Assembly (NCBI GenBank): GCA_021324435.1 | Contig: JAJPIZ010000005.1 | Location: forward strand, 1-64,000 | DNA: 64,000 nt | Direction of reading: 5' to 3' | Source of the DNA: Anaerolineae bacterium | GTDB taxonomy: Bacteria; Chloroflexota; Anaerolineae; Anaerolineales; Villigracilaceae | In this document: piece after piece, positions 1 to 64,000 of the stretch | Layout of the letters: every line of letters starts with the position of its first letter | How positions within the stretch are numbered: position 1 is the stretch's first letter | Program-made: the position numbers and the translations under genes | The notes under the pieces: generated by a model | Told to the model about the DNA's origin: nothing | The model's input: only the letters and a program-made list of their open reading frames with translations | Databases searched by the model: none

Positions 1-77
1 ACCAACGGGAGCGAAGAATCTCGTTTTTTTCGTTCAAAATTTGAGATTCTTCGTCGCTTCGCTCCTCAGAATGACAC
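1..77. repeat. Dispersed palindromic repeat, family A (edge copy)
   Basis: Carries AGAATCTC followed by GAGATTCTTCGTCGCTTCGC and CTCAGAATGACAC. The same words recur at 22825-22940 and 23262-23392. The left end is probably cut by the window edge. Confidence 0.75.
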
Positions 78-138
78 ATGAAATTGATTTTGCATACACA
101 CTCTAGCAAAAATTAGCTTAGGTTGTAGGAGAATAAAC

Positions 139-176
139 AACAGTGCGCTAGAGACTTTAGTCTCTAGCGCACTGTT
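139..176. terminator. Rho-independent terminator of ssb
   Basis: An 18-bp near-perfect stem with a 2-nt loop starts ten bases past the ssb stop codon. On the minus strand it is followed by TTTATTC, a weak T tract. It is the only structure between ssb and the edge repeat. Confidence 0.7.
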
Positions 177-185
177 CTATTAACC

Positions 186-569
186 CTACCCCTCGTACTC
201 AGCCTGCTCTTCGTCCGCGGCCATCATCGGCTCGTCGGCAGGCTTCTTATCGAGGAACTGCAGGGTCAGCGCGACCACTTTGGTGAAGTACTTGGTCTCG
301 CCGCCTTTGTCTTCGTACTTGTCGGTCTTCAAGCGCCCTTCAATGTAGACGAGACTGCCCTTCTTCAAATACTGCTGGGCGAGTTCGCCCAACTTGTTCC
401 AGGCTTCCACATTGAACCACTCGGTGGCTTCCTTGCTCTCGCCGCCGCTCTTCCAGCGTTGCGTCACGGCCAGGCTGAAGTGTGCCACCTTCTTGCCGCT
501 GGGTGTGAAGCGAGTCTCGGGGTCCTTGCCTAAATATCCGATCAGTTGGACACGGTTTAGTGCTGGCAT
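186..569 (-). CDS. ssb: Single-stranded DNA-binding protein
   Basis: Binds single-stranded DNA during replication, repair and recombination. The protein is 127 residues, one OB fold, opening MPALNRVQLIGYLGKDPE, with the usual TEWFNVEAW and KGSLVYIEGRL strands of bacterial SSB. The tail is short and acidic (ADEEQAEYEG) and lacks the canonical DDDIPF tip, so partner recruitment may differ. The start is set by GGAGG seven bases before the ATG at 569; an in-frame ATG at 581 lies just upstream and contributes the Shine-Dalgarno bases themselves. It is transcribed alone from the promoter at 679-706. At 127 residues it is shorter than E. coli SSB, with most of the flexible linker missing. Confidence 0.95.
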   Translation of the reverse strand: MPALNRVQLIGYLGKDPETRFTPSGKKVAHFSLAVTQRWKSGGESKEATEWFNVEAWNKLGELAQQYLKKGSLVYIEGRLKTDKYEDKGGETKYFTKVVALTLQFLDKKPADEPMMAADEEQAEYEG

Positions 570-678
570 GGTTTCCTCCATTCTCTGCCATCGGTCAGGT
601 CAGGACTTTTAGAGGACATGTGTTTGGGTTCCATACAATTTTCTCCTTTTCTCTAAAAGAATATTTAGTTGTAGGCAC

Positions 679-706
679 AGTTTAGCACAGATTTTCTAGG
701 AGTCAA
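679..706 (-). promoter_or_regulatory. ssb promoter
   Basis: Minus strand: TTGACT (701-706), 16-bp spacer, TAAACT (679-684). The spacer and -10 share a 17-base word with the promoter at 1109-1138. The rest of the 582-882 gap holds an A/T-rich leader, a repeat fragment near 769-803 and a terminator. Confidence 0.6.
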
Positions 707-768
707 GGCGAGGTTTCATCCCCCAAAAGGTTCACCCACTTTGCAGCGGAGACCTTTCGCCAGCCCCT

Positions 769-803
769 CCACTTCGTTCGAGGCTTCGGCTCAGGGTGAC
801 ACT
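769..803. repeat. Repeat fragment ending CTCAGGGTGACAC
   Basis: The words CTTCGTTCGAGGCTTCGGC and TCAGGGTGACAC resemble one half of the family A palindrome. There is no matching left half, so this may be a decayed copy. Confidence 0.45.
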
Positions 804-828
804 TGAATTTAGTCACTCCGGAAAATAA

Positions 829-852
829 AAATCCAGCAGGTTCGCTGGATTT
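829..852 (-). terminator. Terminator of the 64-residue gene
   Basis: Stem AAATCCAGC/GCTGGATTT with a 6-nt loop, followed on the minus strand by TTTATTTTCC. It lies 30 bases past the stop at 883. Confidence 0.75.
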
Positions 853-882
853 CTATTCAATACCAAGAGAGAATTTGTTCGG

Positions 883-1077
883 TTATACTTTCTTCAGAAC
901 GGGCAAGCCCGTCTTCATTTCGACCACAGTGTAGCCTGCTGGAACGGCATCGAGTGAGCCTTCTTTGATCTCTTTCGAGAAGAAGAACAAGACACGCTCC
1001 TTGCCGCTGGCCGCCATCGTCTTCTTCGTGTGAAGATAGTACGTAACGCCTTTGGAATTGGTGAATGAGTAAGCCAT
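883..1077 (-). CDS. Conserved small hypothetical protein
   Basis: A 64-residue protein opening MAYSFTNSKGVTYYLHTK, basic and rich in beta-branched residues, with no signal peptide or membrane segment. I do not recognise a characterised family; the pattern of a short beta strand, TYYLH and a later GYTVVEMKTGLPVLKK suggests a single small beta-rich domain. It has a good Shine-Dalgarno (AAGGAGAG) seven bases upstream, its own promoter and its own terminator, so it is almost certainly expressed. It is divergent from panC. No function can be assigned. Confidence 0.7.
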   Translation of the reverse strand: MAYSFTNSKGVTYYLHTKKTMAASGKERVLFFFSKEIKEGSLDAVPAGYTVVEMKTGLPVLKKV

Positions 1078-1108
1078 TCAATCTCTCCTTTCTGAAGTTT
1101 GTACCGAA

Positions 1109-1138
1109 AGTGTAGCACAGATTTTCTAGCCTTGTCAA
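1109..1138 (-). promoter_or_regulatory. Promoter of the 64-residue gene
   Basis: Minus strand: TTGACA (1133-1138), 18-bp spacer, TACACT (1109-1114). It shares CTAGAAAATCTGTGCTA with the ssb promoter, so the two genes may respond to one regulator. Confidence 0.6.
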
Positions 1139-1154
1139 CAAGGACTTTTTGGCG

Positions 1155-2018
1155 ATGACTAGACAAATGATACTCGCCTCTACGCTTGATGAATTGCGCT
1201 CCGCCCGCCTCTTACTCGACGGGAAGCTGGGCTTTGTCCCGACGATGGGATACTTACACGAGGGCCATCTCTCGCTTGCCCGTCGCGCCCGCACCGAATG
1301 TGACTCTGTGGCCGCAAGCATCTTCGTCAACCCCACTCAGTTTGGTCCCAACGAAGACCTCTCGAAATATCCGCGTGACCTTGACCGAGACTTACATCTA
1401 CTCGAAGAAGTCGGCGTGGACTTGGTCTGGACGCCCACGCCTGAGATCATGTATCCGCCCGGGTTCCAGACGTGGGTCGAGGTCCAGGAAATGACGCGAT
1501 CACTCGAAGGGGCGATGAGGCCCGGTCACTTCCGCGGTGTCACGACCGTGGTTGCCAAGCTATTCAACGCAGTCCAGCCGCAGAAAGCCTATTTCGGTCA
1601 AAAGGATGCGCAACAGGCGGCGGTCATCCGTCAGATGGTCAGGGACCTGAATTTTCCCATCGAGATCATCGTCTGCCCCACCGTGCGCGAACCGGATGGG
1701 CTGGCGATGTCCAGCCGCAACGTGTATCTCGACCCCGATCAGCGCAAAGCCGCGACGGTTTTGTTCCGTGCTCTGAGCGCGGCCAAGGCTGAATATGAAA
1801 AAGGTGAGCGCGATGCAGAGAAACTGAGGGGCAAGATGAAGGAAGTGATTGCTCGCGAGCCGCTGGCGCAAATGCAGTACGTCTCCTGCGCCGATTACGA
1901 TACTCTGCAGGAACTGGACAAAGTGACCGGCAAGACTTTGCTTTCGATGGCTGTATTTATTGGGAAGACAAGGTTGATTGATAATTTTGTGCTGGAAGCC
2001 CCACCCGTCACTTCGTGA
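1155..2018 (+). CDS. panC: Pantothenate synthetase
   Basis: Condenses pantoate and beta-alanine with ATP to give pantothenate, the last step to vitamin B5 and so to coenzyme A. The protein has 287 residues, normal for the family. The nucleotidyltransferase HIGH-type signature is PTMGYLHEGHLSL near residue 30, followed by SIFVNPTQFGP, then GQKDAQQ and the KMSKS-like MSSRN segment. The ATG at 1155 follows AAGGAC by ten bases; a TTG two codons earlier is possible. Neither panB nor panD is adjacent. It converges with the lipoprotein gene at 2068 and shares the hairpin at 2021-2056 with it. Confidence 0.95.
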   Translation: MTRQMILASTLDELRSARLLLDGKLGFVPTMGYLHEGHLSLARRARTECDSVAASIFVNPTQFGPNEDLSKYPRDLDRDLHLLEEVGVDLVWTPTPEIMYPPGFQTWVEVQEMTRSLEGAMRPGHFRGVTTVVAKLFNAVQPQKAYFGQKDAQQAAVIRQMVRDLNFPIEIIVCPTVREPDGLAMSSRNVYLDPDQRKAATVLFRALSAAKAEYEKGERDAEKLRGKMKEVIAREPLAQMQYVSCADYDTLQELDKVTGKTLLSMAVFIGKTRLIDNFVLEAPPVTS

Positions 2019-2020
2019 CA

Positions 2021-2056
2021 CCCTCCCCAAATACCCCGAAGGGTATTTGGGGAGGG
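2021..2056. terminator. Bidirectional hairpin between convergent genes, repeat-like
   Basis: Perfect 16-bp stem with CGAA loop, starting two bases after the panC stop. Its CCCTCCCC arms resemble the C-rich repeat family at 43311-43347 and 47319-47377. No T tract follows, so termination is likely but not certain. Confidence 0.6.
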
Positions 2057-2067
2057 CTGGGGAGGGG

Positions 2068-3294
2068 TCACTGCCCCCACTTCATTTGAAATGCAAAATC
2101 GGGGGAGAGTGGGATGGAACGTCCATCGGGGTATTCAACATACGGCACGCCGCCCTCGTATACATCCTGGATCGGCGCATAGGCGACGATGGCAAAACTC
2201 GCGTCCGGCGCCCATAAAATTTCATTTATGTCCTTGAACTCATCAGGTCGCAATTGAGTCCGCCCGGTGACTCCATCGGAGGCGGACCTCACCATGAACA
2301 ACGGCGTATGACCCGAAGTCGGAATCTCCTTCAGGTTGTTGAAAAAGAAATACAACTGTGCGTCCGGTCCAACAATGGGTGCATCCGCGAAGTTGAATGT
2401 TCCATCCGGCGCGCCGCCCGGCAGAAGGATACTCACCTCGCCGTTTGTTGCGTTGGCATACAACAGCCCCGAATCGATCATACCGGTCGTCGGGCTGGCG
2501 GCATACACGCCGCCGCTATCCGGCGTCCATGAGGTGTTGCAACAGAACATCCCTCCATCAGGGCGGTTGAGTTTGGTCATTGTGTTGTTGCCGAGGTAAT
2601 AAATACCCATCGTCCCGCTTTCGGAATAGCCGATGTTGATGAGCAGTTTTGTTCCATCCGGCGAATACTTGACGGGCGCGTAAATGGCCCTCACCATCAG
2701 AAAGCCGGCTGAATTATCCAGGTCGTTGATCAGCACCTGCTTGATCGCGCCGCTGTCCAACGAATAGAAGTTCAAACCGTTGTAAGCAAAGGCAATTGTC
2801 TTTCCGTCCGGAGACCAGACAGGCGTGCCCACACTGTTGGTCAAGCGGTTTGTATCAGTGAGAGGTCCGCCGTCCACGAGTACGCGGCGTCCCGCGCCGT
2901 TGGCATCCGCTAAAAGCATCTGGTTGTTGGACGTGTAGACTATACTGCCATCCACGGGCGAAATATCAAATGTGTTCACTGCCGAGGGCTCAAAGGTGAT
3001 CTGATGCACGGTCTTCCCATCGCGTTCGAGACGGAAGATTTGCAATTCCCCGCTGGGATTTCCGTTGTTGAGAAAATATAAAGAACGCGGGAGCAGGTTC
3101 GAGGTCGCGGTGGGCGCGGACGTTGCAGGAACAGGCGAGGCAAATGGAGTCGCCGCGGGAGTCAGCGCCTGCATGGTTTGCGCGACAATGGTCCCCACCT
3201 GATCTTGTGTCAGTGTCGGGGCCGCGGCCCCTCCGCAGGCTGAGGCGACCGCTGAGAATAACAACAATGCGACAAAAGCACGAACGCGGTTCAT
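2068..3294 (-). CDS. Secreted lipoprotein with TolB/WD40-like beta propeller
   Basis: A 408-residue protein with a lipoprotein signal peptide: basic start, hydrophobic core, and lipobox VASAC giving a lipid-modified Cys near residue 20. A short Ala/Pro/Thr linker follows, then repeated propeller blades with PD40-type turns such as WSPDGKTIAFAYNG and YSPDGTKLLINIG. Such propellers usually bind proteins or ligands outside the membrane; no catalytic motif is visible. The Shine-Dalgarno AGGAG is made by the stop codon region of the preceding c-di-AMP-receptor-like gene, eight bases upstream, so translation is probably coupled. It is the last gene of the leaderless operon that starts at 6321. Confidence 0.8.
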   Translation of the reverse strand: MNRVRAFVALLLFSAVASACGGAAAPTLTQDQVGTIVAQTMQALTPAATPFASPVPATSAPTATSNLLPRSLYFLNNGNPSGELQIFRLERDGKTVHQITFEPSAVNTFDISPVDGSIVYTSNNQMLLADANGAGRRVLVDGGPLTDTNRLTNSVGTPVWSPDGKTIAFAYNGLNFYSLDSGAIKQVLINDLDNSAGFLMVRAIYAPVKYSPDGTKLLINIGYSESGTMGIYYLGNNTMTKLNRPDGGMFCCNTSWTPDSGGVYAASPTTGMIDSGLLYANATNGEVSILLPGGAPDGTFNFADAPIVGPDAQLYFFFNNLKEIPTSGHTPLFMVRSASDGVTGRTQLRPDEFKDINEILWAPDASFAIVAYAPIQDVYEGGVPYVEYPDGRSIPLSPDFAFQMKWGQ

Positions 3295-3302
3295 TCCGAC
3301 TC

Positions 3303-3566
3303 CTACACTTGTTCGAAGCGCGCCACGGGGACAACAAACAACGTTGCCCGCTTCTCTGCAGACCCTGAGGCGGTCACCGTTTCACGGACCAGTTTGATCG
3401 CTGAATCGACTTGCGCGTCCTCGACGCCGATCAGGAGCGTAGCGACGCCGCTCCGTAAAAAGCCGCCCGTGGAGGCGATGCGCGTGACGCGATACTCCGC
3501 GCTCGTCAAAGCACGCGTAAGGGCGTCGGCTTCACTGTCTTTGACAATCAGGATAATCATCTTCAT
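3303..3566 (-). CDS. Short c-di-AMP receptor-like (DarA/PstA, CdAMP_rec) protein
   Basis: An 87-residue PII-like protein. It matches the DarA/YaaQ pattern: a first strand MKMIILIVKDSEADALTRAL, then VTRIASTGGFL, then LLIGVED, and a final strand ending LFVVPVARFEQV. In DarA the TTGGFL loop contacts cyclic di-AMP. The long loop and the VGGATVF strand of DarA are missing here, and the DarA Asn after TGGFLKSG is Val, so nucleotide binding is uncertain. GGAGG lies seven bases before the ATG at 3566; an ATG at 3572 overlaps the previous stop as ATGA and is also possible. It is paired with the long paralogue just upstream. Binding of c-di-AMP is an inference from the family. Confidence 0.85.
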   Translation of the reverse strand: MKMIILIVKDSEADALTRALTSAEYRVTRIASTGGFLRSGVATLLIGVEDAQVDSAIKLVRETVTASGSAEKRATLFVVPVARFEQV

Positions 3567-3568
3567 GG

Positions 3569-3904
3569 TCATACCTCCTCGAATCGCTCTACAGGCAAAG
3601 CGAACACCGTTGCGCCGCCAACCGTCACCGGCACAGGCGCGGGCATCGGCAGGGGCGACCCCTCCAGCGGCATGGTCAGATATTCCACGCGCTGGCGGCA
3701 GGATTCGCGCAGAACTTTGAGCGCTTCCTCTTCACGGCCTTCGGGCAGGCCGATCAACAACGTCGCATTGCGCCGGCCAAGAAAGCCGCCCGCGCTCGCC
3801 AAATAGACGACTTGCGCGCCCAATGGTTCCAGAGCGCGTGTCGCCGTATCTGTGTCTTGATCTTGAATGACAGCCAGCATTAAGAGATGAATCGGCGTAG
3901 TCAT
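3569..3904 (-). CDS. Long c-di-AMP receptor-like (DarA/PstA, CdAMP_rec) protein
   Basis: A 111-residue protein of the same PII-like fold. It keeps more of DarA than its short neighbour: VIQDQDTDTA, ASAGGFLGRRNATLLIG with the Asn that follows the GGFL turn, a middle segment CRQRVEYL, and the terminal VTVGGATVFALPVERF strand found in B. subtilis DarA. This makes it the best nucleotide-binding candidate at this locus. It resembles the C-terminal domain of the antiporter at 18574-18900 more than the short paralogue beside it (shared CRQRVEYL and VTVGGAT). SD AAGGAG. It lies 38 bases after the hydrolase gene and overlaps the short gene by four bases if that starts at 3572. Confidence 0.9.
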   Translation of the reverse strand: MTTPIHLLMLAVIQDQDTDTATRALEPLGAQVVYLASAGGFLGRRNATLLIGLPEGREEEALKVLRESCRQRVEYLTMPLEGSPLPMPAPVPVTVGGATVFALPVERFEEV

Positions 3905-3942
3905 ACTCTCTCTCCTTGCTCGGATACTCGTAGCATACCACG

Positions 3943-6321
3943 TTAAGTAGCAGAAATTACCAACGGGCCAACCTCTGTAACCTCCGCTCTTTTTCCATTT
4001 GGAAAGGTCACTTCTGTTTTATCCAGCCCGCGTACCACTTTTAAACCCTTGTATTGAATCGTCACCGGCCACGCAAATGGATTCTTTCCTTCCAGTCGGA
4101 CACAGGTGGATGAACGGATGCTTACGCCCAGCGTTTGCAGGAAGAGGCCGACGGGGGCGAGTCCTTTCAACGCGCCGCGCTCACCGATCCCGGCTCCGGT
4201 TTCCGCGTGGTAGCGTTCGTAAAATGCGCGGCTTTGCCTGAGGCTTTGAATCGCCGCGTTCATCAAATGCACGGTGAGACGCGCGGCCTCGTTTCTGAAT
4301 CCATAAAAGAGAAGACCTTCGCCGAGCAATTGATTCCAGGGCAGGTGAACGCTCATTGCCACGGAGTCCGCTTCACGGTCCGGGATGAACGAGAAAGCCG
4401 GAACACCGAAAGGGCGGTCAAAGCGTTCCGCGTCCAGCAAGGAACGCGCGATCATTACTTGCGCGAGCTGGTGATCCGGGATGCGCGCCCACAGCGGGGT
4501 GAAGAGCGTGATGTCCTCGGCGGTTGTGTCCACGGTGCGGATGATGACTCTATCATTTTCGTCGAGGCCCGTGACGCTGATGCGCCCGACTTTTGAAAAG
4601 ACCTTTTGGCTGGTTGCCACCAGGCCGCCGCTCCGCCACTGAAAGCGATGCTCTTCAACGATCTCAGACTCGCCTTTGGCTTTGGTGGTCAGTTCGCAGA
4701 TTTCGACGACGGGCCGTTCCGCCGCGGGACTTTTGGTTTGCACCTCGATTAATAAGCGCACTAGCGTCTCGAACTCTTTTGCCGGACGCATGTTTCCGGA
4801 ACCTTTATGTTTTGCGATGAGTTTACCAGGCGTAGATTGTTTGGTGGCGCGGTCACGATATAAATACAGCGCGGCACGCGCATCCCAACTGGCCTCGACC
4901 GAGGAGCGAAGCGCGGCGGCCTGTGCGTGAAGCGGAGCGAGCTGATCGGAGTGTCCAAGTTTTTCGGCCATGCGAATCAAACACGCGGCTTCGCGATACA
5001 ACATGGCTTCCAGCGCGGGATTGTTCAAGGCGGCGATGTCCACGCCCTGTGACCAGGGATGCCACACATCGAAAATGGGATGATCGTCGAATCCGGTTTG
5101 CAGAACGTGATCCCATTGAGGGATGCCATCGCGGTCGGGATCATGTTCGGGCGAGAACCAGTTCCAGAAGAACTTTGTGAGTTTTGGAAAAACGTCGGCG
5201 AGGAAGGACTCGTCTTGAGTCTCCTCGTAATAATTCCAAGCGAGGCTGGCCAGCAAAGGCGCGGCGAGAAATTTGGCGCGCTGGCCGCTCAGTCCCGGCC
5301 TGCCATCAACGAAACCATCTTCGTTTTGAACGTGAAGAAAATTTTCGATCAAGCCGCGTTTGAACTGGCTTGCGGTGGAAAGCAGGCTGGCAAGATAATA
5401 GGTTTCGAGCGGGGATTGTCCGCTCCAGGCGGGCGGATAATCTGTGCCATCGCCTTTGTGTGAAAAACCGCTGTCCGGCTGGCGAGACTGCACAAAGGAT
5501 GGATTGGGTAAATCCTGGCTGGCTGGATAAAACAAGCCAAGCGCGGTTCTTTGACTGAACGCCAGCGCCGCGTCCCAGTTTGAATCGCCGGTGCGGATGT
5601 CGAGCACGTCACCCGCGTCCACGAGTTCGATGCGGGCGCGTTCCGCATCCCACGGACGAGCGGCGGTGCGGCGCGCTAAATCGAATGAGTCCTCGGCTGA
5701 ATCTTGCGCGGCCAGCGTCCACGTGATTACGCGCGTACTGCCGGGGTCGAAATCGAGATCAATCATCAGTGATGGATGAGGCCCGGGTCCGGGTTGAGGG
5801 CTGCCGGTCATGAAGAGAACCGGGGCCAGTCCGCTGGTTTGCCCGGCAAGGATGTTGACCATCTGCTGTTGCGCGGGTGCCAGCGATTGACCTTCAAGAG
5901 GAGTCAGCGCGCCGCACAGCTCGAAATTCAATTTGCGCGCAAAAGAGGCGCGATTGGAAATGGTCAAGCGTCCCGCGATGACATGCGATTCCGGAACCCA
6001 ATATTCGGCTGTGGTTTCAAATCCTTCAAACGGCGAGAAACTCAGCCAAAGAAAATTTGGGTAAAAACGGCGCAGGCGCGGCGGTGCGTGAAACTCAGAT
6101 GGGTTGGCAACGACCCTGCCCGATTCGTTGAACCGGTAAAAGAGGCGCATGGCGCGGGCGCGCAGTCCATATGTGGTGCGGATGGCCAGCGCGGCCGGTT
6201 CCCCTGCGCCCATTTCCAATTCCCAGATGTGATCGTTGAGATAATCGGGTTTGCATAAACGCGTATCCGCCGCGATGATGAGGGAAAGCGGATCGCCTGC
6301 CTGAAGTGACCAGTCGCGCAT
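3943..6321 (-). CDS. GH63/MGH1-like (alpha/alpha)6 glycoside hydrolase
   Basis: A cytoplasmic-looking 792-residue enzyme with no signal peptide. The N-terminal third is beta-rich, like the sandwich domain of trehalase and GH63 families. From about residue 260 to 500 it has the alpha/alpha barrel pattern of mannosylglycerate hydrolase (MGH1)-like enzymes: NEDGFVDGRPG, FFWNWFSPEHDPDRDG, QWDHVLQTGFDDHP and DVWHPWSQG. The acidic residues in these motifs are candidate catalytic groups. Substrates of relatives include glucosylglycerate, mannosylglycerate and alpha-glucosides, so a role in compatible-solute or glycogen turnover is possible. That would fit the ion-stress theme of the operon, but this is inference. 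The transcript appears leaderless. Confidence 0.8.
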   Translation of the reverse strand: MRDWSLQAGDPLSLIIAADTRLCKPDYLNDHIWELEMGAGEPAALAIRTTYGLRARAMRLFYRFNESGRVVANPSEFHAPPRLRRFYPNFLWLSFSPFEGFETTAEYWVPESHVIAGRLTISNRASFARKLNFELCGALTPLEGQSLAPAQQQMVNILAGQTSGLAPVLFMTGSPQPGPGPHPSLMIDLDFDPGSTRVITWTLAAQDSAEDSFDLARRTAARPWDAERARIELVDAGDVLDIRTGDSNWDAALAFSQRTALGLFYPASQDLPNPSFVQSRQPDSGFSHKGDGTDYPPAWSGQSPLETYYLASLLSTASQFKRGLIENFLHVQNEDGFVDGRPGLSGQRAKFLAAPLLASLAWNYYEETQDESFLADVFPKLTKFFWNWFSPEHDPDRDGIPQWDHVLQTGFDDHPIFDVWHPWSQGVDIAALNNPALEAMLYREAACLIRMAEKLGHSDQLAPLHAQAAALRSSVEASWDARAALYLYRDRATKQSTPGKLIAKHKGSGNMRPAKEFETLVRLLIEVQTKSPAAERPVVEICELTTKAKGESEIVEEHRFQWRSGGLVATSQKVFSKVGRISVTGLDENDRVIIRTVDTTAEDITLFTPLWARIPDHQLAQVMIARSLLDAERFDRPFGVPAFSFIPDREADSVAMSVHLPWNQLLGEGLLFYGFRNEAARLTVHLMNAAIQSLRQSRAFYERYHAETGAGIGERGALKGLAPVGLFLQTLGVSIRSSTCVRLEGKNPFAWPVTIQYKGLKVVRGLDKTEVTFPNGKRAEVTEVGPLVISAT

Positions 6322-6327
6322 GGGTCT

Positions 6328-6356
6328 ATTGTACGGTTAGATGTGCATGAGGTCAA
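6328..6356 (-). promoter_or_regulatory. Strong promoter of a leaderless transcript
   Basis: Minus strand: TTGACC (6351-6356), 17-bp spacer, TACAAT (6328-6333), then only six bases to the ATG of the hydrolase gene and no Shine-Dalgarno. A TATAAT on the other strand at 6361-6366 may serve the MaoC gene. Confidence 0.65.
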
Positions 6357-6368
6357 AGGGTATAATTT

Positions 6369-6405
6369 AGTTCGATAGTTTGGTAGTTGGCTGGTTAGAT
6401 AGTTC
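6369..6405. repeat. Repeat of the TAGTT/TTGG type
   Basis: Short iterations of TAGTTTGG, TAGTTGG and TTAGATAGTT between two divergent genes. It looks like one of the low-complexity dispersed families in this window; only one copy is present here. Confidence 0.4.
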
Positions 6406-6449
6406 AATGTACGTCGAGGAAGACGATAACAAGGAGAAGAGAAGACGAC

Positions 6450-6896
6450 ATGGGAAAATATTTCGAGGAGTTTGGCGTTGGGCAAAAGATCGTTACGGGA
6501 AAAAGAACCATCGCTGAGGAAGACATCATGAAGTTCGCGGCATTGAGCGGCGACGACAATCGCATCCACACCGACCCGGAGTTTAGTAAGACCACGCCGT
6601 TCGGTAAACAGATCGTGCATGGGATTTTGGGTCTCGCTATCGCTTCTGGTTTGGCCTGGCAGACAGGCATCCTGGATGGCACGGTAATCGCCTTCCGCGA
6701 AATCACGGACTGGAAATTCGTCAAACCGGTGTTCATTGGTGATGTGGTGCAGGCCGAGATGAACGTGACTGAGACCAAGGCCTTGCCGCGTATCGGCGGG
6801 GGGTCGGTGGTAATTGCATTTGAACTGAGAAATCAAAATGGCGAGGTCTGTCACCGCGGAACATGGAACGTGCTCGTAGCGTCCAAGCCGAAGTGA
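6450..6896 (+). CDS. MaoC-like (R)-specific enoyl-CoA hydratase
   Basis: A 148-residue single hotdog-fold protein. The hydratase 2 motif is clear: FAALSGDDNRIHTDPEFSK supplies the Asp and His that activate water, and the next loop is FGKQIVHGILG. It should hydrate trans-2-enoyl-CoA to (R)-3-hydroxyacyl-CoA, feeding lipid or hydroxyalkanoate metabolism. No other fatty-acid gene is adjacent, so the pathway is open. The start has AAGGAGAAG upstream. It is followed after 113 bases by the PBP gene, and the gap holds a decayed repeat. Confidence 0.9.
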   Translation: MGKYFEEFGVGQKIVTGKRTIAEEDIMKFAALSGDDNRIHTDPEFSKTTPFGKQIVHGILGLAIASGLAWQTGILDGTVIAFREITDWKFVKPVFIGDVVQAEMNVTETKALPRIGGGSVVIAFELRNQNGEVCHRGTWNVLVASKPK

Positions 6897-6916
6897 GCTA
6901 TAGATGCTGATCGCTT

Positions 6917-6985
6917 AGCCACTGGGCCACGGAGTTCACTGAGAAAAAGATTGATTTTCTGCGTATTGTCTGTGGCGAATGCATT
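6917..6985. repeat. Repeat of the GCCACGGAGTTCACTGAG type
   Basis: GCCACTGGGCCACGGAGTTCACTGAG followed by a loosely complementary half containing GTCTGTGGCGAAT. It lies between the MaoC and PBP genes and looks like a degenerate copy of a palindromic dispersed family. Confidence 0.45.
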
Positions 6986-7009
6986 AAGTGAATTTGTAAA
7001 TTCTTTATC

Positions 7010-9988
7010 ATGAACGAAGACACCCCCAAGCGATTTCGACGATTGATCAATTCTGAAGAAGAGACGCAGGCCGAGCCGCCCTCCCAGCCGCTTCCGCCGA
7101 TGGAGCCGATTCCGTCGCGTCCCGCGCTGGACAAAGACAACATGCCCCTGCCCCGCCGCGTGGATGAGATTGACACAGGCGGGACGCGCGTCACGCCGGC
7201 GGCGTACGAGGTGAAGACCAATCGTCGTTACGCGAGCCAGGTTCCGGTCCCGCCCCGAAGCGGCGTGCCGAGTTTTGAATTCCATTCCATCAATTGGGGA
7301 TGCCTCCTGCGCGGGTTGATCGTCCTTGTTTTCATTCTGGTGGCGGTTGGTTTATGTCTCGGTTCGTTGGCAGTGTATGAATATTATTCCATCGCCAGCT
7401 CGCTCCCGTCCATCAGTGACTTGCAAAACCGCGCCTCACAATTCGAGACCACGCGTATTCTGGATCGAAACGGCGACCTGCTTTACGAAATCCTCGACCC
7501 GAACGCGGGGCGACGCACCTATGTAACGCTCGATAAAATTTCTCCAGAACTTGTGGCGGCCACGATTGCGACCGAAGATAAAGATTACTACTCCCATCCC
7601 GGTTACGATGTATGGGCTATCATCCGCGCCATCTGGCAAAACTACACCAGCGGCGAGACGATTTCAGGCGCATCCACGATCACGCAACAACTGGCGCGCT
7701 CCATCCTTTTATCTCCCGATGAGCGCAATCAGCGCACGTACTTTCGCAAAGCGCGCGAGATCATTCTTGCGGCAGAAATTACGCGGCGTTATTCCAAAGA
7801 TCAAATCCTCGAACTATATCTCAATGAAATTTATTACGGCAATCTTTCGTATGGAATCGAAGCCGCGGCGGAAACATACTTTGGAACGACTGCCGACAAA
7901 TTGACTCTTTCGCAGGCTTCGTTTCTCGCGGGACTTCCTCAATCGCCCGCCGTTTACGATATTTATACTAACCGTGACGCAACCCTGACGCGCAACCAGC
8001 AAGTTTTGACGTTGATGTTGCAAGCGAGTTACGAACAAGGTTGCATCAAGGTCAGCAACAGCGACAAACCCGTCTGTGTTGACCCGGCCAATGCCGCGGC
8101 CGCGGCGGTTGAGATCCGCGATTACAACTTCCCGCCGCCGAACATTGACATGCGTTACCCGCACTGGGTCAATTATGTGCGTTCACAACTCGAATCCAAT
8201 TATGACGCTCAGACCATTTATCGTTCGGGCTTTACGATTTACACCACGCTCGATCCCAATATGCAGGATTACGCCCAGCAACTTGTCGCCAGTCAGGTCG
8301 CCGCGCTGGCCGATAAAAACGCGACGGACGGCGCGCTGATTGCCATCCGCCCCTCAACAGGCGAGATCCTCGCCATGGTCGGCTCGGCAGACTTCAACAA
8401 CACAGCCATTTCAGGTCAGGTCAACATGGCAGTCAGCGAGACGCGCCAACCGGGTTCTTCGATCAAGCCCATCAACTACGTCGCGGCGTTTGAAAAAGGC
8501 TGGACGCCCGCGACGTTGATTTGGGATGTGCCGTCTGAATTTCCTCCGTCGGGCGATCCGAACGATCCGCGGCCTCCGTACATCCCAAATAATTACGACA
8601 ACAAATTCCACGGGCCAGTCACGGTTCGCACTGCGCTTTCAAACTCGTTCAACATTCCGGCGGTTAAAACTTTGCAATTCGTCGGCGTGTATGGCGACCA
8701 TGGAATGATCGCCATGGCGCATCGTTTTGGAATCACCTCGCTCAATCGTGAGGACTATGGTCTCTCGCTCACCCTCGGCGGCGGCGATGTGAGTCTGTTG
8801 GAAATGGTCAGCGCGTATTCGGTCTTTGCGAATGGAGGCATCCGCGTCCCGCCTGTATCAATTCTTAAAGTCGTAGATCATCGAGGCAACATTGTCTATG
8901 AATATAAACCGCCGCAGGGCGAGCAAATCATTCGCCCCGAACACGCGTATTTGATCACTTCCATTCTTTCAGACAACGACGCGCGCTCATGGATGTTTGG
9001 CCCCAACTCTGTTTTGAACCTCCCATTCCCGGTCGCGGCCAAGACGGGGACCACAAATGATTTTCGCGACAACTGGACTCTCGGGTACACACCGGACCTC
9101 GCGGCGGGCGTCTGGGTCGGTAACGCGGACTACACTCCGATGGTCAACACCACCGGACTGACGGGCGCCGCGCCGATCTGGTCGCAGTTCATGCAGACCG
9201 CCGTCCCGTATGTGACGCAGGGAAACCCGAGTCCGTTCACTCGTCCCGCGGGAATCGTGGATAAAGTGATTTGTTCCGCTTCGGGCACGGAACCGTCGCA
9301 ATGGTGCAAAAGCAAACGCACCGAAGTCTTCGCGTCTGATCAACCGCCTCTGCCTGCCGGCCAGGATTTGCGCCGCCAGGCAGTCATTGACACATGGACC
9401 GGCCTTGAAGCAAGCAATGCTTGTGATGATTTTACCGACACTGAGTTTGTGATCAACGTCACCGATCCATGGGCGCGCAAATGGTTCAACACCAAAGATG
9501 GCCGCAACTGGCTGGACGACAACAATTTTTCTGTTCCGCCTGTCTATGCCCCTGAGCGCGAGTGTAACAGCGGCGATCCGCGCCCCACACTGAAAATCAA
9601 CGTGAATGATGGCGATGTTCTCTCTCAGAGCATCCTTACAATCACGGGCACTGCGGATGCAACGGGCGGATTTAAATCCTGGAAACTTGAGTTTAGTCTT
9701 GGAAGTCATCCCAACGCCTGGACAACTCTTGCTCAGGGCAATCAGCCCGTGAAAAATGATCTAATGTTCAACTGGGATTTATCGAACCTGCCAAGCGGTG
9801 ATATTGCTTTGCATTTATATGTCACCGGCACGAATGGATATGCGGAGAAATTTGTTCATTTCACATTTGCGCCTCCGCCCCCACCGCCTCCCCCCCCAAC
9901 GAATACGCCGGTGGCGATCATCCCAACGGACACACCGACCATCACACCTTTCCCAACCGAAACGCCAACGGAAACACCCACACCGTAG
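7010..9988 (+). CDS. Class A penicillin-binding protein (transglycosylase/transpeptidase)
   Basis: Bifunctional peptidoglycan synthase of 992 residues. A cytoplasmic Pro-rich N terminus of about 100 residues precedes one membrane segment near 104-128. The GT51 domain follows, with ATEDKDYYSHPGYD holding the catalytic Glu and then STITQQLARS. The transpeptidase has SSIKP with the acyl-accepting Ser near residue 482, SNSFN (SxN) and KTGTTNDF near 678. The C-terminal part has a beta-rich domain and a tail of nine Pro and TPT repeats, typical of extracytoplasmic proteins in this lineage. There is no clear Shine-Dalgarno. The creatininase-family gene starts eight bases after the stop. Confidence 0.95.
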   Translation: MNEDTPKRFRRLINSEEETQAEPPSQPLPPMEPIPSRPALDKDNMPLPRRVDEIDTGGTRVTPAAYEVKTNRRYASQVPVPPRSGVPSFEFHSINWGCLLRGLIVLVFILVAVGLCLGSLAVYEYYSIASSLPSISDLQNRASQFETTRILDRNGDLLYEILDPNAGRRTYVTLDKISPELVAATIATEDKDYYSHPGYDVWAIIRAIWQNYTSGETISGASTITQQLARSILLSPDERNQRTYFRKAREIILAAEITRRYSKDQILELYLNEIYYGNLSYGIEAAAETYFGTTADKLTLSQASFLAGLPQSPAVYDIYTNRDATLTRNQQVLTLMLQASYEQGCIKVSNSDKPVCVDPANAAAAAVEIRDYNFPPPNIDMRYPHWVNYVRSQLESNYDAQTIYRSGFTIYTTLDPNMQDYAQQLVASQVAALADKNATDGALIAIRPSTGEILAMVGSADFNNTAISGQVNMAVSETRQPGSSIKPINYVAAFEKGWTPATLIWDVPSEFPPSGDPNDPRPPYIPNNYDNKFHGPVTVRTALSNSFNIPAVKTLQFVGVYGDHGMIAMAHRFGITSLNREDYGLSLTLGGGDVSLLEMVSAYSVFANGGIRVPPVSILKVVDHRGNIVYEYKPPQGEQIIRPEHAYLITSILSDNDARSWMFGPNSVLNLPFPVAAKTGTTNDFRDNWTLGYTPDLAAGVWVGNADYTPMVNTTGLTGAAPIWSQFMQTAVPYVTQGNPSPFTRPAGIVDKVICSASGTEPSQWCKSKRTEVFASDQPPLPAGQDLRRQAVIDTWTGLEASNACDDFTDTEFVINVTDPWARKWFNTKDGRNWLDDNNFSVPPVYAPERECNSGDPRPTLKINVNDGDVLSQSILTITGTADATGGFKSWKLEFSLGSHPNAWTTLAQGNQPVKNDLMFNWDLSNLPSGDIALHLYVTGTNGYAEKFVHFTFAPPPPPPPPPTNTPVAIIPTDTPTITPFPTETPTETPTP

Positions 9989-9995
9989 GAATAAT

Positions 9996-10682
9996 ATGCG
10001 CCTCGAAGATTTAAACTGGATGGATGTTGAAAAATATCTTCAACATGAAGATCGTTTGATGTTGGTGATCGGTGCGACGGAGCAACATGGTTATCTCAGC
10101 CTGTTGACAGACATCAAGATTCCGCTGGCGCTGGCCGATTCCGCCTCACAAGCGACCGGTGTGCTGGTCGCGCCACCTTTGAACTTCGGTTCATCTCCAT
10201 ATTTTCTCTCCTACCCCGGCACATTGAGTTTGCGCGTCAGCACCTTGATCGCGGCTGTGGAAGATATTGTCCGCTCCGCATATGGTCATGGCTTTCGGCG
10301 CGTTCTCATTATCAACGGCCATGGTGGGAATTCGCCAGCGCGCGGCCATTTGCACGAAGTCAATAACGATCTGCCCGATCTTAAACTCAACTGGTATGAC
10401 TGGTGGCTGTCTCATTCCATTGAAGCAGTAGCTGTCAGGCATAACCTCAAGCCGAGTCACGCCAACTGGCTGGAGGCTTTTTCTTTCACTGTCGTTGGTG
10501 AAATGCCGGAAGAAAACAAGACCCCGCCCAGGGTCCCGCGCGCGATCGTGGATTCAAAAACTGCGCGCCAAGTCTACGGCGATGGGTCCTTTAGCGGGCC
10601 GTACCGCGTCAGCGACGAGGTCATGCACGAGATTTTTGCCGCGGCCCTCGAAGACATCCTTCAAATGTTAAAGTTCGATTAA
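9996..10682 (+). CDS. Creatininase-family amidohydrolase
   Basis: A 228-residue protein with the creatininase (MftE-like) metal-site pattern: VIGATEQHGYLSLLTD gives Glu, His and Asp, and INGHGGN supplies the second conserved segment. Family members hydrolyse creatinine, formamides in riboflavin and deazaflavin synthesis, or the mycofactocin precursor. The substrate here is unknown. I chose the ATG at 9996 because AGGA precedes it and similarity starts there; an open frame upstream to 9798 is only a shadow of the PBP tail. It follows the PBP stop by seven bases, so both are probably on one transcript. Confidence 0.85.
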   Translation: MRLEDLNWMDVEKYLQHEDRLMLVIGATEQHGYLSLLTDIKIPLALADSASQATGVLVAPPLNFGSSPYFLSYPGTLSLRVSTLIAAVEDIVRSAYGHGFRRVLIINGHGGNSPARGHLHEVNNDLPDLKLNWYDWWLSHSIEAVAVRHNLKPSHANWLEAFSFTVVGEMPEENKTPPRVPRAIVDSKTARQVYGDGSFSGPYRVSDEVMHEIFAAALEDILQMLKFD

Positions 10683-10690
10683 CCCGGCTC

Positions 10691-10719
10691 TTGACGTAAA
10701 GCCATCCGGCGCGTATAAT
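10691..10719 (+). promoter_or_regulatory. rpoC promoter
   Basis: TTGACG, 17-bp spacer, TATAAT, nine bases after the stop of the preceding gene. The leader to the GTG start is about 155 bases. Confidence 0.8.
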
Positions 10720-10754
10720 CTTGCTCGTTGGATGTAAAAATCGAGCAAAACATC

Positions 10755-10800
10755 GCAAGCGCTTGAGGAGAAAAGCCTCGAAGCGCTTGCCTTTGTTTGT
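10755..10800 (+). promoter_or_regulatory. Leader hairpin, possible attenuator of rpoC
   Basis: Fourteen paired bases (GCAAGCGCTT plus GAGG, one bulged C) with a seven-base loop, followed by CTTTGTTTGT. It sits between promoter and start codon, so it may terminate or pause early transcription. An intrinsic terminator is suggested but the T tract is interrupted. Confidence 0.45.
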
Positions 10801-10880
10801 CTCTCGTACATGCCGACTACACGCTGTGCAGAGACACTCGCTCATATCTCGAATCTTTATGTGTGACGAGGAGAGAACCA

Positions 10881-13800
10881 GTGGAAACCAAAGGACTGAC
10901 CGCACTCCGTATCAGCCTGGCATCGCCCCAAACGATCCTGTCGTGGTCGTACGGCGAAGTGCTAAAACCTGAAACCATTAACTACCGCCGTCTGCGGCCC
11001 GAAAAGGATGGGTTGTTTTGCGAGGCCATTTTCGGCCCCACCCGCGACTGGCAATGCTATTGCGGAAAATACAAGAACCCGCGCTATAAGGGAATCATCT
11101 GTGATAAATGCGGCGTGGAAGTAACGCGCGCCGCTGTTCGCCGCGAGCGTATGGGACATATCGCGCTGGCGACTCCTGTCGCGCATATCTGGTACACACG
11201 GCGCATCCCGTCTCAACTCGGAATGTTGCTCGATATTTCGCGTCGTAATTTGGACCGTGTGCTTTACTTCGCCCAATACATCGTTACCTACGTTGACGAA
11301 GAGGCCCGCAAGAAAGCCTTGCAGAGACTCGAGGATGAAATCTCCGTCTCCGAGCGCGAACAGGCCGCGGGAGTCAACGCCAAGATCGCCGAGATCAAGA
11401 CTCGACGCGATCATAAACTGAACGAAATCAATCAAAAACGCTCGGCTCTCGAACAGGGCTACGACGAAGTCATCGCTGAACAACTCGATCCTGTCATCAA
11501 AGAGGGACAGAAGCTGGAGAAGACCCTGCAAGATCAAATGGGCCAGCTGGCCAAGAAGGCCATCGTCTTTGAGTTGACAGGTGAGAAGATTCTGGACGCG
11601 AACGATAAAGTCTCGAGCAAGCACATCAGTCAGGTGCAGAAAATCGTCCAGAAGAAACTCGAAGTGCTCGAGAACGAACTGAAAGACAAGCGCGCCAGGG
11701 AACTTGAAGAACTCAAGATTCAGGCCAGCAAAGTCAAAGCTGAAGCCGATATGCAGATGGAAGGCCTGCGCGCACAACTCGAAGATCAAACCTCTGCATC
11801 AGCCAACCAGTCCTCACGCCAGCGCGATGAGTTGATGGAACTGCGTCCGTTCACGTTCATCAGCGAAGTGCGCTACCGTGAACTCAAACAGCGCTGGGGT
11901 CAGGTCTTCCGCGCCGACATGGGCGCCGAGGCTTTTTACGATATCCTCGAACGCCTTGACCTCGATAAATTATCTGAAGAACTCTGGCATGAGGTGAAGA
12001 CCACCAAGTCGAAGCAAAAGCGCAAAAAGGCGACCACTCGTCTCAAGGTCGTGGAGGCATTCCGTCGCTCGGGCAATCGCCCCGAGTGGATGATCCTGAC
12101 CATTCTGCCGGTCATTCCGCCCGATCTGCGTCCGATGGTTCAACTGGATGGCGGCCGCTTTGCGACTTCCGACTTGAACGATCTGTATCGCCGTGTGATT
12201 AACCGCAACAACCGCTTGAAGAGATTGCTCGAACTCGGCGCGCCGGATGTCATCATCCGCAACGAGAAACGCATGTTGCAGGAAGCGGTTGACAGCCTCA
12301 TTGATAACAGCCAGCGCGGCAAGGCGCTCTCGCGCCGCGGGCGCCGCGAACTCAAGTCCTTGAGTGACATGCTCAAAGGCAAGAAGGGACGCTTTCGCCG
12401 CAACCTGCTCGGCAAGCGCGTGGATTATTCCGGCCGCTCCGTGATCGTCGTCGGCCCGCAGTTGAAACTTTATCAATGCGGTTTGCCGAAGACCATGGCC
12501 TTGGAACTTTATCGTCCGTTTGTGATTGCGCGCCTCGTCCAGAACGGCTACGCCGCGAACGTCAAGGGCGCGCGCCGCTTGATCGAACGCAACCGCCCCG
12601 AGGTCTGGGAAGCGCTCGAGGATGTCATCAAAGATCGTCCCGTGCTCCTCAACCGTGCTCCGACTCTGCACCGTCTTGGCATTCAAGCTTTTGAACCAAT
12701 CTTGATCGAAGGCTCGGCCATTCAATTACATCCTCTTGTCACCACCGCCTTCAACGCAGACTTTGATGGCGACCAGATGGCTGTGCACGTGCCTCTATCT
12801 CAAAAGGCCGTGACCGAAGCGCGCACACTGATGCTGGCTTCCAAAAATCTGTTGAAGCCCGCCGATGGCGAGCCAATCATCTCGCCGTCGAAAGATATGG
12901 TGCTCGGCGTTTATTATCTGACGATGCTGCACCAGCAGCCTCATAAGGGCGATGGACGCGCCTTTGCCGACATGGATGAAGTCGAACTTGCCTATCAACT
13001 TGATCAGGTTGACATTCATACTCGCATCAAACTGCGGGCAACGACCTGGTACAACGACAAAGGCGACCGACTGCCGCAAGCTGAAACGCGTCTCATCGAG
13101 ACGACGGTGGGGCGCGTGCTCTTCAACCGCATCCTGCCTCCTGAAGTTCAGTTTACCAATGAAAAGCTGGATAAAGGCGGAGTCAAAGATTTGATTGCCG
13201 ATGTGTACGAACTCTGTGGCCAGGAAAAGACCACAGATGTTGCGGACCGCATCAAGGCCATGGGCTTTGAATACGCCATGAAGTCTGGTACGACGCTGGC
13301 TGTGGCCGACATCTCCATCCCGTCTGAGCGCAAGGATATTATTTCCGAGGCCCAGAAGCAGGTCGAGGTTGTTGAGCGTGATTTCCGCCGTGGTTTGCTC
13401 ACCGAACAGGAACAGAACGAGCGCGTCATCGAGATTTGGCAAAAGACCACCGACACAGTGGCTGACGCTGTCAGGAAGCACATGGACCCGGATGGCAACC
13501 TCTCCACAATGGCGAGTTCTGGCGCGACCAAAGGCGGCTTCTCAACGATTTCGCAGTTGGCCGGTATGCGCGGCCTTATGGCCGACCCCGCGGGCCGCAT
13601 CATTCCGCTCCCCATTCGCTCCAACTTCCGCGAAGGCTTGACCGCGCTCGAATATTTCATTTCAACACACGGCGCGCGCAAAGGTCTGGCGGATACCGCT
13701 CTCCGCACGGCAGACGCGGGTTACCTCACCCGCCGCCTCGTAGACATCGCGCAGGATATCATTATCAATGAGCATGACTGCGAAACCAAAGAAGGCGTCT

Positions 13801-15128
13801 ACATTCGCCGCAAGGATGATGTGGCCGGACAATCTTTGTCCAGCCGTTTGTATAGCCGCCTGCTCGCTGAGCGCGTGATTCATCCTCAGACCGGCGAAGT
13901 GATCGGCGAACGCGATGACGTGATTGATCACATCATGGCGCGTAAGATCGCGGCTTCCGGCATTGAAGAAGTCAAAGTCCGCTCACCCTTGACCTGTGAA
14001 CTTCAGCATGGCATCTGCGCCAAATGCTACGGCCTTGACCTGGGTCGCGGCGATATGGTGGACCTCGGCGCGGCGGTTGGTATCGTGGCCGCTCAATCCA
14101 TCGGCGAACCTGGCACGCAGTTGACCCTCCGCACGTTCCACACCGGTGGTGTGGCCGCTGGCGGCGCAGACATCACGACCGGTCTGCCGCGGGTGGAAGA
14201 ACTCTTCGAAGCGCGCAAGCAGCCGAAAGGTGAAGCTGTCGTGGCGGAAATCAGCGGCGTTGTTCGCTTGATGATGTCCGAAAAATACGCGGACCTGCGC
14301 GAGGTCAAGATTGAACACGCGGAAATGGTCCACGATGAATACAACGTCCCCGAAGACTGGAAGTACATGGTCAAGGACGAAGGCGAAGTCAAAACGGGTG
14401 AAGTGCTGGCGACCAAAGACAAAGCCACCATCACTGCCCAACACGCGGGACGCGTGGCTGTGGATAAGAAAGAACACAAGATCATAGTCTCGTATGAACA
14501 GCGCGAAGAAAAAATCTACGAGATTCCCACTACAGCCCGCCTGCTCGTCAAGGACGGCGATCATGCCGAGGCTGGTCAAGCGTTGACCGAAGGCTCGCTC
14601 AATCCTCATCGCGTTCTGCGCATTCAAGGACGCGAAGCTGCCCAGATGTATCTGCTCAGTGAGATTCAAAAAGTGTATCGCTCGCAGGGCCAGAACATCC
14701 ATGACAAACATTTCGAGGTCATCATCCGCAAGATGATGAGCAAAGTCTCGGTGAGCCGCCCTGGTGACAGCAAATACCTGCCGGGCGACACCGTGGACCG
14801 TCAGGAATTGCGCAAGCTGAACGAGCAGTTGCTCGCCGAAGGCAAACAACCCGCCAAGTTCCTTGAAACTTTGCTTGGCGTGACCAAGGCCTCGCTCTCA
14901 ACCGACTCATTCCTCTCGGCCTCCTCCTTCCAGCACACCATCAAGGTGTTGGCGAGCGCGGCCATTGGCTCGACGACTGATCCGCTGTACGGCTTGAAGG
15001 AAAATGTGATCATTGGCAAACTGATCCCGGCGGGCACAGGTTTCACTCCTGGCCGCTTCAAAGCCGGGCCTACAGAGGGAACTTCCTCACAATGGACGGA
15101 AGTCAGCGAAACCGCTTCAGCCGATTAA
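10881..15128 (+). CDS. rpoC: RNA polymerase beta-prime subunit
   Basis: Catalytic subunit of RNA polymerase, 1415 residues. The first zinc site is [13 protein letters not shown] plus CDKCGVE near residues 58-80. The magnesium-binding [12 protein letters not shown] lies near 624-632, and the second zinc site ends in [10 protein letters not shown]. Between the clamp helices region (about residue 140) and [17 protein letters not shown] there is a long charged coiled coil of roughly 180 residues, larger than the equivalent in E. coli. GTG at 10881 is preceded by ACGAGGAGA and starts [16 protein letters not shown], matching family N termini. The usual partner rpoB is not upstream. The gene has its own promoter, leader hairpin and terminator. 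Confidence 0.97.
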
Positions 15129-15134
15129 CAAACA

Positions 15135-15167
15135 AACAGAGACGCCCGCAAGAGCGTCTCTGTTTTT
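15135..15167 (+). terminator. rpoC terminator
   Basis: Eleven-bp stem (AACAGAGACGC/GCGTCTCTGTT) followed by TTTTT, seven bases after the stop codon. Confidence 0.9.
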
Positions 15168-15195
15168 CATAGGCAACTGTAATCTGCCCGTCTTA

Positions 15196-15227
15196 TTGTA
15201 GAGGCGTAACATGTTGCGCCTCTACAA
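15196..15227. repeat. Palindrome TTGTAGAGGCG/CGCCTCTACAA
   Basis: Eleven-bp inverted repeat with a 10-nt loop. The stop codon of the HD-GYP gene (15222-15224) lies inside its right arm. It resembles a dispersed repeat and may act as a terminator for that gene. Confidence 0.6.
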
Positions 15228-16070
15228 TTTGATCTTCTTCGGTGTTTGCGCGACGAAATCCTGAATCACTTCCAGGTTCGCCTCCGGCTTTACATCATCG
15301 GGCTTCCCTGTATTTCCCGTAAACTCAGCGGTAAACGTACTGCCTTGCGCGTGAAGCCGGTGCTCGCCCGTGCAGGTGTGACAATATCGAATGTCGCCGT
15401 CCCGCGTCTCGCGCGTGACCGTGATGATCGCTCCGCAAGTTGGGCAGGGCACGAGCGGAATCCCCTCGTCGCTGTGCGCGACGATGTGCGCCAATTGATC
15501 TTTTCGATTCAGCTCCTTCATTCCATTCACGATATTTGAATCGAAATGAGAACCCGCGTCCTGTTCGAGGCGCGCGAGCGCATCGCTGATCGGGAGACCC
15601 TTGTGGTAGGGGCGCTCGCTTGTCATGGCATCGAACGCATCGGTAATGGCGACCAGCCGCGAGGGAAGTGTGATGCGGTCTCCATCCAAACCAAACGGAT
15701 ACCCTTTTCCATCCAATCGTTCATGATGATGCAGAATCACATCCAATACCAATGAGGCCAGCGGATGCGCCTCGATTAATTCTCCGCCGATGGTCGGATG
15801 CGTTTTGAGCGTTTCGAACTCAGCCGCCTCCAGTCCGCTCTTTTTGCGCAGGATACTATCTGAAATTCCGACCTTGCCGAGGTCGTGCAAAAAGGCTGCG
15901 ATGGCGGCTTGCGCGCTTTCATCGTTTGAAAGACCGAGTTGCTTCGCCAGCAATTTTGTAAATTGCGAAACGCGCCACACATGCCCGCCTGTGTATGTGT
16001 CACGCGCCTCGATCACATCGCCCATGATGAGCAGAGATTTGAGCAGTGCCTTGTCAACGTCAACATTCAT
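15222..16070 (-). CDS. HD-GYP domain protein with C-terminal zinc ribbon
   Basis: A 282-residue soluble protein. The HD-GYP domain has HDLGK at residues 62-66, the conserved HHH at 114-116 and DGKGYPFG at 120-127, the signature of enzymes that hydrolyse cyclic di-GMP. After about residue 210 a small ribbon carries CPTC and CHTC, likely to bind one zinc. There is no sensor or receiver domain, so the input is unknown; the ribbon may mediate binding. It is divergent from the methyltransferase-like gene, with a 54-base AT-rich spacer. Confidence 0.85.
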   Translation of the reverse strand: MNVDVDKALLKSLLIMGDVIEARDTYTGGHVWRVSQFTKLLAKQLGLSNDESAQAAIAAFLHDLGKVGISDSILRKKSGLEAAEFETLKTHPTIGGELIEAHPLASLVLDVILHHHERLDGKGYPFGLDGDRITLPSRLVAITDAFDAMTSERPYHKGLPISDALARLEQDAGSHFDSNIVNGMKELNRKDQLAHIVAHSDEGIPLVPCPTCGAIITVTRETRDGDIRYCHTCTGEHRLHAQGSTFTAEFTGNTGKPDDVKPEANLEVIQDFVAQTPKKIKL

Positions 16071-16110
16071 GGCCGCATCCTCATCGAAAGATTATCAATA
16101 ATACTGTCAG

Positions 16111-16116
16111 TATAAT
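16111..16116 (+). promoter_or_regulatory. Possible -10 box of a leaderless gene
   Basis: TATAAT ends eight bases before the ATG at 16125, too close for a ribosome-binding site. No good -35 is visible. Confidence 0.4.
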
Positions 16117-16124
16117 CAAAGCCA

Positions 16125-16952
16125 ATGAAAAAGTCATCCCACCTGCAGGCTGTTTCCAAAAAACCGGAGGGACAGCCGACGCGCGGCAAGACCGCCTCGA
16201 ATCGACTCCGCCGCGTGGATAATTTCATTCTGCTCTACGAGCCGTCGCTTCTCACGCGGACCGATGACCGGTTCGCCGATGCCCTGTTCGTTGACCTCGG
16301 CTACGGCTTCGACCCGCGCACCACGTTGGAGTCTGCGGCGCGCTTCCGGCGTCTGAATCCGAATCTCAAAATCCTCGGCGTGGAAATTGACAAGGAACGT
16401 GTCGAAGCGGCGCTTCCATTTGCCGATGAAAAAACGTTCTTTCGACTCGGCGGATTCAATTTGCCGCTGCTCGAAGGCGAGAGTGTTCGATTGATTCGTG
16501 CTTTCAATGTCTTGCGTCAGTACGAAGAAAAGGACTTCGCTCCCGCGTACGAACGGCTTGCTCACTACATCCTGCCCGGCGGCTTGATGATCGAGGGGAC
16601 GTCGAATCCGTTTGGAAGTATTTGGGCGGCGAATGCAGCCAGAAAAATGGAAGATGGATCATGGAAAATGGAAGCATTGGTCTTCAGCACCAACTTTCGC
16701 TTGGGATTCGACGTGGAAGAGTTTCAAACAATTCTGCCGAAGAATTTAATTCATCGCGTCGTTCCCGGCGAAGCGATCTATGATTTCTTCGAGGCATGGA
16801 AGCGCGCCGCGGCGGAAACGGCCGCGGCCAAAGCGTATGGCGCGCGTCAGTGGTTTGGCGCGGCCGCCCAAAGTCTGGCGCGACGCGGGTACAAGGTCAA
16901 TCTGCAGAAGAAGTGGTTGTCCAAGGGTTGGTTGATCTGGGAACGGGACTGA
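16125..16952 (+). CDS. Class I SAM-dependent methyltransferase-like protein
   Basis: A 275-residue protein with a basic N-terminal extension of about 30 residues. A Rossmann-type methyltransferase core follows: FVDLGYGFDPRTTLE is motif I, ILGVEIDKERVEAA is the acidic motif II region, and the later strand LAHYILPGGLMIEG resembles motifs V and VI. The substrate is unknown. Between two normal helices lies ARKMEDGSWKMEA, encoded by a GGAAGATGG-type iteration at 16646-16672; this looks like a small in-frame repeat insertion. No ribosome-binding site is seen. Confidence 0.65.
   Translation: MKKSSHLQAVSKKPEGQPTRGKTASNRLRRVDNFILLYEPSLLTRTDDRFADALFVDLGYGFDPRTTLESAARFRRLNPNLKILGVEIDKERVEAALPFADEKTFFRLGGFNLPLLEGESVRLIRAFNVLRQYEEKDFAPAYERLAHYILPGGLMIEGTSNPFGSIWAANAARKMEDGSWKMEALVFSTNFRLGFDVEEFQTILPKNLIHRVVPGEAIYDFFEAWKRAAAETAAAKAYGARQWFGAAAQSLARRGYKVNLQKKWLSKGWLIWERD
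16646..16672 (+). repeat. In-frame AATGGAAGATGG-type iteration
   Basis: Repeated words ATGGAAGATGG, ATCATGG and AAAATGGAA within the methyltransferase-like gene, without a shift of frame. It could be a short copy of a dispersed family or chance low complexity. Confidence 0.4.
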
Positions 16953-17001
16953 TTAATTCGTTTATACTTCGTATTGTTATTTTTTGATTCCGAGAGATTC
17001 G

Positions 17002-18903
17002 ATGAACGGTCAGGAAATTGTTCTGGTCGAGGAAGTCATCATTGCGTTGTTATTGATCGCATCTGCAGTGGCTGTAGGCGCGCGCCAGCTGCGCTTGCCC
17101 TATACAGTGGGGCTAGTGCTGATTGGCCTGGCGCTGACATTGGTAAGCCCGCAGCGCGTGGAACTCTCACCGCAAATCATCCTTGCTCTACTCGTTCCGC
17201 CATTGGTATTTGAGGCGGCTTTTCACATCCGTCTGGAAGATTTGCGGCGTGACCTGTGGTTGATTCTCTTACTGGCTGTGCCGGGCGTTATCCTCACCAC
17301 ACTGATGGTTGGCGGTCTGGTCTCGTGGGGAACCGGCTTGATATTGCCAGCGGCCCTCGTCTTCGGCGCGCTGATCGCCGCCACAGACCCGGTGGCTGTT
17401 GTGGCTTTGTTCCGCCGTCTCGGAGCGCCACGCCGGCTTCAGGTCTTGCTTGAAGGCGAAAGCTTGTTTAATGATGGGACGGCCATTGTGATGTTCGGCC
17501 TCATGCTGGACATCGCAATGAGCGGTCATTTCGACGCGGCCATCAGCGTGGCGAATTTTTTGAAGATCGCAGGGGGCGGTATCTTGATCGGTATTGCATC
17601 GGGGACGCTGATTTCGCAAGTCATTGGCCGTATTGAAGATCCGCTGGTGGAGACCACCCTCACAACCGTATTGGCTTTTGGGTCTTATCTGGTCGCTGAG
17701 TCATTGCATGTCAGCGGCGTATTGGCCGTGGTCGCGGCGGGAATTGTCAACGGCAACGTTGGACCGCGGGGCATGTCAGCCACGACCCGCGTGGTTGTTT
17801 TCAATTTCTGGGAATATGCGGCCTTCCTTGCCAACTCTCTGGTCTTCCTGCTCATCGGCCTGAGTATTGATCTGAGCGCCATCTTCCAGAACTGGCAGGC
17901 AATTGGCTGGGCAATCCTCGCTGTATTACTGGCGCGCGCCGTCAGCACGTATCTCTTCCCAGTCTTCGGCAATGCCATCCCCGCCAAGTGGAAACACGTG
18001 TTGTACTGGGGCGGTCTACGCGGCGCCATTACACTGGCATTGGCGCTCGGTCTGCCGGATACAGGCATCTTTGCCACGGAACGTCTTCATCTGCAGGCCA
18101 TGGCCTTTGGCGTTGTGCTCTTTACGTTGCTCGTGCAGGGCTTTTCCATGGACTGGCTGATCAAACGACTGAAACTGGTGCAACGCTCACAGGTTCAGGA
18201 GGAATACGAGCGCAGACACGCGCGTTTTGTGGCAGGCCGCTCCGCGTACGATTATCTGCATCGTCGCAGTCAGGAGGGGCTGATCTCGGAACATATCTGG
18301 CAGAGAACAGCGCCCCTGCTTCAGCGCCAAAATGAACTGCTGGTGGATGCGATGAAGGAAATCATCTCATCTGACCCGGCAGTGGAAGCGGAGGAACTGG
18401 ATACCATCCGGCGCGAGGCGTTACGTGCACAGCGCGCGGCCCTGATCGGTTTATTGAGAGACGGCGTGATTTCAGAGGAAACGTATTCGCAACTGGTCGG
18501 TGAAATAGATGCGGCGTTGACTGAGGAGAATCTGGCCTGGCCCGAACTCAGGCGCAGCGTCAACGCGCCGCATCATGCCATCTCGCGGTTGATGGTTGTG
18601 GTGATCCAGAAAAGGGATTTTGAAAACGCCATCGGTGCGTTGACCAAGCTCGGCTTTACCATTGCTCAATTGCCCAGCACTGGAGGTTTCGTGGATCACG
18701 CAAGTGTCACGTTGTTGATTGGTATGCCCGAAGGCCGCGAAGATGCCGCGGTGCGCGCCTTGAAGAACAGTTGCCGCCAGCGGGTAGAATATCTGTCGTC
18801 ACCACTTCCAAACATTCCCGAAGCAGTCCTCGCTCCCACCAAAGTCACGGTAGGCGGAGCCACTATTTTTACTTTCGAGGTCGAATCCTACGATGAGTTC
18901 TGA
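17002..18903 (+). CDS. CPA1 cation/proton antiporter fused to a CdAMP_rec domain
   Basis: A 633-residue membrane protein. About 12 membrane segments span residues 1-390, with the CPA1 signature AATDPVAVVAL and then EGESLFNDGTA, which holds the ion-binding acidic residues. Residues about 395-520 form a charged helical cytoplasmic region. Residues about 525-633 form a complete c-di-AMP receptor-like domain: RLMVVVIQKRDFENAIGAL, PSTGGFV, LLIGMPEGRED, CRQRVEYL and VTVGGATIF. This is the same PII-like fold as the protein at 3569-3904. The likely function is Na+ or K+/H+ exchange gated by cyclic di-AMP, an inference from c-di-AMP control of potassium transport in other bacteria. ATG at 17002 is chosen; a TTG at 16984 is possible. 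It overlaps the next gene by 11 bases. Confidence 0.9.
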   Translation: MNGQEIVLVEEVIIALLLIASAVAVGARQLRLPYTVGLVLIGLALTLVSPQRVELSPQIILALLVPPLVFEAAFHIRLEDLRRDLWLILLLAVPGVILTTLMVGGLVSWGTGLILPAALVFGALIAATDPVAVVALFRRLGAPRRLQVLLEGESLFNDGTAIVMFGLMLDIAMSGHFDAAISVANFLKIAGGGILIGIASGTLISQVIGRIEDPLVETTLTTVLAFGSYLVAESLHVSGVLAVVAAGIVNGNVGPRGMSATTRVVVFNFWEYAAFLANSLVFLLIGLSIDLSAIFQNWQAIGWAILAVLLARAVSTYLFPVFGNAIPAKWKHVLYWGGLRGAITLALALGLPDTGIFATERLHLQAMAFGVVLFTLLVQGFSMDWLIKRLKLVQRSQVQEEYERRHARFVAGRSAYDYLHRRSQEGLISEHIWQRTAPLLQRQNELLVDAMKEIISSDPAVEAEELDTIRREALRAQRAALIGLLRDGVISEETYSQLVGEIDAALTEENLAWPELRRSVNAPHHAISRLMVVVIQKRDFENAIGALTKLGFTIAQLPSTGGFVDHASVTLLIGMPEGREDAAVRALKNSCRQRVEYLSSPLPNIPEAVLAPTKVTVGGATIFTFEVESYDEF

Positions 18904-19174
18904 CGCGATGAAGTTGATTCTGGCGATTGTCCCCGATGGGGATAAAGAGCAGATTCTGGATGCATTGACAAAAGCCGGTTTCCAGGTGACGATGATCGCA
19001 TCCACGGGCGGCTTCCTTCGGCGCGGCAAGGCTACCTTGTTGATGGGCGTCGAGAGGGAGAAAGTGCAGGATGCGATTCAATTGATCCGCGAAAACAGCA
19101 CGCCCGCCATTGACCCTGAACTGAAACGGGCGGTCATCTTTGTTCTGAAAGTAGATCGGTTTGACAAGCTTTAG
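18893..19174 (+). CDS. Short c-di-AMP receptor-like protein
   Basis: A 93-residue PII-like protein: MKLILAIVPDGDKEQI, VTMIASTGGFLRRGKATLLMG, and a final strand IFVLKVDRF. Like the 87-residue protein at 3303 it lacks the DarA VGGAT strand, and the Asn after the GGFL turn is Lys. It starts inside the antiporter gene, 11 bases before its stop, so translation is coupled. The true start may be the second ATG at 18908. As a short paralogue beside a long domain, it could form mixed trimers with the antiporter tail. That is inference from the trimeric state of DarA. Confidence 0.88.
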   Translation: MSSDAMKLILAIVPDGDKEQILDALTKAGFQVTMIASTGGFLRRGKATLLMGVEREKVQDAIQLIRENSTPAIDPELKRAVIFVLKVDRFDKL

Positions 19175-19186
19175 CATCTCGAAAGG

Positions 19187-20383
19187 ATGATAGCAAAAGT
19201 CATGAACCATACGGCGGAAATATTTCTTGGGCTTTTCATCGTTTTCTTCGCCGCGCAGGTGGGAGCGGAAATCGCACAACGCCTGAAACTGCCGGCTGTG
19301 GTGGGCGAGATCACCGCAGGTTGTGTGGTGGGTGCATCGGTGCTGGGCTGGGTGAAAGTCAATGAACCGCTTGAAGTGTTGGCCGAGATTGGAGCGATCC
19401 TCCTGCTTTTCTCGGTGGGACTGGAAACGCGCCTCGATGATTTGACTCGCGTGGGGCGTTTGGCGGTTGTGGTCGGTTTGGGCGGTGTCCTCCTGCCGTT
19501 CGTGCTGGGAGCCGCATGGGGAATATTCAATGGATTCGATACTCCGAAAGCCCTGTTCATTGCCGCCTCCTTCGTAGCGACCTCGGCAGGGATTACGGCG
19601 CGTGTCCTCAAAGACATGGGTGTTCTGAACCAGACCGTTAGTCGTGTGATCCTCGGCGCGGCAGTCATTGACGATATCCTCGCCATGTTGCTGTTGGCCA
19701 TCGTCACCGCTCTTCAGGGTGGAGAGGAAATCAATTTCATCAGCCTGTTTCTTGTCTTTATTCAGGCAGTTGCCTTTGTGGTTTTGATTGCGCTGGTAGG
19801 TTCGCGCTTTATGCGCCGCTCCTCCGCCTGGCTGGAAGTTCCCATCAACCCGCTTTCGCCACTGACCATTTTGCTGGCTCTGTGTTTGGGGCTGGCACTG
19901 GCCGCCGCTGTGCTGGGACTGGCCGCCATCATCGGTGCGTTTCTGGCAGGCATGGTGGCCGCGGAGACTCAACAACGGCACACGCTGGAAAAACAATTAC
20001 AGCCAATCATGGCTTTCCTCGTTCCGTTCTTTTTCGTGGTGACCGGTGCGAAAGTCAATCTCGGAGATTTGGGCAGTCTCTCCGCGCTTGGCTCGCTGGC
20101 AGTTGTTACTCTGCTTGCCATCATTGGAAAACTGCTTGGAAGCGGTCTGGGCGCACTTCCACTCGGCAAGAAACCCGCGCTGATCGTGGGCACAGGCATG
20201 GTGCCGCGCGGCGAGGTGGGAATTATCATTGCCAGCCTCGGGCAGGAGGCCGGTATTTTCACGGGCACGACGTATGCCATCATCATTGCCATGTCTCTTT
20301 TGACCTCGGTCATCGCGCCGCCCGCGCTCGGCGCGCTGTTGGCCCGCGAGCCGCGCGAGCCAGAGGAGCCAGCAGATGAATGA
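19187..20383 (+). CDS. CPA2 (KefB/NapA-type) cation/proton antiporter
   Basis: A 398-residue membrane protein with about 12-13 membrane segments. The CPA2 core is visible: FFAAQVGAEIAQRLKLPAVVGEI at the N terminus, the discontinuous helix region AGITARVLKDMG, and AAVIDDILAML with the paired Asp residues of electrogenic members. It has no C-terminal TrkA-N/RCK nucleotide-binding domain, ending soon after the last helix in a Glu/Pro-rich tail, so any gating must come from a separate protein such as the gene just upstream. The start may be ATG at 19187 or 19202. The gap to the previous gene is 12 bases. Confidence 0.9.
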   Translation: MIAKVMNHTAEIFLGLFIVFFAAQVGAEIAQRLKLPAVVGEITAGCVVGASVLGWVKVNEPLEVLAEIGAILLLFSVGLETRLDDLTRVGRLAVVVGLGGVLLPFVLGAAWGIFNGFDTPKALFIAASFVATSAGITARVLKDMGVLNQTVSRVILGAAVIDDILAMLLLAIVTALQGGEEINFISLFLVFIQAVAFVVLIALVGSRFMRRSSAWLEVPINPLSPLTILLALCLGLALAAAVLGLAAIIGAFLAGMVAAETQQRHTLEKQLQPIMAFLVPFFFVVTGAKVNLGDLGSLSALGSLAVVTLLAIIGKLLGSGLGALPLGKKPALIVGTGMVPRGEVGIIIASLGQEAGIFTGTTYAIIIAMSLLTSVIAPPALGALLAREPREPEEPADE

Positions 20384-20390
20384 TAAAGAT

Positions 20391-20460
20391 TTAACGCGAA
20401 GGCGCGGAGTCGCAAAGTTTTATAAATTGTAGCTTCGCGTTCTTCAGTCTTTGCGTTGAG
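20391..20460. repeat. Repeat of the AACGCGAAGGCGCGGAG / CTTTGCGTTGAG type
   Basis: Imperfect palindrome: TTAACGCGAAGGCGCGGAGT and CGCAAAG on the left, CTTCGCGTTCTTC and CTTTGCGTTGAG on the right. It is followed by eight T, so it may terminate the antiporter operon. A related copy lies at 63291-63364. Confidence 0.65.
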
Positions 20461-20534
20461 TTTTTTTTATTTAACGGCAACCCGCTCACGGGTCCACGAA
20501 AGAAGCGGCCTTATAATTGAAGTGAGGAGTCCGA

Positions 20535-21941
20535 ATGACCGATCCCAATCCTGAAATTGTCAACTTCCTGCGCGCTTATCCGTCCTATCCCACCACGCAC
20601 AGCCTTGACGATCTGCGCGCCAGCGAATACGCGCGGCTCGACGCGGGCGAGCACATCTATCTCGATTACACCGGTGGCGGGTTGTATGCCGAAACGCAGG
20701 TGCGGCGTCATCATCAACTGTTGAGCGAGCAGGTCTTCGGCAATCCGCATTCCTCCAATCCATCCTCGCTGGCCGCCACGCATCTCGTGGAGCATGCCCG
20801 CGAATACGTGCTGAAATTTTTCAACGCCGACCCGAATGAATATGACGTGATCTTCACGGCCAATGCCAGCGGCGCGTTGAAACTGGTCGGCGAGTCATAT
20901 CCGTTCGCAAAGGGCGGACATTATCTTTTGACCTTCGATAACCACAACTCGGTCAATGGGATTCGGGAATTCGCGCACGCGCGCGGCGCGGACGTGACCT
21001 ACATCCCGGTGGCCCTGCCCGATATGCGCGTCGACGCCTCTTCCCTCGACGATTACTGGTCGCGCGGACAAAAGGGCGCGCACAATCTGTTTGCATATCC
21101 CGCCCAGTCGAACTTCTCCGGAGTTCAGCATCCGCTCGAATGGATTCAGCGCGCTCATGCCGCGGGCTGGGACGTCCTGCTCGACGCGGCGGCCTTCGTT
21201 CCCACGAACAAGCTCGATCTTTCAAAATTCAAACCCGATTTTGTTCCAATTTCATTTTATAAAATCTTCGGCTATCCCACTGGCCTCGGCGCGTTGATCG
21301 CGCGCAAGGAGGCGCTGGCAAAATTACATCGTCCGTGGTTCGCGGGCGGGACGATCACGGTCGCCTCGGTGCAGGGCGACAAATATTATCTGGCCGACGG
21401 TCACACCGCGTTCGAGGACGGCACACTCGATTATTTAGGCATCCCCGCGATTGAAATCGGACTCAAGCACATCGAATCAATTGGCTACGACGTAATTCAC
21501 GAACGCGTCATGTGTCTCACCGGCTGGCTGTTGGACAATCTGACTCAAATGAAACACAGCAGGGGCGAGCCACTCGTCCGCATCTACGGGCCAACAAACA
21601 CACAAGCGCGCGGCGGCGCGGTGACGGTCAACTTTTTCGATAAGGATGGCAGTCCGATTGACCATCGCTTCATCGAAAGCGAAGCCAACAAGGTCAACAT
21701 CTCGCTTCGCACCGGTTGTTTTTGCAACCCGGGCGCGGGCGAGATCGCCCTCGGCATCTCGCGCGTCGAACTGGATGTGTGCTTCACACAACCCGGTCAC
21801 GAGAACCGCCTGAGCCTGGACGACTTCCGTCTGTGTATTGACGGCAAGAACAGCGGCGCGGTGAGGATTTCCGTTGGCATGGTGACCAATTTCAACGACG
21901 TGCAGGCGTTTTTGAGTTTCGCGAGAGCGTTGTTGATGTAA
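20535..21941 (+). CDS. Class V aminotransferase, molybdenum-cofactor sulfurase-like
   Basis: A PLP enzyme of 468 residues. IYLDYTGGGLYAETQV at the N terminus is typical of MOCOS-type sulfurases. The PLP lysine is in SFYKIFGYPTGLGAL, and the candidate persulfide cysteines are in RTGCFCNPGAGE. Relatives transfer sulfur to the molybdenum cofactor or make selenium/sulfur donors. The MOSC domain found in eukaryotic MOCOS is absent. GAGGAG precedes the ATG. It stands alone between the antiporter operon and an AT-rich pseudogene, with no molybdopterin gene nearby. Confidence 0.8.
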   Translation: MTDPNPEIVNFLRAYPSYPTTHSLDDLRASEYARLDAGEHIYLDYTGGGLYAETQVRRHHQLLSEQVFGNPHSSNPSSLAATHLVEHAREYVLKFFNADPNEYDVIFTANASGALKLVGESYPFAKGGHYLLTFDNHNSVNGIREFAHARGADVTYIPVALPDMRVDASSLDDYWSRGQKGAHNLFAYPAQSNFSGVQHPLEWIQRAHAAGWDVLLDAAAFVPTNKLDLSKFKPDFVPISFYKIFGYPTGLGALIARKEALAKLHRPWFAGGTITVASVQGDKYYLADGHTAFEDGTLDYLGIPAIEIGLKHIESIGYDVIHERVMCLTGWLLDNLTQMKHSRGEPLVRIYGPTNTQARGGAVTVNFFDKDGSPIDHRFIESEANKVNISLRTGCFCNPGAGEIALGISRVELDVCFTQPGHENRLSLDDFRLCIDGKNSGAVRISVGMVTNFNDVQAFLSFARALLM

Positions 21942-21962
21942 TGCAATTGAATGTGAGGAAAA

Positions 21963-22799
21963 ATGGAAGAAAGAGCGCCGGAAACAAAAGATTTCTTTTT
22001 AAATATTCCACTGTACAAGAAATACTCGAAAGAATATGTTGGTGATGTTGAAAACTTTGACGAAAAACTTGACATGTATTGCCCGGGGTGCAAGCAAAAC
22101 AGTATATTCAAGCGTATTGATGACACACCTAACAAGATAGCTGCGAGAGCTATCGGATTCCCTGGTGGTGGATTTTACGGCTCCCGAAGTGAAGAAGGAA
22201 CCCGTGTATTTTTAACGAATTTTGAATGTACAAGAGATGAGGATCACAAGGCAATCTTTATCTTCAGGGCTGATGAAACTTTTATAAGCAAAATTGGCGA
22301 ATATCCTTCAAAGATAGACAGAGAATATTTAGAGTTGAGGAAATATGAAAAATATTTGGGGTAATATTTTGGCGAATTCAAGACAGCCGTTTATCTCTAT
22401 TATCATGGTTTGGGAATAGGCTCTTTCACGTATCTCCGCCGCGTTCTTGAGAAAGTTGTTGACGAAATAGCCATTCAAAAGTACGGGAAAGAGCCCAGCT
22501 GGGAACTAGAAACTTGGAAGAAAAGCAAGAAACGCTTCGAGTACATTCTCGACGACTTGTCAGAGATGTTGCCCGACTTCCTGAGAGGGAAGAAAGTATT
22601 ATACGAGATACTCAGCAAAGGAATACATGAATTGAACGAGAATGAGTGTATAGAGCATTTTATAGAAGTCAGAGACGCCATTGAAGAAATATTGGACGAC
22701 AAAATGCAACAAGAGCAAAAACAAGACAGACGAAATAAACTTGATGGAAAATTGACGGAAGTAAAATCAAAAATAGAAACAAAAACTTCTAACAGCTAA
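21963..22799 (+). pseudogene. Conserved zinc-motif protein split by one in-frame stop
   Basis: Two open segments, 21963-22361 and 22365-22799, are in the same frame and separated by a single TAA at 22362-22364. The joined product would be about 278 residues: CPGCKQNSIF and FECTRDEDHKAIFIF in the first half, then YFGEFKTA and LGIGSFTYLRRVLEKVVDE, and a charged helical C terminus. I recall this layout from intact uncharacterised proteins in other bacteria; the exact family is not certain. The stop replaces one sense codon and no other lesion is seen. Base composition is clearly more AT-rich than the neighbours, suggesting recent transfer. The second half could restart at TTG 22410, but it has no good ribosome-binding site. 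Confidence 0.65.
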
Positions 22800-22824
22800 A
22801 GCTGGGGAAGGAGCCTCGTCAGAG

Positions 22825-22940
22825 CCGTGTCATGCTGAGGAGCCGCCCAAAGGGCGGCGACGAAGCATCTCGGGATTACAGAGCAAGTTCCGGTCAATGA
22901 GATTCTTCGGTCGCGAAGAACGCTCCCTCAGAATGACACA
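22825..22940. repeat. Family A repeat, left of the GIY-YIG gene
   Basis: Begins GTGTCATGCTGAGGAGCCGC and ends GCTCCCTCAGAATGACAC, an inverted outer pair. Inner words GACGAAGCATCTC and GAGATTCTTCGG also pair. It is closely similar to 23262-23392 in the same orientation. Confidence 0.85.
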
Positions 22941-22958
22941 CAGACAATGGTAGTGTTT

Positions 22959-23246
22959 ATGAAATCTTACTATGTCTACATCATGACGAACAAATCAAAA
23001 ACGCTCTACACTGGCGTTACCAACGACCTTGAGCGGCGGGTTTATGAACATAAGAACAAACTGGTCGCAGGCTTTACAAGGAAATACAACATCACGAAAC
23101 TGGTTTATTATGAAGAAACGAACGATGTCCAGATTGCTCTTGCGCGAGAAAAGCAGATCAAAGGCTGGCTTCGCTCGAAGAAAGTTGCATTGATCGAGGG
23201 CGAAAATCCCGAATGGAAAGATTTGAGCCGCGAATGGTACGATTAG
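22959..23246 (+). CDS. Small GIY-YIG nuclease-domain protein
   Basis: A 95-residue protein that is a bare GIY-YIG domain. YYVYIMTNKSKTLYTGVTNDLERRVYEH holds the two Tyr triads (YVY and YTG) and the catalytic Arg, and the Glu lies in the ALAREKQIKGW helix. Such stand-alone domains (YhbQ-like) cut or nick DNA, but their cellular roles are poorly known. The ATG at 22959 fits the family; an ATG four codons upstream is also open. Both flanks are family A repeats in the same orientation, with about 20 bases between each repeat and the gene. This arrangement makes a mobile or repeat-processing role plausible. Confidence 0.88.
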   Translation: MKSYYVYIMTNKSKTLYTGVTNDLERRVYEHKNKLVAGFTRKYNITKLVYYEETNDVQIALAREKQIKGWLRSKKVALIEGENPEWKDLSREWYD

Positions 23247-23261
23247 TAATACACTGCAAAC

Positions 23262-23392
23262 GTGTCATTCTGAGGAGCCACGAAGTGGCGACGAAGAATC
23301 TCAACCATGACGAATGAGATCCTTCGGCCGCAAAGAATGCTCCCTCAGGATGACACGACGCGAAGAACGCCCCCTCAGAGTAACACACTACA
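23262..23392. repeat. Family A repeat, right of the GIY-YIG gene
   Basis: CGTGTCATTCTGAGGAGCCA, GGCGACGAAGAATCTC, GAGATCCTTCGGCCGC, GCTCCCTCAGGATGACAC, then a second decayed right half (GAACGCCCCCTCAGAGTAACAC). It is the partner of 22825-22940. Confidence 0.85.
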
Positions 23393-23404
23393 AAGGACAA
23401 ACAT

Positions 23405-23908
23405 ATGAACCTACAAGACATCCTCCTCATTTACGAATACAACTACTGGGCCGATCACCGTATCCTTACCGCCAGCGAAAAAGTAAGCGAGAAACAATTC
23501 CTGGCGCCCGCCAATTTTCCCTTTGGCGGCCTGCGTGGCACCCTCGTCCACATTTTGGATGCCGAATATGCCTGGCGCATGTTTTTACAAAACAATGACT
23601 GGTCCGCGCCGGAGTTGAAGCCGGAAGACTTTCCGACTCTGGCTTCGATTCAGGAACGTTGGCAGAGTGAAGAAAAGGAGTTTCGCGCCTATCTTGCCAG
23701 CCTCAATGATGAAGCCATGGATGTTCATCGGCACTACGACACCCCCGAAGGCAATCATCGCGACCGCATCCAATGGCATTGTCTCTTGCACGTGGTCAAT
23801 CACGGGACACAACATCGCAGTGAGGCCGCGGCCATCCTCACCGATCTCGGTTCTTCGCCCGGCGATCTGGATTTCACCGTCTTCCTCAACTCGCTCAAAA
23901 AATCATGA
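23405..23908 (+). CDS. DinB-family metal-dependent protein
   Basis: A 167-residue four-helix-bundle protein of the DinB/YfiT superfamily. It opens MNLQDILLIYEYNYWADHRIL, and the three metal-binding His are in LVHILDAEYAW and in HVVNHGTQHRSE. Family members bind Ni, Zn or Fe and include thiol transferases, but most lack a known reaction. A second, distinct DinB gene is at 61577-62089. It overlaps the next gene by four bases (ATGA), so the two are coupled. The right-hand family A repeat lies just upstream. Confidence 0.88.
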   Translation: MNLQDILLIYEYNYWADHRILTASEKVSEKQFLAPANFPFGGLRGTLVHILDAEYAWRMFLQNNDWSAPELKPEDFPTLASIQERWQSEEKEFRAYLASLNDEAMDVHRHYDTPEGNHRDRIQWHCLLHVVNHGTQHRSEAAAILTDLGSSPGDLDFTVFLNSLKKS

Positions 23909-24099
23909 ACAGCCAGACCCGCGCCAACATCAAACCCGGCATGACGGTGCTGATCGTCCTGAAACAGGATCAGCCCACTGGCAAATTGACGAAAGGCATC
24001 GTCAAAGACATCCTGACCAAATCGCCGACGCATCCGCACGGCATCAAGGTCCGTTTGACGAACGGTCAGGTGGGACGCGTGAAAGAGATTGTGGAATAA
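23905..24099 (+). CDS. YwbE-family small protein
   Basis: A 64-residue protein matching YwbE (DUF2196): NIKPGMTVLIVLKQDQ, TGKLTKGIVKDILTKSP, HPHGIKVRL and GQVGRVKEI. It forms a small beta barrel with a KOW-like pattern; relatives are uncharacterised. The start codon overlaps the stop of the DinB gene. Function unknown. Confidence 0.9.
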   Translation: MNSQTRANIKPGMTVLIVLKQDQPTGKLTKGIVKDILTKSPTHPHGIKVRLTNGQVGRVKEIVE

Positions 24100-24103
24100 T
24101 CCC

Positions 24104-24625
24104 ATGCCGATTCTGACTCCACAACAAGCACTGCTGATTGGCTTCATCGTCGCGCCGATTTTGTTTGGATTGAGCGCCTATTTCACGCGTGCAAACAAGA
24201 AGCGTATCCTCGCGGGCCTTATGGCGGGGCTGGCTTTTGGACTTTCGAATCTGCTTTGGGACCAAGCCGCGTTTCGACTTGGCTGGTGGAGTTATCCCGC
24301 GTTTCAAAAGAACAACTGGTGGCCGCTTCTTTATCTGCCATCCGGCCTCGTCGCGGGCGGCGCGTTTGGTCTGATTGGTTGGCGCGTGACACGGCGCTGG
24401 GGTATAAAAGGTTTTGTTCTTTTTATTTTGATTTGGTCTGCATGGGGAATCATTCATGACTTTGGCGGAGGCGCCGCATTCCAATCCAGCAACTTAATGT
24501 CGTTCGCGCCCGGACCCGTGCCGGTCCTCGCGGATGGACTTTTGTACGCGTCCTGTCAACTGGCCGCGCAAGGAGTCCTGCGTCTCATGGCCGGTCCTGC
24601 CGCGGCGGATGATTTCCGAAAATAA
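24104..24625 (+). CDS. Hypothetical membrane protein, about 4-5 helices
   Basis: A 173-residue hydrophobic protein starting MPILTPQQALLIGF. Membrane segments are visible near residues 7-25, 35-55, 75-95, 105-125 and 135-160. Aromatic loops such as FRLGWWSYPAFQKNNWW lie between them. I do not recognise the family. It follows the YwbE gene by four bases, so it is likely in the same operon, and it is 18 bases before the PlsY-like gene. Confidence 0.6.
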   Translation: MPILTPQQALLIGFIVAPILFGLSAYFTRANKKRILAGLMAGLAFGLSNLLWDQAAFRLGWWSYPAFQKNNWWPLLYLPSGLVAGGAFGLIGWRVTRRWGIKGFVLFILIWSAWGIIHDFGGGAAFQSSNLMSFAPGPVPVLADGLLYASCQLAAQGVLRLMAGPAAADDFRK

Positions 24626-24643
24626 TCATCAAAGTGAATCGAC

Positions 24644-25261
24644 ATGAGTGAACTTGAATTCCGCTTCGCCTTCTTTGTCTTTAGCCTTTCACTGCTCGGA
24701 TATTTAAGCGGCTCGCTCCCGTTTTCGATTTGGATCACGCGATTGTTTAAAGGCGTGGACGTTCGCGACGCGGGTTCAGGTCACGCTACGACGACCAACA
24801 CGATTCGTCAGGCCGGATTTTGGCCGGGCGCACTGGTTTTCGTTTTGGATGTGGCGAAAGGCTTTCTCCCGGTCTGGCTTGCGATGAAGTTTGCTCCCGC
24901 ACCGTGGATCGTTCCGCTGACCGCCGCGTGCGCGGTGATGGGTCACTGCTGGCCGCTCTTCGCTCAATTCCGCGGCGGGATGGGGCTGGCTACCGGGGGC
25001 GGCGGATTGCTGGCAGTCAATCCACTTTCGTTTCTAATCGGCGCGGCGATTTTGATTTTCTTTGTGCTTGTTATCCATCACGGGGCGCGCGCCAGCGTCT
25101 TCACCGGCATTGCCATTGGTCCGGCCCTGTGGGCACTCAGCCTGCGCGGCATGGAATTCTGGATTGCCGTCGCGGTTGGGCTTGTCATCGTATACCGCTT
25201 CCTGATGGACTGGAACCGCAAGTATCGCGAGCTCTGGCTCGACCGTGATAAATCCAACTAA
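24644..25261 (+). CDS. PlsY-like glycerol-3-phosphate acyltransferase, divergent
   Basis: A 205-residue membrane protein with the PlsY layout of about five to seven helices. LSGSLPFSIWI is motif 1, and GHCWPLFAQFRGGMGLATGGG is motif 2, where PlsY usually has GHxFPVFLxFKGGKGVAT. The loop normally reading GSGNxGATN is GSGHATTTNTIRQAG here, and the Lys of GGKG is Met. Typical PlsY acylates glycerol-3-phosphate from acyl phosphate. Because these are substrate-contact positions, the substrate may differ or the enzyme may be an additional paralogue. The ribosome-binding site is weak. Confidence 0.75.
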   Translation: MSELEFRFAFFVFSLSLLGYLSGSLPFSIWITRLFKGVDVRDAGSGHATTTNTIRQAGFWPGALVFVLDVAKGFLPVWLAMKFAPAPWIVPLTAACAVMGHCWPLFAQFRGGMGLATGGGGLLAVNPLSFLIGAAILIFFVLVIHHGARASVFTGIAIGPALWALSLRGMEFWIAVAVGLVIVYRFLMDWNRKYRELWLDRDKSN

Positions 25262-25284
25262 GAACGTCTCATACTTTTGGGGGT

Positions 25285-25314
25285 TTGATAATGTGCATGT
25301 CTGCCGCGTATACT
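25285..25314 (+). promoter_or_regulatory. Promoter of the SulP gene
   Basis: TTGATA (25285-25290), 18-bp spacer, TATACT (25309-25314), 50 bases before the ATG. Confidence 0.6.
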
Positions 25315-25363
25315 CCGCCAATCTGTTTGTAAACAACCTTATCCGTTCATTCGAGGGCCAGCC

Positions 25364-27580
25364 ATGAAATTGTCTGAATTCAAAAAAGAGTTTCATCCGA
25401 ACATTCTTCTGCCCAGTCTCACAGCGGGACTGATCGCTACCATCGTCACCATCAGCCTTGAGATTTCACTCGCCGCGCTGGTCTTTTCCGGCGACCTGAG
25501 TCCATTTCTCGCGGGCGGAGTCGGTCTGATGTTGTTCGGCGCGTTCGCGATGGGCATCGTCATCTCGCTGACCACTTCCTTGCCGGGCATCGTCGGAGTC
25601 CCGCAAGATACGCCCGCCGCGATTTTGGCGCTGGTTGCCGCGGGAATTGCCCTCGCCATGAAATCCGCCGCGCCGCAATCCATTTATATGACTGTGCTGG
25701 CGGCCATCGCGTTGACGTCTCTGCTTACCGCCATTTTCTTCCTGCTCCTCGGATGGTTCAAAGCCGCCAGTTTTGTGCGTTACATTCCGTATCCGGTCAT
25801 CGGCGGATTTTTAGCGGGCACCGGCTGGCTCCTCGCCAAAGGCGCGCTGGGTGTAATGACAGATTTGCAACTCACATCCTCCAATTTATCTCTGATGCTG
25901 AGCGCGGATAAACTCATCGTCTGGGTCTCCGGCACGATCTTTGCTGTGACGCTTTTGCTGGTTCTGCGCCGATATTCTCATTTCCTCATCACGCCCGGCG
26001 CGTTGATTCTCGCCACGGCCTTGTTTTATGGCTATCTCTTTGTTGCACACATCCCCATCGCGGACGCCTCCGCGCGCGGCTGGATGCTTGGACCATTTCC
26101 ATCGGGCGGTTTGTATCAACCGCTGACCCCCGCCGCGCTCGGCCAGGTCAATTGGAGTGTGATCTTTCAACACATTGACAAGATCGCCACCATTCTCGTT
26201 TTGAGTGTGGTCTCGCTTTTGCTCAACGCCAGTGCTTTGGAGATCACAGTCAAACAAGATATTGATTTGAATCGCGAACTCCTCACCGCGGGTTTTGCCA
26301 ACCTCGCAGGCGGACTCGGTGGAAGCCCGGTCGGGTATCAAACGCTTGGGATGTCCGCGCTCGCCCACCGTCTGGGCGCGAAGAGCCGGCTTGTCAATCT
26401 GATCTCCGCGTTATTATGCGGCGCGGCACTCTTCTTCGGCGCGTCGCTCATTTCCTATTTTCCAAAACCGGTGCTTGGCGGCATGTTATTGTTCCTCGGC
26501 CTTTCGTTCATGGTCGAGTGGCTGGTAGATGCGCGCCGCTTCCTGCCGATGACGGATTATTTGCTGGTCTGGATCATTCTCGCCATCATCGCCACCATCG
26601 GTTTCCTCGAGGGCATCGCGGCAGGCATCTTCATCGCCGCCATTATCTTCGTGATCACCTACAGCCGCGTCAATGTCATCAAAAACACGCTGACCGGCGA
26701 GGTGTATCACAGCAAAGTGGACCGCCCCAAAGTCCATCGCGATCTGCTCACTCAAAAGGGCGCGCAGATTTACATCCTGCGTTTGCAAGGTTTCATTTTC
26801 TTTGGAACCATTCAAACGATTTTGGAGCGGATTCGCGAACGCATCAGCCAGAAAAATTTGCCGACTCTGCGCTTCATCATCCTTGACTTTCAGCGGGTCA
26901 CACGCCTCGACTCGTCCGCGGTCTTCGGCATCACGCGCCTGAAACAACTGACGCAGGCCAACAACATTCTCATGGTCTGGACTCAAGTCACGGATCAGAT
27001 TCGTCATCAACTCGAAAAAGGCGGCCTCGTGGATGAGACCGATGACTCGTTCATCATCCTGCCCAGCCTCGATCACGGCGTGGAATGGTGCGAGAACAAG
27101 ATCCTGGCCGAGCAGGGCATCACCGACCTGACCGGATTCATCGAGCGCATGGAAGGTCAACTCAAGCGCGCCTTCCCCGGACTTCAAGCGGTTGATCGTT
27201 TGATGAAATATCTCGAACGCAAAGAAGTGAAGGAGGGCGAGTATTTGATGCGCGAAGGCGACCCGCCGACAGAAATGTATTTCATCGAAGCCGGGCTGGT
27301 CACGGCGCAACTCAAATTCCCCGATGGACAGATTTTGCGCCTGCGGACCATCCGCGGCGGCGCGACGGTGGGCGAGATGGGATTGTATCTGGATGCCAAA
27401 CGCACCGCGGATGTGATCGCGGCGCGCACCAGCGCTGTCTATCGCTTGTCTGCGGATTCGTTGAAGGCCATGCGCGAACAAGACCCCGAAGTGGCCGCGC
27501 TCCTGCACGAATGGATCGCGCGCCTTCTGGCCGAGCGCCTCGCCGATAACAATCGCACCATCGAAGCGTTGATGGATTAA
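25364..27580 (+). CDS. SulP anion transporter with STAS and cyclic-nucleotide-binding domains
   Basis: A 738-residue fusion protein. Residues about 15-440 form the SLC26/SulP transport core with some 12-14 membrane segments. It includes TTSLPGIVGVPQDTPAAI at the substrate site and GGLGGSPVGYQTLGMSALAHRLG. Residues about 466-560 form a STAS domain (ILDFQRVTRLDSSAVFGI), the regulatory domain of SulP proteins. Residues about 609-715 form a Crp-type nucleotide-binding domain: VKEGEYLMREGDPPTEMYFIEAG and GATVGEMGLYLDAKRTADVIA, where the usual phosphate-binding Arg-Ser/Ala is replaced by KRTA. It probably moves sulfate, bicarbonate or another anion under control of a cyclic nucleotide or a degenerate sensor. 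Confidence 0.9.
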   Translation: MKLSEFKKEFHPNILLPSLTAGLIATIVTISLEISLAALVFSGDLSPFLAGGVGLMLFGAFAMGIVISLTTSLPGIVGVPQDTPAAILALVAAGIALAMKSAAPQSIYMTVLAAIALTSLLTAIFFLLLGWFKAASFVRYIPYPVIGGFLAGTGWLLAKGALGVMTDLQLTSSNLSLMLSADKLIVWVSGTIFAVTLLLVLRRYSHFLITPGALILATALFYGYLFVAHIPIADASARGWMLGPFPSGGLYQPLTPAALGQVNWSVIFQHIDKIATILVLSVVSLLLNASALEITVKQDIDLNRELLTAGFANLAGGLGGSPVGYQTLGMSALAHRLGAKSRLVNLISALLCGAALFFGASLISYFPKPVLGGMLLFLGLSFMVEWLVDARRFLPMTDYLLVWIILAIIATIGFLEGIAAGIFIAAIIFVITYSRVNVIKNTLTGEVYHSKVDRPKVHRDLLTQKGAQIYILRLQGFIFFGTIQTILERIRERISQKNLPTLRFIILDFQRVTRLDSSAVFGITRLKQLTQANNILMVWTQVTDQIRHQLEKGGLVDETDDSFIILPSLDHGVEWCENKILAEQGITDLTGFIERMEGQLKRAFPGLQAVDRLMKYLERKEVKEGEYLMREGDPPTEMYFIEAGLVTAQLKFPDGQILRLRTIRGGATVGEMGLYLDAKRTADVIAARTSAVYRLSADSLKAMREQDPEVAALLHEWIARLLAERLADNNRTIEALMD

Positions 27581-27584
27581 AAAG

Positions 27585-27613
27585 CTCGTTCCGACTCGGA
27601 GAGTCGGAACGAG
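27585..27613. terminator. Bidirectional terminator
   Basis: Thirteen-bp stem (CTCGTTCCGACTC/GAGTCGGAACGAG) with a GGA loop between convergent genes. On the minus strand it is followed by CTTTTTAATCC. Confidence 0.85.
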
Positions 27614-27629
27614 TAAGGTTTTGAAGATA

Positions 27630-28580
27630 TTAGTGCGAAGGTGTGGGTGTACCAACCATAATCGTCATGTTACTCTGCGGATCTACATGAATCACATTGC
27701 CGTTTTCAAAGAATTCCAGCTTTCCATCATTACTCCAGCCTTGAAACCAGAGGGTAAAGATTCTGTATTCTCTTATCACCTTTTGCTTCATGGTTGAGAG
27801 ATTCAAGTAGATGGTTTGCACTACCTGATCACTTGTTTCAGTCTGAAATGCAATTTCGTCACCCGTGGGCGACCAGTAGATATCGCCCACTCTAGCATAA
27901 TGCTTTGAATCGAAGATGACGTAGGCGGTCTTCTCTTTACCAGAGGCGAGGTCACGAACATAAATAATGCTCGGATCATCCTGCTCACGGGTATAGGCGA
28001 TTTGTGTTTCATCGGGCGAAAAAGCAAATGCTACGAAGCCTTCCGCTTCTATGACCCTTTGGATGTTGCCAGTTATCACATTGATCCGTTGTAAGTTATA
28101 TCCATCCCACCAAAATGCCATGTCGCCACCGTCGGGGCCGAAAATATAATAGAAATACAAATATTGACTGTCGCTTGACCATCCATAAATACTGAGAGAC
28201 GGATGCGGTATTGTCATCGAGATTTCGCCTTGATAGGGAATCGACCACAACGGCAAACCTTGCTTGTCGAGGATTTTTATGACTTGTTTCGCCTTCGCCG
28301 GATGACTGTAGGCATTATCAAATTCTGCAATGAATTCTCCATTGGGTGAATACAGAATTTGGTCGGGCGGTTTGATTGCGGCGGTGGGCGTTTCTGCAAA
28401 TGCAGAGTTTTCTGTCACTGTAGGAGTGACAGCCAATGATGCCACAATTGCTGTGGTCGAGCTTGGTGTGTAGGTCACAACCGGCACGGCAGTTCTTGGA
28501 ATACAAGCGGCGGCCAAAAGAACAATTAGGGATAATGCCAATAAGTTTTTATGCAAGTAATGCCCTCTGCCATCCACCAT
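27630..28580 (-). CDS. Lipoprotein with TolB-like beta propeller
   Basis: A 316-residue exported protein. After a hydrophobic stretch (ALSLIVLLAAAC) the lipobox Cys would be acylated. A Thr/Pro-rich linker follows, then propeller blades such as WSSDSQYLYFYY, FSPDETQIAYTREQ and WSPTGDEIAFQTET. It resembles the lipoprotein at 2068-3294 in plan, not closely in sequence. It probably binds a ligand or protein at the cell surface. It is 21 bases behind the PP2C gene and closes the xpt-guaA-FHA operon, before the terminator at 27585. Confidence 0.75.
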   Translation of the reverse strand: MVDGRGHYLHKNLLALSLIVLLAAACIPRTAVPVVTYTPSSTTAIVASLAVTPTVTENSAFAETPTAAIKPPDQILYSPNGEFIAEFDNAYSHPAKAKQVIKILDKQGLPLWSIPYQGEISMTIPHPSLSIYGWSSDSQYLYFYYIFGPDGGDMAFWWDGYNLQRINVITGNIQRVIEAEGFVAFAFSPDETQIAYTREQDDPSIIYVRDLASGKEKTAYVIFDSKHYARVGDIYWSPTGDEIAFQTETSDQVVQTIYLNLSTMKQKVIREYRIFTLWFQGWSNDGKLEFFENGNVIHVDPQSNMTIMVGTPTPSH

Positions 28581-28601
28581 AATCTAGTTGCGTCAACTCG
28601 C

Positions 28602-29471
28602 TTATTCCCCAAACAAACTATCCAGAATGCCCCTCTTCTTTTGCGTCTGCGGTTCAGGGATTCCCTCTTTGGGGACACCGATCAACACCACCGTGATGTT
28701 ATCGTGGCCGCCGCGCTCGTTGGCCTGCGCCACCAGATCCTCCGCGGCGGACTTCAACAGACTGCGCGTCGTGATCACGCGCTGGATTTCATCGTCCCAC
28801 ACCAGATCGGTCAGGCCGTCACTGCATAGCAATAAAATGTCGCCGGGCAGAAGTTGCGTGCCCTGATTTTGTTTGGCTTGTTCGTTATCTTCTTCACCGT
28901 TTAGCCGCAGACGGAAATCCACTTGCGGCAGTTCGACCGAACCGAGGTGGCGGCGAATCACATGAACATTGGGATGATCGCGCGCCTGCTCTGGCTGGAT
29001 GATGCCCTTCTCGATCGCTTCCTGGACCCAGGTGTGGTCCACCGTTAAACGACGAATCTTCCCATTTCGAACCAGATAGATGCGCGAGTCGCCGACATAG
29101 GCCGTGTAAAGTTTGCGTTCTTCGATCCACACGCAGGCACAAGTCGCGCCCATGCCTTGTTGGTCCGCTTTGCTGGCCGAACGCGAGGCGATGGCTTGGC
29201 TGGCGGAGTGGATCGCATCCTCCATAATGGTCGGCGGCGACTTCCCATTGCTCTCTGAGATTGTTTCAATGATGTAATTGACGGCTAATTCCGCGGCCAC
29301 TTCACCGGCGCGATGCCCCCCGATGCCGTCGGACACGACGGCAAATACGACGGGTTTGTTTTCATCGTTCACATACGATGAGACCGCGTAGCGATCTTCG
29401 TTGTTCTTGCCGACCATCCCCGCGTGGCTCAACGCCGCGACGTTAAGATGATGGCGCTGGGAACGATTCAT
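28602..29471 (-). CDS. PPM-family Ser/Thr protein phosphatase
   Basis: A 289-residue soluble PP2C phosphatase. The metal-binding motifs are complete: GKNNEDRY, VVSDGIGGHRAGEVAAE, YVGDSRIYLVR, LLLCSDGLTDLV and GGHDNITVVLI. It removes phosphate from Ser or Thr residues with Mn or Mg. Its start overlaps the stop of the FHA gene by four bases (ATGA), so the phosphothreonine reader and the phosphatase are made together. No kinase gene lies in the window. Confidence 0.95.
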   Translation of the reverse strand: MNRSQRHHLNVAALSHAGMVGKNNEDRYAVSSYVNDENKPVVFAVVSDGIGGHRAGEVAAELAVNYIIETISESNGKSPPTIMEDAIHSASQAIASRSASKADQQGMGATCACVWIEERKLYTAYVGDSRIYLVRNGKIRRLTVDHTWVQEAIEKGIIQPEQARDHPNVHVIRRHLGSVELPQVDFRLRLNGEEDNEQAKQNQGTQLLPGDILLLCSDGLTDLVWDDEIQRVITTRSLLKSAAEDLVAQANERGGHDNITVVLIGVPKEGIPEPQTQKKRGILDSLFGE

Positions 29472-31369
29472 TCAGCAGGATTCTCTTTGTTGATTTTGGG
29501 TTCCGCCTGTGCGGGCGGATTCTTCAACTCAAAGCGGAAGGCTAACTGCCCGAAGTGTACCACGTCCCCATGCTGGAGGAGACGGCTTTCTTTTCCGATA
29601 GGCTCGAAATTGACCCACGTCCCGGCGATGGTTCCGGCATCGGCCAAAAGATAATTTCCATCTTCATTTTGAGTCAGCCGCGCGTGACGCGGCGCGAGCG
29701 ACGGATCATCGAGCACATACGTGGATTGGACCGGGTCTGAGCCGAAGGTGATTTCTTTTTCGCCGAGGGGAATTGGTTTAACGGGAGCCGCTTGAAGGTC
29801 CGCTGTGAGGCGCTGTAAATAGGCGGGCGCCTCGACCCGTCGCCTCGTCGTTGCTTTTGCGGTGGCGGAACGTCCACCTTTTGTCGTCTTCTCCGCCACC
29901 GGCGCTTCCACAACCGCGATCACAGGTTGAGTCAACGGGTCACCTTGTGCCTGTTGCGCGGCGCGGCGGCGCGCAAATGTATTGCGCAGACTTCCCATGA
30001 AAAGAATCAGCAGTAAGGCCAGGCCGGCAAAACTCACCGCGCCGATGGTGATGTATTGGCGATAGCGCGCAAAGAAAGCGGCCGCGCCGCGCGGCGGTTG
30101 AATGACCGTGACCGTGACCGGAATCTCCATGCTGGTCTTGCTCAGGCCCATCACATCCACGGCTTCGACGAGAATCTTATGGTCGCCGCTCAGGTTGTAA
30201 TTGCTAAGGTCCCATGTGAATGTATCGAAGGGCGCGGTCTTGTTCTCGGCGACGATCTGCCCATCCACGTAAAGCGTGGTGCTGACCAGATCGCGCTTGT
30301 GTCCATCGGGGAATTCAACGATGATGTTGATTTCCTGCGCGGCAGGCACGAGCACTTTGTCGTTGTACGGATCGTCTTCCGGCGCATGACGCACGATTTG
30401 CAGAGGCGGCGAAACGAAGATCGGGTTGGGCGGCTGGATATCAATATTGAAAGTTTGCTCGTTGGATTTGATTTCGCCGACCGGGCTTTTGATGTCCACG
30501 CTGAATGTATGCGAGCCGCCGCTTACAACCGCCGAGTTGTATTTGACAGAATACATTCTTCGCAATGGCGCGAAGTAAGAATCGGGATTGGGATATTGCA
30601 CTGAGTTGGCTGTCGCAGAAAAAAACTCGCCGCCGGTCTGCGAAGCCAGCATGTTGAAGGACGCCGCGCTGGTAGTGGCCGCATATAAATCCGTGTCCAC
30701 AAACCAGACGAAAACATGCACGCGATTTTGGACGGCGCGCTCGATCAGCGAAGCCATGAGCGAATCAATGTTCGGGTCGTCCATGTGCGGAGTGATGAAC
30801 AAAATGGCGCGCTTCATGCCGACGCGCGGCGTTGGGATGGAGACCGTGTCAATCGCGATGGATAACGATTGCAGGTTGGGAGTTGTAGCGCGGAAATCCG
30901 GCTGGAAAGAGTTCAGGCTCACCAGCCAGTCTTTGGCGCTGGCATGTGAGATGATTGGCCCGGCAATCGTCACGAGACTCAAATCATCGGGCGTGTCCGC
31001 GGGCAAAGCCTGCGCCCAGGCATTGAGCGTTTGCACGATCCGCTGAAAGCGTGTGATGCCCTGACTGTCGCGCGTGCCGAGCGAGGGTCCGGGATTGACC
31101 GCCACTACGATTTGCGCGGGGACAGTCATCTCGTTCAATTCCTGGACCGGGAGCGGCTGGCCGTCTTCGAGCGCGGCCAGGTCCCCGGGTTTGAGTCCGC
31201 TCACGAAACGGCCCGAGCCGTCCCACACATCCAAAAACGCGGAGATGGTTGGGAAGCCCGAGGCGTCCGCGGGATAAAGATCCGCGCGGGCTTGTCCCTG
31301 AGCGCGCGCAGATAAGCCCCATCCGCAGAGCAGGCTTAGGCCAAGTAGAGCAAAAAATATTTTACGCAT
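29468..31369 (-). CDS. Exported vWA-like protein with membrane anchor and cytoplasmic FHA domain
   Basis: A 633-residue protein. It has an N-terminal signal (LLGLSLLCGWGLSARAQ), then a von Willebrand A-like domain over about residues 70-260 (IVVAVNPGPSLGTRD, KRAILFITPHMDD) outside the cell. The Asp of the usual DxSxS metal site is Asn in VNPGPS. Two or more beta-sandwich segments follow, with one membrane helix near 440-465 (ITIGAVSFAGLALLLILFMG). The cytoplasmic end carries an FHA domain (about 540-615) with ITFGSDP, SLAPRHARL and GTWVNFEPI. FHA domains bind phosphothreonine. The gene overlaps both neighbours, so it joins an external sensor to internal Ser/Thr phospho-signalling. Confidence 0.85.
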   Translation of the reverse strand: MRKIFFALLGLSLLCGWGLSARAQGQARADLYPADASGFPTISAFLDVWDGSGRFVSGLKPGDLAALEDGQPLPVQELNEMTVPAQIVVAVNPGPSLGTRDSQGITRFQRIVQTLNAWAQALPADTPDDLSLVTIAGPIISHASAKDWLVSLNSFQPDFRATTPNLQSLSIAIDTVSIPTPRVGMKRAILFITPHMDDPNIDSLMASLIERAVQNRVHVFVWFVDTDLYAATTSAASFNMLASQTGGEFFSATANSVQYPNPDSYFAPLRRMYSVKYNSAVVSGGSHTFSVDIKSPVGEIKSNEQTFNIDIQPPNPIFVSPPLQIVRHAPEDDPYNDKVLVPAAQEINIIVEFPDGHKRDLVSTTLYVDGQIVAENKTAPFDTFTWDLSNYNLSGDHKILVEAVDVMGLSKTSMEIPVTVTVIQPPRGAAAFFARYRQYITIGAVSFAGLALLLILFMGSLRNTFARRRAAQQAQGDPLTQPVIAVVEAPVAEKTTKGGRSATAKATTRRRVEAPAYLQRLTADLQAAPVKPIPLGEKEITFGSDPVQSTYVLDDPSLAPRHARLTQNEDGNYLLADAGTIAGTWVNFEPIGKESRLLQHGDVVHFGQLAFRFELKNPPAQAEPKINKENPAE

Positions 31370-32363
31370 TCACAGGTAAAGCAATAGGCGTTTGGTCGTT
31401 CTGTTTTGGCTTTGTGAGGCGAAGATACGTGAGAGTCCAAACAGACTCAAGATAAGCCATCAAGATTCCGTTGGCGATCCATGCGACGGGTACGTAAGCA
31501 AGGATAATACATAAGACGGCGATCAGCCACGGCACAAACGAGGAGTCAGCGCCGTTTACATTCGACAGAAAAACGATCATCACCGGAACCAGGATGATCA
31601 ACAATGGCAGGGCGATCACGATGCTGGCTATAAAACCGATGGCCGCCTGAATGAGCCAGATGATAAGAATCGGGCCGATGTTCGAGGTAAATACATTCCA
31701 TCCGCGCCTTAACCCATCCAGAATTGACAAGTTCTCGATCACAATGGCGCGTTCAGCCTGTCTTGAAACAAGTCCGATCAGGATGGCAAGCAGGAGAATC
31801 ACACACAACAACCCGCAGAGAACGGAAATGAAAAGCAGGAAAGCGGATACATCAGGTCTATTGCCTGCCAGTGGAACGAGAGAGAAGACGAAACCGGCGG
31901 CGATCGCGAGGGCGACGACAAAAAACGGCAAACCGATCAGAACCGAAAGCCAGAAGATGCGCCAGAAATAAGGCAGGCTTCCTTTCCATAATTCACCAAA
32001 GGTCAATTTCTCCGCGCCGGCATCTGCTTCCGTCGCGCCTTTGATCAGGCCGATTCGGCCTATTGCCACAAAGAAGACTTGCACCAGCACCGCGACGCAA
32101 ATCAAACCGATGACCGCCGCGATAAATTTCCAGATGAACGCTGGATCATTGAAGAGAAGTTCCAGGCGATGCAATGCTAATTGAATCTCCGGCGGCAGGC
32201 TGGGCGATGGCCCTGAGGCTCCGTTGCCGGTCCCAAAGGAATTATTGAAGTTGAAGTTCCCGCCGCGGCTCGTGCCGCACCCCGCGAAAAAACCAAAGAT
32301 CCAAAGCACTTTGAACTTCCATACGATCTTCCACGATTTGCTGAGAATTTCACCGTAATCCAT
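31362..32363 (-). CDS. Multi-pass membrane protein, uncharacterised
   Basis: A 333-residue hydrophobic protein starting MDYGEILSKSWKIVWKFKVLW. It has about six to seven membrane segments and a Gly/Asn/Ser-rich cytoplasmic or external loop near residues 30-60. The second half resembles the membrane domain found before glycerophosphodiester phosphodiesterases (LRRGWNVFTSNIGPILIIWLI), but no catalytic domain is attached. ATG at 32363 has GGAAGG eight bases upstream. The end overlaps the FHA gene by eight bases, and guaA ends ten bases upstream. Confidence 0.7.
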   Translation of the reverse strand: MDYGEILSKSWKIVWKFKVLWIFGFFAGCGTSRGGNFNFNNSFGTGNGASGPSPSLPPEIQLALHRLELLFNDPAFIWKFIAAVIGLICVAVLVQVFFVAIGRIGLIKGATEADAGAEKLTFGELWKGSLPYFWRIFWLSVLIGLPFFVVALAIAAGFVFSLVPLAGNRPDVSAFLLFISVLCGLLCVILLLAILIGLVSRQAERAIVIENLSILDGLRRGWNVFTSNIGPILIIWLIQAAIGFIASIVIALPLLIILVPVMIVFLSNVNGADSSFVPWLIAVLCIILAYVPVAWIANGILMAYLESVWTLTYLRLTKPKQNDQTPIALPVNA

Positions 32364-32373
32364 ATTACCTTCC

Positions 32374-33912
32374 TTATTCCCACTCGATTGTGGCGGGCGG
32401 TTTGCTCGTAATATCATACACGACGCGATTGATTCCGTCCACCTCGTTCACGATGCGGTTGGCCACGCGCGCCAAAAGGTCATTCGGCAGACGCGCCCAA
32501 TCCGCGGTCATGAAATCTTCGGTTGTAACCGCGCGAATTGCCGCGGCTTCCTGATACGTGCGCTGGTCGCCCATCACGCCCACTGATTTGACGGGCAGTA
32601 AAACCACGAAGGCCTGCGAAACTTGCGCGCCTTTTCCCAAAAACCCCGCGTTGGATAATTCCTCCTGCAGGATCGCGTCCGCGGCGCGCAGACGGGACAC
32701 GCGCTCGCGCGTCACTTCGCCGAGACAGCGCACGGTCAGTCCGGGACCCGGGAACGGCTGCCGCCAAACCATTGCTTCCGGCAATCCGAGGGCTTCACCG
32801 ACCGCGCGCACTTCATCCTTGAACAAATATCTCAGCGGCTCGACCAACTCGAATTGCATGTCGTCTGGCAATCCGCCCACGTTGTGATGCGTTTTGATTC
32901 GTTCGGCTTTGTTGCGATCCGGCGCGGATGACTCGACCACGTCCGGGTAAATTGTGCCCTGCACCAAAAATTTTAGATGGCCAATTTCTTTTGCCTGCTT
33001 TTCGAACAAACGAATGAATTTTTCGCCGACAATTTTTCGTTTCTGCTCGGGGTCTGTCACGCCTTTCAACGCGCCAAGAAACTCATCGCTGGCATCCACC
33101 GCGATCAACTCGGCGTGCATTTTTTCGCGGAACGTGGCGGCAACTTGCTCGCCCTCGCCTTTGCGCAGTAAGCCTGTGTCCACAAACACGGCCACGAGTT
33201 GATCGCCGATGGCTTTGTGCACCAACGCGGCCGCGACCGATGAATCCACGCCGCCGCTGACCGCCGCCAGCACGCGCTCTTTGCCAACTTGTTTTTGGAT
33301 GCGCGCCACCGCATCTTCGATGATGGAATCCGGAGTCCATTCAGGCTTCGCGCCGCATATGTCAATCGCGAAATGCTTCAACAGTTGAGAGCCATTTGGC
33401 GTGTGATGCACCTCGGGATGGAACTGCACGCCGAAATACTTGCGTTGAAAATCGCCCATCGCCGCGAAGGGACTGTTCCCACTTTTTGCCAGTGCCACGA
33501 ACCCCGCTGGCATTTTGGTGATGCGGTCCCCGTGCGACATCCACACTTTGGAGATCACATCCAGCATCGTCCCCGGAATCAGCGGCTGGATTTCCGCCGG
33601 GCCATATTCGCGTTGCGCGGATGGGTCCACTTGCCCGCCGAGAGAATGAGTCAATGCCTGCATCCCATAGCAAATGCCGAGGATGGGCAAACCTGAATCA
33701 AAAATGTATTTCTGAATGAATGGAGCATTTGGCTCGTAGACCGATTTCGGGCCGCCAGAGAGGATGAAGCCTTTGGGTTTGATGGCAAGCACGGTTTCCG
33801 CGGGCGCGTCCCATGGAAACAATTCGCAATACACCTGCGCCTCACGCACGCGCCGAGCGATGATCTGCGCGTATTGGGAGCCGAAATCGAGGATGGCGAT
33901 AGAATCAGTCAT
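32374..33912 (-). CDS. guaA: GMP synthase (glutamine-hydrolysing)
   Basis: Converts XMP to GMP with ATP and glutamine. The 512-residue protein has a class I glutamine amidotransferase domain with nucleophile Cys81 in GICYGM and the His/Glu pair in FHPEV. The ATP pyrophosphatase domain starts with the P-loop SGGVDSSV. The C-terminal dimerisation domain ends in YDITSKPPATIEWE, the usual terminus. Its ATG overlaps the stop of the HIT gene. It shares an operon with xpt, which salvages xanthine to XMP, its substrate. Confidence 0.97.
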   Translation of the reverse strand: MTDSIAILDFGSQYAQIIARRVREAQVYCELFPWDAPAETVLAIKPKGFILSGGPKSVYEPNAPFIQKYIFDSGLPILGICYGMQALTHSLGGQVDPSAQREYGPAEIQPLIPGTMLDVISKVWMSHGDRITKMPAGFVALAKSGNSPFAAMGDFQRKYFGVQFHPEVHHTPNGSQLLKHFAIDICGAKPEWTPDSIIEDAVARIQKQVGKERVLAAVSGGVDSSVAAALVHKAIGDQLVAVFVDTGLLRKGEGEQVAATFREKMHAELIAVDASDEFLGALKGVTDPEQKRKIVGEKFIRLFEKQAKEIGHLKFLVQGTIYPDVVESSAPDRNKAERIKTHHNVGGLPDDMQFELVEPLRYLFKDEVRAVGEALGLPEAMVWRQPFPGPGLTVRCLGEVTRERVSRLRAADAILQEELSNAGFLGKGAQVSQAFVVLLPVKSVGVMGDQRTYQEAAAIRAVTTEDFMTADWARLPNDLLARVANRIVNEVDGINRVVYDITSKPPATIEWE

Positions 33913-33940
33913 CAGTGGTCAGTATCCAGCAAGGAGTCAG
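33904..33940. repeat. Repeat of the ATCAGTGGTCAGTATCC type at the HIT/guaA border
   Basis: Words ATCAGTC, ATCAGTGGTCAG and GGAGTCAG cover the last codons of the HIT gene, its stop, and the guaA start. A related word set lies at 34306-34328. It may supply the C-terminal residues of the HIT protein. Confidence 0.45.
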
Positions 33941-34304
33941 CGGAATTCGAGGTTTCAGAAATAAGATGAAAATGCAACTGTGGAAAATCCTGATAATCGC
34001 CGCCATTGACAATCAGACGATAGGCGGGTAAATGAAATTCCTTGACCAGTGATTGAACTGTGAAAAATAAATCTTTGAGAAAGGCTGAGTCGTTTGAATC
34101 AAACTCGGCCAACGTGCCGACGGCTTTCTTCGGCATGATCAGCACATGAAAAGAATACGAAGGCTTGGGATGATGAAAGGCAATCAACGTTTGCGTCTCG
34201 CGCAGGCGATCAACGGGAAGCAAGAAACTCATTTTAGAAAATATCCAACCAGTCAACGCCCGGCCCAATTTTGTATTCGCGAACCACACCAACAGTCTAA
34301 ACAC
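33912..34304 (-). CDS. HIT-like protein
   Basis: A 130-residue protein with the pattern of histidine-triad nucleotide-binding proteins: TLIAFHHPKPSYSFHVLIMPKK, then YRLIVNGGDYQDFPQLHFHLISE. The triad usually reads HxHxH; here the first His is Gln (QLHFHL), so catalysis may be weak or changed while nucleotide binding may remain. GTG at 34304 is used as start, but there is no clear ribosome-binding site; a Met at residue 25 is an alternative. The last residues SNSADSLLDTDH come from repeat-like DNA. It lies between xpt and guaA. Confidence 0.75.
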   Translation of the reverse strand: MFRLLVWFANTKLGRALTGWIFSKMSFLLPVDRLRETQTLIAFHHPKPSYSFHVLIMPKKAVGTLAEFDSNDSAFLKDLFFTVQSLVKEFHLPAYRLIVNGGDYQDFPQLHFHLISETSNSADSLLDTDH

Positions 34305-34305
34305 C

Positions 34306-34328
34306 GGTCACTGATTGCTGATCACTGA
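34306..34328. repeat. Repeat word between xpt and HIT genes
   Basis: GGTCACTGATTGCTGATCACTG, with the xpt stop codon (34322-34324) inside it. Same flavour as 33904-33940. Confidence 0.4.
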
Positions 34329-34891
34329 AACACGATCTTCCCGCCGTCCATGGAAGCGATGCAAGCCAGCGACTCGACCGGCACGCCCAGCGGCTTGAGC
34401 GCTTCGCGTCCGCCCTCGAAGATTTTCTCGATCAACGCGCCGATGCCGACCACCTTTGCGCCCGCCGCTTCTGCAAGACGGACGAGGCCGAGAATTGTCG
34501 CGCCGGAGGCGAGGAAGTCGTCAATGATGAGAACGTTCTCACCGTTGGCGAGATATTCGGGCGAGACGATCAATTCCACGGTGCGGCCTTTCGTGTGCGA
34601 CGGCGCGAGGGTCAGGTAAACCTGGTCCGGCATGGTGATAGGCTTGGTTTTTCGCGCGTACACGACCGGAAGTCCGAGATGAAGCGCCGTTGTCAGCGCG
34701 GGAGCAATGCCCGAGATTTCCGCGGTCAGCACTTTGGTGGCGCCGAGTTTTGCGAAGCGTCGCGCGAATTCCTTGCCACATTCATCCATCAGCCGCGCAT
34801 CCACCTGATGATTGACGAAACTATCCACTTTCAAAATTCCATTGCCGAGAATTTGACCGTCGCGTTGAATTCGATCTTTGAGTTCTTTCAC
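34322..34891 (-). CDS. xpt: Xanthine phosphoribosyltransferase
   Basis: Makes XMP from xanthine and PRPP. The 189-residue length and sequence fit the Xpt family: LKDRIQRDGQILGNGILKVDSFVNHQ at the N terminus, TAEISGIAPALTTA, and the PRPP loop VLIIDDFLASGAT. GTG at 34891 has GGAGG six bases upstream. No purine riboswitch is visible in the 131-base gap to maf. It heads a run of seven minus-strand genes that includes guaA, so xanthine can be turned to GMP by the operon. Confidence 0.93.
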   Translation of the reverse strand: MKELKDRIQRDGQILGNGILKVDSFVNHQVDARLMDECGKEFARRFAKLGATKVLTAEISGIAPALTTALHLGLPVVYARKTKPITMPDQVYLTLAPSHTKGRTVELIVSPEYLANGENVLIIDDFLASGATILGLVRLAEAAGAKVVGIGALIEKIFEGGREALKPLGVPVESLACIASMDGGKIVFQ

Positions 34892-35022
34892 ACCTGCCTC
34901 CGAAAAATTTTTAGTCTAGACATATGTGTGCTATTTTACCACTCGCAATTGTTCATGATTGAGCCTGCTGACAGATAAGCGGTCGCTTAATGCCCATTTT
35001 TATCCTGTGTTAGAATCTTTGC

Positions 35023-35694
35023 GTGACTGAACGGACTTCAATACTGCTGGCATCCAACTCACCGCGCCGCAGAGAATTGATTGCACTTGGGAACTGGATG
35101 TTCAGCGTGGCCGTCTCAGACGTGGACGAGAGTCAGCGCGCGGGCGAAACGCCGGATCAATATGTGCTCAGGCTGGCAGAAGAAAAAGCCCGCGCTGTTT
35201 TGTCGAAAGCCCGTCTGCATCACATCATCCTCGCGGCGGACACTGCGGTCGTGGACAAAGGAATAATCCTCGGCAAGCCGAGGGATATGGCCGATGCCGC
35301 AGAAGTGTTGAAGAGTCTGCGCGGACATACACATCAGGTCTACACCGGGTTGGCCGTTTTCAAAGTGAACGATGGGCAACTGCTGACGGATCTCTGTGTG
35401 ACCAATGTCCCGATGCGGAACTACAGCGACGATGAGATCGAGGCTTACGTTCAGACTGGCGATCCGCTCGATAAAGCCGGCGCGTACGCCATTCAACATT
35501 CCGACTTTCAACCCGTCGAAAACATGAGCGGGTGTTACGCCTCGGTGATGGGACTTCCTCTTTGTCATTTGGTGCGCATTTTCGCAAAGATGGGTGTTGG
35601 GTCCGATGAGAACGTCCCTCAAAATTGCCAAACTCATCTGCAGTATCACTGCCCTGTCTCGTCTGCCATTTTGCGCGGCGAGCAGGTTGGATAA
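35023..35694 (+). CDS. maf: Maf-family nucleotide pyrophosphatase
   Basis: A 223-residue house-cleaning enzyme that hydrolyses non-canonical or modified NTPs. Family motifs are present: LLASNSPRRRELI at the start, EEKARAV, ILAADTAVVDKG, ILGKPRD and GDPLDKAGAYAIQ. The C-terminal 30 residues beyond FAKMGVG are unlike the family and may be an extension. The start is GTG at 35023, six bases after a TAGAAT box, so the transcript may be leaderless. The PBP gene follows after 12 bases. Confidence 0.9.
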   Translation: MTERTSILLASNSPRRRELIALGNWMFSVAVSDVDESQRAGETPDQYVLRLAEEKARAVLSKARLHHIILAADTAVVDKGIILGKPRDMADAAEVLKSLRGHTHQVYTGLAVFKVNDGQLLTDLCVTNVPMRNYSDDEIEAYVQTGDPLDKAGAYAIQHSDFQPVENMSGCYASVMGLPLCHLVRIFAKMGVGSDENVPQNCQTHLQYHCPVSSAILRGEQVG

Positions 35695-35706
35695 AAAAGG
35701 AAACGA

Positions 35707-38001
35707 ATGAAACCTATCCGCTGGCTTCAATTGATTCTTCTGCTGTTTTTGCTGGCCGCCTGTACGCCGAATTCCAATCATGGCACACCGCAACCGGGAT
35801 GTTTGTTTTGCCCATCTCCCACTCTGCCGCCTCCGCCTGTTACCATAGTTTCCGCGCCGGATGCGAAAACGCCGATGCAATACTTCCTGGATGCGCTCAA
35901 GAAAAACGATTTCGCCTCCATGTATGCCTTGTTATCGAAAGACAGCCAAGCCAAGATCACACAAGACGAATTTGCCAAGACCTACAATGACGCGCTCAAC
36001 ACCATGAGCGCGGGCAGTCTGGATTACGAAGTCCACTCTCAAATCCTTCACCCAAATGATGCGCAGGTCGGCTTCAGCATTACATATCACACTGCATTGG
36101 TCGGTGACATTCAGCGTGAGATGTTGGCGAACTTCGTGATCGAAAACGGAGGATGGCGCCTCAAATGGGACCCGAGTCTGATTCTGCCCGAATTGACCAA
36201 CGGCAACGTCCTGAAGATGGACTACCAGATCCCGTCCCGCGGCGACATCTACGACCGCAACAGCCAGCCCCTCGTCAAACAATCCACGGCCTACGCGCTG
36301 GGTGTGGTTCCGGGCGAAATGGGAGGAAAATCCGGTGACCTGCTCGTTTCAGAACTCTCGAAACTTTGCAACATCAGTCAGGATGACATTTGGAAATCCA
36401 TTAATTCTGCCGCGCCGGATTGGTATGTGGCGATGTGCGAGGCCTCGCCGGATGAAATCAAGGGTGTTTTGGACTTGAACATTTCCGGTTTGCGATACAC
36501 ACAATACGATACGCGCTATTATGTTGACCAGGGCCTTGCCCCTCAGGTCTTGGGATATATGCAATTGATTCCCAAAGAAGAAATAGATCAGTATCGCCGT
36601 CAGGGTTATCAAGGCAGTGAGACGGTCGGCAGAGCAGGCGTGGAATACGCTATGGAATCGTACTTGGCTGGTAAACACGGAGGCACGTTGTATGTGGTTG
36701 ACCCCAACGGCCAGCCTGTTGCCAAACTTGGTTCGAGCAATCCGCAACCCGCCGACTCGGTCTATTTGACGATTGACAGCAACCTTCAATACTATGCACA
36801 AAAAGCGCTCACCGGCTTGAAAGGCGCGGTGGTGGTGATCGAACGCGATACAGGCCGCGTGCTGGCCATGGCCTCCTCCCCAGGGTATGATCCGAACCTG
36901 TTCGATCCCAATAACTTCAATAACGGCTATTTGCTCAATGATGTGATCAATAATCCAGATCATCCGCTTTTCAACCGCGCCACGCAGGGCGCTGTTCCGC
37001 TTGGGTCCGTTTTCAAAACCATTACTTTTTCCGCGGCGCTGGAGAGCGGACTCTATCTGCCCCAGACCACCTATGATTGCCAATACGATTTCAATGAACT
37101 TGTGCCCTTCGGCGGACCCGTTCTTCACGACTGGACTTGGCAACACTGCCAGGATAGGTTGGCAATCGATCCTACTTTCAACTGTAGTGCCTTCACATCT
37201 ACAAAGCCATCCGGTCTGTTGACTTTGCAGGAAGGCCTGATGCGCTCCTGCGATCCATACTTCTGGCACATCGGTTTGGATTTGTATAACAACAACCGCG
37301 CCGGCGATATTGCGGCCATGGCGCAGGAATTTGGCCTCGCTACCAAGACCGGCATTGTCGGCCTTGATCCCTCCGAGGAAGCGGCGGGCGCCATCACAGT
37401 CCCGAGCGAACCGATTGCCGCCACCAATCAGGCCATCGGTCAGGGTGACATGGGTGTGACTCCGCTTCAAGTGGCGCGTTTCATTGCGGCCATCGGCAAC
37501 GGCGGGACCCTCTACCGGCCTCAACTTATCGAGAAGATCCAACCCGTCAACGGCGACGCGATCAACCTCTTCAAACCCGAGGCGGCAGGGACTTTGCCTC
37601 TGCGCCCGGATAATCTCAAGGCTTTGCAGGATGCGATGTGGATGGTGGTGAATGATTCGCGCGGCACGGCCAATTTCCGTTTGCGCGGGTTGAATGTGCC
37701 TGTTGCCGGAAAGACAGGTACCGCCGAGACCTGCCCGGGTTGTAAACCCTATGCCTGGTTTGCAGGCTACACATTGGCGAACGAACAGGACACTGGATTG
37801 TCCAACATCGCCATTGCAGTGATGGTGGAAGATAAGGGCGAAGGTTCAGATTGGGGCGCGCCGATCTTCCGGGCGATGGTTGAGACCTATTATTACGGTT
37901 CGCCGCAGGCCATCCCCTGGTTCGGACCGTTCGGGAATCCATACACGCCCACGCCTCTGGGCGGTATCCCCACCAAGACACCAAGGCCGAAGAAACCCTA
38001 G
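35707..38001 (+). CDS. MecA/PBP3-like penicillin-binding lipoprotein (class B transpeptidase)
   Basis: A 764-residue exported transpeptidase. A lipobox LLAAC places a lipid anchor instead of the usual membrane helix. Residues about 50-150 form an NTF2-like MecA_N domain (MQYFLDALKKNDFASMYALL). A PBP dimerisation domain follows (SRGDIYDRN, RYYVDQGLAPQVLGYM). The transpeptidase has GSVFK with Ser434, the SxN-equivalent SCD, and KTGTAE near 669. The tail is Pro/Thr-rich. MecA_N-type PBPs often bind beta-lactams poorly, so a role in resistance is possible but not shown. It has a strong AAGGAAACG site and follows maf. Confidence 0.92.
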   Translation: MKPIRWLQLILLLFLLAACTPNSNHGTPQPGCLFCPSPTLPPPPVTIVSAPDAKTPMQYFLDALKKNDFASMYALLSKDSQAKITQDEFAKTYNDALNTMSAGSLDYEVHSQILHPNDAQVGFSITYHTALVGDIQREMLANFVIENGGWRLKWDPSLILPELTNGNVLKMDYQIPSRGDIYDRNSQPLVKQSTAYALGVVPGEMGGKSGDLLVSELSKLCNISQDDIWKSINSAAPDWYVAMCEASPDEIKGVLDLNISGLRYTQYDTRYYVDQGLAPQVLGYMQLIPKEEIDQYRRQGYQGSETVGRAGVEYAMESYLAGKHGGTLYVVDPNGQPVAKLGSSNPQPADSVYLTIDSNLQYYAQKALTGLKGAVVVIERDTGRVLAMASSPGYDPNLFDPNNFNNGYLLNDVINNPDHPLFNRATQGAVPLGSVFKTITFSAALESGLYLPQTTYDCQYDFNELVPFGGPVLHDWTWQHCQDRLAIDPTFNCSAFTSTKPSGLLTLQEGLMRSCDPYFWHIGLDLYNNNRAGDIAAMAQEFGLATKTGIVGLDPSEEAAGAITVPSEPIAATNQAIGQGDMGVTPLQVARFIAAIGNGGTLYRPQLIEKIQPVNGDAINLFKPEAAGTLPLRPDNLKALQDAMWMVVNDSRGTANFRLRGLNVPVAGKTGTAETCPGCKPYAWFAGYTLANEQDTGLSNIAIAVMVEDKGEGSDWGAPIFRAMVETYYYGSPQAIPWFGPFGNPYTPTPLGGIPTKTPRPKKP

Positions 38002-38018
38002 GCGCGCATCGCAACTCT

Positions 38019-38921
38019 GTGAACGAAGAGTTACGCACAGGTTTAATCGTCAAGGCCCAATCCGGTTTCTTCACCGTGGAGACCGGAGAGGGCCTTTTCG
38101 TTTGTCAACTGCGCGGCAAACTCAAGCAGGGACGCCCCGTCGGCGATCTCGCGGCGTTGGGCGACCGCGTGAAGATCGCAGTGTTGCCGGATGGGACTGG
38201 GGTGATCGAAGAGGTCGAAGAGCGCAAGCAGGCCATCGTCCGGCTTGACCCGAGGCCGCAGGGCAAATATCAGCAGGTGCTGTTGGCGAATCCGGATCAA
38301 GCAGTCTTCGTGTTCGCGTGCGCCAATCCAAAACCAAAACTAAGAATGTTGGATCGCTTCCTCGTCATCGCGGAAAAGCAACGCGTGCCCGTTATCATCG
38401 TTGCGAATAAAATTGACCTCGTCAAAAAGCCGAACGAAATTTTCGGGCTGTATGAGACGCTGGGTTATCCCGTGATTTATACTTCGGCCAAGACCGGCAA
38501 AGGTGTGAAAGAATTGAAATCGAAACTCGCGGGAAAAATCAGCGCATTGGCCGGGCCGAGCGGAGTTGGTAAATCGAGTTTGTTGAATGCGATACAACCC
38601 GGGCTTGGCCTTGCAGTGGATGAGATTGGGGCAGTGAACAAAGGCAAACACACCACTGTGACGCGCGAATTATTTTCGCTGGGCAATGGCGGATACGTGG
38701 CCGACACACCGGGATGGAAATCGCTGGCGTTGTGGGATACTGAACCTGAAGAAATGGACGCGTATTTCCCGGAACTCGCGCCGCTCGTGGCAGAATGTCA
38801 GTTCAGCGATTGCACCCACACCCATGAACCGGGTTGTGCGGTGCTGTCCGCGTTGAAGGCTGGCAAGATTCACCCCGAACGATATGAGTCTTATCTGAGA
38901 CTCAGAGCAGGGGAAAATTAA
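38019..38921 (+). CDS. rsgA: Small-subunit ribosome biogenesis GTPase
   Basis: A 300-residue circularly permuted GTPase that matures the 30S subunit. An OB-fold N terminus is followed by the permuted order: G4 NKIDL, then G1 GPSGVGKSS, then G3 DTPGW. A zinc site CQFSDCTHTHEPGC ends the protein. The GTG start at 38019 is 17 bases after the PBP stop, with a weak ribosome-binding site. The stop TAA is shared with the first bases of a palindromic repeat. Confidence 0.95.
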   Translation: MNEELRTGLIVKAQSGFFTVETGEGLFVCQLRGKLKQGRPVGDLAALGDRVKIAVLPDGTGVIEEVEERKQAIVRLDPRPQGKYQQVLLANPDQAVFVFACANPKPKLRMLDRFLVIAEKQRVPVIIVANKIDLVKKPNEIFGLYETLGYPVIYTSAKTGKGVKELKSKLAGKISALAGPSGVGKSSLLNAIQPGLGLAVDEIGAVNKGKHTTVTRELFSLGNGGYVADTPGWKSLALWDTEPEEMDAYFPELAPLVAECQFSDCTHTHEPGCAVLSALKAGKIHPERYESYLRLRAGEN

Positions 38922-38980
38922 CGCGAATGGGCAAATAAGATCATTCGCGAAATTCGTTCATTTGTGATATTCGCGTTAAA
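38918..38980. repeat. Palindrome TTAACGCGAATG...ATTCGCGTTAA
   Basis: Outer arms TTAACGCGAAT and ATTCGCGTTAA with internal GATCATTCGCGAAATTCG. It overlaps the rsgA stop codon. Its right end plus AAT makes a possible -10 (TAAAAT) six bases before holB. Inner words recur at 54042-54125. Confidence 0.75.
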
Positions 38981-38988
38981 ATATCTTT

Positions 38989-39984
38989 ATGAGCATGAAT
39001 AATCATTGGGGACTCCTTGGACATGAATGGGCCGTGGACATGTTACATCAACATGTTGCACAGGATGCCGCGCGCCATGCGTATCTTTTCGCGGGACCTC
39101 CGGGCGTGGGCCGGCGGACTTTGGCTTTGCGTTTCGCTCAAGCCTTGAACTGCACACAGCCCCGCGAACCGGGCGTGCCATGCGGCATCTGCCGCGATTG
39201 CAAACAGATCGAGGTGATGCAACATCCAGATTTGACCATCGTTCAAGCGGACTCGGAGGGCGGTACGCTGAAAGTAGATCAAGTCCGCGAGGCGCGGCGG
39301 ATGTTGACTCTGAAGCCGTATCAATCAATGTATCGCGTGGCTTTGTTTCTGCGCTTCCAGGAAGCCAATGACAACGCGGCCAACGCTTTGCTAAAAACAC
39401 TTGAAGAAGCGCCGTCGTACGCAGTTTTGATTCTGACCGCAGAGAATCCTGAAGTGTTACTGTCAACCATCGTCTCGCGCTGTGAGGTCTTGCGACTGCG
39501 GCCATTGCCAATCGAAGAGGTGGCGTCCTTTCTCAAACAGCATGGCGCGGACGAAGACAAGGCCAACCTGCTGGCGCACGTCAGCAACGGACGTCCCGGT
39601 TACGCATTGCGGCTCTTGCAAGACCCATCGGCTTTGACCTTTCGCGAGGAAAAACTCAGCGACCTTCAATCCCTGCTCCCCGCCACGCGCGTGGACAAGT
39701 TCACCTACGCCGAAAAACTTTCCAAAGACAAAGACGCGATGCGTAATGTGATTCTGTTGTGGCTTTCGTTCTGGCGCGATGTATTGCTGAGAGTCGGCGG
39801 GGCGTCCACGCCAATTGCAAATGTGGATCGGGCGCGGGAAATTGAATCTTTAGCGGGAGCCGTCAACTTGTCTGAGGCGCGACGCGTGGTTGAGGATTTG
39901 GAAAAGGCTTTGTCGCGGTTGGAAGCCAATGTCAATCCGCGGCTGTTGGCCGAAGTCCTTTTGCTTGATTGGCCGAAGATTTGA
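38989..39984 (+). CDS. holB: DNA polymerase III delta-prime subunit
   Basis: Clamp-loader AAA+ subunit of 331 residues. It opens NNHWGLLGHEWAVDMLHQHV, and has the P-loop-like AGPPGVGRRTLAL, where Lys of GxxGxGK is Arg. The zinc site is CGICRDCKQIE preceded by an upstream Cys. NALLKTLEEAP and the SRC motif (TIVSRCEVLRL) follow. The Arg in place of the P-loop Lys fits the known loss of ATP binding in delta-prime. The start is six bases after a possible -10 made by the upstream repeat. Confidence 0.93.
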   Translation: MSMNNHWGLLGHEWAVDMLHQHVAQDAARHAYLFAGPPGVGRRTLALRFAQALNCTQPREPGVPCGICRDCKQIEVMQHPDLTIVQADSEGGTLKVDQVREARRMLTLKPYQSMYRVALFLRFQEANDNAANALLKTLEEAPSYAVLILTAENPEVLLSTIVSRCEVLRLRPLPIEEVASFLKQHGADEDKANLLAHVSNGRPGYALRLLQDPSALTFREEKLSDLQSLLPATRVDKFTYAEKLSKDKDAMRNVILLWLSFWRDVLLRVGGASTPIANVDRAREIESLAGAVNLSEARRVVEDLEKALSRLEANVNPRLLAEVLLLDWPKI

Positions 39985-39985
39985 T

Positions 39986-40050
39986 GTCGTTGCGAGTCTT
40001 CGAGAAGCAATCTTCTCCGTCGCGAGGTCGCCACGCCTTTCCGCAATGAC
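39986..40050. repeat. Repeat of the GTCGTTGCGAG...GCAATGAC type (family B)
   Basis: GTCGTTGCGAG, GAAGCAATCT, GTCGCGAGG and CCGCAATGAC in order, starting two bases after the holB stop. A fuller copy is at 62108-62190 and a related end at 51021-51030. Confidence 0.7.
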
Positions 40051-40065
40051 AAAAAGGAGAACCTT

Positions 40066-40278
40066 ATGTGCCGAAGTATCAAACCTTTACGAAACATGGA
40101 TCACGCCGCGACCGAGGAGGAAATCGCGGAGGCCGCCTTGCAATACGTCCGCAAAGTGAGCGGATACCGCAAGCCCTCGCGGGTCAACGAAGAGGCCTTC
40201 AATGCGGCAGTGGCTGAGGTTGCACGGGCTACACAGAAATTGCTGGGTGGATTGAATGTTCAGACTAAAACTTTGTAG
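40066..40278 (+). CDS. DUF2277 small protein
   Basis: A 70-residue protein matching DUF2277: MCRSIKPLRNMDHAATEEEI, then AALQYVRKVSGYRKPS and FNAAVAEVARATQKLL. It is a helical protein of unknown function, often with a Cys at position 2. AAGGAGA is well placed upstream. Alone between holB and the YeaQ-type gene. Confidence 0.88.
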   Translation: MCRSIKPLRNMDHAATEEEIAEAALQYVRKVSGYRKPSRVNEEAFNAAVAEVARATQKLLGGLNVQTKTL

Positions 40279-40346
40279 AGTATCGAATCGCTCGCATAAC
40301 ATATGCTCTGACTTCTCGTTACTGTTAGCATAACAAAGGAGCCGCT

Positions 40347-40601
40347 ATGTCACTAGAATCAATCGTAGTCTGGATCATCGTCGGCGGGATTGCCGGTTTG
40401 CTGGCGGAATGGCTGATCGGCGGCGTGAATGCCGGTTGCATCGGAACCGTGATCATCGGCATTCTGGGCGCGTTCATCGGCGGCTGGCTGTTTGGACTGT
40501 TGCACATTTCCATCGGCTCGGGCATCGTCAACGAGATCATCACTGCCTTTGCCGGCGCGGCAGTTCTGTTGTTGATCGTCAGGGTGATCCGCAGAGTGTG
40601 A
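40347..40601 (+). CDS. GlsB/YeaQ/YmgE-family membrane protein
   Basis: An 84-residue protein with three membrane helices and the glycine-zipper pattern of transglycosylase-associated proteins: IVGGIAGLLAEWLIGG, GTVIIGILGAFIGGWLFG, and a final IITAFAGAAVLLLIV. Relatives are stress-linked but no reaction is known. AAAGGAGCC precedes the ATG. Confidence 0.9.
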   Translation: MSLESIVVWIIVGGIAGLLAEWLIGGVNAGCIGTVIIGILGAFIGGWLFGLLHISIGSGIVNEIITAFAGAAVLLLIVRVIRRV

Positions 40602-40622
40602 ATCCATGAAAGATAAAGAAAG

Positions 40623-40657
40623 AAAAAAGACCGCAGTTTTTCTGCGGTCTTTTTTTA
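40623..40657. terminator. Bidirectional terminator
   Basis: Fourteen-bp stem AAAAAAGACCGCAG/CTGCGGTCTTTTTT with a T5 loop. It serves the YeaQ gene and overlaps the stop of the riboflavin ATPase gene on the other strand. Confidence 0.9.
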
Positions 40658-41425
40658 TCCAATGGCATCTTTTAGTTTCTTTGCCAGTTTTCCAAAGTGA
40701 GTGGTGTAACGCATCTCCTCTTTGCGGGGACGCGGCAAATCCACTTCCAGATCCAATCTGATATGGCCCGGGCGTTGAGTCAGCACCAGCACGCGGTCGG
40801 CAAGTAACAATGATTCTTCAATTGAGTGCGTCACCATGACCACTGTCTTCCCCGGACTGCCCAGGGCAGGCTGTCGCGCCTGCCAGATGCGCGATAACTC
40901 CATCCACATGCGTTCGCGGGTGAGAGCATCCAGCGACCCGAAAGGCTCATCGAGCAGAAGCAGGTCGGGGTCGTGGATGAGCGCCCGCGCGATCGCCACG
41001 CGTTGCGCCATCCCGCCGGATAAATCGCGCGGCAACGCGGACTCGAATCCGGTCAATCCCACCAAATCAATTAATTCCTGTGCGCGAGCGCGGGCCGTGA
41101 CGCGATCCGCGTTTTTCAATTCAAGCGGCAGCATGATGTTATCAATTGCAGTACGCCACGGCATGAGATTGGATTGCTGAAAGACCATTCCGATGCGCGG
41201 GGTGCGCCCATTACCGAACTCAACCTCACCTGTGGTCGGCGAATACAAACCTGCCAGAACGCGCAGTAAAGTGGTCTTGCCCGAACCGGATGGTCCCAGC
41301 ACGCAGATAAATTCCTGCGGGCAGACTTCGAACGAAACATCCTCGAGCGCGCGCAGACCATCGTTGTTATCGGGAAAGACAACAGTCAGGTTGCGAACGG
41401 TGAGGATGGGAGGAATTTCGGTCAT
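40655..41425 (-). CDS. ABC transporter ATPase of the RibXY riboflavin system
   Basis: A 256-residue ATPase of the nitrate/taurine/thiamine-precursor class. Walker A GPSGSGKTT, Q-loop VFQQSNLMPW, signature LSGGMAQRVAIARAL and Walker B LLLLDEPFGSLDALTR are intact. With the permease at 42522 and the binding protein at 41522 it should energise uptake of riboflavin or a precursor, as judged by the FMN riboswitch upstream of all three. A palindromic repeat of 84 bases separates it from the binding-protein gene. Confidence 0.88.
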   Translation of the reverse strand: MTEIPPILTVRNLTVVFPDNNDGLRALEDVSFEVCPQEFICVLGPSGSGKTTLLRVLAGLYSPTTGEVEFGNGRTPRIGMVFQQSNLMPWRTAIDNIMLPLELKNADRVTARARAQELIDLVGLTGFESALPRDLSGGMAQRVAIARALIHDPDLLLLDEPFGSLDALTRERMWMELSRIWQARQPALGSPGKTVVMVTHSIEESLLLADRVLVLTQRPGHIRLDLEVDLPRPRKEEMRYTTHFGKLAKKLKDAIG

Positions 41426-41433
41426 TTAATTCT

Positions 41434-41517
41434 TTAAACACGAAGTACACAAAGGTCACGAAAGAGAAAGCGTTTCAAGTTTTTTCTTGGTGTACTTCAT
41501 ATCCTTTATGGTTAAAA
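41434..41517. repeat. Repeat of the AACACGAAGTACACAAAGGTCACG type
   Basis: Left half TTTAAACACGAAGTACAC and AAAGGTCACGAAAG, right half TTGGTGTACTTCATATCC and TTTATGGTTAAAA, roughly complementary. It sits inside the transporter operon. Confidence 0.65.
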
Positions 41518-41521
41518 GTTT

Positions 41522-42502
41522 TTACGGCACAAACTGATTCGTAAACGCCTTGCTCACGTCCAGCGACTGTTTCAACAAACCCATTTTGAGCAAAGTATCT
41601 TGCATATTCTGCCAGGCCTGCGGGTCAGATATTCCAAGATGATCAGCCTTCCAAAGTTCAATCGAGCGCGCGAGAATTTCTTTTTGAGTCTGCTCGTCGG
41701 CCTGCGCCAGATCCTGCACATATTTCTTGCTGATGTCGTATGCGGCGTTCGGATCTGCAATCGTATCGGCCAATCCTTTCAAGAACGCGGCGGTCATCTT
41801 GCGTACCAGATCGGGATTCTTTGCAATGGTTTCTTCATTCGTGATGAGTCCATTCGATGCTAACTGCACATAATCCGCCACGCGGATTTCATTGATGTCA
41901 TAGCCTTGCGCCTTCAATTGCACCGGCTCATTGGTCGTATACACCGACACGGCTTGTTCCTGATCCGCGGCCAGCGCCGCGACCTGATTGAATCCAATCG
42001 AATCCAGCGTTACATCTTTTTCAGTCAGCCCCGCGGAAAACAGCAACGCGTCCAGCCCGATGTAATTCGCGCCGAACAATCCCGGCAGGCCGATCTTTTT
42101 GCCTTTCAAATCGGTCGGCGTTTTGATTCCCTGCTCGGCCTTCGACGCCACCGCCACGGGATACTGCTGATACCACGCGGCCACATATACAATCGGCAGT
42201 CCCTGGGCGCGCGCCAGCAAAACCTGTTCGCCCGACACAACCGCGAACTGCAAATTGTTCGCGCCGACGAGCGAGGCCGCGTCGGTCTCGAACGAATAAT
42301 CAAACTCGACCTCGATGCCCGCATCCTTGAAATAACCTTTTTCGACCGCGACATACAACGGCGCGAATTGGACATTGGGAATGTAACCCAGCGGCAATTT
42401 GATATGGATCAACTGCCCCGCGTCATTCCCCGACTTGGAACTGCTACAGGCCGAAAGGCCGATCATCAAAACGAGCATGAGCAAAACTACCCTGCGAAGC
42501 AT
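41522..42502 (-). CDS. ribY: Riboflavin ABC transporter substrate-binding lipoprotein (RibY-like)
   Basis: A 326-residue THI5/NMT1-like periplasmic-type binding protein. The lipobox LSAC is near residue 19. The mature protein has LGYIPNVQFAPLYVAVEKGYF and AGIEVEFDY, typical of the fold, with YSFETDAASLVGANNLQFAV forming the first ligand loop. Members of the fold bind pyrimidines, sulfonates or flavins. Riboflavin is inferred from the FMN riboswitch that precedes the operon; similar RibXY systems are known in Chloroflexota. Confidence 0.8.
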   Translation of the reverse strand: MLRRVVLLMLVLMIGLSACSSSKSGNDAGQLIHIKLPLGYIPNVQFAPLYVAVEKGYFKDAGIEVEFDYSFETDAASLVGANNLQFAVVSGEQVLLARAQGLPIVYVAAWYQQYPVAVASKAEQGIKTPTDLKGKKIGLPGLFGANYIGLDALLFSAGLTEKDVTLDSIGFNQVAALAADQEQAVSVYTTNEPVQLKAQGYDINEIRVADYVQLASNGLITNEETIAKNPDLVRKMTAAFLKGLADTIADPNAAYDISKKYVQDLAQADEQTQKEILARSIELWKADHLGISDPQAWQNMQDTLLKMGLLKQSLDVSKAFTNQFVP

Positions 42503-42521
42503 AACGACTCCTTCTAAAAAT

Positions 42522-43295
42522 TTATTGTTGAACGATTTCCTGCCAGGCCAGAAGTTTTCTTTCAGCCCAGGCCACCGCTCCGTACAAACAAAGCGCTAGA
42601 ACGATTAATGTAAACATGGCCACGAAGACCAGCGCCGTATCGTATTGTCCGCGCCCAACGTTGATGAGAAATCCCAATCCTTGATCCGACCCGACCAATT
42701 CACCCACCACCGCGCCGATCACTGAGAGAGTCGCGCCGATGCGTAATCCACCAAGAAAGACCGGCAACGCGGCAGGCACTTCGAGTTTAGCAATGATTTG
42801 TCCACGCGTTGCATGAAGAGATTGCATTAAATCATGCAGGGCAGGCGGCACAGCACGCACACCGACGACCGTGTTGACCAGCACCGGGAAGAACACGATC
42901 AACGCGCAAATCAACACTTTTGAAAACATGCCCGGTCCAAACCAAATAACCAGAAGTGGCGCAATCGCAACCAGCGGTACCGCCTGGCTTGCAACCAAAT
43001 ATGGCGAGAGCACGCGTTCCAACATGCGCGACTTGGCAATGAGATAACCAAGCAAGGTCGCCAATCCCGCGCCGGAAAATAATCCGAGCAGAATTTCAAC
43101 GAGAGTCACGCCTGTATTGAACAGCAGACTTCCATCCAACGCGGCGCTCAGGAAACGCGACCAAACATCCGTTGGCGAGGGCAGGATGAACGCGGGGAGA
43201 TTCGCGATCCGCGCGACCACCCACCAGAGGAGGAGACCGCCCAATAATGACGCCAGTCCAAGCCAGTAACGAGCGGAGGAAAGTCTTTTGGTCAT
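42522..43295 (-). CDS. ribX: Riboflavin ABC transporter permease (RibX-like)
   Basis: A 257-residue inner-membrane permease with six helices. The EAA loop, where the ATPase docks, is ALHDLMQSLHATRGQIIAKL, followed by VPAALPVFLGGLRIG. First gene of the three-gene operon, 198 bases after the FMN aptamer-terminator. Its assignment to riboflavin rests on that riboswitch. It could instead carry a pyrimidine-like precursor. Confidence 0.82.
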   Translation of the reverse strand: MTKRLSSARYWLGLASLLGGLLLWWVVARIANLPAFILPSPTDVWSRFLSAALDGSLLFNTGVTLVEILLGLFSGAGLATLLGYLIAKSRMLERVLSPYLVASQAVPLVAIAPLLVIWFGPGMFSKVLICALIVFFPVLVNTVVGVRAVPPALHDLMQSLHATRGQIIAKLEVPAALPVFLGGLRIGATLSVIGAVVGELVGSDQGLGFLINVGRGQYDTALVFVAMFTLIVLALCLYGAVAWAERKLLAWQEIVQQ

Positions 43296-43310
43296 GTTCT
43301 TTTCTCCCTC

Positions 43311-43347
43311 TCCCGCTGGGAGGGGGCCGGGGTGAGGTCAAACAAAA
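43311..43347. repeat. C/G-rich repeat CCCTCTCCC...GGGAGGGGGCCGGGGTGAGG
   Basis: Inverted TCTCCCTCTCCC and GGGAGGGGG in the ribX leader, downstream of the riboswitch. The same style occurs in valS (47319-47377). The leader from here to 43390 otherwise shows nothing recognisable. Confidence 0.6.
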
Positions 43348-43423
43348 ACGCCTCGCTAGAATCAACTCGCGGGGCGTGGAGACGAGCCATGGGCGGAGTC
43401 CGATGCGGCATTATGTCGTGCAA

Positions 43424-43456
43424 GAAAAATCCCGAAAACAAGGATCGTTTTCGGGG
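43424..43456 (-). terminator. Terminator of the FMN riboswitch
   Basis: Minus strand: stem CCCGAAAAC/GTTTTCGGG, 7-nt loop, then ATTTTTCTT. It lies 36 bases after the aptamer, so it is the expression platform. Confidence 0.85.
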
Positions 43457-43491
43457 CAATGTCGAATCAGACCCGCGCGGGGTCGTCATCA

Positions 43492-43625
43492 CCTTCTTCT
43501 ATCCAGACTTTTACTGTCGGCCCCGGAGTTTCACCGGGTCATGCGCTTGCGCGCTCGTGGGCTGTACCACCGATCGGGAATTCACCTGCACTTCGTGCGG
43601 TGCAAGTGGCACCCTGCCCCGAAGG
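43492..43625 (-). ncRNA. FMN riboswitch aptamer
   Basis: The minus strand carries the conserved FMN (RFN) elements in order: CCTTCGGGGCAGGGTG, GTGAATTCCCGATCGGTGG, AGCCCACGAGC, GACCCGGTGAAACTCCGGGG, CCGACAGTAAAAGTCTGGAT and the closing GAAGAAGG. P1 pairs CCTTC with GAAGG. With FMN bound, the terminator at 43424-43456 should form and stop the riboflavin transporter transcript. Confidence 0.95.
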
Positions 43626-43644
43626 TTGTTATTTGGTTGTGATT

Positions 43645-43673
43645 ATTATAGTCAACGCGACGAAGCGTGTCAA
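43645..43673 (-). promoter_or_regulatory. Consensus promoter of the riboswitch operon
   Basis: Minus strand: TTGACA (43668-43673), 17-bp spacer, TATAAT (43645-43650). A perfect consensus pair, placed 20 bases before the aptamer. Confidence 0.9.
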
Positions 43674-43678
43674 TTCAA

Positions 43679-44092
43679 TTATTTCTCGCTGGAAAGAATA
43701 TCAAGCAGGCGATTCAATTGAGGACCGATCTGGCGTAATTCCTGTTTATGGGCTGTTGAAAGTTTTTCCAACACATTCAAGCCGCGCTCCGTCAACGCCA
43801 CATAGACTTTTCTATGATCGTCCTTGGAATTTTGTCGAATGACCAGTCTCTCCTCCGCGAGACGATTGACCAATTCCACCGCGCTATGATGGCGAATTTG
43901 CAATCGTTCGGCTAATTCTCCGATGGTTAACTGTTGGCGGTTTGGAAAACCTTTGATTGCCAGCAGGGCCTGATGCTGATGAGGAGTTAGGCCGAGGGCA
44001 CGGGCGGCCTCCTCGCTGAACCGGAGGAACTGACGCAGGGAATACCGGAATGAAGCCAGAGCCTCATAATCGGATTGTGAGATGAAAGCCAT
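43679..44092 (-). CDS. MarR-family transcriptional regulator
   Basis: A 137-residue winged-helix regulator. It has the MarR layout: N-terminal dimer helix, LTPHQHQALLAIKGF, then the recognition region LTIGELAERLQIRHHSAVELVNRL and the wing LVIRQNSKDDHRKVYVALTERG. It is divergent from the ClC gene, and a palindrome lies in the clc promoter, so it probably represses clc and may bind its own region too. Ligand unknown. Confidence 0.9.
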   Translation of the reverse strand: MAFISQSDYEALASFRYSLRQFLRFSEEAARALGLTPHQHQALLAIKGFPNRQQLTIGELAERLQIRHHSAVELVNRLAEERLVIRQNSKDDHRKVYVALTERGLNVLEKLSTAHKQELRQIGPQLNRLLDILSSEK

Positions 44093-44126
44093 TTGCTCTC
44101 CGTCTTTTGAAATTTGTTGATGCGCC

Positions 44127-44155
44127 TTGAATTATATCGTATTCCGATATATAAT
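44127..44155 (+). promoter_or_regulatory. clc promoter
   Basis: TTGAAT (44127-44132), 17-bp spacer, TATAAT (44150-44155). The spacer is filled by the palindrome below. Confidence 0.75.
44133..44151. promoter_or_regulatory. Probable MarR operator
   Basis: TATATCG, 5 bases, CGATATA: a 7-bp inverted repeat that exactly spans the promoter spacer and touches the -10. Position fits repression of the ClC gene by the adjacent MarR protein. Confidence 0.7.
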
Positions 44156-44181
44156 CCGCCAGGTTTTTTCGAGGTGAAAAC

Positions 44182-46071
44182 ATGCTTAGAGACAATTTGG
44201 ACTACAAACACGCATCAAATATCAATGCTTCTGCCGATTTTCGTATGTTGCTGGTCTCGTTCCTGGCGGCTGCCATCGGATTGATCGCGGGCTTTGTCGC
44301 GTACGGCCTGTATACGCTGATTGCGATCATCACCAACCTGGTCTTCTATCAAAAATTTGCGTTAACCCTGCCTAGCCTGAAAGACAACCCGCTCGGTCTT
44401 TGGGTTCTCGTCGTTCCCGCGCTGGGCGGGTTGATCATCGGCGTGATGGCGAAATACGGCACGCCCAAGATCAAAGGTCACGGCATTCCTGAAGCGATGG
44501 AAGCCGTGCTAACCAATCGCAGTCGTATCGCGCCGCGCGTGGCGATCCTCAAGCCGCTCTCCGCCGCGATTGCCATTGGCACAGGCGGCCCGTTCGGCGC
44601 TGAAGGGCCGATCATTCAAACAGGCGGAGCGATCGGTTCGATCATCGGCCAACTAATTCACACCACTGCCGCGGAACGAAAAGTCCTGCTGGCCTGCGGC
44701 GCGGCGGCAGGCATGGCCGCTACATTCAGCACGCCGATTGCGGCAGTCATTTTGGCCATTGAACTATTGCTGTTTGAATTCAAAACGCGCTCGTTCATTC
44801 CGCTGGTCGTTGCCAGCACACTGGCAACGGCTGTTCATTTTCAACTGCTGGGCACGGGTCCCATGTTCACGGTTCAAGTTGTGGATTTTGGCATCCCCGG
44901 CGCGCTTCCCTTTTATATCGTTCTGGGTTTGTTGTGCGGACTTGCCGCAGTCCTGATCAGCAACGCTCTGTATTGGATCGAGGATATATTCGAACGACTG
45001 CCAGTGAATGAAATCTTCCTTCCGGCCATCGGCGCCTTGGCGCTGGGTGTGATTGGTTACTTTGTGCCGCGTGTCCTCGGCGTTGGGTACGACACGATCT
45101 CGGATATTTTGAACGCGCGCCTGGCGTTGTCTGCGTTGCTGATGATTATGTTTTTCAAAAGTTTGGCTTTGGTCATTTCGCTCGGCTCCGGGACTTCGGG
45201 CGGATTGCTCGCCCCAATGTTCATGGCGGGGGCCGCGCTCGGCGGCGCGTTCGCGATGATCGTCAATCAGATCATCCCCGGTGCGAATCTTTCACCCGCC
45301 GCCTGTGCGCTGGTCGGAATGGCCGCGGTCTTCGGATCTGCGGCGCGGGCGACCTTCACGCTCATCATCTTTGCCTTCGAGTTGACTCGCGACTACAACG
45401 CCATCCTGCCGCTGATGCTGGTCTGTGTGATCGCGGACGGGACCGCGCTTCTGCTGATGCGCAACTCGATCATGACCGAGAAGTTAGCGCGGCGCGGCCT
45501 CCGCATCCACCTGGACTATGAGGCGGACATTCTCCAACAAGTAAACGTGGGTGAGATCATGGATCGCCAGCCTGTCGCGATTCCGAACACGATGAAAGTC
45601 AGTGAACTGGCGGACCGCATTGCCCGCGGCGATAAACAGTTTGCGCGCCGTCAGGGTTTTCCCATCGTGGACAAAAGAGGCTATTTGATTGGAATCATCA
45701 CATGGGGCGATATTGCGGAGGTGGTCGGCGAAGGCACCGCAGATGAAACGACTGTGCTTGATGCCGGCAACGACAATCCTGTGGTGACCTATCCAGATGA
45801 ATTGATGCACCATGCGGTGTTGAAGATGTTGCACAACAACATTGGCCGCCTGCCGGTCGTGGATCGCCGCGAGCCGCGTAAGTTAGTAGGTTACCTCGGG
45901 CGCTCGGCGGTGATGGAGGCGCGTCTACGTCGCCTGCACGAAGAACGCGTTCGCGAGCCGGGCTGGATCACCACCGCCGCTTCCGACATAATAAAAAGAA
46001 TGCCACCTGCCAATGTTCCATCCAATGGCAAGCGGCCCAAAAGACAAAAGCAATCCGCTAAAAGGAAATAG
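44182..46071 (+). CDS. ClC-family chloride channel/transporter with CBS pair
   Basis: A 629-residue protein. Residues about 20-435 form the ClC core. GTGGPFGAEGPIIQTGG holds the gating Glu141, and GSGTSGGLLAP is the third pore motif. The internal proton-pathway Glu of ClC-ec1 (second of IEEM) appears to be Leu here (AIELLLFE), hinting at channel-like behaviour. Two CBS domains span about 454-575; they usually bind adenine nucleotides. The tail is basic. It may respond to osmotic or acid stress. It is controlled by the divergent MarR. Confidence 0.92.
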   Translation: MLRDNLDYKHASNINASADFRMLLVSFLAAAIGLIAGFVAYGLYTLIAIITNLVFYQKFALTLPSLKDNPLGLWVLVVPALGGLIIGVMAKYGTPKIKGHGIPEAMEAVLTNRSRIAPRVAILKPLSAAIAIGTGGPFGAEGPIIQTGGAIGSIIGQLIHTTAAERKVLLACGAAAGMAATFSTPIAAVILAIELLLFEFKTRSFIPLVVASTLATAVHFQLLGTGPMFTVQVVDFGIPGALPFYIVLGLLCGLAAVLISNALYWIEDIFERLPVNEIFLPAIGALALGVIGYFVPRVLGVGYDTISDILNARLALSALLMIMFFKSLALVISLGSGTSGGLLAPMFMAGAALGGAFAMIVNQIIPGANLSPAACALVGMAAVFGSAARATFTLIIFAFELTRDYNAILPLMLVCVIADGTALLLMRNSIMTEKLARRGLRIHLDYEADILQQVNVGEIMDRQPVAIPNTMKVSELADRIARGDKQFARRQGFPIVDKRGYLIGIITWGDIAEVVGEGTADETTVLDAGNDNPVVTYPDELMHHAVLKMLHNNIGRLPVVDRREPRKLVGYLGRSAVMEARLRRLHEERVREPGWITTAASDIIKRMPPANVPSNGKRPKRQKQSAKRK

Positions 46072-46126
46072 CGGCGCGTCCCCGTTCAACTCACGAACAA
46101 GTTGTTTCAATTGAAGCTTATTGCTC

Positions 46127-46321
46127 TTACTCAGCCTTGACGATGCACTCCACCGGACAAACGGAAGCGCAGTGCGGCGAATCATAATGGCCGACGCATT
46201 CCACGCAGGTCTCCTGATTGATCACGTAAAGAATCCCATCGCCTTCGCTGATGGATTCGGTCGGGCACTCCGGCACGCACGCGCCACAGGCGATGCAGTC
46301 TTCTTTGATTTTCATGGACAT
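46127..46321 (-). CDS. YfhL-like 2[4Fe-4S] ferredoxin
   Basis: A 64-residue protein with two cluster motifs: CIACGACVPECP and CVECVGHYDSPHCASVCP, where the second has the longer loop of YfhL-type ferredoxins. It carries electrons in the cytoplasm. GGGAG is eight bases before the ATG. Neighbours (ClC, valS) give no hint of its partner. Confidence 0.95.
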   Translation of the reverse strand: MSMKIKEDCIACGACVPECPTESISEGDGILYVINQETCVECVGHYDSPHCASVCPVECIVKAE

Positions 46322-46418
46322 GGTTATTCTCCCGAATGAAATTTCGTATCTACGTTAATTCATCTGGCGAAGGCCGTCAAATGACGAATGTCGTCTCGTT
46401 TTAAAGATTTTGTCATAT

Positions 46419-46452
46419 AAAAATCGGACAGGCTCTTGAGCCTGTCCGATTT
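46419..46452. terminator. valS terminator
   Basis: Fifteen-bp stem (AAATCGGACAGGCTC/GAGCCTGTCCGATTT), followed on the minus strand by TTATATG, with T-rich arm ends. It begins three bases after the valS stop. Confidence 0.85.
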
Positions 46453-46454
46453 CG

Positions 46455-49172
<2,718 letters not shown>

Positions 49173-49190
49173 GTTCGCTCCTTCGTCGCT

Positions 49191-49240
49191 AAATATTCGT
49201 AATTCGATATTCGTTATTCGAGGATCAAATATCGAGTATC
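49191..49240. repeat. Repeat of the ATATTCGTAATTCGATATTCG type
   Basis: Iterated ATTCG words with partial inverted symmetry between the T-box terminator and the valS start. Similar words occur at 59101-59166. Confidence 0.55.
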
Positions 49241-49244
49241 GGCT

Positions 49245-49545
49245 CTTAAAACAAAAACGCCTCGTCCTTGATGAGGACGAAGCGCCTGCTTCGCGGTACC
49301 ACCTCAATTCAGTCTTACGACTGCACTCAATGACCGACCATCATCGGTCTATGCTGTAACGGGCATTCCCGTGAACGGTCTACTCGGCCGGGGGCCTTTC
49401 TTCGTCAATGACATTCAGACGACTTCAGCGCTGTTTCCCTGCGGAGACTTCCACCTTTCATCTCCTTCTCTATCAAGTCACTGGTCTCGATACGCCCTTC
49501 GGGCTACTTGACCAACACGCTTACTACTTCTGAATGGCCGAGATT
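49245..49545 (-). ncRNA. T-box leader of valS
   Basis: The minus strand has the T-box word AGGTGGTACCGCG (rc of 49293-49305), followed by terminator CGTCCTCATCAAGGACG (in 49263-49279) and TTTTTGTTTT. Stem I runs from about 49545 to 49390. A likely specifier is GTC (rc of 49421-49423) in CTGAAGTCG, matching valine. Uncharged tRNA-Val would stabilise the antiterminator and allow valS transcription. A dispersed repeat lies within stem I. Confidence 0.9.
49483..49513. repeat. Dispersed palindrome inside T-box stem I
   Basis: GGTCTCGATACGCCC, TTC, GGGCTACTTGACC. The same words (GTCTCGATAC and GTCGAGT) occur at 50894-51030 and 61500-61565. Confidence 0.65.
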
Positions 49546-49571
49546 ATACGCGTCCGAGAATTTGAAGTCAA
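49543..49571 (-). promoter_or_regulatory. valS promoter
   Basis: Minus strand: TTGACT (49566-49571), 17-bp spacer, TATAAT (49543-49548), just upstream of the T-box. Confidence 0.85.
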
Positions 49572-49574
49572 GTG

Positions 49575-50042
49575 TCAATCCCCAGCGGTACTTTTGTCGT
49601 TCCAGTGCAGGACACTTAATGAAGCGCCAGCCAAAATCGAAATTCCTATAGCAAGATTGGGCATAGCGCCTATGAATACGGCTACAGAGGCCAGCTTTTG
49701 ATCTGTAAAAAACAGGCCCATCAGGACGAAAACAAGAGGAATACCGCCCAAGAATATTCCAACAAATATCATACTAAACAACACCAAAGGGTCTTTTGTC
49801 CTATAGAACTTTCCAACAAATAGCCATCGGATCATTATTCCTTGGAAACGAGCCAGCTCAGCTTGAGTTTCAATCCATCCCAACCCTGATCTACCTCTCG
49901 CGACTCGATACCCCGGCGAACCAAGTAGATAGATGGCGCTCTCATCGTTTTCAAAAATATCAATCACGGGAGCCAGTCTCGGATTTTTGACGGGTAATTT
50001 TGGTCTCTTGTGTTTGACGACTCGCCGGAAGGATCGATTCAT
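49575..50042 (-). CDS. Hypothetical membrane protein, two helices
   Basis: A 155-residue protein with a very basic start (MNRSFRRVVKHKRPKLPVK) and then a soluble stretch. Two membrane segments lie near residues 88-110 and 120-142. I do not recognise it. Composition is AT-richer than most neighbours. GAGAGGG precedes the ATG. Its end abuts the valS promoter. Confidence 0.55.
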   Translation of the reverse strand: MNRSFRRVVKHKRPKLPVKNPRLAPVIDIFENDESAIYLLGSPGYRVARGRSGLGWIETQAELARFQGIMIRWLFVGKFYRTKDPLVLFSMIFVGIFLGGIPLVFVLMGLFFTDQKLASVAVFIGAMPNLAIGISILAGASLSVLHWNDKSTAGD

Positions 50043-50122
50043 AAAACCCTCTCGAATAGGTTGCTTGAATTATACTTGCCCTGCGTGAAAATTTGACATA
50101 CAAAAAGGACATCAACAATATC

Positions 50123-50890
50123 ATGCTCAGCGGATTCGATTTTGTATTGATCGGTTTGGCCGCGGTGGCGGCGGGCGCAGTCAACGCGCTAGCTGGCGGC
50201 GGGACGCTCATCACGTTTCCGATGCTGACCGCGGTCGGCGTTTCAGCGGTGGCGGCGAATGTGACCAACACCGTGGCGCTGTGTCCCGGTTATATCGGCG
50301 GGACGCTGGCGCAACGCAAGGATTTGCAGGGGCAGGGGAAACGTTTGTGGTTCGTCCTGCCCGCAGGAGTGATCGGTGGACTCATCGGCGGGATTCTCCT
50401 GCTGAACACCGGCGAAAAGCTGTTCAAGGATTTGGTCCCGTATCTCATTTTGCTGGCTTCGGGTTTGCTGGCGATTCAAGACCCGGTGCGAACCTGGCTC
50501 ACGAAGAGAATGGGCGAGAATTCATCCAAAGATGGCAATGAGAAATGGGCGAGCCTGCCGATTGGCCTGGCCGCGATCTATGGCGGATATTTCGGCGCTG
50601 GACTCAGCGTCATCGTTCTGGCGGTGATGGGATTGACCCTTGAGGACACGCTGACGCGCCTCAACGCGTTGAAGCAGTTGGTCGGTTTCACTGTCAACGT
50701 GGCGGCGGCGATCTTCTTTTTGTTTTCGGGACAAGTGGAGTGGCTGGCCGCGCTGGTGATGGCGGTCGGCGCGTTGATCGGCGGCGTATTGGGGGGGCGG
50801 CTGGCGGGCCGCGTCAGCCCCTCGACGTTGCGCTGGATGGTTGTGACCATCGGCGTGATCGTAGCGATTATTTATTTGGTGAGGAGATAA
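50123..50890 (+). CDS. TauE/SafE-family membrane permease
   Basis: A 255-residue membrane protein with about eight helices and two internal repeats. Family features are [20 protein letters not shown] near the start, [15 protein letters not shown], and the second-half match [15 protein letters not shown] with [17 protein letters not shown]. Relatives export sulfite or sulfonates; the substrate here is unknown. ATG at 50123 is chosen; a TTG at 50093 would add ten residues. Confidence 0.85.
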
Positions 50891-50893
50891 ATT

Positions 50894-51030
50894 CACGCTG
50901 AGCGGAGGGTCGAGTAGCGAAGCGTATCGAGACCTGAAGTCGAAGCGCAAGAGAAACAACCTCTTGTAAATGAGGAGATTGCTTCGGCGGGGTTTCGATA
51001 CGCTCACTTCAATCACCGCCTCGCAATGAC
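50894..51030. repeat. Composite repeat: GTCGAGTAGCGAAGCGTATCGAGACC plus CGCAATGAC end
   Basis: Starts CACGCTGAGCGGAGGGTCGAG and TATCGAGACC, then an unrelated middle with GAGATTGCTTCGGCGG, then GGTTTCGATACGCTCAC and a family B end GCAATGAC. It appears to be two families joined or nested. Confidence 0.65.
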
Positions 51031-51032
51031 AT

Positions 51033-53495
51033 CTATTGCACAAACGTCTGCCATTTGCTGTGATCGTCCGGCACGAGGATTTCGTTCTGCGGGCCGGCCT
51101 GATCGTCCCAGTATTTGTGGCTCCACATGTCCGCGCCGAAGGAATGGCATTCAGCGTTGACAAAGTCCAATGGGGTTGTGTCCGCAAACAGGCAGGAGGG
51201 AGGCGGAGTCGCTTTGCCGGAGGGGGAAGAGGGTACAGAACCGGTCAATGAGTTTTCGTTGCCCGGCGTTGGGAAGCAGGGGAATCGCCAATATCCCATT
51301 CCGTCGGGGATACGGCAAATGGATTGATCTGGATATTTGATCACGGTGTATCCGCGCGCGTCCACGACGACCCCGCGGGAATTGATCAAGCGGACTTCGT
51401 CGCCGCTGTCATCCAGCAGGATATGCGTTTGAGAACCGAAAAATATAGCGCGTTCACCCGGCTTGAGGGTCTTGCTTGGCAATGTGAATGGACTGGAACC
51501 GATGTTCGGCTCGTCGTCTAATTTCCAGCCTGACAAATTGACATTGATGGGGCCAAGATTTTCGATCTCGATGAACTCATCATAGACATTTACTTCGCCA
51601 TCGTTATTCCAATCGAAACCGGGGCGAGGCAGGAATTCGTTGATCACAACATGGGCGAAAGGAGTGGGGCTGGGCGTGACTCGCTTTTTTGTAGCGGTCG
51701 GTTTTGGAGACGGTGTAACGGTAACAGTTGTTGCCCAGTTGGCATCGCCTGGTGTTCCCCGAATGACGTTATTGCCTCGATCTCTAACTATTGATCCGGA
51801 CCCGGCATAGGTTACCCAAGCTGTTGCGCTATCTGCAACATTCGCGCGGCGTTCCATTGTCTGATAACCGGGAGATGCTAGACCGGCGGGCCAGCTCCCG
51901 CCGTCAGAATTAGCAGTGTCTATTATTGTATTTGCAGGATCGTACAACCGCAAAATCTCACCAGCATTATTTAGGGTCCCGGTAAATGTAAAGGTCGGTA
52001 TCGTTGGAGGTAAGTTGCTGAAAACACTCGAACTGGTTTCCAGTATTAGGAAGCCATCAGCCGCGATAACGCCTGACAAATTAATGCTCGGATTGCCATC
52101 GGAAGCCACAAGACGCCAGCCAGCCAGATTGATATCCTGATTGGTGGTATTGTAAAGCTCAATCCATTCATCACTACTGGACGCAATGGTTCCCATCCAC
52201 GCTACCTCATTGATAAGCACAGTGCGCGAGGCAGAGGGTGTGGGAGTGAGTGTGGGCGATGCGGTCGGCGTACGAGTCGGTGAGGGTGTAATCGTTGCTG
52301 AGGGCGTGATCGTTGGTGTTAGTGTAGGCGTAACAAAGAAGGCCCAATTTGCTTGCTTTGGCGTTCCGTGGATTGGATTGTTCGCCGCGTCACGACCATT
52401 CCATGTTACAGTACCAAGGTTAGTTGCCCAGCCTGATGGGTCATCCGGGGCGATAGCGCTATAGCGTTCCATACTGCCATTTGGAGATACACTGCCAGCA
52501 GGCCATGATCCACCGCTTGCATTCGCCGTGTCAACCGATGTGCCATCAGGCATACGGAGACGCAGTGTTTCGCCTGTGTCTGACAAGGCGCCAAAATATA
52601 TTTGATCAGCAGGAAGATCATTGACAGTATTGTCGTGAGCGCGTTCCAGCAGGAAGAAGCCGCCAGCCGCAATCGTGCCATTCAATATCACATCTACATG
52701 GCCGCTATCGGTTACCAGACGCCAGCCGGTCAAGTCAACATCAAGCACGCCGGGATTATAAAGTTCGATCCATTCATCATCGGGTGAAGCGAGAGTGCCG
52801 GCCCAGGCGACTTCGCTGATAATGACTCGTGGGGAGGGAATTGCTCCACATGCAACAGCAGAGCTAGATAAATTTTGAGGGTTGCTTGTACCGTCGTTAT
52901 AAGAAAAATCACTTATGTTCTTATCTGAATCGATGCAGTTTCCATTCATCCAGGTCAATTTACGTTCATAACTCTGTTCCTTATTCGTTGTGGTCTGAGG
53001 GAGTGGAGTGGTGCCTTCTATATAAGAAGGCGCAACAGACATGCCTACTTGATCTATTATGGTAGTTCCATCTGCTAAAGTAATTGCCATTCCGCCATCA
53101 TCCGCAATACCGGTGGAATAAGTTCCATTAGCCAAGGCCAGTAGCCCTGCGCTGGCAGAAGAATTAACAAGAAGATAATATTGATTTGGCGGTATTGTTG
53201 TCAGAGGTGGAAATATATATCTTGTATTTTTTGTGCCACTTGAACTTGATGTTCGAAATAACCAGCCGCTCACATCTGCTGGTGTATTCATGGGATTATA
53301 GATCTCGACAAACTCGTCGTTTCCCCCATTTGGGCCCCTTGTTCTAAATTCGCTAATAACTATGTGACTTGCGTTTCCTGCCCTAGGCGCTGATGCTTTC
53401 ACTGGTGCAAATGTGGGTAAGAGCGCGCCTGCGAGCAGACCAGCCAACAGGAAAAGAATGAGAAACCCGCGCACAAAAACTTTGGATGAAGTCAT
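51033..53495 (-). CDS. Secreted protein with four lamin-tail (LTD) domains
   Basis: An 820-residue exported protein. A signal helix (FLILFLLAGLLAGALLPTFAPVKA) is followed by four LTD repeats that begin IVISEFRTRG, VIISEVAWAGT, VLINEVAWMGT and VVINEFLPRPG. Each has DEWIELYNP or an equivalent, and SGWLFR- or AGWRLV-type turns. The domains are joined by Thr/Pro/Ser linkers (TPTITPSATITPSPTRTPT). LTD domains in bacteria occur in surface and nuclease proteins; none here has a nuclease motif. It probably acts as a cell-surface or extracellular matrix protein. A TACAAT box lies seven bases before the ATG, suggesting a leaderless transcript. Confidence 0.85.
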   Translation of the reverse strand: MTSSKVFVRGFLILFLLAGLLAGALLPTFAPVKASAPRAGNASHIVISEFRTRGPNGGNDEFVEIYNPMNTPADVSGWLFRTSSSSGTKNTRYIFPPLTTIPPNQYYLLVNSSASAGLLALANGTYSTGIADDGGMAITLADGTTIIDQVGMSVAPSYIEGTTPLPQTTTNKEQSYERKLTWMNGNCIDSDKNISDFSYNDGTSNPQNLSSSAVACGAIPSPRVIISEVAWAGTLASPDDEWIELYNPGVLDVDLTGWRLVTDSGHVDVILNGTIAAGGFFLLERAHDNTVNDLPADQIYFGALSDTGETLRLRMPDGTSVDTANASGGSWPAGSVSPNGSMERYSAIAPDDPSGWATNLGTVTWNGRDAANNPIHGTPKQANWAFFVTPTLTPTITPSATITPSPTRTPTASPTLTPTPSASRTVLINEVAWMGTIASSSDEWIELYNTTNQDINLAGWRLVASDGNPSINLSGVIAADGFLILETSSSVFSNLPPTIPTFTFTGTLNNAGEILRLYDPANTIIDTANSDGGSWPAGLASPGYQTMERRANVADSATAWVTYAGSGSIVRDRGNNVIRGTPGDANWATTVTVTPSPKPTATKKRVTPSPTPFAHVVINEFLPRPGFDWNNDGEVNVYDEFIEIENLGPINVNLSGWKLDDEPNIGSSPFTLPSKTLKPGERAIFFGSQTHILLDDSGDEVRLINSRGVVVDARGYTVIKYPDQSICRIPDGMGYWRFPCFPTPGNENSLTGSVPSSPSGKATPPPSCLFADTTPLDFVNAECHSFGADMWSHKYWDDQAGPQNEILVPDDHSKWQTFVQ

Positions 53496-53502
53496 CGGGT
53501 TA

Positions 53503-53508
53503 ATTGTA
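53503..53508 (-). promoter_or_regulatory. Possible -10 of a leaderless transcript
   Basis: TACAAT on the minus strand, seven bases before the ATG of the lamin-tail gene; no Shine-Dalgarno. No good -35 seen. The 53496-53621 gap shows nothing else. Confidence 0.4.
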
Positions 53509-53621
53509 GCAGAAAGAGGGCGCGCCGCATCTTCCCAATTTGGAAAGGCGCGACGCGCGTGAACATCCCTGAAGTAGAAGCGTATGAAACGGTGGCCGGT
53601 GTCGGGTCGGGGGCGAGGCGG

Positions 53622-53882
53622 CTAGCGCGGCTCAACGACCAGTTTGATGGCTGTCCGGACTTTGTCTTCAATTTCCACGTCCACAAATTCCGGGACGCAG
53701 ACCACGTTGATGCCATCATTCTTGAGATAGCCGGTGGCGAGAACCAGCGCCTTGACAGCCTGGTTCACGGCCCCGGCCCCGATGGCCTGCACTTCCGCGT
53801 GCTTGTGCTCGCGGATGACTCCTGCAATCGCCCCAGCGACAGCGGAGGTGCGGGAGTTGGCGGAAACTTTGATCATGTCCAT
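53622..53882 (-). CDS. SpoVS-family (Alba-like) protein
   Basis: An 86-residue protein closely matching stage V sporulation protein S: MIKVSANSRTSAVAGAIAGV, QAIGAGAVNQAVKALVLA and a terminal TAIKLVVEPR. SpoVS folds like Alba, a nucleic-acid binder, and affects septation or sporulation genes in Bacillus; non-spore formers use it for other regulation. GGGAGG precedes the ATG by five bases. A palindrome overlaps its promoter. Confidence 0.93.
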   Translation of the reverse strand: MDMIKVSANSRTSAVAGAIAGVIREHKHAEVQAIGAGAVNQAVKALVLATGYLKNDGINVVCVPEFVDVEIEDKVRTAIKLVVEPR

Positions 53883-53917
53883 GTGTGCCTCCCACGCAAT
53901 ACAAAGAGGGGCTTGTT

Positions 53918-53932
53918 TGTACAAATTGTACA
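53918..53932. promoter_or_regulatory. Palindromic operator over the spoVS promoter
   Basis: TGTACAA, one base, TTGTACA: perfect 7-bp arms. It covers the -10 box, so a repressor site is likely. Confidence 0.6.
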
Positions 53933-53953
53933 GGATTCGAGGTTTGCTTTCAA
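53925..53953 (-). promoter_or_regulatory. spoVS promoter
   Basis: Minus strand: TTGAAA (53948-53953), 17-bp spacer, TACAAT (53925-53930). Confidence 0.75.
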
Positions 53954-53975
53954 GCGGCACCTCAGCGGGAATATC

Positions 53976-54214
53976 AATCCGCAGATTATGCAGATTTGGC
54001 AGATTTCTTCTTGGTAGTGGCACAAAGTAAGTAACGACACTCAACGCGAATGTTTCGAATGAGCGAATGCCGCGAATTTCTTCTGGTTTATTTGTAAAAT
54101 TCGCCGCTTTGCGCCATTCGCGTTCCGAAGCTTGGTGATGCCAGTTGCCATCACTTACAAATAGACCACCACCTTCTTCTTTTATTCTGCGTAATCTGCC
54201 GAGTCTGCGGATCA
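53976..54214. repeat. Nested palindromic repeats between spoVS and pepF
   Basis: Outer arms: AATCCGCAGATTATGCAGAT on the left and ATTCTGCGTAATCTGC with GTCTGCGGAT on the right. Inside, from 54042 to 54125, a second palindrome has AACGCGAATG on the left and CATTCGCGTT on the right, with CGCGAATTT and AAATTCGCCG between. One family seems to have inserted into another. This fills most of the 389-base gap 53883-54271. Confidence 0.7.
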
Positions 54215-54271
54215 ATTTTCTGATTTTTTTCATTTGGTATACTTGCCTCATCTCACACAAAGGAGCCCATC

Positions 54272-56071
54272 ATGTCCACCCCTCCCCGCTGGGATATGAC
54301 CAATGTCTATCCATCGCTTGAATCCAAAGAGTTCAAGGCCGCTATTGAAGATTACAAGAAGCAGGTCAAAAGCCTTGAGAATTTCTTCGACAAAAAACTG
54401 AGCAAGGCTGGCGCCAAGACTCCGGTCAAGGAACTGGCTGCACTGATCGGCGATGCGGTCAACCGCATCAACAAAATCCAGACTCTTTCAGGCACCATCG
54501 TGCCGTTCATTCATTCGTACGTGACCACCGATTCGCGCGACAAAGCCGCCATGCGTTCCCTCTCGGAATTCGAGCAGGCCAGCCTGCCGATGGACAAACT
54601 CCTCACCCGCTTCCGCGCCTGGCTTGGCAAGATTGGCCCAAAACTCGATAAAGCCATCGCGGCCAACAAGATCGCGCAAGCACACGCCTTCATGATCAAG
54701 GAGGCCGCCGAACAAAGTCAATATCAGATGAGCGACGAATTGGAGGGACTCGCTTCGGAACTCAGCCTGAGCGGCGGCAATGCCTTCGGCAAATTACAGG
54801 GGACGGTCACCTCGCAACTTTCCGTGGACTTTGAACTGGACGGCGAGACGAAGAAACTTCCCATGCCCGCGCTGATCAACCTGCGCTCCCACCCGGACGA
54901 ATCGGTTCGTCACCGCGCCTACGACGCGGAGAACAAAGCCTGGGAGTCGGTCAAGGAAACGCTTGCGGCGTGCCTGAACGGGGTCAAGGGCGAGGCGGCC
55001 ACGTTGAACCGACGACGCGGCCGCGAAGACGCGGTCCATTCCGCGCTGGATGCGGCGCGCATTGATCGTAAGACCCTCGATGCCATGCTGGGCGCGATGA
55101 AAGATTCGTTCCCGATGTTCCGCCGATATTTCAAAGCCAAAGCGAAGAAACTTGGCAAGGAAAAACTGGCCTGGTGGGATATTTTCGCTCCACTCGGCAA
55201 GACAGATAAAGTCTATTCGTTCGAGGATGCGCGCGATTTTATTCTCGATAACTTTGGCAGGTTCTCGCCTGATCTGCGGGCGTTTGCCAAGCGAGCCTTT
55301 GACAATCATTGGATTGACGCCGAACAACGCGATGGCAAACGCGGCGGCGCGTTTTGCATGGGCGTTTCAGGAGTCAAGGAAAGCCGCGTGCTGTGCAATT
55401 TCGATGGCTCGTTCGATCAGGTCAGCACGATTGCGCATGAACTCGGTCACGCCTTCCACAATGATTGTGCCTTCGCCGCAGACAAGACTGAACTGCAACA
55501 ACTCACGCCGATGACTCTGGCTGAGACCGCCTCCACGATGTGCGAGACCATCGTCACAGAGGCGGTGCTGGCCAACACCAAAGACCCACAAGAGGAATTG
55601 GCTGTGCTCGAGGCGCAGATTCAGGGCGCGGGTCAGATCGTGGTGGATATTTATTCACGCTATCTGTTCGAAAAAGAAGTCTTCGAGCGTCGCGAACAGG
55701 CCGAACTTTCGGCGGATGATTTCTGCGAGATCATGGAACGCGCCCAGAAAGCGACCTATGGCGATGGCCTTGATGAGAAGTATCTGCAAAAATTCATGTG
55801 GACCTGGAAGCCGCATTATTATTCGCCCAGCCTGTCGTTCTACAACTTCCCCTACGCGTTCGGTCTATTGTTTGCAACGGGTCTTTACGCTATTTACAAA
55901 CAACGTGGTGCGGCCTTCGTCGAAGATTACAAAAAATTGCTGGCCTCTACTGGCGAAGAGACCGCCGCCAAACTGGCCAAACGCTTCGGCATTGACATCA
56001 CCAAACGCAAATTCTGGGAGGACAGCCTGGCGATCATCGGTAAACGGATAGACAGGTTTTGTGAGTTATAA
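54272..56071 (+). CDS. pepF: M3-family oligoendopeptidase F
   Basis: A 599-residue zinc peptidase of the PepF type that cuts short peptides in the cytoplasm. The active site HELGHAFHN near residue 390 gives two His ligands and the catalytic Glu, with the third ligand in the downstream ETASTMCETIVTEAV. The N-terminal helical cap (MSTPPRWDMTNVYPSLESKE) is as usual. Its upstream neighbour is the nested repeat, and a strong terminator follows. Confidence 0.95.
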   Translation: MSTPPRWDMTNVYPSLESKEFKAAIEDYKKQVKSLENFFDKKLSKAGAKTPVKELAALIGDAVNRINKIQTLSGTIVPFIHSYVTTDSRDKAAMRSLSEFEQASLPMDKLLTRFRAWLGKIGPKLDKAIAANKIAQAHAFMIKEAAEQSQYQMSDELEGLASELSLSGGNAFGKLQGTVTSQLSVDFELDGETKKLPMPALINLRSHPDESVRHRAYDAENKAWESVKETLAACLNGVKGEAATLNRRRGREDAVHSALDAARIDRKTLDAMLGAMKDSFPMFRRYFKAKAKKLGKEKLAWWDIFAPLGKTDKVYSFEDARDFILDNFGRFSPDLRAFAKRAFDNHWIDAEQRDGKRGGAFCMGVSGVKESRVLCNFDGSFDQVSTIAHELGHAFHNDCAFAADKTELQQLTPMTLAETASTMCETIVTEAVLANTKDPQEELAVLEAQIQGAGQIVVDIYSRYLFEKEVFERREQAELSADDFCEIMERAQKATYGDGLDEKYLQKFMWTWKPHYYSPSLSFYNFPYAFGLLFATGLYAIYKQRGAAFVEDYKKLLASTGEETAAKLAKRFGIDITKRKFWEDSLAIIGKRIDRFCEL

Positions 56072-56091
56072 CTGTAAGCAGATTTAAAACT

Positions 56092-56139
56092 GCAGGGACA
56101 CAGCGCTTGCCCTGAGATTGTCGCTGTGTCCCTGCTTTT
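56092..56139 (+). terminator. pepF terminator
   Basis: Fourteen-bp stem GCAGGGACACAGCG/CGCTGTGTCCCTGC with a 16-nt loop, then TTTTA. Confidence 0.8.
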
Positions 56140-56157
56140 ATTGAACCAGCCTATCTT

Positions 56158-57456
56158 TTACCAACCTGCGTTTAACCAGCCGCGCAGTTCCATGGCCTTG
56201 ACGACACGCGAGATCGCGACCATGTAGGCCGCGTCGCGCATGTAGACTTTTTCCTTCACTGCCATGTCCAGCACGTCGTTGAAGGCTTGAGTCATCTTGG
56301 TGTCGAGCTTTTCCAGCACCTCGTCCTTGGTCCAGTAGAAGTTCATATCGTTCTGCACGGATTCAAAGTAGGACGTGGTCACGCCTCCTGCGTTGCACAG
56401 GAAGTCGGGGATAACAAAGATGTTATTCTTCTTGAAGAATTCATCCGCTTCGGGCGTGGAAGGACCGTTCGCGCCTTCGGCTACCAGCTTGACGCGGCTC
56501 GACATCTTCTTGGTCGTATCAGCGTTGACCGTCCCCTCTTTGGCCGCAGGGATCAGTACGTCGGCTTCCTTGGTGATCCAGGCGTCGCCATCTTCAATGA
56601 TGTAACCGGCGTCCTGCGCTTTCTTCTTGTCAATTGTCCCATACTCATCCACGATGGAGAGCAGGAAGCGCGGGTCAATCCCATCCTTGCGGCTGTAGGT
56701 AAAGGCCTTCTTCTCATGGCGATCATAGCAGGAGACACATGCCACTTTGCCGCCCAGTATTTCAACGAAACCAATTGCGGCGTACTGCGCTACGTTTCCA
56801 AACCCTTGAATGGCCGCCACAGACTTCTTCGAGTCCATCTTCAAATGCTTCATCGCCTCGCGCACAGTGTAAATCACACCGTAACCGGTCGCTTCGGTGC
56901 GACCCAACGATCCGCCGCCGCCGAGAGGTTTGCCGGTCACCACGCCCGGAGTGTATTGGCCAACGAGGCGCGAATATTCGTCCATCATCCAGCCCATCAT
57001 CTGTGGAGTGGTGCCCACGTCCGGCGCGGGCACATCATTGCGCGGACCGATGTTGCGCCACATGGCGCGCACCCAGCCTCGGCACAACTCTTCTTTTTCG
57101 CGAGTGGAAAGCGTGGACGGGTCCACGATGATGCCGCCTTTGCCGCCGCCCAGCGGGATGTCGGCCACCGCGCATTTCCATGTCATCCATGTGGCGAGAG
57201 CTCGGACGGTATCCAGGGTCTCGTCTGATGCGAAGCGGATGCCGCCCTTGTTGGGTCCGCGCGCGTCGTTGTGCTGGACGCGGAATCCCTGAAACACTTT
57301 CAATGATCCATCATCCATTCGCACGGGAATGCGAAAGGCATATTCGCGCATCGGCCAGCGCAGAACTTCAGCCACGCCGGGATCCAGTTTCAATTGTTTG
57401 GCGACCGCGTCGAACTGTTTCTGCGCCATTTCAAAAGGATTGATTTGTTCTGCCAT
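56158..57456 (-). CDS. gdhA: Glutamate dehydrogenase
   Basis: Interconverts glutamate and 2-oxoglutarate plus ammonia. The 432-residue enzyme has NKGGIRF, then LGGGKGGI with the catalytic Lys region, and DVPAPDVGT holding the essential Asp. The nucleotide-binding fold includes IQGFGNVAQYAA. It is of the hexameric type. AGGAGAA precedes the ATG. A promoter lies 128 bases upstream, and the leader holds a hairpin. Confidence 0.95.
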   Translation of the reverse strand: MAEQINPFEMAQKQFDAVAKQLKLDPGVAEVLRWPMREYAFRIPVRMDDGSLKVFQGFRVQHNDARGPNKGGIRFASDETLDTVRALATWMTWKCAVADIPLGGGKGGIIVDPSTLSTREKEELCRGWVRAMWRNIGPRNDVPAPDVGTTPQMMGWMMDEYSRLVGQYTPGVVTGKPLGGGGSLGRTEATGYGVIYTVREAMKHLKMDSKKSVAAIQGFGNVAQYAAIGFVEILGGKVACVSCYDRHEKKAFTYSRKDGIDPRFLLSIVDEYGTIDKKKAQDAGYIIEDGDAWITKEADVLIPAAKEGTVNADTTKKMSSRVKLVAEGANGPSTPEADEFFKKNNIFVIPDFLCNAGGVTTSYFESVQNDMNFYWTKDEVLEKLDTKMTQAFNDVLDMAVKEKVYMRDAAYMVAISRVVKAMELRGWLNAGW

Positions 57457-57479
57457 GATTTTCTCCTGAATAAGTTTTG

Positions 57480-57522
57480 AGAAAAATATAAGCGGGCACC
57501 CCGGACGAGGGAAGCCCGCTTA
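57480..57522 (-). promoter_or_regulatory. Hairpin with T tract in the gdhA leader
   Basis: Stem TAAGCGGGC/GCCCGCTTA (57489-57497 and 57514-57522), followed on the minus strand by TATATTTTTC, ten bases before the ribosome-binding site. It looks like an intrinsic terminator and so a possible attenuator. No known riboswitch motif is seen upstream. Confidence 0.5.
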
Positions 57523-57583
57523 CGAACAGCCTATGTCGCACTTACAATTCATATGAATAAAGTCCCAATTGTCTTACAGCTTA

Positions 57584-57612
57584 ACCTTACCCGACTTTTT
57601 CCCCTCCGTCAA
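57584..57612 (-). promoter_or_regulatory. gdhA promoter
   Basis: Minus strand: TTGACG (57607-57612), 17-bp spacer, TAAGGT (57584-57589). Confidence 0.55.
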
Positions 57613-57644
57613 TATGAAAGTTATCACAAATAGGTCATACCCTG

Positions 57645-59096
57645 TCACTTGGACAGTTGTTTCTCAAGTTCTGCGCGCACAACCGCCGGATTAGCCCTGC
57701 CCGCCGCCTTCTTCATCACCTGCCCGAACAGGAAATTCGCGACCCCGGTCTTGCCAGCCTTGTAACTCGCCACCTCGTTCGGATTTTCAACCAAAGCTTG
57801 ATTGACCAGATCAGAGATAAACGACTCATCCGAGACCTGTTGGAGGCCGCGCGCTTCGACAATTTCCGCCGCGCCCTTGCCGGATGTGAACATCTCTGCC
57901 AAAACTTCCTTGGCGCTCGACTGGTTGATCTGGCCTTCGGATACAATCTGCACCAATTCCGCCAGCGCCTCGGGCTGGACCTTCAACTGGCTGACCGTTA
58001 CGTTGGCCTGATTCATCAATGAAAATAAATCACCAAGCATCCAATTTGCAACTGCCTTCGGCGGGATTGCAGACGGTAGACCGTGAACCGCAGATTCAAA
58101 ATAGTTTGCGACTTTCTGTTCTTCGACCAGACGCCATGCGTCGTATTCTGTCAGACCATATTCTTTGATGAAGCGGTGATATTTTGCGTGAGGCAACTCA
58201 GGCAATTTGCTTTGTATGCTCTTCACCCAATCTGACTCGACGACAAGCGGAGGCAGGTCAGGCTCAGGGAAGTATCGGTAATCATGCGCGTCTTCCTTGC
58301 TTCGCTGAGAGTACGTCTCACCGCGCGCCTCGCTCCAGCCGAGAGTCTCCTGCTCGACGGTTCCACCCGCCTCGAGAATCTTGCTCTGACGCTTGATCTC
58401 GTACTCGATGGCGCGTTCCAGCGCGCGGAACGAGTTGAGATTCTTCACTTCGGTGCGTGTGCCTAGTTCTTTGTCACCTTTTCTCCTCACAGACACATTC
58501 GCTTCAAAGCGGATCACGCCTTTTTCCATATCGCCGCTGTTGACGCCAAGATAGCGCAGAATATCTCTCAACGCTTCGCCGTAGGCTTTTGCGGCCTCCG
58601 CCGAATGCAGGTCCGGTTCGGAGACGATTTCAAGCAGAGCTACACCCGCGCGATTCAAATCCACCAGCGAGTAGGATTTTCCATCACGTTCGACGTGAGT
58701 CAATTTGCCCGTGTCTTCTTCGAGGTGCACGCGTCGCACGCGAATCGTCTCTTCGCCGCTCGAGGTGCGAATGACGAGTTTGCCATTTACTGCAAGCGGA
58801 CTCTCGTACTGCGAAATTTGATAGCCCTTGGGAAGATCGGGATAAAAATAATTTTTGCGCGCAAAAATGCTGGTGTGTTGGACTGTGCACTCCAGCGCCA
58901 GCGCCACGCGGATGGCATACTCGACCGCGGTTTGATTCACAACTGGAAGAGTGCCGGGCATCCCCGCGCAGACGGGGCACACCGCGCTGTTCGGCGCGGC
59001 GAGAGTCGAATCGACAACTTCGCAGGCGCAGAACATCTTCGAGCGCGTCTGCATTTCTGCGTGAACTTCAAGACCAATGACGGGTTCAAATTCCAT
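57645..59096 (-). CDS. gatB: Asp/Glu-tRNA(Asn/Gln) amidotransferase subunit B
   Basis: Kinase and tRNA-binding subunit of GatCAB, which makes Gln-tRNA or Asn-tRNA from misacylated precursors. The 483-residue protein has [21 protein letters not shown], the zinc pattern CxC...CPVCAGMPG, and HLEEDTGK in the active site. The helical YqeY-like tail ([13 protein letters not shown]) ends the protein. ATG at 59096 is preceded by a palindromic repeat, not by a clear ribosome site. GatA and GatC are not adjacent. Confidence 0.95.
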
Positions 59097-59100
59097 GAAC

Positions 59101-59166
59101 AATACTCGTTGTTCGATATGCGGTGTTCGATAATCGGTCGTCGAATAACGATTATCGAATATCGTT
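59101..59166. repeat. Repeat of the TTCGATAATCGG...CGATTATCGAATATCG type
   Basis: Iterated TTCGATA and ATCGAATA words with inverted arms. The enoyl-CoA hydratase stop codon TAA (59152-59154) lies inside. Related to 49191-49240. Confidence 0.65.
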
Positions 59167-59961
59167 TGTGTATTTCGGTCTTCGTTTCTCCAAGAACGCC
59201 GCGACGCCTTCTTTGTGTTCGGCGCGTTTACTCGCGATTTCCTGGAAATCCGCTTCTGCGCTCAACACTTCTTCAAGATTCGGCAGAACGGCTTTATTGA
59301 ACGTCTGCTTTGCCAACCCAAACGCGCCGACCGGGCCAGCCGCGAGTTTGGTTGCAAACGCCGCTATCTCCTTCTCGAAATCGGCCGCGGTGAAGAGTCC
59401 GTTGACCAGTCCCCATTCTAATGCCTGTTCGGCGGAAATGGACTCATTGGTCAGGTAATAATATTGAGCGCGGCCAAGGCCGATTAGGGCGGGCAAAAGC
59501 AGAGATACAGCCGAATCGGGAACGAGGGCAATTCCGCCAAAGCCAACGACCAATTTTGTTTCCGTTGTTGCAAAACGCAAATCACAAGCCAGCGCGATTC
59601 CAAGCGCCGCGCCCGCACATGAACCGTTCAGCGCGGCGATGACCGGCTTCTCGATTTGCCTGATCTGCAAAATCAACGGGTTATATGATTTTTGCAGGTG
59701 CTCGCGATATGAAAGCGAATCGCCGCCGGCGCGCATCTCTTCGATGTCCTGGCCTGCGCTGAAGGCGCGGCCCGAGCCGGTGAGCACGATGACGCGCGTT
59801 TGCGAATCGTTCACGGCTTGCGTGAAAGCCTCCTGAAGTTCAGCAATCAACTCCGCGTTGAAGGCGTTGGCGCGCTCGGGGCGATTAAGGCTGAGGGTCT
59901 GCACCCCCGCTTTCAGGCTTGCACTGAGCGGCGTCGAAGTGGCGGAAAGAAGCGTGGACAT
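59152..59961 (-). CDS. Enoyl-CoA hydratase/isomerase-family protein
   Basis: A 269-residue crotonase-fold enzyme. The oxyanion holes are at SAGQDIEEM and [16 protein letters not shown]; the expected Glu pair is incomplete ([16 protein letters not shown] has Asp), so it may be an isomerase-like PaaG type. It acts on acyl-CoA esters, perhaps in aromatic or fatty-acid breakdown. The last residues YTNDIR and the stop come from a palindromic repeat, so the C terminus was probably remodelled by its insertion. Confidence 0.85.
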
Positions 59962-59978
59962 AAGTCAAGGGAAAAAGA

Positions 59979-60013
59979 ATAAGGGATAGAGAATATTAGT
60001 CTCTATCCCTTAT
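59979..60013. repeat. Palindrome ATAAGGGATAGAG/CTCTATCCCTTAT
   Basis: Thirteen-bp inverted repeat with a nine-base loop between the hydratase gene and the 120-residue gene. It may terminate one of them. Confidence 0.65.
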
Positions 60014-60029
60014 CCCTTGTTCTCCAAAT

Positions 60030-60392
60030 TTATAGATTGTCGTTATCAGACTCGGCGTCATCATCGCCATCGTCGAATTCGTATTCGACATGTTCCTTGT
60101 CGAGATACACCCACAACAACAACACATGGCCTTCGGGCGTTTCCACATTGCGGGCCGCTAAAATCGGCGCGGTCTGTTCGAGGCCCATGTCGTTGCGATA
60201 ATGCAAGTGAATTGGTTCTTTGCTGTTCCATGCGCGATGACAGCGTTCCACCAGCGCATTTCCATTGAACGTTCGCAGGCGCGTGAGCGCCGGCACGAGC
60301 ACATGCGGGCTTTCGTTCAGCCCCATCGCCCAGCCATCGTTCACTTGCTCAAACAGCGGCGGCGGGCCTTCGATAATGGTAATCTTTTCCAT
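60030..60392 (-). CDS. Conserved hypothetical acidic-tailed protein
   Basis: A 120-residue soluble protein starting MEKITIIEGPPPLFEQV. It has a mixed alpha/beta body with PAPL-like VPALTRLRTFNGNALVERC and a strongly acidic end (DDGDDDAESDNDNL). I do not recognise it. A TATAGT box lies seven bases before the ATG, so it may be leaderless. It follows pyrD by 25 bases. Confidence 0.6.
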   Translation of the reverse strand: MEKITIIEGPPPLFEQVNDGWAMGLNESPHVLVPALTRLRTFNGNALVERCHRAWNSKEPIHLHYRNDMGLEQTAPILAARNVETPEGHVLLLWVYLDKEHVEYEFDDGDDDAESDNDNL

Positions 60393-60399
60393 GCGCAAA

Positions 60400-60405
60400 A
60401 CTATA
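60400..60405 (-). promoter_or_regulatory. Possible -10 of the 120-residue gene
   Basis: TATAGT on the minus strand, seven bases before the ATG at 60392, with no ribosome-binding site. Confidence 0.35.
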
Positions 60406-60417
60406 CCATAAAAGCAA

Positions 60418-61497
60418 TCAGAGCGACCTTACGATTGCGCGAACCAGTCCCGGCCCATGATAAATGAGACCGGTGTAAATTTGGATCAGCGCCGCGCCCA
60501 TGTCGAGTCTGCGTTTGGCATCTTCGGGATTCATGATTCCGCCAACGCTGACGACCGGGATTTGCCCATTTATTTTTGCAACAGCTTGACGAAGAACCGC
60601 TTCGCTCCTGACCTTGAGCGGGCGGCCGCTTAATCCGCCATTCTCAATCTGATGGTTTGATCTCAACCCCTCGCGCGCCAGAGTTGTGTTCGTAACGATC
60701 ACGCCATCCATCTGCGTGCGCAGGATCGCGTCGAGGGCGTCATCCAATTCTGATTCGGTGAGGTCCGGCGCGAGCTTGACCAGAAGCGGAATGCGTCGCT
60801 TTAGTTTTTCTTCTTCGAGTTTGCGCTGTTCGTGAAGTTGAGTCAGCAAGGCTTCGAGCGCGGCGCGTCCCTGCAGATCGCGCAGCCCCACTGTGTTCGG
60901 CGAACTGACGTTGATCGTCAGATAATCCGCGTAGGGCGCAAAGTTCTGCAATAATTCAAGATAATCGAAGACGGCCTGCTCGTTGGACGTGTTTTTATTT
61001 TTGCCTATGTTGACTCCCAGAATCGTAGACCATGGACGATGGACGAGGGGCACGCGGCGCAAACGCATCCCATAGACGCGCTCAATAATGCCCTCGCGCA
61101 AATTGGGGTTGAGTTGCCTCTGCGCGAATTCCGAGCCGCGGCTGGGAAAGCCCATGCGATTGATCACGGCTTCATCTTCGATGAGCCGAAAGACGCGCGG
61201 CTTCGGGTTGCCCGCCTGCGGCAATGGAGTGACCGTGCCAATTTCCACGTGACCGAAGCCCAGCGCGGCCAGCCCGCGGATGGCAAGACCGTCTTTGTCG
61301 TAGCCCGCCGCGATGCCGATGGGATTTTTGAAGGTCAATCCAAACACGGTGACCGGCCTGGATGGGGCCTTATAAATTTGCGTTAAGAGCCAATTGGAAA
61401 GCGGGAAGTTTCCCGCAAGACGTAATGCGTGAAGTGTGAGCGCGTGAGCGCGTTCGGGGTCGAGTTTGAAAAGGAGGGGGCGAAGGAATTGATACAT
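60418..61497 (-). CDS. pyrD: Dihydroorotate dehydrogenase, class 2, with inserted segment
   Basis: Oxidises dihydroorotate to orotate in pyrimidine synthesis, passing electrons to quinone. The 359-residue protein has the class 2 N-terminal helical hairpin (YQFLRPLLFKLDPERAHALTL), then NPIGIAAGYDKDG, VINRMGFPSRG, GVNIGKNK and the catalytic Ser in INVSSPNT. Before GVNIGKN lies RVPLVHRPWSTI, encoded by CGTCCATCGTCCATGG-type repeat DNA at 61022-61052 and not seen in typical family members. The site is a surface loop. It is apart from pyrE/pyrF by two genes. Confidence 0.93.
   Translation of the reverse strand: MYQFLRPLLFKLDPERAHALTLHALRLAGNFPLSNWLLTQIYKAPSRPVTVFGLTFKNPIGIAAGYDKDGLAIRGLAALGFGHVEIGTVTPLPQAGNPKPRVFRLIEDEAVINRMGFPSRGSEFAQRQLNPNLREGIIERVYGMRLRRVPLVHRPWSTILGVNIGKNKNTSNEQAVFDYLELLQNFAPYADYLTINVSSPNTVGLRDLQGRAALEALLTQLHEQRKLEEEKLKRRIPLLVKLAPDLTESELDDALDAILRTQMDGVIVTNTTLAREGLRSNHQIENGGLSGRPLKVRSEAVLRQAVAKINGQIPVVSVGGIMNPEDAKRRLDMGAALIQIYTGLIYHGPGLVRAIVRSL
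61022..61052. repeat. Repeat of the GTCCATCGTCCATGG type inside pyrD
   Basis: ATCGTAGACCATGGACGATGGACGAGG: iterated GGACGATGG words, in frame. Same family as 63670-63740. Confidence 0.55.
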
Positions 61498-61499
61498 TG

Positions 61500-61565
61500 G
61501 GTCTCGATACGGCGGCGGTGGTCGAGTGGACGAAGTCTATATCGAGACCCCGCCGCCTACTCGAC
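61500..61565. repeat. Repeat GTCTCGATACGGCGGCGG...TATCGAGACC
   Basis: Inverted words GTCTCGATA and TATCGAGAC, plus GGCGGCGGTGGTCGAG and CCGCCGCCTACTCGACC. Related to 49483-49513. Confidence 0.7.
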
Positions 61566-61576
61566 CAGCAATGCAA

Positions 61577-62089
61577 CTAAAATTTCTTCTGCCCGCTGAG
61601 ATTCAAAAAATACTGGATGACTTCCTCTTCGGGGTGCGGGACGTTCATCAACGCGTACATCGCCGCCAATTCGCCGCGATGATGCGTCTCGTGATTGGCG
61701 ACGTGCATCAGCATCTGCCAGAGCGGCACGCGAAAGGTCTCGCCGCTGAAGTTGTTGTACGTGACGACCGCCTGCAGGCTTTCTTCTGTTTGCTTCTCAA
61801 TGAACTCCCTCATCTCGGTTTCAATGTGTCCCGCCTGCTCTTTGACCGAGACTAGCGTTGGAAAATCTTCTTTCTTGAAATGGCCTTTTGGCGATCTCCC
61901 ATTCCAGCGCTCCAGCCACACCCATTCACTGCTCATCATGTGCACGAACATGGCGTGGACATCGCCCCAACTGTGTCCCTGCATTTTGTGGAGTTGTTCC
62001 TCGGTCAGGCCTTCGGCCACTGCGAAGTAACGTTTGTTGGCCCAGTAATTGTAATCGTAGACCTGATTGATGTAATCTTTGATATTCAT
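61577..62089 (-). CDS. DinB-family metal-dependent protein
   Basis: A 170-residue four-helix bundle starting NIKDYINQVYDYNYWANKRYF. The three metal-binding His are in FVHMMSSEW and in HVANHETHHRGE. It is a distant paralogue of the protein at 23405, with the same YNYWA opening. The reaction is unknown. It stands between repeats at both ends. Confidence 0.88.
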   Translation of the reverse strand: MNIKDYINQVYDYNYWANKRYFAVAEGLTEEQLHKMQGHSWGDVHAMFVHMMSSEWVWLERWNGRSPKGHFKKEDFPTLVSVKEQAGHIETEMREFIEKQTEESLQAVVTYNNFSGETFRVPLWQMLMHVANHETHHRGELAAMYALMNVPHPEEEVIQYFLNLSGQKKF

Positions 62090-62107
62090 AAAGGCTCCTC
62101 ACTGCAT

Positions 62108-62190
62108 GTCGTTGCGAGGAGCGCAGCGGCGAAGCAATCTCGCGTTGATCGGAGATTGCCACGCCGCAAAAAAACGCGGCTCGCAATGAC
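62108..62190. repeat. Family B repeat GTCGTTGCGAGGAGCG...GCAATGAC
   Basis: Left GTCGTTGCGAGGAGCGCAGC and GAAGCAATCTC; right GGAGATTGCC and CGGCTCGCAATGAC. Imperfect 80-base palindrome. Confidence 0.8.
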
Positions 62191-62195
62191 ATTTT

Positions 62196-62651
62196 CTATT
62201 TTCCCTTCTTCAACATCTCAATCGTTTTCTTGATTCGTTCGGCACGCGTCTCTGCTTTCTTGGCTTCCTCGATCCAGCGCACATACTCCTTTTGATGGGT
62301 GTAGGAGAGTTTATCAAAGATGGCCTTGGCCTTTTTATCCTTCTTGAATTCATTGGCCAAATCCTTTGGGATTTCAACTACACGTGGCTCAGTATCCGGT
62401 TCGATGGTCACTTTGACCTCGTCGCCGAAGGTTTTGCCGATCTGCTCGCGGATGCCCTTCAGGATGATCAACATGTGATTCAGTCCACCCATCCGTACCA
62501 GCGTGCCGCGATATGGGACTCCTTCGATCATCGCCTTGATTTTTGGCTTCTTCGAGCCGAACGCGGCTTCCACATCGAAGGGGATTTCCACGAATGCGCC
62601 GCCTCCGCCCGCATTTTGGATGCTAGCTGTGAAGGTATGTTTTTGTGGCAT
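62196..62651 (-). CDS. DUF1905 plus YdeI/OmdA-type protein
   Basis: A 151-residue protein of two known modules. DUF1905 covers residues 1-85 (FVEIPFDVEAAFGSKK, GVPYRGTLVRMGG), and an OmdA/YdeI helical part ends the protein (YTHQKEYVRWIEEAKKAETR). Members are linked to stress or bacteriocin protection but no reaction is known. It is nine bases behind pyrE, so the two may be co-transcribed. Confidence 0.88.
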   Translation of the reverse strand: MPQKHTFTASIQNAGGGGAFVEIPFDVEAAFGSKKPKIKAMIEGVPYRGTLVRMGGLNHMLIILKGIREQIGKTFGDEVKVTIEPDTEPRVVEIPKDLANEFKKDKKAKAIFDKLSYTHQKEYVRWIEEAKKAETRAERIKKTIEMLKKGK

Positions 62652-62660
62652 ATTACACCT

Positions 62661-63275
62661 CTAAATTAAAGGCTGGGAGAGAAATTTTCTCGTCTCTTTT
62701 ATTTTATCCTTTTCCACTTTACCCGTCTTTTCCCAATAATCCAACGTCTGTGTAATTGTCAACACCGCGCGCAGCGAATAGCCCGCCTGTGCCAGCGACT
62801 CCTTCGCACCGGATTGACGGTCAATCAACACGACCACATCTTTCACCACCAAGCCCGCGCTGGTCAGTTTTTCAATGGCCTCGAACTTGCTTCCGCCGGT
62901 GGTGGCGAGATCATCAATGACCACGACCGTCTCGCCTGCGTGATACTCGCCTTCAATCTCGGCTTTCGTGCCGTAGGTTTTGACTTCCTTGCGCGGATAG
63001 ATCATCGGGTAATTGCCCTGCAAGGAAATCGCGGTCGCGATCGGAATCGCCGCGTACGGCAGTCCAGCAATGCGAGAGAACTGGAGAGCAGAGAGTAGAG
63101 GTAAGTAGGCTTGTGCGATCTGCGCGAGCAGTTTGGGATAGGTGATGATCCCCCGCAGGTCAATGTAGATGGGAGACTTGAGTCCCGACTTGAGGGTGAA
63201 CTCACCGAATTTGATACAGCCAGCCGATAGAAGATCGTCAGCGAGGGATGCTTGCGAAGGATTAAGTTCTACCAT
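62661..63275 (-). CDS. pyrE: Orotate phosphoribosyltransferase
   Basis: Joins orotate to PRPP to make OMP. The 204-residue enzyme has GEFTLKSGLKSPIYIDLR for orotate, YPRKEVKTYGTK and the PRPP loop VVVIDDLATTGGS. It sits next to pyrF, the following step. A palindromic repeat fills the 69-base gap between them. Confidence 0.95.
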   Translation of the reverse strand: MVELNPSQASLADDLLSAGCIKFGEFTLKSGLKSPIYIDLRGIITYPKLLAQIAQAYLPLLSALQFSRIAGLPYAAIPIATAISLQGNYPMIYPRKEVKTYGTKAEIEGEYHAGETVVVIDDLATTGGSKFEAIEKLTSAGLVVKDVVVLIDRQSGAKESLAQAGYSLRAVLTITQTLDYWEKTGKVEKDKIKETRKFLSQPLI

Positions 63276-63290
63276 GAAGGATTCCTTTTT

Positions 63291-63364
63291 CGAACCGCCA
63301 AGAGCGCGAAGTCCGCAAAGATTCTCTGTTATTTCTTTGCGCTCTTAGCGCGCTTCACGGTTTA
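63291..63364. repeat. Repeat CCGCCAAGAGCGCGAAGTCCG...CGCGCTTCACGG
   Basis: Left AAGAGCGCGAAG and CGCAAAG, right CTTTGCGCTCTTAGCGCGCTTC. The pyrF stop codon lies within the right arm. Related to 20391-20460. Confidence 0.7.
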
Positions 63365-64000
63365 AATCTCTTTTGATATTCACAATCCGGTCGCGCAATT
63401 CCGCCGCGGCTTTGGCGGGATCCTCAGCACGCGAGATTCCGCGCGAGACGTTAATCAGCATCCCTTTGCCATCTTTGCGCAAGCCGGCCTTCAACGCGGA
63501 TTCCAAATCGCCGCCTTGAGTCCCAACGCCGGGGGCGAGGAACCACAAATCCGGCGCGGCGGCGCGGACGCGTTTCAGCGCGTCGATATGCGTTGCGCCG
63601 GCGACAAGGCCGATGTTATTTTTCGTGTTCCATGTTTGGGCGAGGCGGGCAACGTGTTCATATAAAAACATGGACGATGGACGATGGACGGTGGACGGCG
63701 CATCGCGGTCAACGATCAACGATCCGCCGTCCACGATCAAATCTTGCAAATCACCGCTTCCCGGATTGGATGTCTTGCATAAAAGGAAGACACCTTTTTC
63801 TTGATCCTTGATAAATGGCTCGATGGAATCTTTTCCAAGATACGGACTCAACGTAATGCAATCCGCGCCGAGAGTCTCGAATGCGGACTTGGCATACGCT
63901 TCTGCCGTGGACGCAATGTCGCCGCGTTTGGCATCCAAGATGACGGGAATCTTCGAGCCGAGTCGCTTCGATTCTTCGTGGATCGTGTCAATGACTTGCT
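63345..64000 (-). CDS. pyrF: Orotidine 5'-phosphate decarboxylase, type 2 (partial), with in-frame repeat
   Basis: Makes UMP from OMP. The N terminus runs off the window; the frame is open to 64000 and reads on as IPVILDAKRGD, the type 2 catalytic motif (Lys-Asp). KTSNPGSGDLQDL follows. Then about 20 residues (DGGSLIVDRDAPSTVHRPSS) come from a palindromic repeat at 63670-63740 before the family sequence resumes at LYEHVARLAQTW. The C-terminal PGVGTQGGD phosphate loop is normal. The stop lies in another repeat. Confidence 0.93.
   Translation of the reverse strand, partial: QVIDTIHEESKRLGSKIPVILDAKRGDIASTAEAYAKSAFETLGADCITLSPYLGKDSIEPFIKDQEKGVFLLCKTSNPGSGDLQDLIVDGGSLIVDRDAPSTVHRPSSMFLYEHVARLAQTWNTKNNIGLVAGATHIDALKRVRAAAPDLWFLAPGVGTQGGDLESALKAGLRKDGKGMLINVSRGISRAEDPAKAAAELRDRIVNIKRDLNREAR
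63670..63740. repeat. Palindromic repeat inside pyrF (GTCCATCGTCC type)
   Basis: Iterated ATGGACGATGG and ACGGTGGACGGCG on the left, with CCGCCGTCCACGATC on the right. It is open through the pyrF frame. It resembles 61022-61052 in pyrD, which also encodes VHRP. Confidence 0.8.

Follow-up and report, generated by a model that had tools for sequence, protein, structure and literature searches.

A CPA1-type cation/proton antiporter of an Anaerolineae bacterium with a C-terminal DarA/PstA-like domain, and the shortened DarA paralogue encoded beside it

The function of the c-di-AMP receptor protein DarA/PstA was still called unknown in 2021 (PMC7900238). The locus described here raises the question whether a cation antiporter carries a receptor of this type as its own tail and, if so, whether that tail works alone. 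The window is a stretch of 64,000 nucleotides from an Anaerolineae genome (order Anaerolineales; assembly GCA_021324435.1, contig JAJPIZ010000005.1), in which the original prediction placed a CPA1 antiporter with a DarA/PstA-like C terminus at 17002–18903 on the forward strand. The open reading frame (ORF) begins with the ATG at 17002, stops at a TGA ending at 18903, and encodes 633 aa; an alternative in-frame TTG at 16984 would add six residues. Residues 17–388 match Pfam PF00999 (Na_H_Exchanger; E = 3.9e-70), and residues 12–504 score 332.4 bits with the NCBIfam equivalog TIGR00831 (a_cpa1), above its cut-off of 279.6. The protein is therefore assigned by profile to the CPA1 Na+/H+ antiporters, with cation/proton antiport as its predicted activity, and both the coordinates and the class that had been proposed for it are correct.

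The last ~105 residues of the antiporter are, by profile, sequence, and predicted fold, a complete DarA/PstA-type PII-like domain (18586–18900, +). Residues 529–631 match positions 2–107 of the 109 in PF06153 (CdAMP_rec; E = 6.9e-17) with 62.1 bits, which exceeds the gathering cut-off of 27 and places the tail in the family. The closest sequence in the Protein Data Bank by phmmer is Bacillus subtilis DarA (4rle; E = 7.6e-14), whose alignment spans the whole tail from end to end, followed by the PstA proteins of Listeria and Staphylococcus. Modelled with AlphaFold2 (mean pLDDT 86), the tail had the PstA–c-di-AMP complex 4rww as its top Foldseek match (E = 5.7e-9). VIA-align scored 4rle and 4rww_B equally at Z 12.9 (the latter over 102 residues at rmsd 2.9); classical PII chains ranked lower, from Z 11.2 downward. 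Together, the Pfam, phmmer, Foldseek, and VIA-align results rule out a chance match as a reading of the tail, and since the fusion architecture recurs in other genomes (see below), it is not an assembly artefact. With the DarA equivalog NF058593, residues 529–633 score 64.7 bits, so far below the cut-off of 140 that the tail is a relative of DarA rather than DarA itself. All four motifs on which the original prediction based its DarA/PstA pattern are present in the protein, and the predicted fold agrees with DarA as well. Its reading of the isolated domain as a candidate c-di-AMP binder was overstated for this copy, however: in place of T28, N41, and GGFL, which mutants of Staphylococcus aureus PstA show to matter for binding (PMC4316997), the tail has A28, S41, and GGFV, so that alone it is probably a poor c-di-AMP binder.

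A second DarA relative is encoded immediately downstream. We use FULL for a near-complete CdAMP_rec domain, such as the antiporter tail, and SHORT for a shortened DarA paralogue. The gene for SHORT (18893–19174, +; 93 aa), recognized by Pfam and by its fold model, shares 11 nt with the 3′ end of the antiporter gene, across the stop codon of the latter. Its CdAMP_rec match (81.8 bits, E = 5e-23) covers profile positions 1–64 only, with the domain core retained and the B′-loop region and GGA motif missing, and its NF058593 score of 74.6 bits is likewise below the cut-off of 140. The AlphaFold2 model (pLDDT 89.6) has a PII-like fold with PstA as its top Foldseek match (4rww; E = 3.8e-8), and VIA-align placed PstA (4rwx; Z 13.2) nearly level with a GlnK2 (Z 12.6). 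Twelve nucleotides after SHORT begins a gene for a CPA2-type cation/proton antiporter (19187–20383, +; 398 aa), the sole Pfam match of which is PF00999, with neither TrkA_N nor TrkA_C and no RCK match. A Pfam profile search found no TrkA_C in either the CPA1 or the CPA2 protein, which sets both apart from the CpaA type. The window also contains a second pair on the reverse strand, consisting of a free-standing FULL-type protein (3569–3904, −; 111 aa) and a SHORT (3303–3572, −; 89 aa) whose genes overlap by 4 nt, with a gene for an MGH1-like/trehalase-like glycoside hydrolase (3943–6321, −; 792 aa) upstream, a recurrent neighbour of unfused pairs elsewhere. These two FULL and two SHORT domains are the only four CdAMP_rec matches in the whole source genome. 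The original prediction thus had the right locus and the right domain type but made no mention of SHORT, of the CPA2 gene after it, or of the FULL/SHORT pair at 3303–3904; the feature extends to 20383 and to that pair, and the tail, which had been taken for a self-sufficient DarA, belongs to a pair that recurs. A search of the window with Rfam models brought up no c-di-AMP riboswitch, its sole match being an FMN riboswitch far from the antiporter, and in the 11 fusion loci searched of the 14 named ones no Rfam element, the c-di-AMP riboswitch included, reached gathering scores; this counts against the reading favoured below.

The pairing of FULL and SHORT was followed in 61 sampled genomes of the order. 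CdAMP_rec is present in 35 of them, and 34 of these 35 encode at least one FULL and at least one SHORT, including G437, whose SHORT matches fall under the Pfam cut-off, are clear by phmmer, and were counted as SHORT. The exception is G436, whose fused gene contains interrupting stop codons and in which SHORT was not detected. The fusion itself recurs in the order: CPA1-FULL fusions were detected in 15 of the 61 genomes (16 ORFs, the one in G402 being cut by a contig end), and SHORT is present in all 15. Three of the order's genomes (G420, G431, and G442) have only two CdAMP_rec matches, the fused FULL and a SHORT that stands by itself on another contig.

A scan of named genomes was performed with an alignment of 11 sequences, an alignment of 29 FULL sequences being too diverse, and the named loci therefore lean towards sequences of the form [VI][TD][VI]GGAT[IV]F. 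The best 80 loci comprised 78 from Chloroflexota (49 Anaerolineae, 28 without a class label, and 1 Limnocylindria) and two from Clostridia. In the 78 Chloroflexota loci, with the two Clostridia loci left out, SHORT follows 79 of 83 FULL or fused ORFs on the same strand, counted as stop to stop within 700 nt. The four without a directly following SHORT are all fusions: in one (L108) the next gene is FULL and then comes SHORT; two (L115 and L117) have a FULL/SHORT pair elsewhere in the same genome; and the fourth (L111) is apparently the G443 locus, with a FULL/SHORT pair elsewhere in that genome. Unfused pairs are found in the named strains Longilinea arvoryzae KOME-1, Anaerolinea thermolimosa IMO-1, and Bellilinea caldifistulae GOMI-1. 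The phylum search gave best matches, and weaker ones outside the order were examined in 30 chosen genomes, of which 21 contain a SHORT-like match and nine contain one beside a full-length domain; for many genomes of the phylum, the CdAMP_rec matches listed include just one, of the canonical type. Outside the order, then, FULL/SHORT pairing is common in the phylum but not general. In a single case seen (L193, in G252), the FULL and SHORT domains lie within one 296-aa ORF, the usual sign of two proteins acting together. Long CdAMP_rec ORFs elsewhere in the phylum (L185–L191; 273–588 aa) were considered as further fusions and rejected; nothing outside the CdAMP_rec domain in them matches a Pfam family at E 0.001, and we read these parts as open-frame read-through.

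In PstA, c-di-AMP sits between two subunits, with residues 26, 28, 47, and 108 of one subunit forming a first side and the GGFL loop (34–37), residue 41, the amide of residue 94, and residues 97 and 99 forming a second side (PMC4316997, PMC4475381). Binding is lost or weakened in the Staphylococcus aureus PstA mutants T28A, N41A, and GGFL-AAAA (PMC4316997), R26 is dispensable in Listeria PstA (PMC4475381), and PstA minus residues 71–87 still binds in lysates (PMC4316997), so the missing B′-loop need not stop SHORT from binding. The residue counts exclude L079, treat L104 separately, and include only once any sequences that are alike over their last 80 residues. T28 is found in 29/29 canonical DarA sequences, 53/88 unfused FULL, 16/28 fused FULL, and 115/117 SHORT; N41 in 29/29, 76/88, 23/28, and 31/117, respectively. 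At position 108, all 29 canonical sequences have R or K, 56/88 unfused and 21/28 fused FULL (77/116 altogether) have E, and 91/117 SHORT have Q. For G94 the figures are 87/88 unfused and 24/28 fused FULL; in 88/117 SHORT this residue is K or R. R26 is retained in 1/116 FULL, G34 and F36 of the T′-loop are present in 88/88 and 82/88 unfused FULL, and R67 and F99 are each present in 28/28 fused FULL.

We then scored 109 adjacent pairs, 21 of them fusion-linked (from the 28 fused FULL) and 88 unfused, taking T or S at 28 with Q, H, R, or K at 108 as an intact first side and an aromatic residue at 36 with N41 and G94 as an intact second side; these definitions were chosen after the column counts had been seen, and the sequences are related and not independent. 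The first side is intact in SHORT in 108/109 pairs (20/21 fusion-linked, 88/88 unfused) and in FULL in 26/109 (0/21 fused, 26/88 unfused). The second side shows the reverse distribution, being intact in FULL in 90/109 (15/21 fused, 75/88 unfused) and in SHORT in 1/109 (0/21 fusion-linked, 1/88 unfused). A composite site with SHORT as first side and FULL as second is intact in 89/109 pairs (14/21 fusion-linked, 75/88 unfused), and the opposite composite in 0/109. Both sides together are intact in 0/21 fused and 20/88 unfused FULL, and in 29/29 canonical DarA controls, which were the best-scoring matches of the phylum search plus two from Clostridia. The window's own fusion-linked pair is atypical, with A28, V37, and S41 in the fused tail and Q26, T28, GGFL, K41, and K108 in SHORT, and fits the division in part only; its second pair, by eye, has the same split as the majority (FULL V28, N41, E108; SHORT T28, V41, Q108). 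Among nine pairs outside the order, also inspected by eye, the first side is intact in SHORT in 9/9, the second side in FULL in 8/9, and both sides in 5/9 FULL, and N41 is present in 18/20 SHORT from outside the order. The weak division in these pairs suggests that the pairing is older and that the divided site is mainly a trait of the window's order; the history of FULL and SHORT resembles a duplication followed by division of labour.

Another arrangement would make the tail a docking platform that binds no nucleotide, with a SHORT homotrimer sensing c-di-AMP and docking in a ligand-dependent manner, as GlnK does on AmtB. It would account for the complete lack of Q, H, R, or K at position 108 in the 28 fused tails, for the loss of T28 in 12 of them, and for the retention of T28 with Q, H, R, or K at 108 by SHORT in 20/21 fusion-linked pairs; moreover, under a relaxed definition of the second side (F36 and N41 only), 29/109 SHORT could hold a site alone. 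Against this, a domain that served for docking alone would hardly be expected to keep the F36, N41, and G94 side intact, as 90/109 FULL do, and N41 is found in 31/117 SHORT. We regard docking as unlikely, although of the alternatives it deserves the most attention.

The reading we favour, with a confidence a little above even, is that the FULL tail and SHORT are subfunctionalized DarA/PstA paralogues that together form one PII-like hetero-oligomer, which makes the CPA1 antiporter respond to c-di-AMP. From the observed fusion, predicted folds, pairing, some unfused pairs behind other antiporters, exchange with TrkA_C, diadenylate cyclase, and divided contacts, we infer the following steps, which go beyond the anatomy of genes and domains. 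FULL and SHORT would assemble into a PII-like trimer on the cytoplasmic side of the antiporter, with c-di-AMP held at a subunit interface between residues 26, 28, 47, and 108 of SHORT and the GGFL loop and residues 41, 94, 97, and 99 of FULL. A mixed trimer, whether 2:1 or 1:2, would have exactly one interface with SHORT as first side and FULL as second, so that one c-di-AMP per complex is expected, versus three in canonical PstA. CPA transporters are usually dimeric, and the two FULL tails of an antiporter dimer could be completed to a trimer by one SHORT. Ligand binding would then order the loops of FULL and alter antiporter activity. High c-di-AMP may most plausibly promote K+ or Na+ efflux by the antiporter; this is the least certain step, drawn by analogy with other c-di-AMP-regulated exporters, and we hold it with somewhat less than even confidence.

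Such a system presupposes a source of the nucleotide. The source genome has one diadenylate cyclase (DAC) domain (E = 1.6e-40) within an ORF of 289 aa, and the next ORF has 428 aa; from the sequences and gene order, we take the former to be CdaA-like and the latter YbbR/CdaR-like. Both computable points on which the original prediction could have failed, the agreement of the tail with the DarA fold and the presence of a cyclase in the genome, thus came out in its favour. A DAC match was detected in 57 of the 61 genomes of the order; the four without one (G401, G407, G425, and G445) are fragmented metagenome-assembled genomes, and all four have CdAMP_rec. Those four genomes, which encode pairs, would also suit a FULL–SHORT PII-like complex whose main signal is not c-di-AMP but a different adenine nucleotide, for instance ATP or ADP, as would the altered canonical contacts (R26 almost always lost and E108 prevalent in FULL) and the resemblance of the predicted folds to classical PII proteins, most evident in the nearly level Z scores of SHORT. 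Yet the PstA-specific T′-loop, with G34 and F36, is retained in unfused FULL, a cyclase is encoded by nearly all genomes of the order, and TrkA_C replaces the tail in relatives of the antiporter, though RCK domains can bind other ligands too. A different nucleotide as the main ligand therefore seems to us decidedly improbable.

A connection to ion transport is apparent beyond the window. In 28 of 30 fused ORFs, the FULL tail starts 514–553 residues past the start of the antiporter homology; of the two outliers, one is cut by a contig end (L068) and the other has a reported start that stems from a stray match (L078). In four loci, an unfused CPA1 protein of 517–520 aa is encoded directly before FULL and SHORT, and in several others a CPA2 gene lies directly upstream of an unfused pair. 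A Pfam scan of the upstream neighbours of 60 unfused pairs (59 of 68 picks plus the window's, with fused, short, or opposite-strand picks excluded) found PF00999 in 10/60 and CitMHS-type transporters in 6/60; the corresponding downstream scan covered 52 (51 of 62 picks plus the window's, those excluded being mostly short). Three CPA1 relatives (L219, L221, and L223, in G400, G409, and G424), 61–62% identical to the window's antiporter, have TrkA_C within aa 525–601. TrkA_C (RCK_C) is the c-di-AMP-binding fold of S. aureus KtrA and CpaA (PMC5575661), so that the same place on the antiporter is taken either by FULL or by TrkA_C, both of them receptor folds known for c-di-AMP. In a CPA1 tree, a clade of unfused antiporters (L133, L153, L164, and L179) lies beside the fused L108 with starred support, which suggests that the tail was probably lost there; the tree, poorly resolved with 14 of 35 inner branches starred and a very long outgroup branch, does not settle the number of fusion origins.

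A tail that can probably be lost could also be one that does nothing, the fusion being a neutral remnant with a degenerate, non-regulatory domain on a constitutive antiporter. The A28 and S41 of the window's tail and the broken fusion in G436 would be in keeping with decay. But 28 distinct fused proteins keep the domain, R67 and F99 being present in every one and G94 in 24; each of the 15 fusion-bearing genomes of the order retains SHORT; and the clade that lacks the fusion still keeps a free FULL–SHORT pair adjoining the antiporter. We consider a functionless tail very improbable.

DarA/PstA (YaaQ, Lmo2692, SaPstA; PF06153, formerly DUF970) shares its domain family and predicted fold with the antiporter tail, and the GGFL T′-loop, N41 in most FULL, GGA94–96, and F99 are kept. 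Characterized DarA/PstA proteins are described as homotrimers with three sites (PMC5575661), whereas the proteins described here are paired paralogues with the site residues divided between them; and DarA, by a 2021 account, has no other domain to control (PMC7900238), whereas the window's antiporter has a transporter and a receptor domain in one chain. S. aureus CpaA likewise combines a cation/proton antiporter with a domain that receives c-di-AMP in the cytosol (PMC5575661), but the receptor of CpaA and KtrA is RCK, and the one found here is PII-like and probably needs a second protein. In the GlnK–AmtB system a PII protein acts on a membrane transporter (AmtB is named in PMC4475381), but the transporter is unfused, and the PII paralogues GlnB and GlnK can join in a mixed trimer (according to works that PMC5448240 cites). 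GlnK and GlnB are classical PII proteins with ATP, ADP, and 2-oxoglutarate as ligands, whereas the antiporter tail and SHORT are of the DarA/PstA type. GlnB and GlnK presumably each keep complete sites. One study credits Sphaerobacter thermophilus and Thermomicrobium roseum with three PstA orthologues each, apparently without reference to pairs (PMC4316997). The domain, its ligand mode, and CpaA as a c-di-AMP-binding antiporter were already known; the DarA/PstA domain fused to a transporter, the truncated DarA partner, and the divided site appear to be new, as we found no report of the fusion, the FULL/SHORT pairing, or the divided site in the open-licence literature searched.

By joining the domain to cation antiporters, whether in one protein or as neighbouring genes, these loci point to K+/Na+ homeostasis, which c-di-AMP governs elsewhere via other receptor folds, as a target of the DarA/PstA family, and the fusion offers a system with effector and receptor in one polypeptide. 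The divided site, if true, would make this receptor an uncommon example of subfunctionalization across a subunit interface, and it predicts that the complex binds and its parts do not, that one ligand is bound per trimer, and that mutations of opposite sides act in opposite partners. More tentatively, and with chances we put below even, a homotrimeric receptor may have been duplicated and split into the half-receptors FULL and SHORT, giving an obligate hetero-PII complex with one c-di-AMP site per trimer that serves in Chloroflexota as an exchangeable cassette that regulates CPA1 and CPA2 proteins, members of the ion-transporter superfamily, and perhaps also a glycoside hydrolase of the osmolyte type. 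If so, two fused tails plus one SHORT would resolve the mismatch between the 2-fold and 3-fold symmetries of antiporter and receptor.

The most frequent upstream neighbour in the scan of 60 unfused pairs was of another kind: an MGH1-like glycoside hydrolase, not a transporter, stands ahead of 33 of them, the window's second pair included, which counts against the reading favoured here.

The unfused pair of the window, in which a full-length CdAMP_rec (DarA/PstA-type) gene (3569-3904, minus strand) is followed by its shortened paralogue (3303-3572, minus strand), is preceded by a gene encoding an MGH1-like/trehalase-like glycoside hydrolase of about 790 aa (3943-6321, minus strand). A hydrolase of this kind is found ahead of 33 of the 60 full-length/short pairs scanned, among them the window pair and unfused pairs in loci L105-L184. 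Mannosylglycerate hydrolases act on compatible solutes, and an MGH1-like hydrolase beside these pairs would fit osmotic c-di-AMP signaling, although that of the window matches solved trehalases only weakly. Immediately downstream of the same pair, a PD40/propeller protein is encoded (2068-3294, minus strand), and PD40 matches were detected in 10 of 52 scanned downstream neighbors, counting that of the window.

Three relatives of the window antiporter (L219, L221, and L223) carry as their tail TrkA_C, another c-di-AMP receptor fold, where the window protein (17002-18903, plus strand) has the full-length domain. At L221, a CPA2-type gene adjoins the antiporter with the TrkA_C tail.

At locus L108, a CPA1 fusion to the full-length domain is followed by a free full-length gene and then a short gene. 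This fusion adjoins unfused antiporters in the poorly resolved CPA1 tree, and the locus is possibly an intermediate between the fused and unfused states. Fusion/short units occur in tandem at L076 (genome G404), and one fusion is followed by two short genes at L073 (G437), L077 (G416), and L140. The fusion locus L079 (G436:C73:37000-50000) is interrupted by stop codons, and G436 is the sole CdAMP_rec-encoding genome in the Anaerolineales sample without a match to the short paralogue. Outside the order, short-type genes at L201-L203 and L206-L212 have no adjacent full-length gene, and full-length DarA is present elsewhere in those genomes.

Upstream of the antiporter region, the opposite strand encodes an HD-domain (HD_5) protein (15222-16070, minus strand) whose C terminus matches zinc-ribbon families only weakly. 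The window also contains an FMN riboswitch (43487-43630, minus strand; 86.6 bits).
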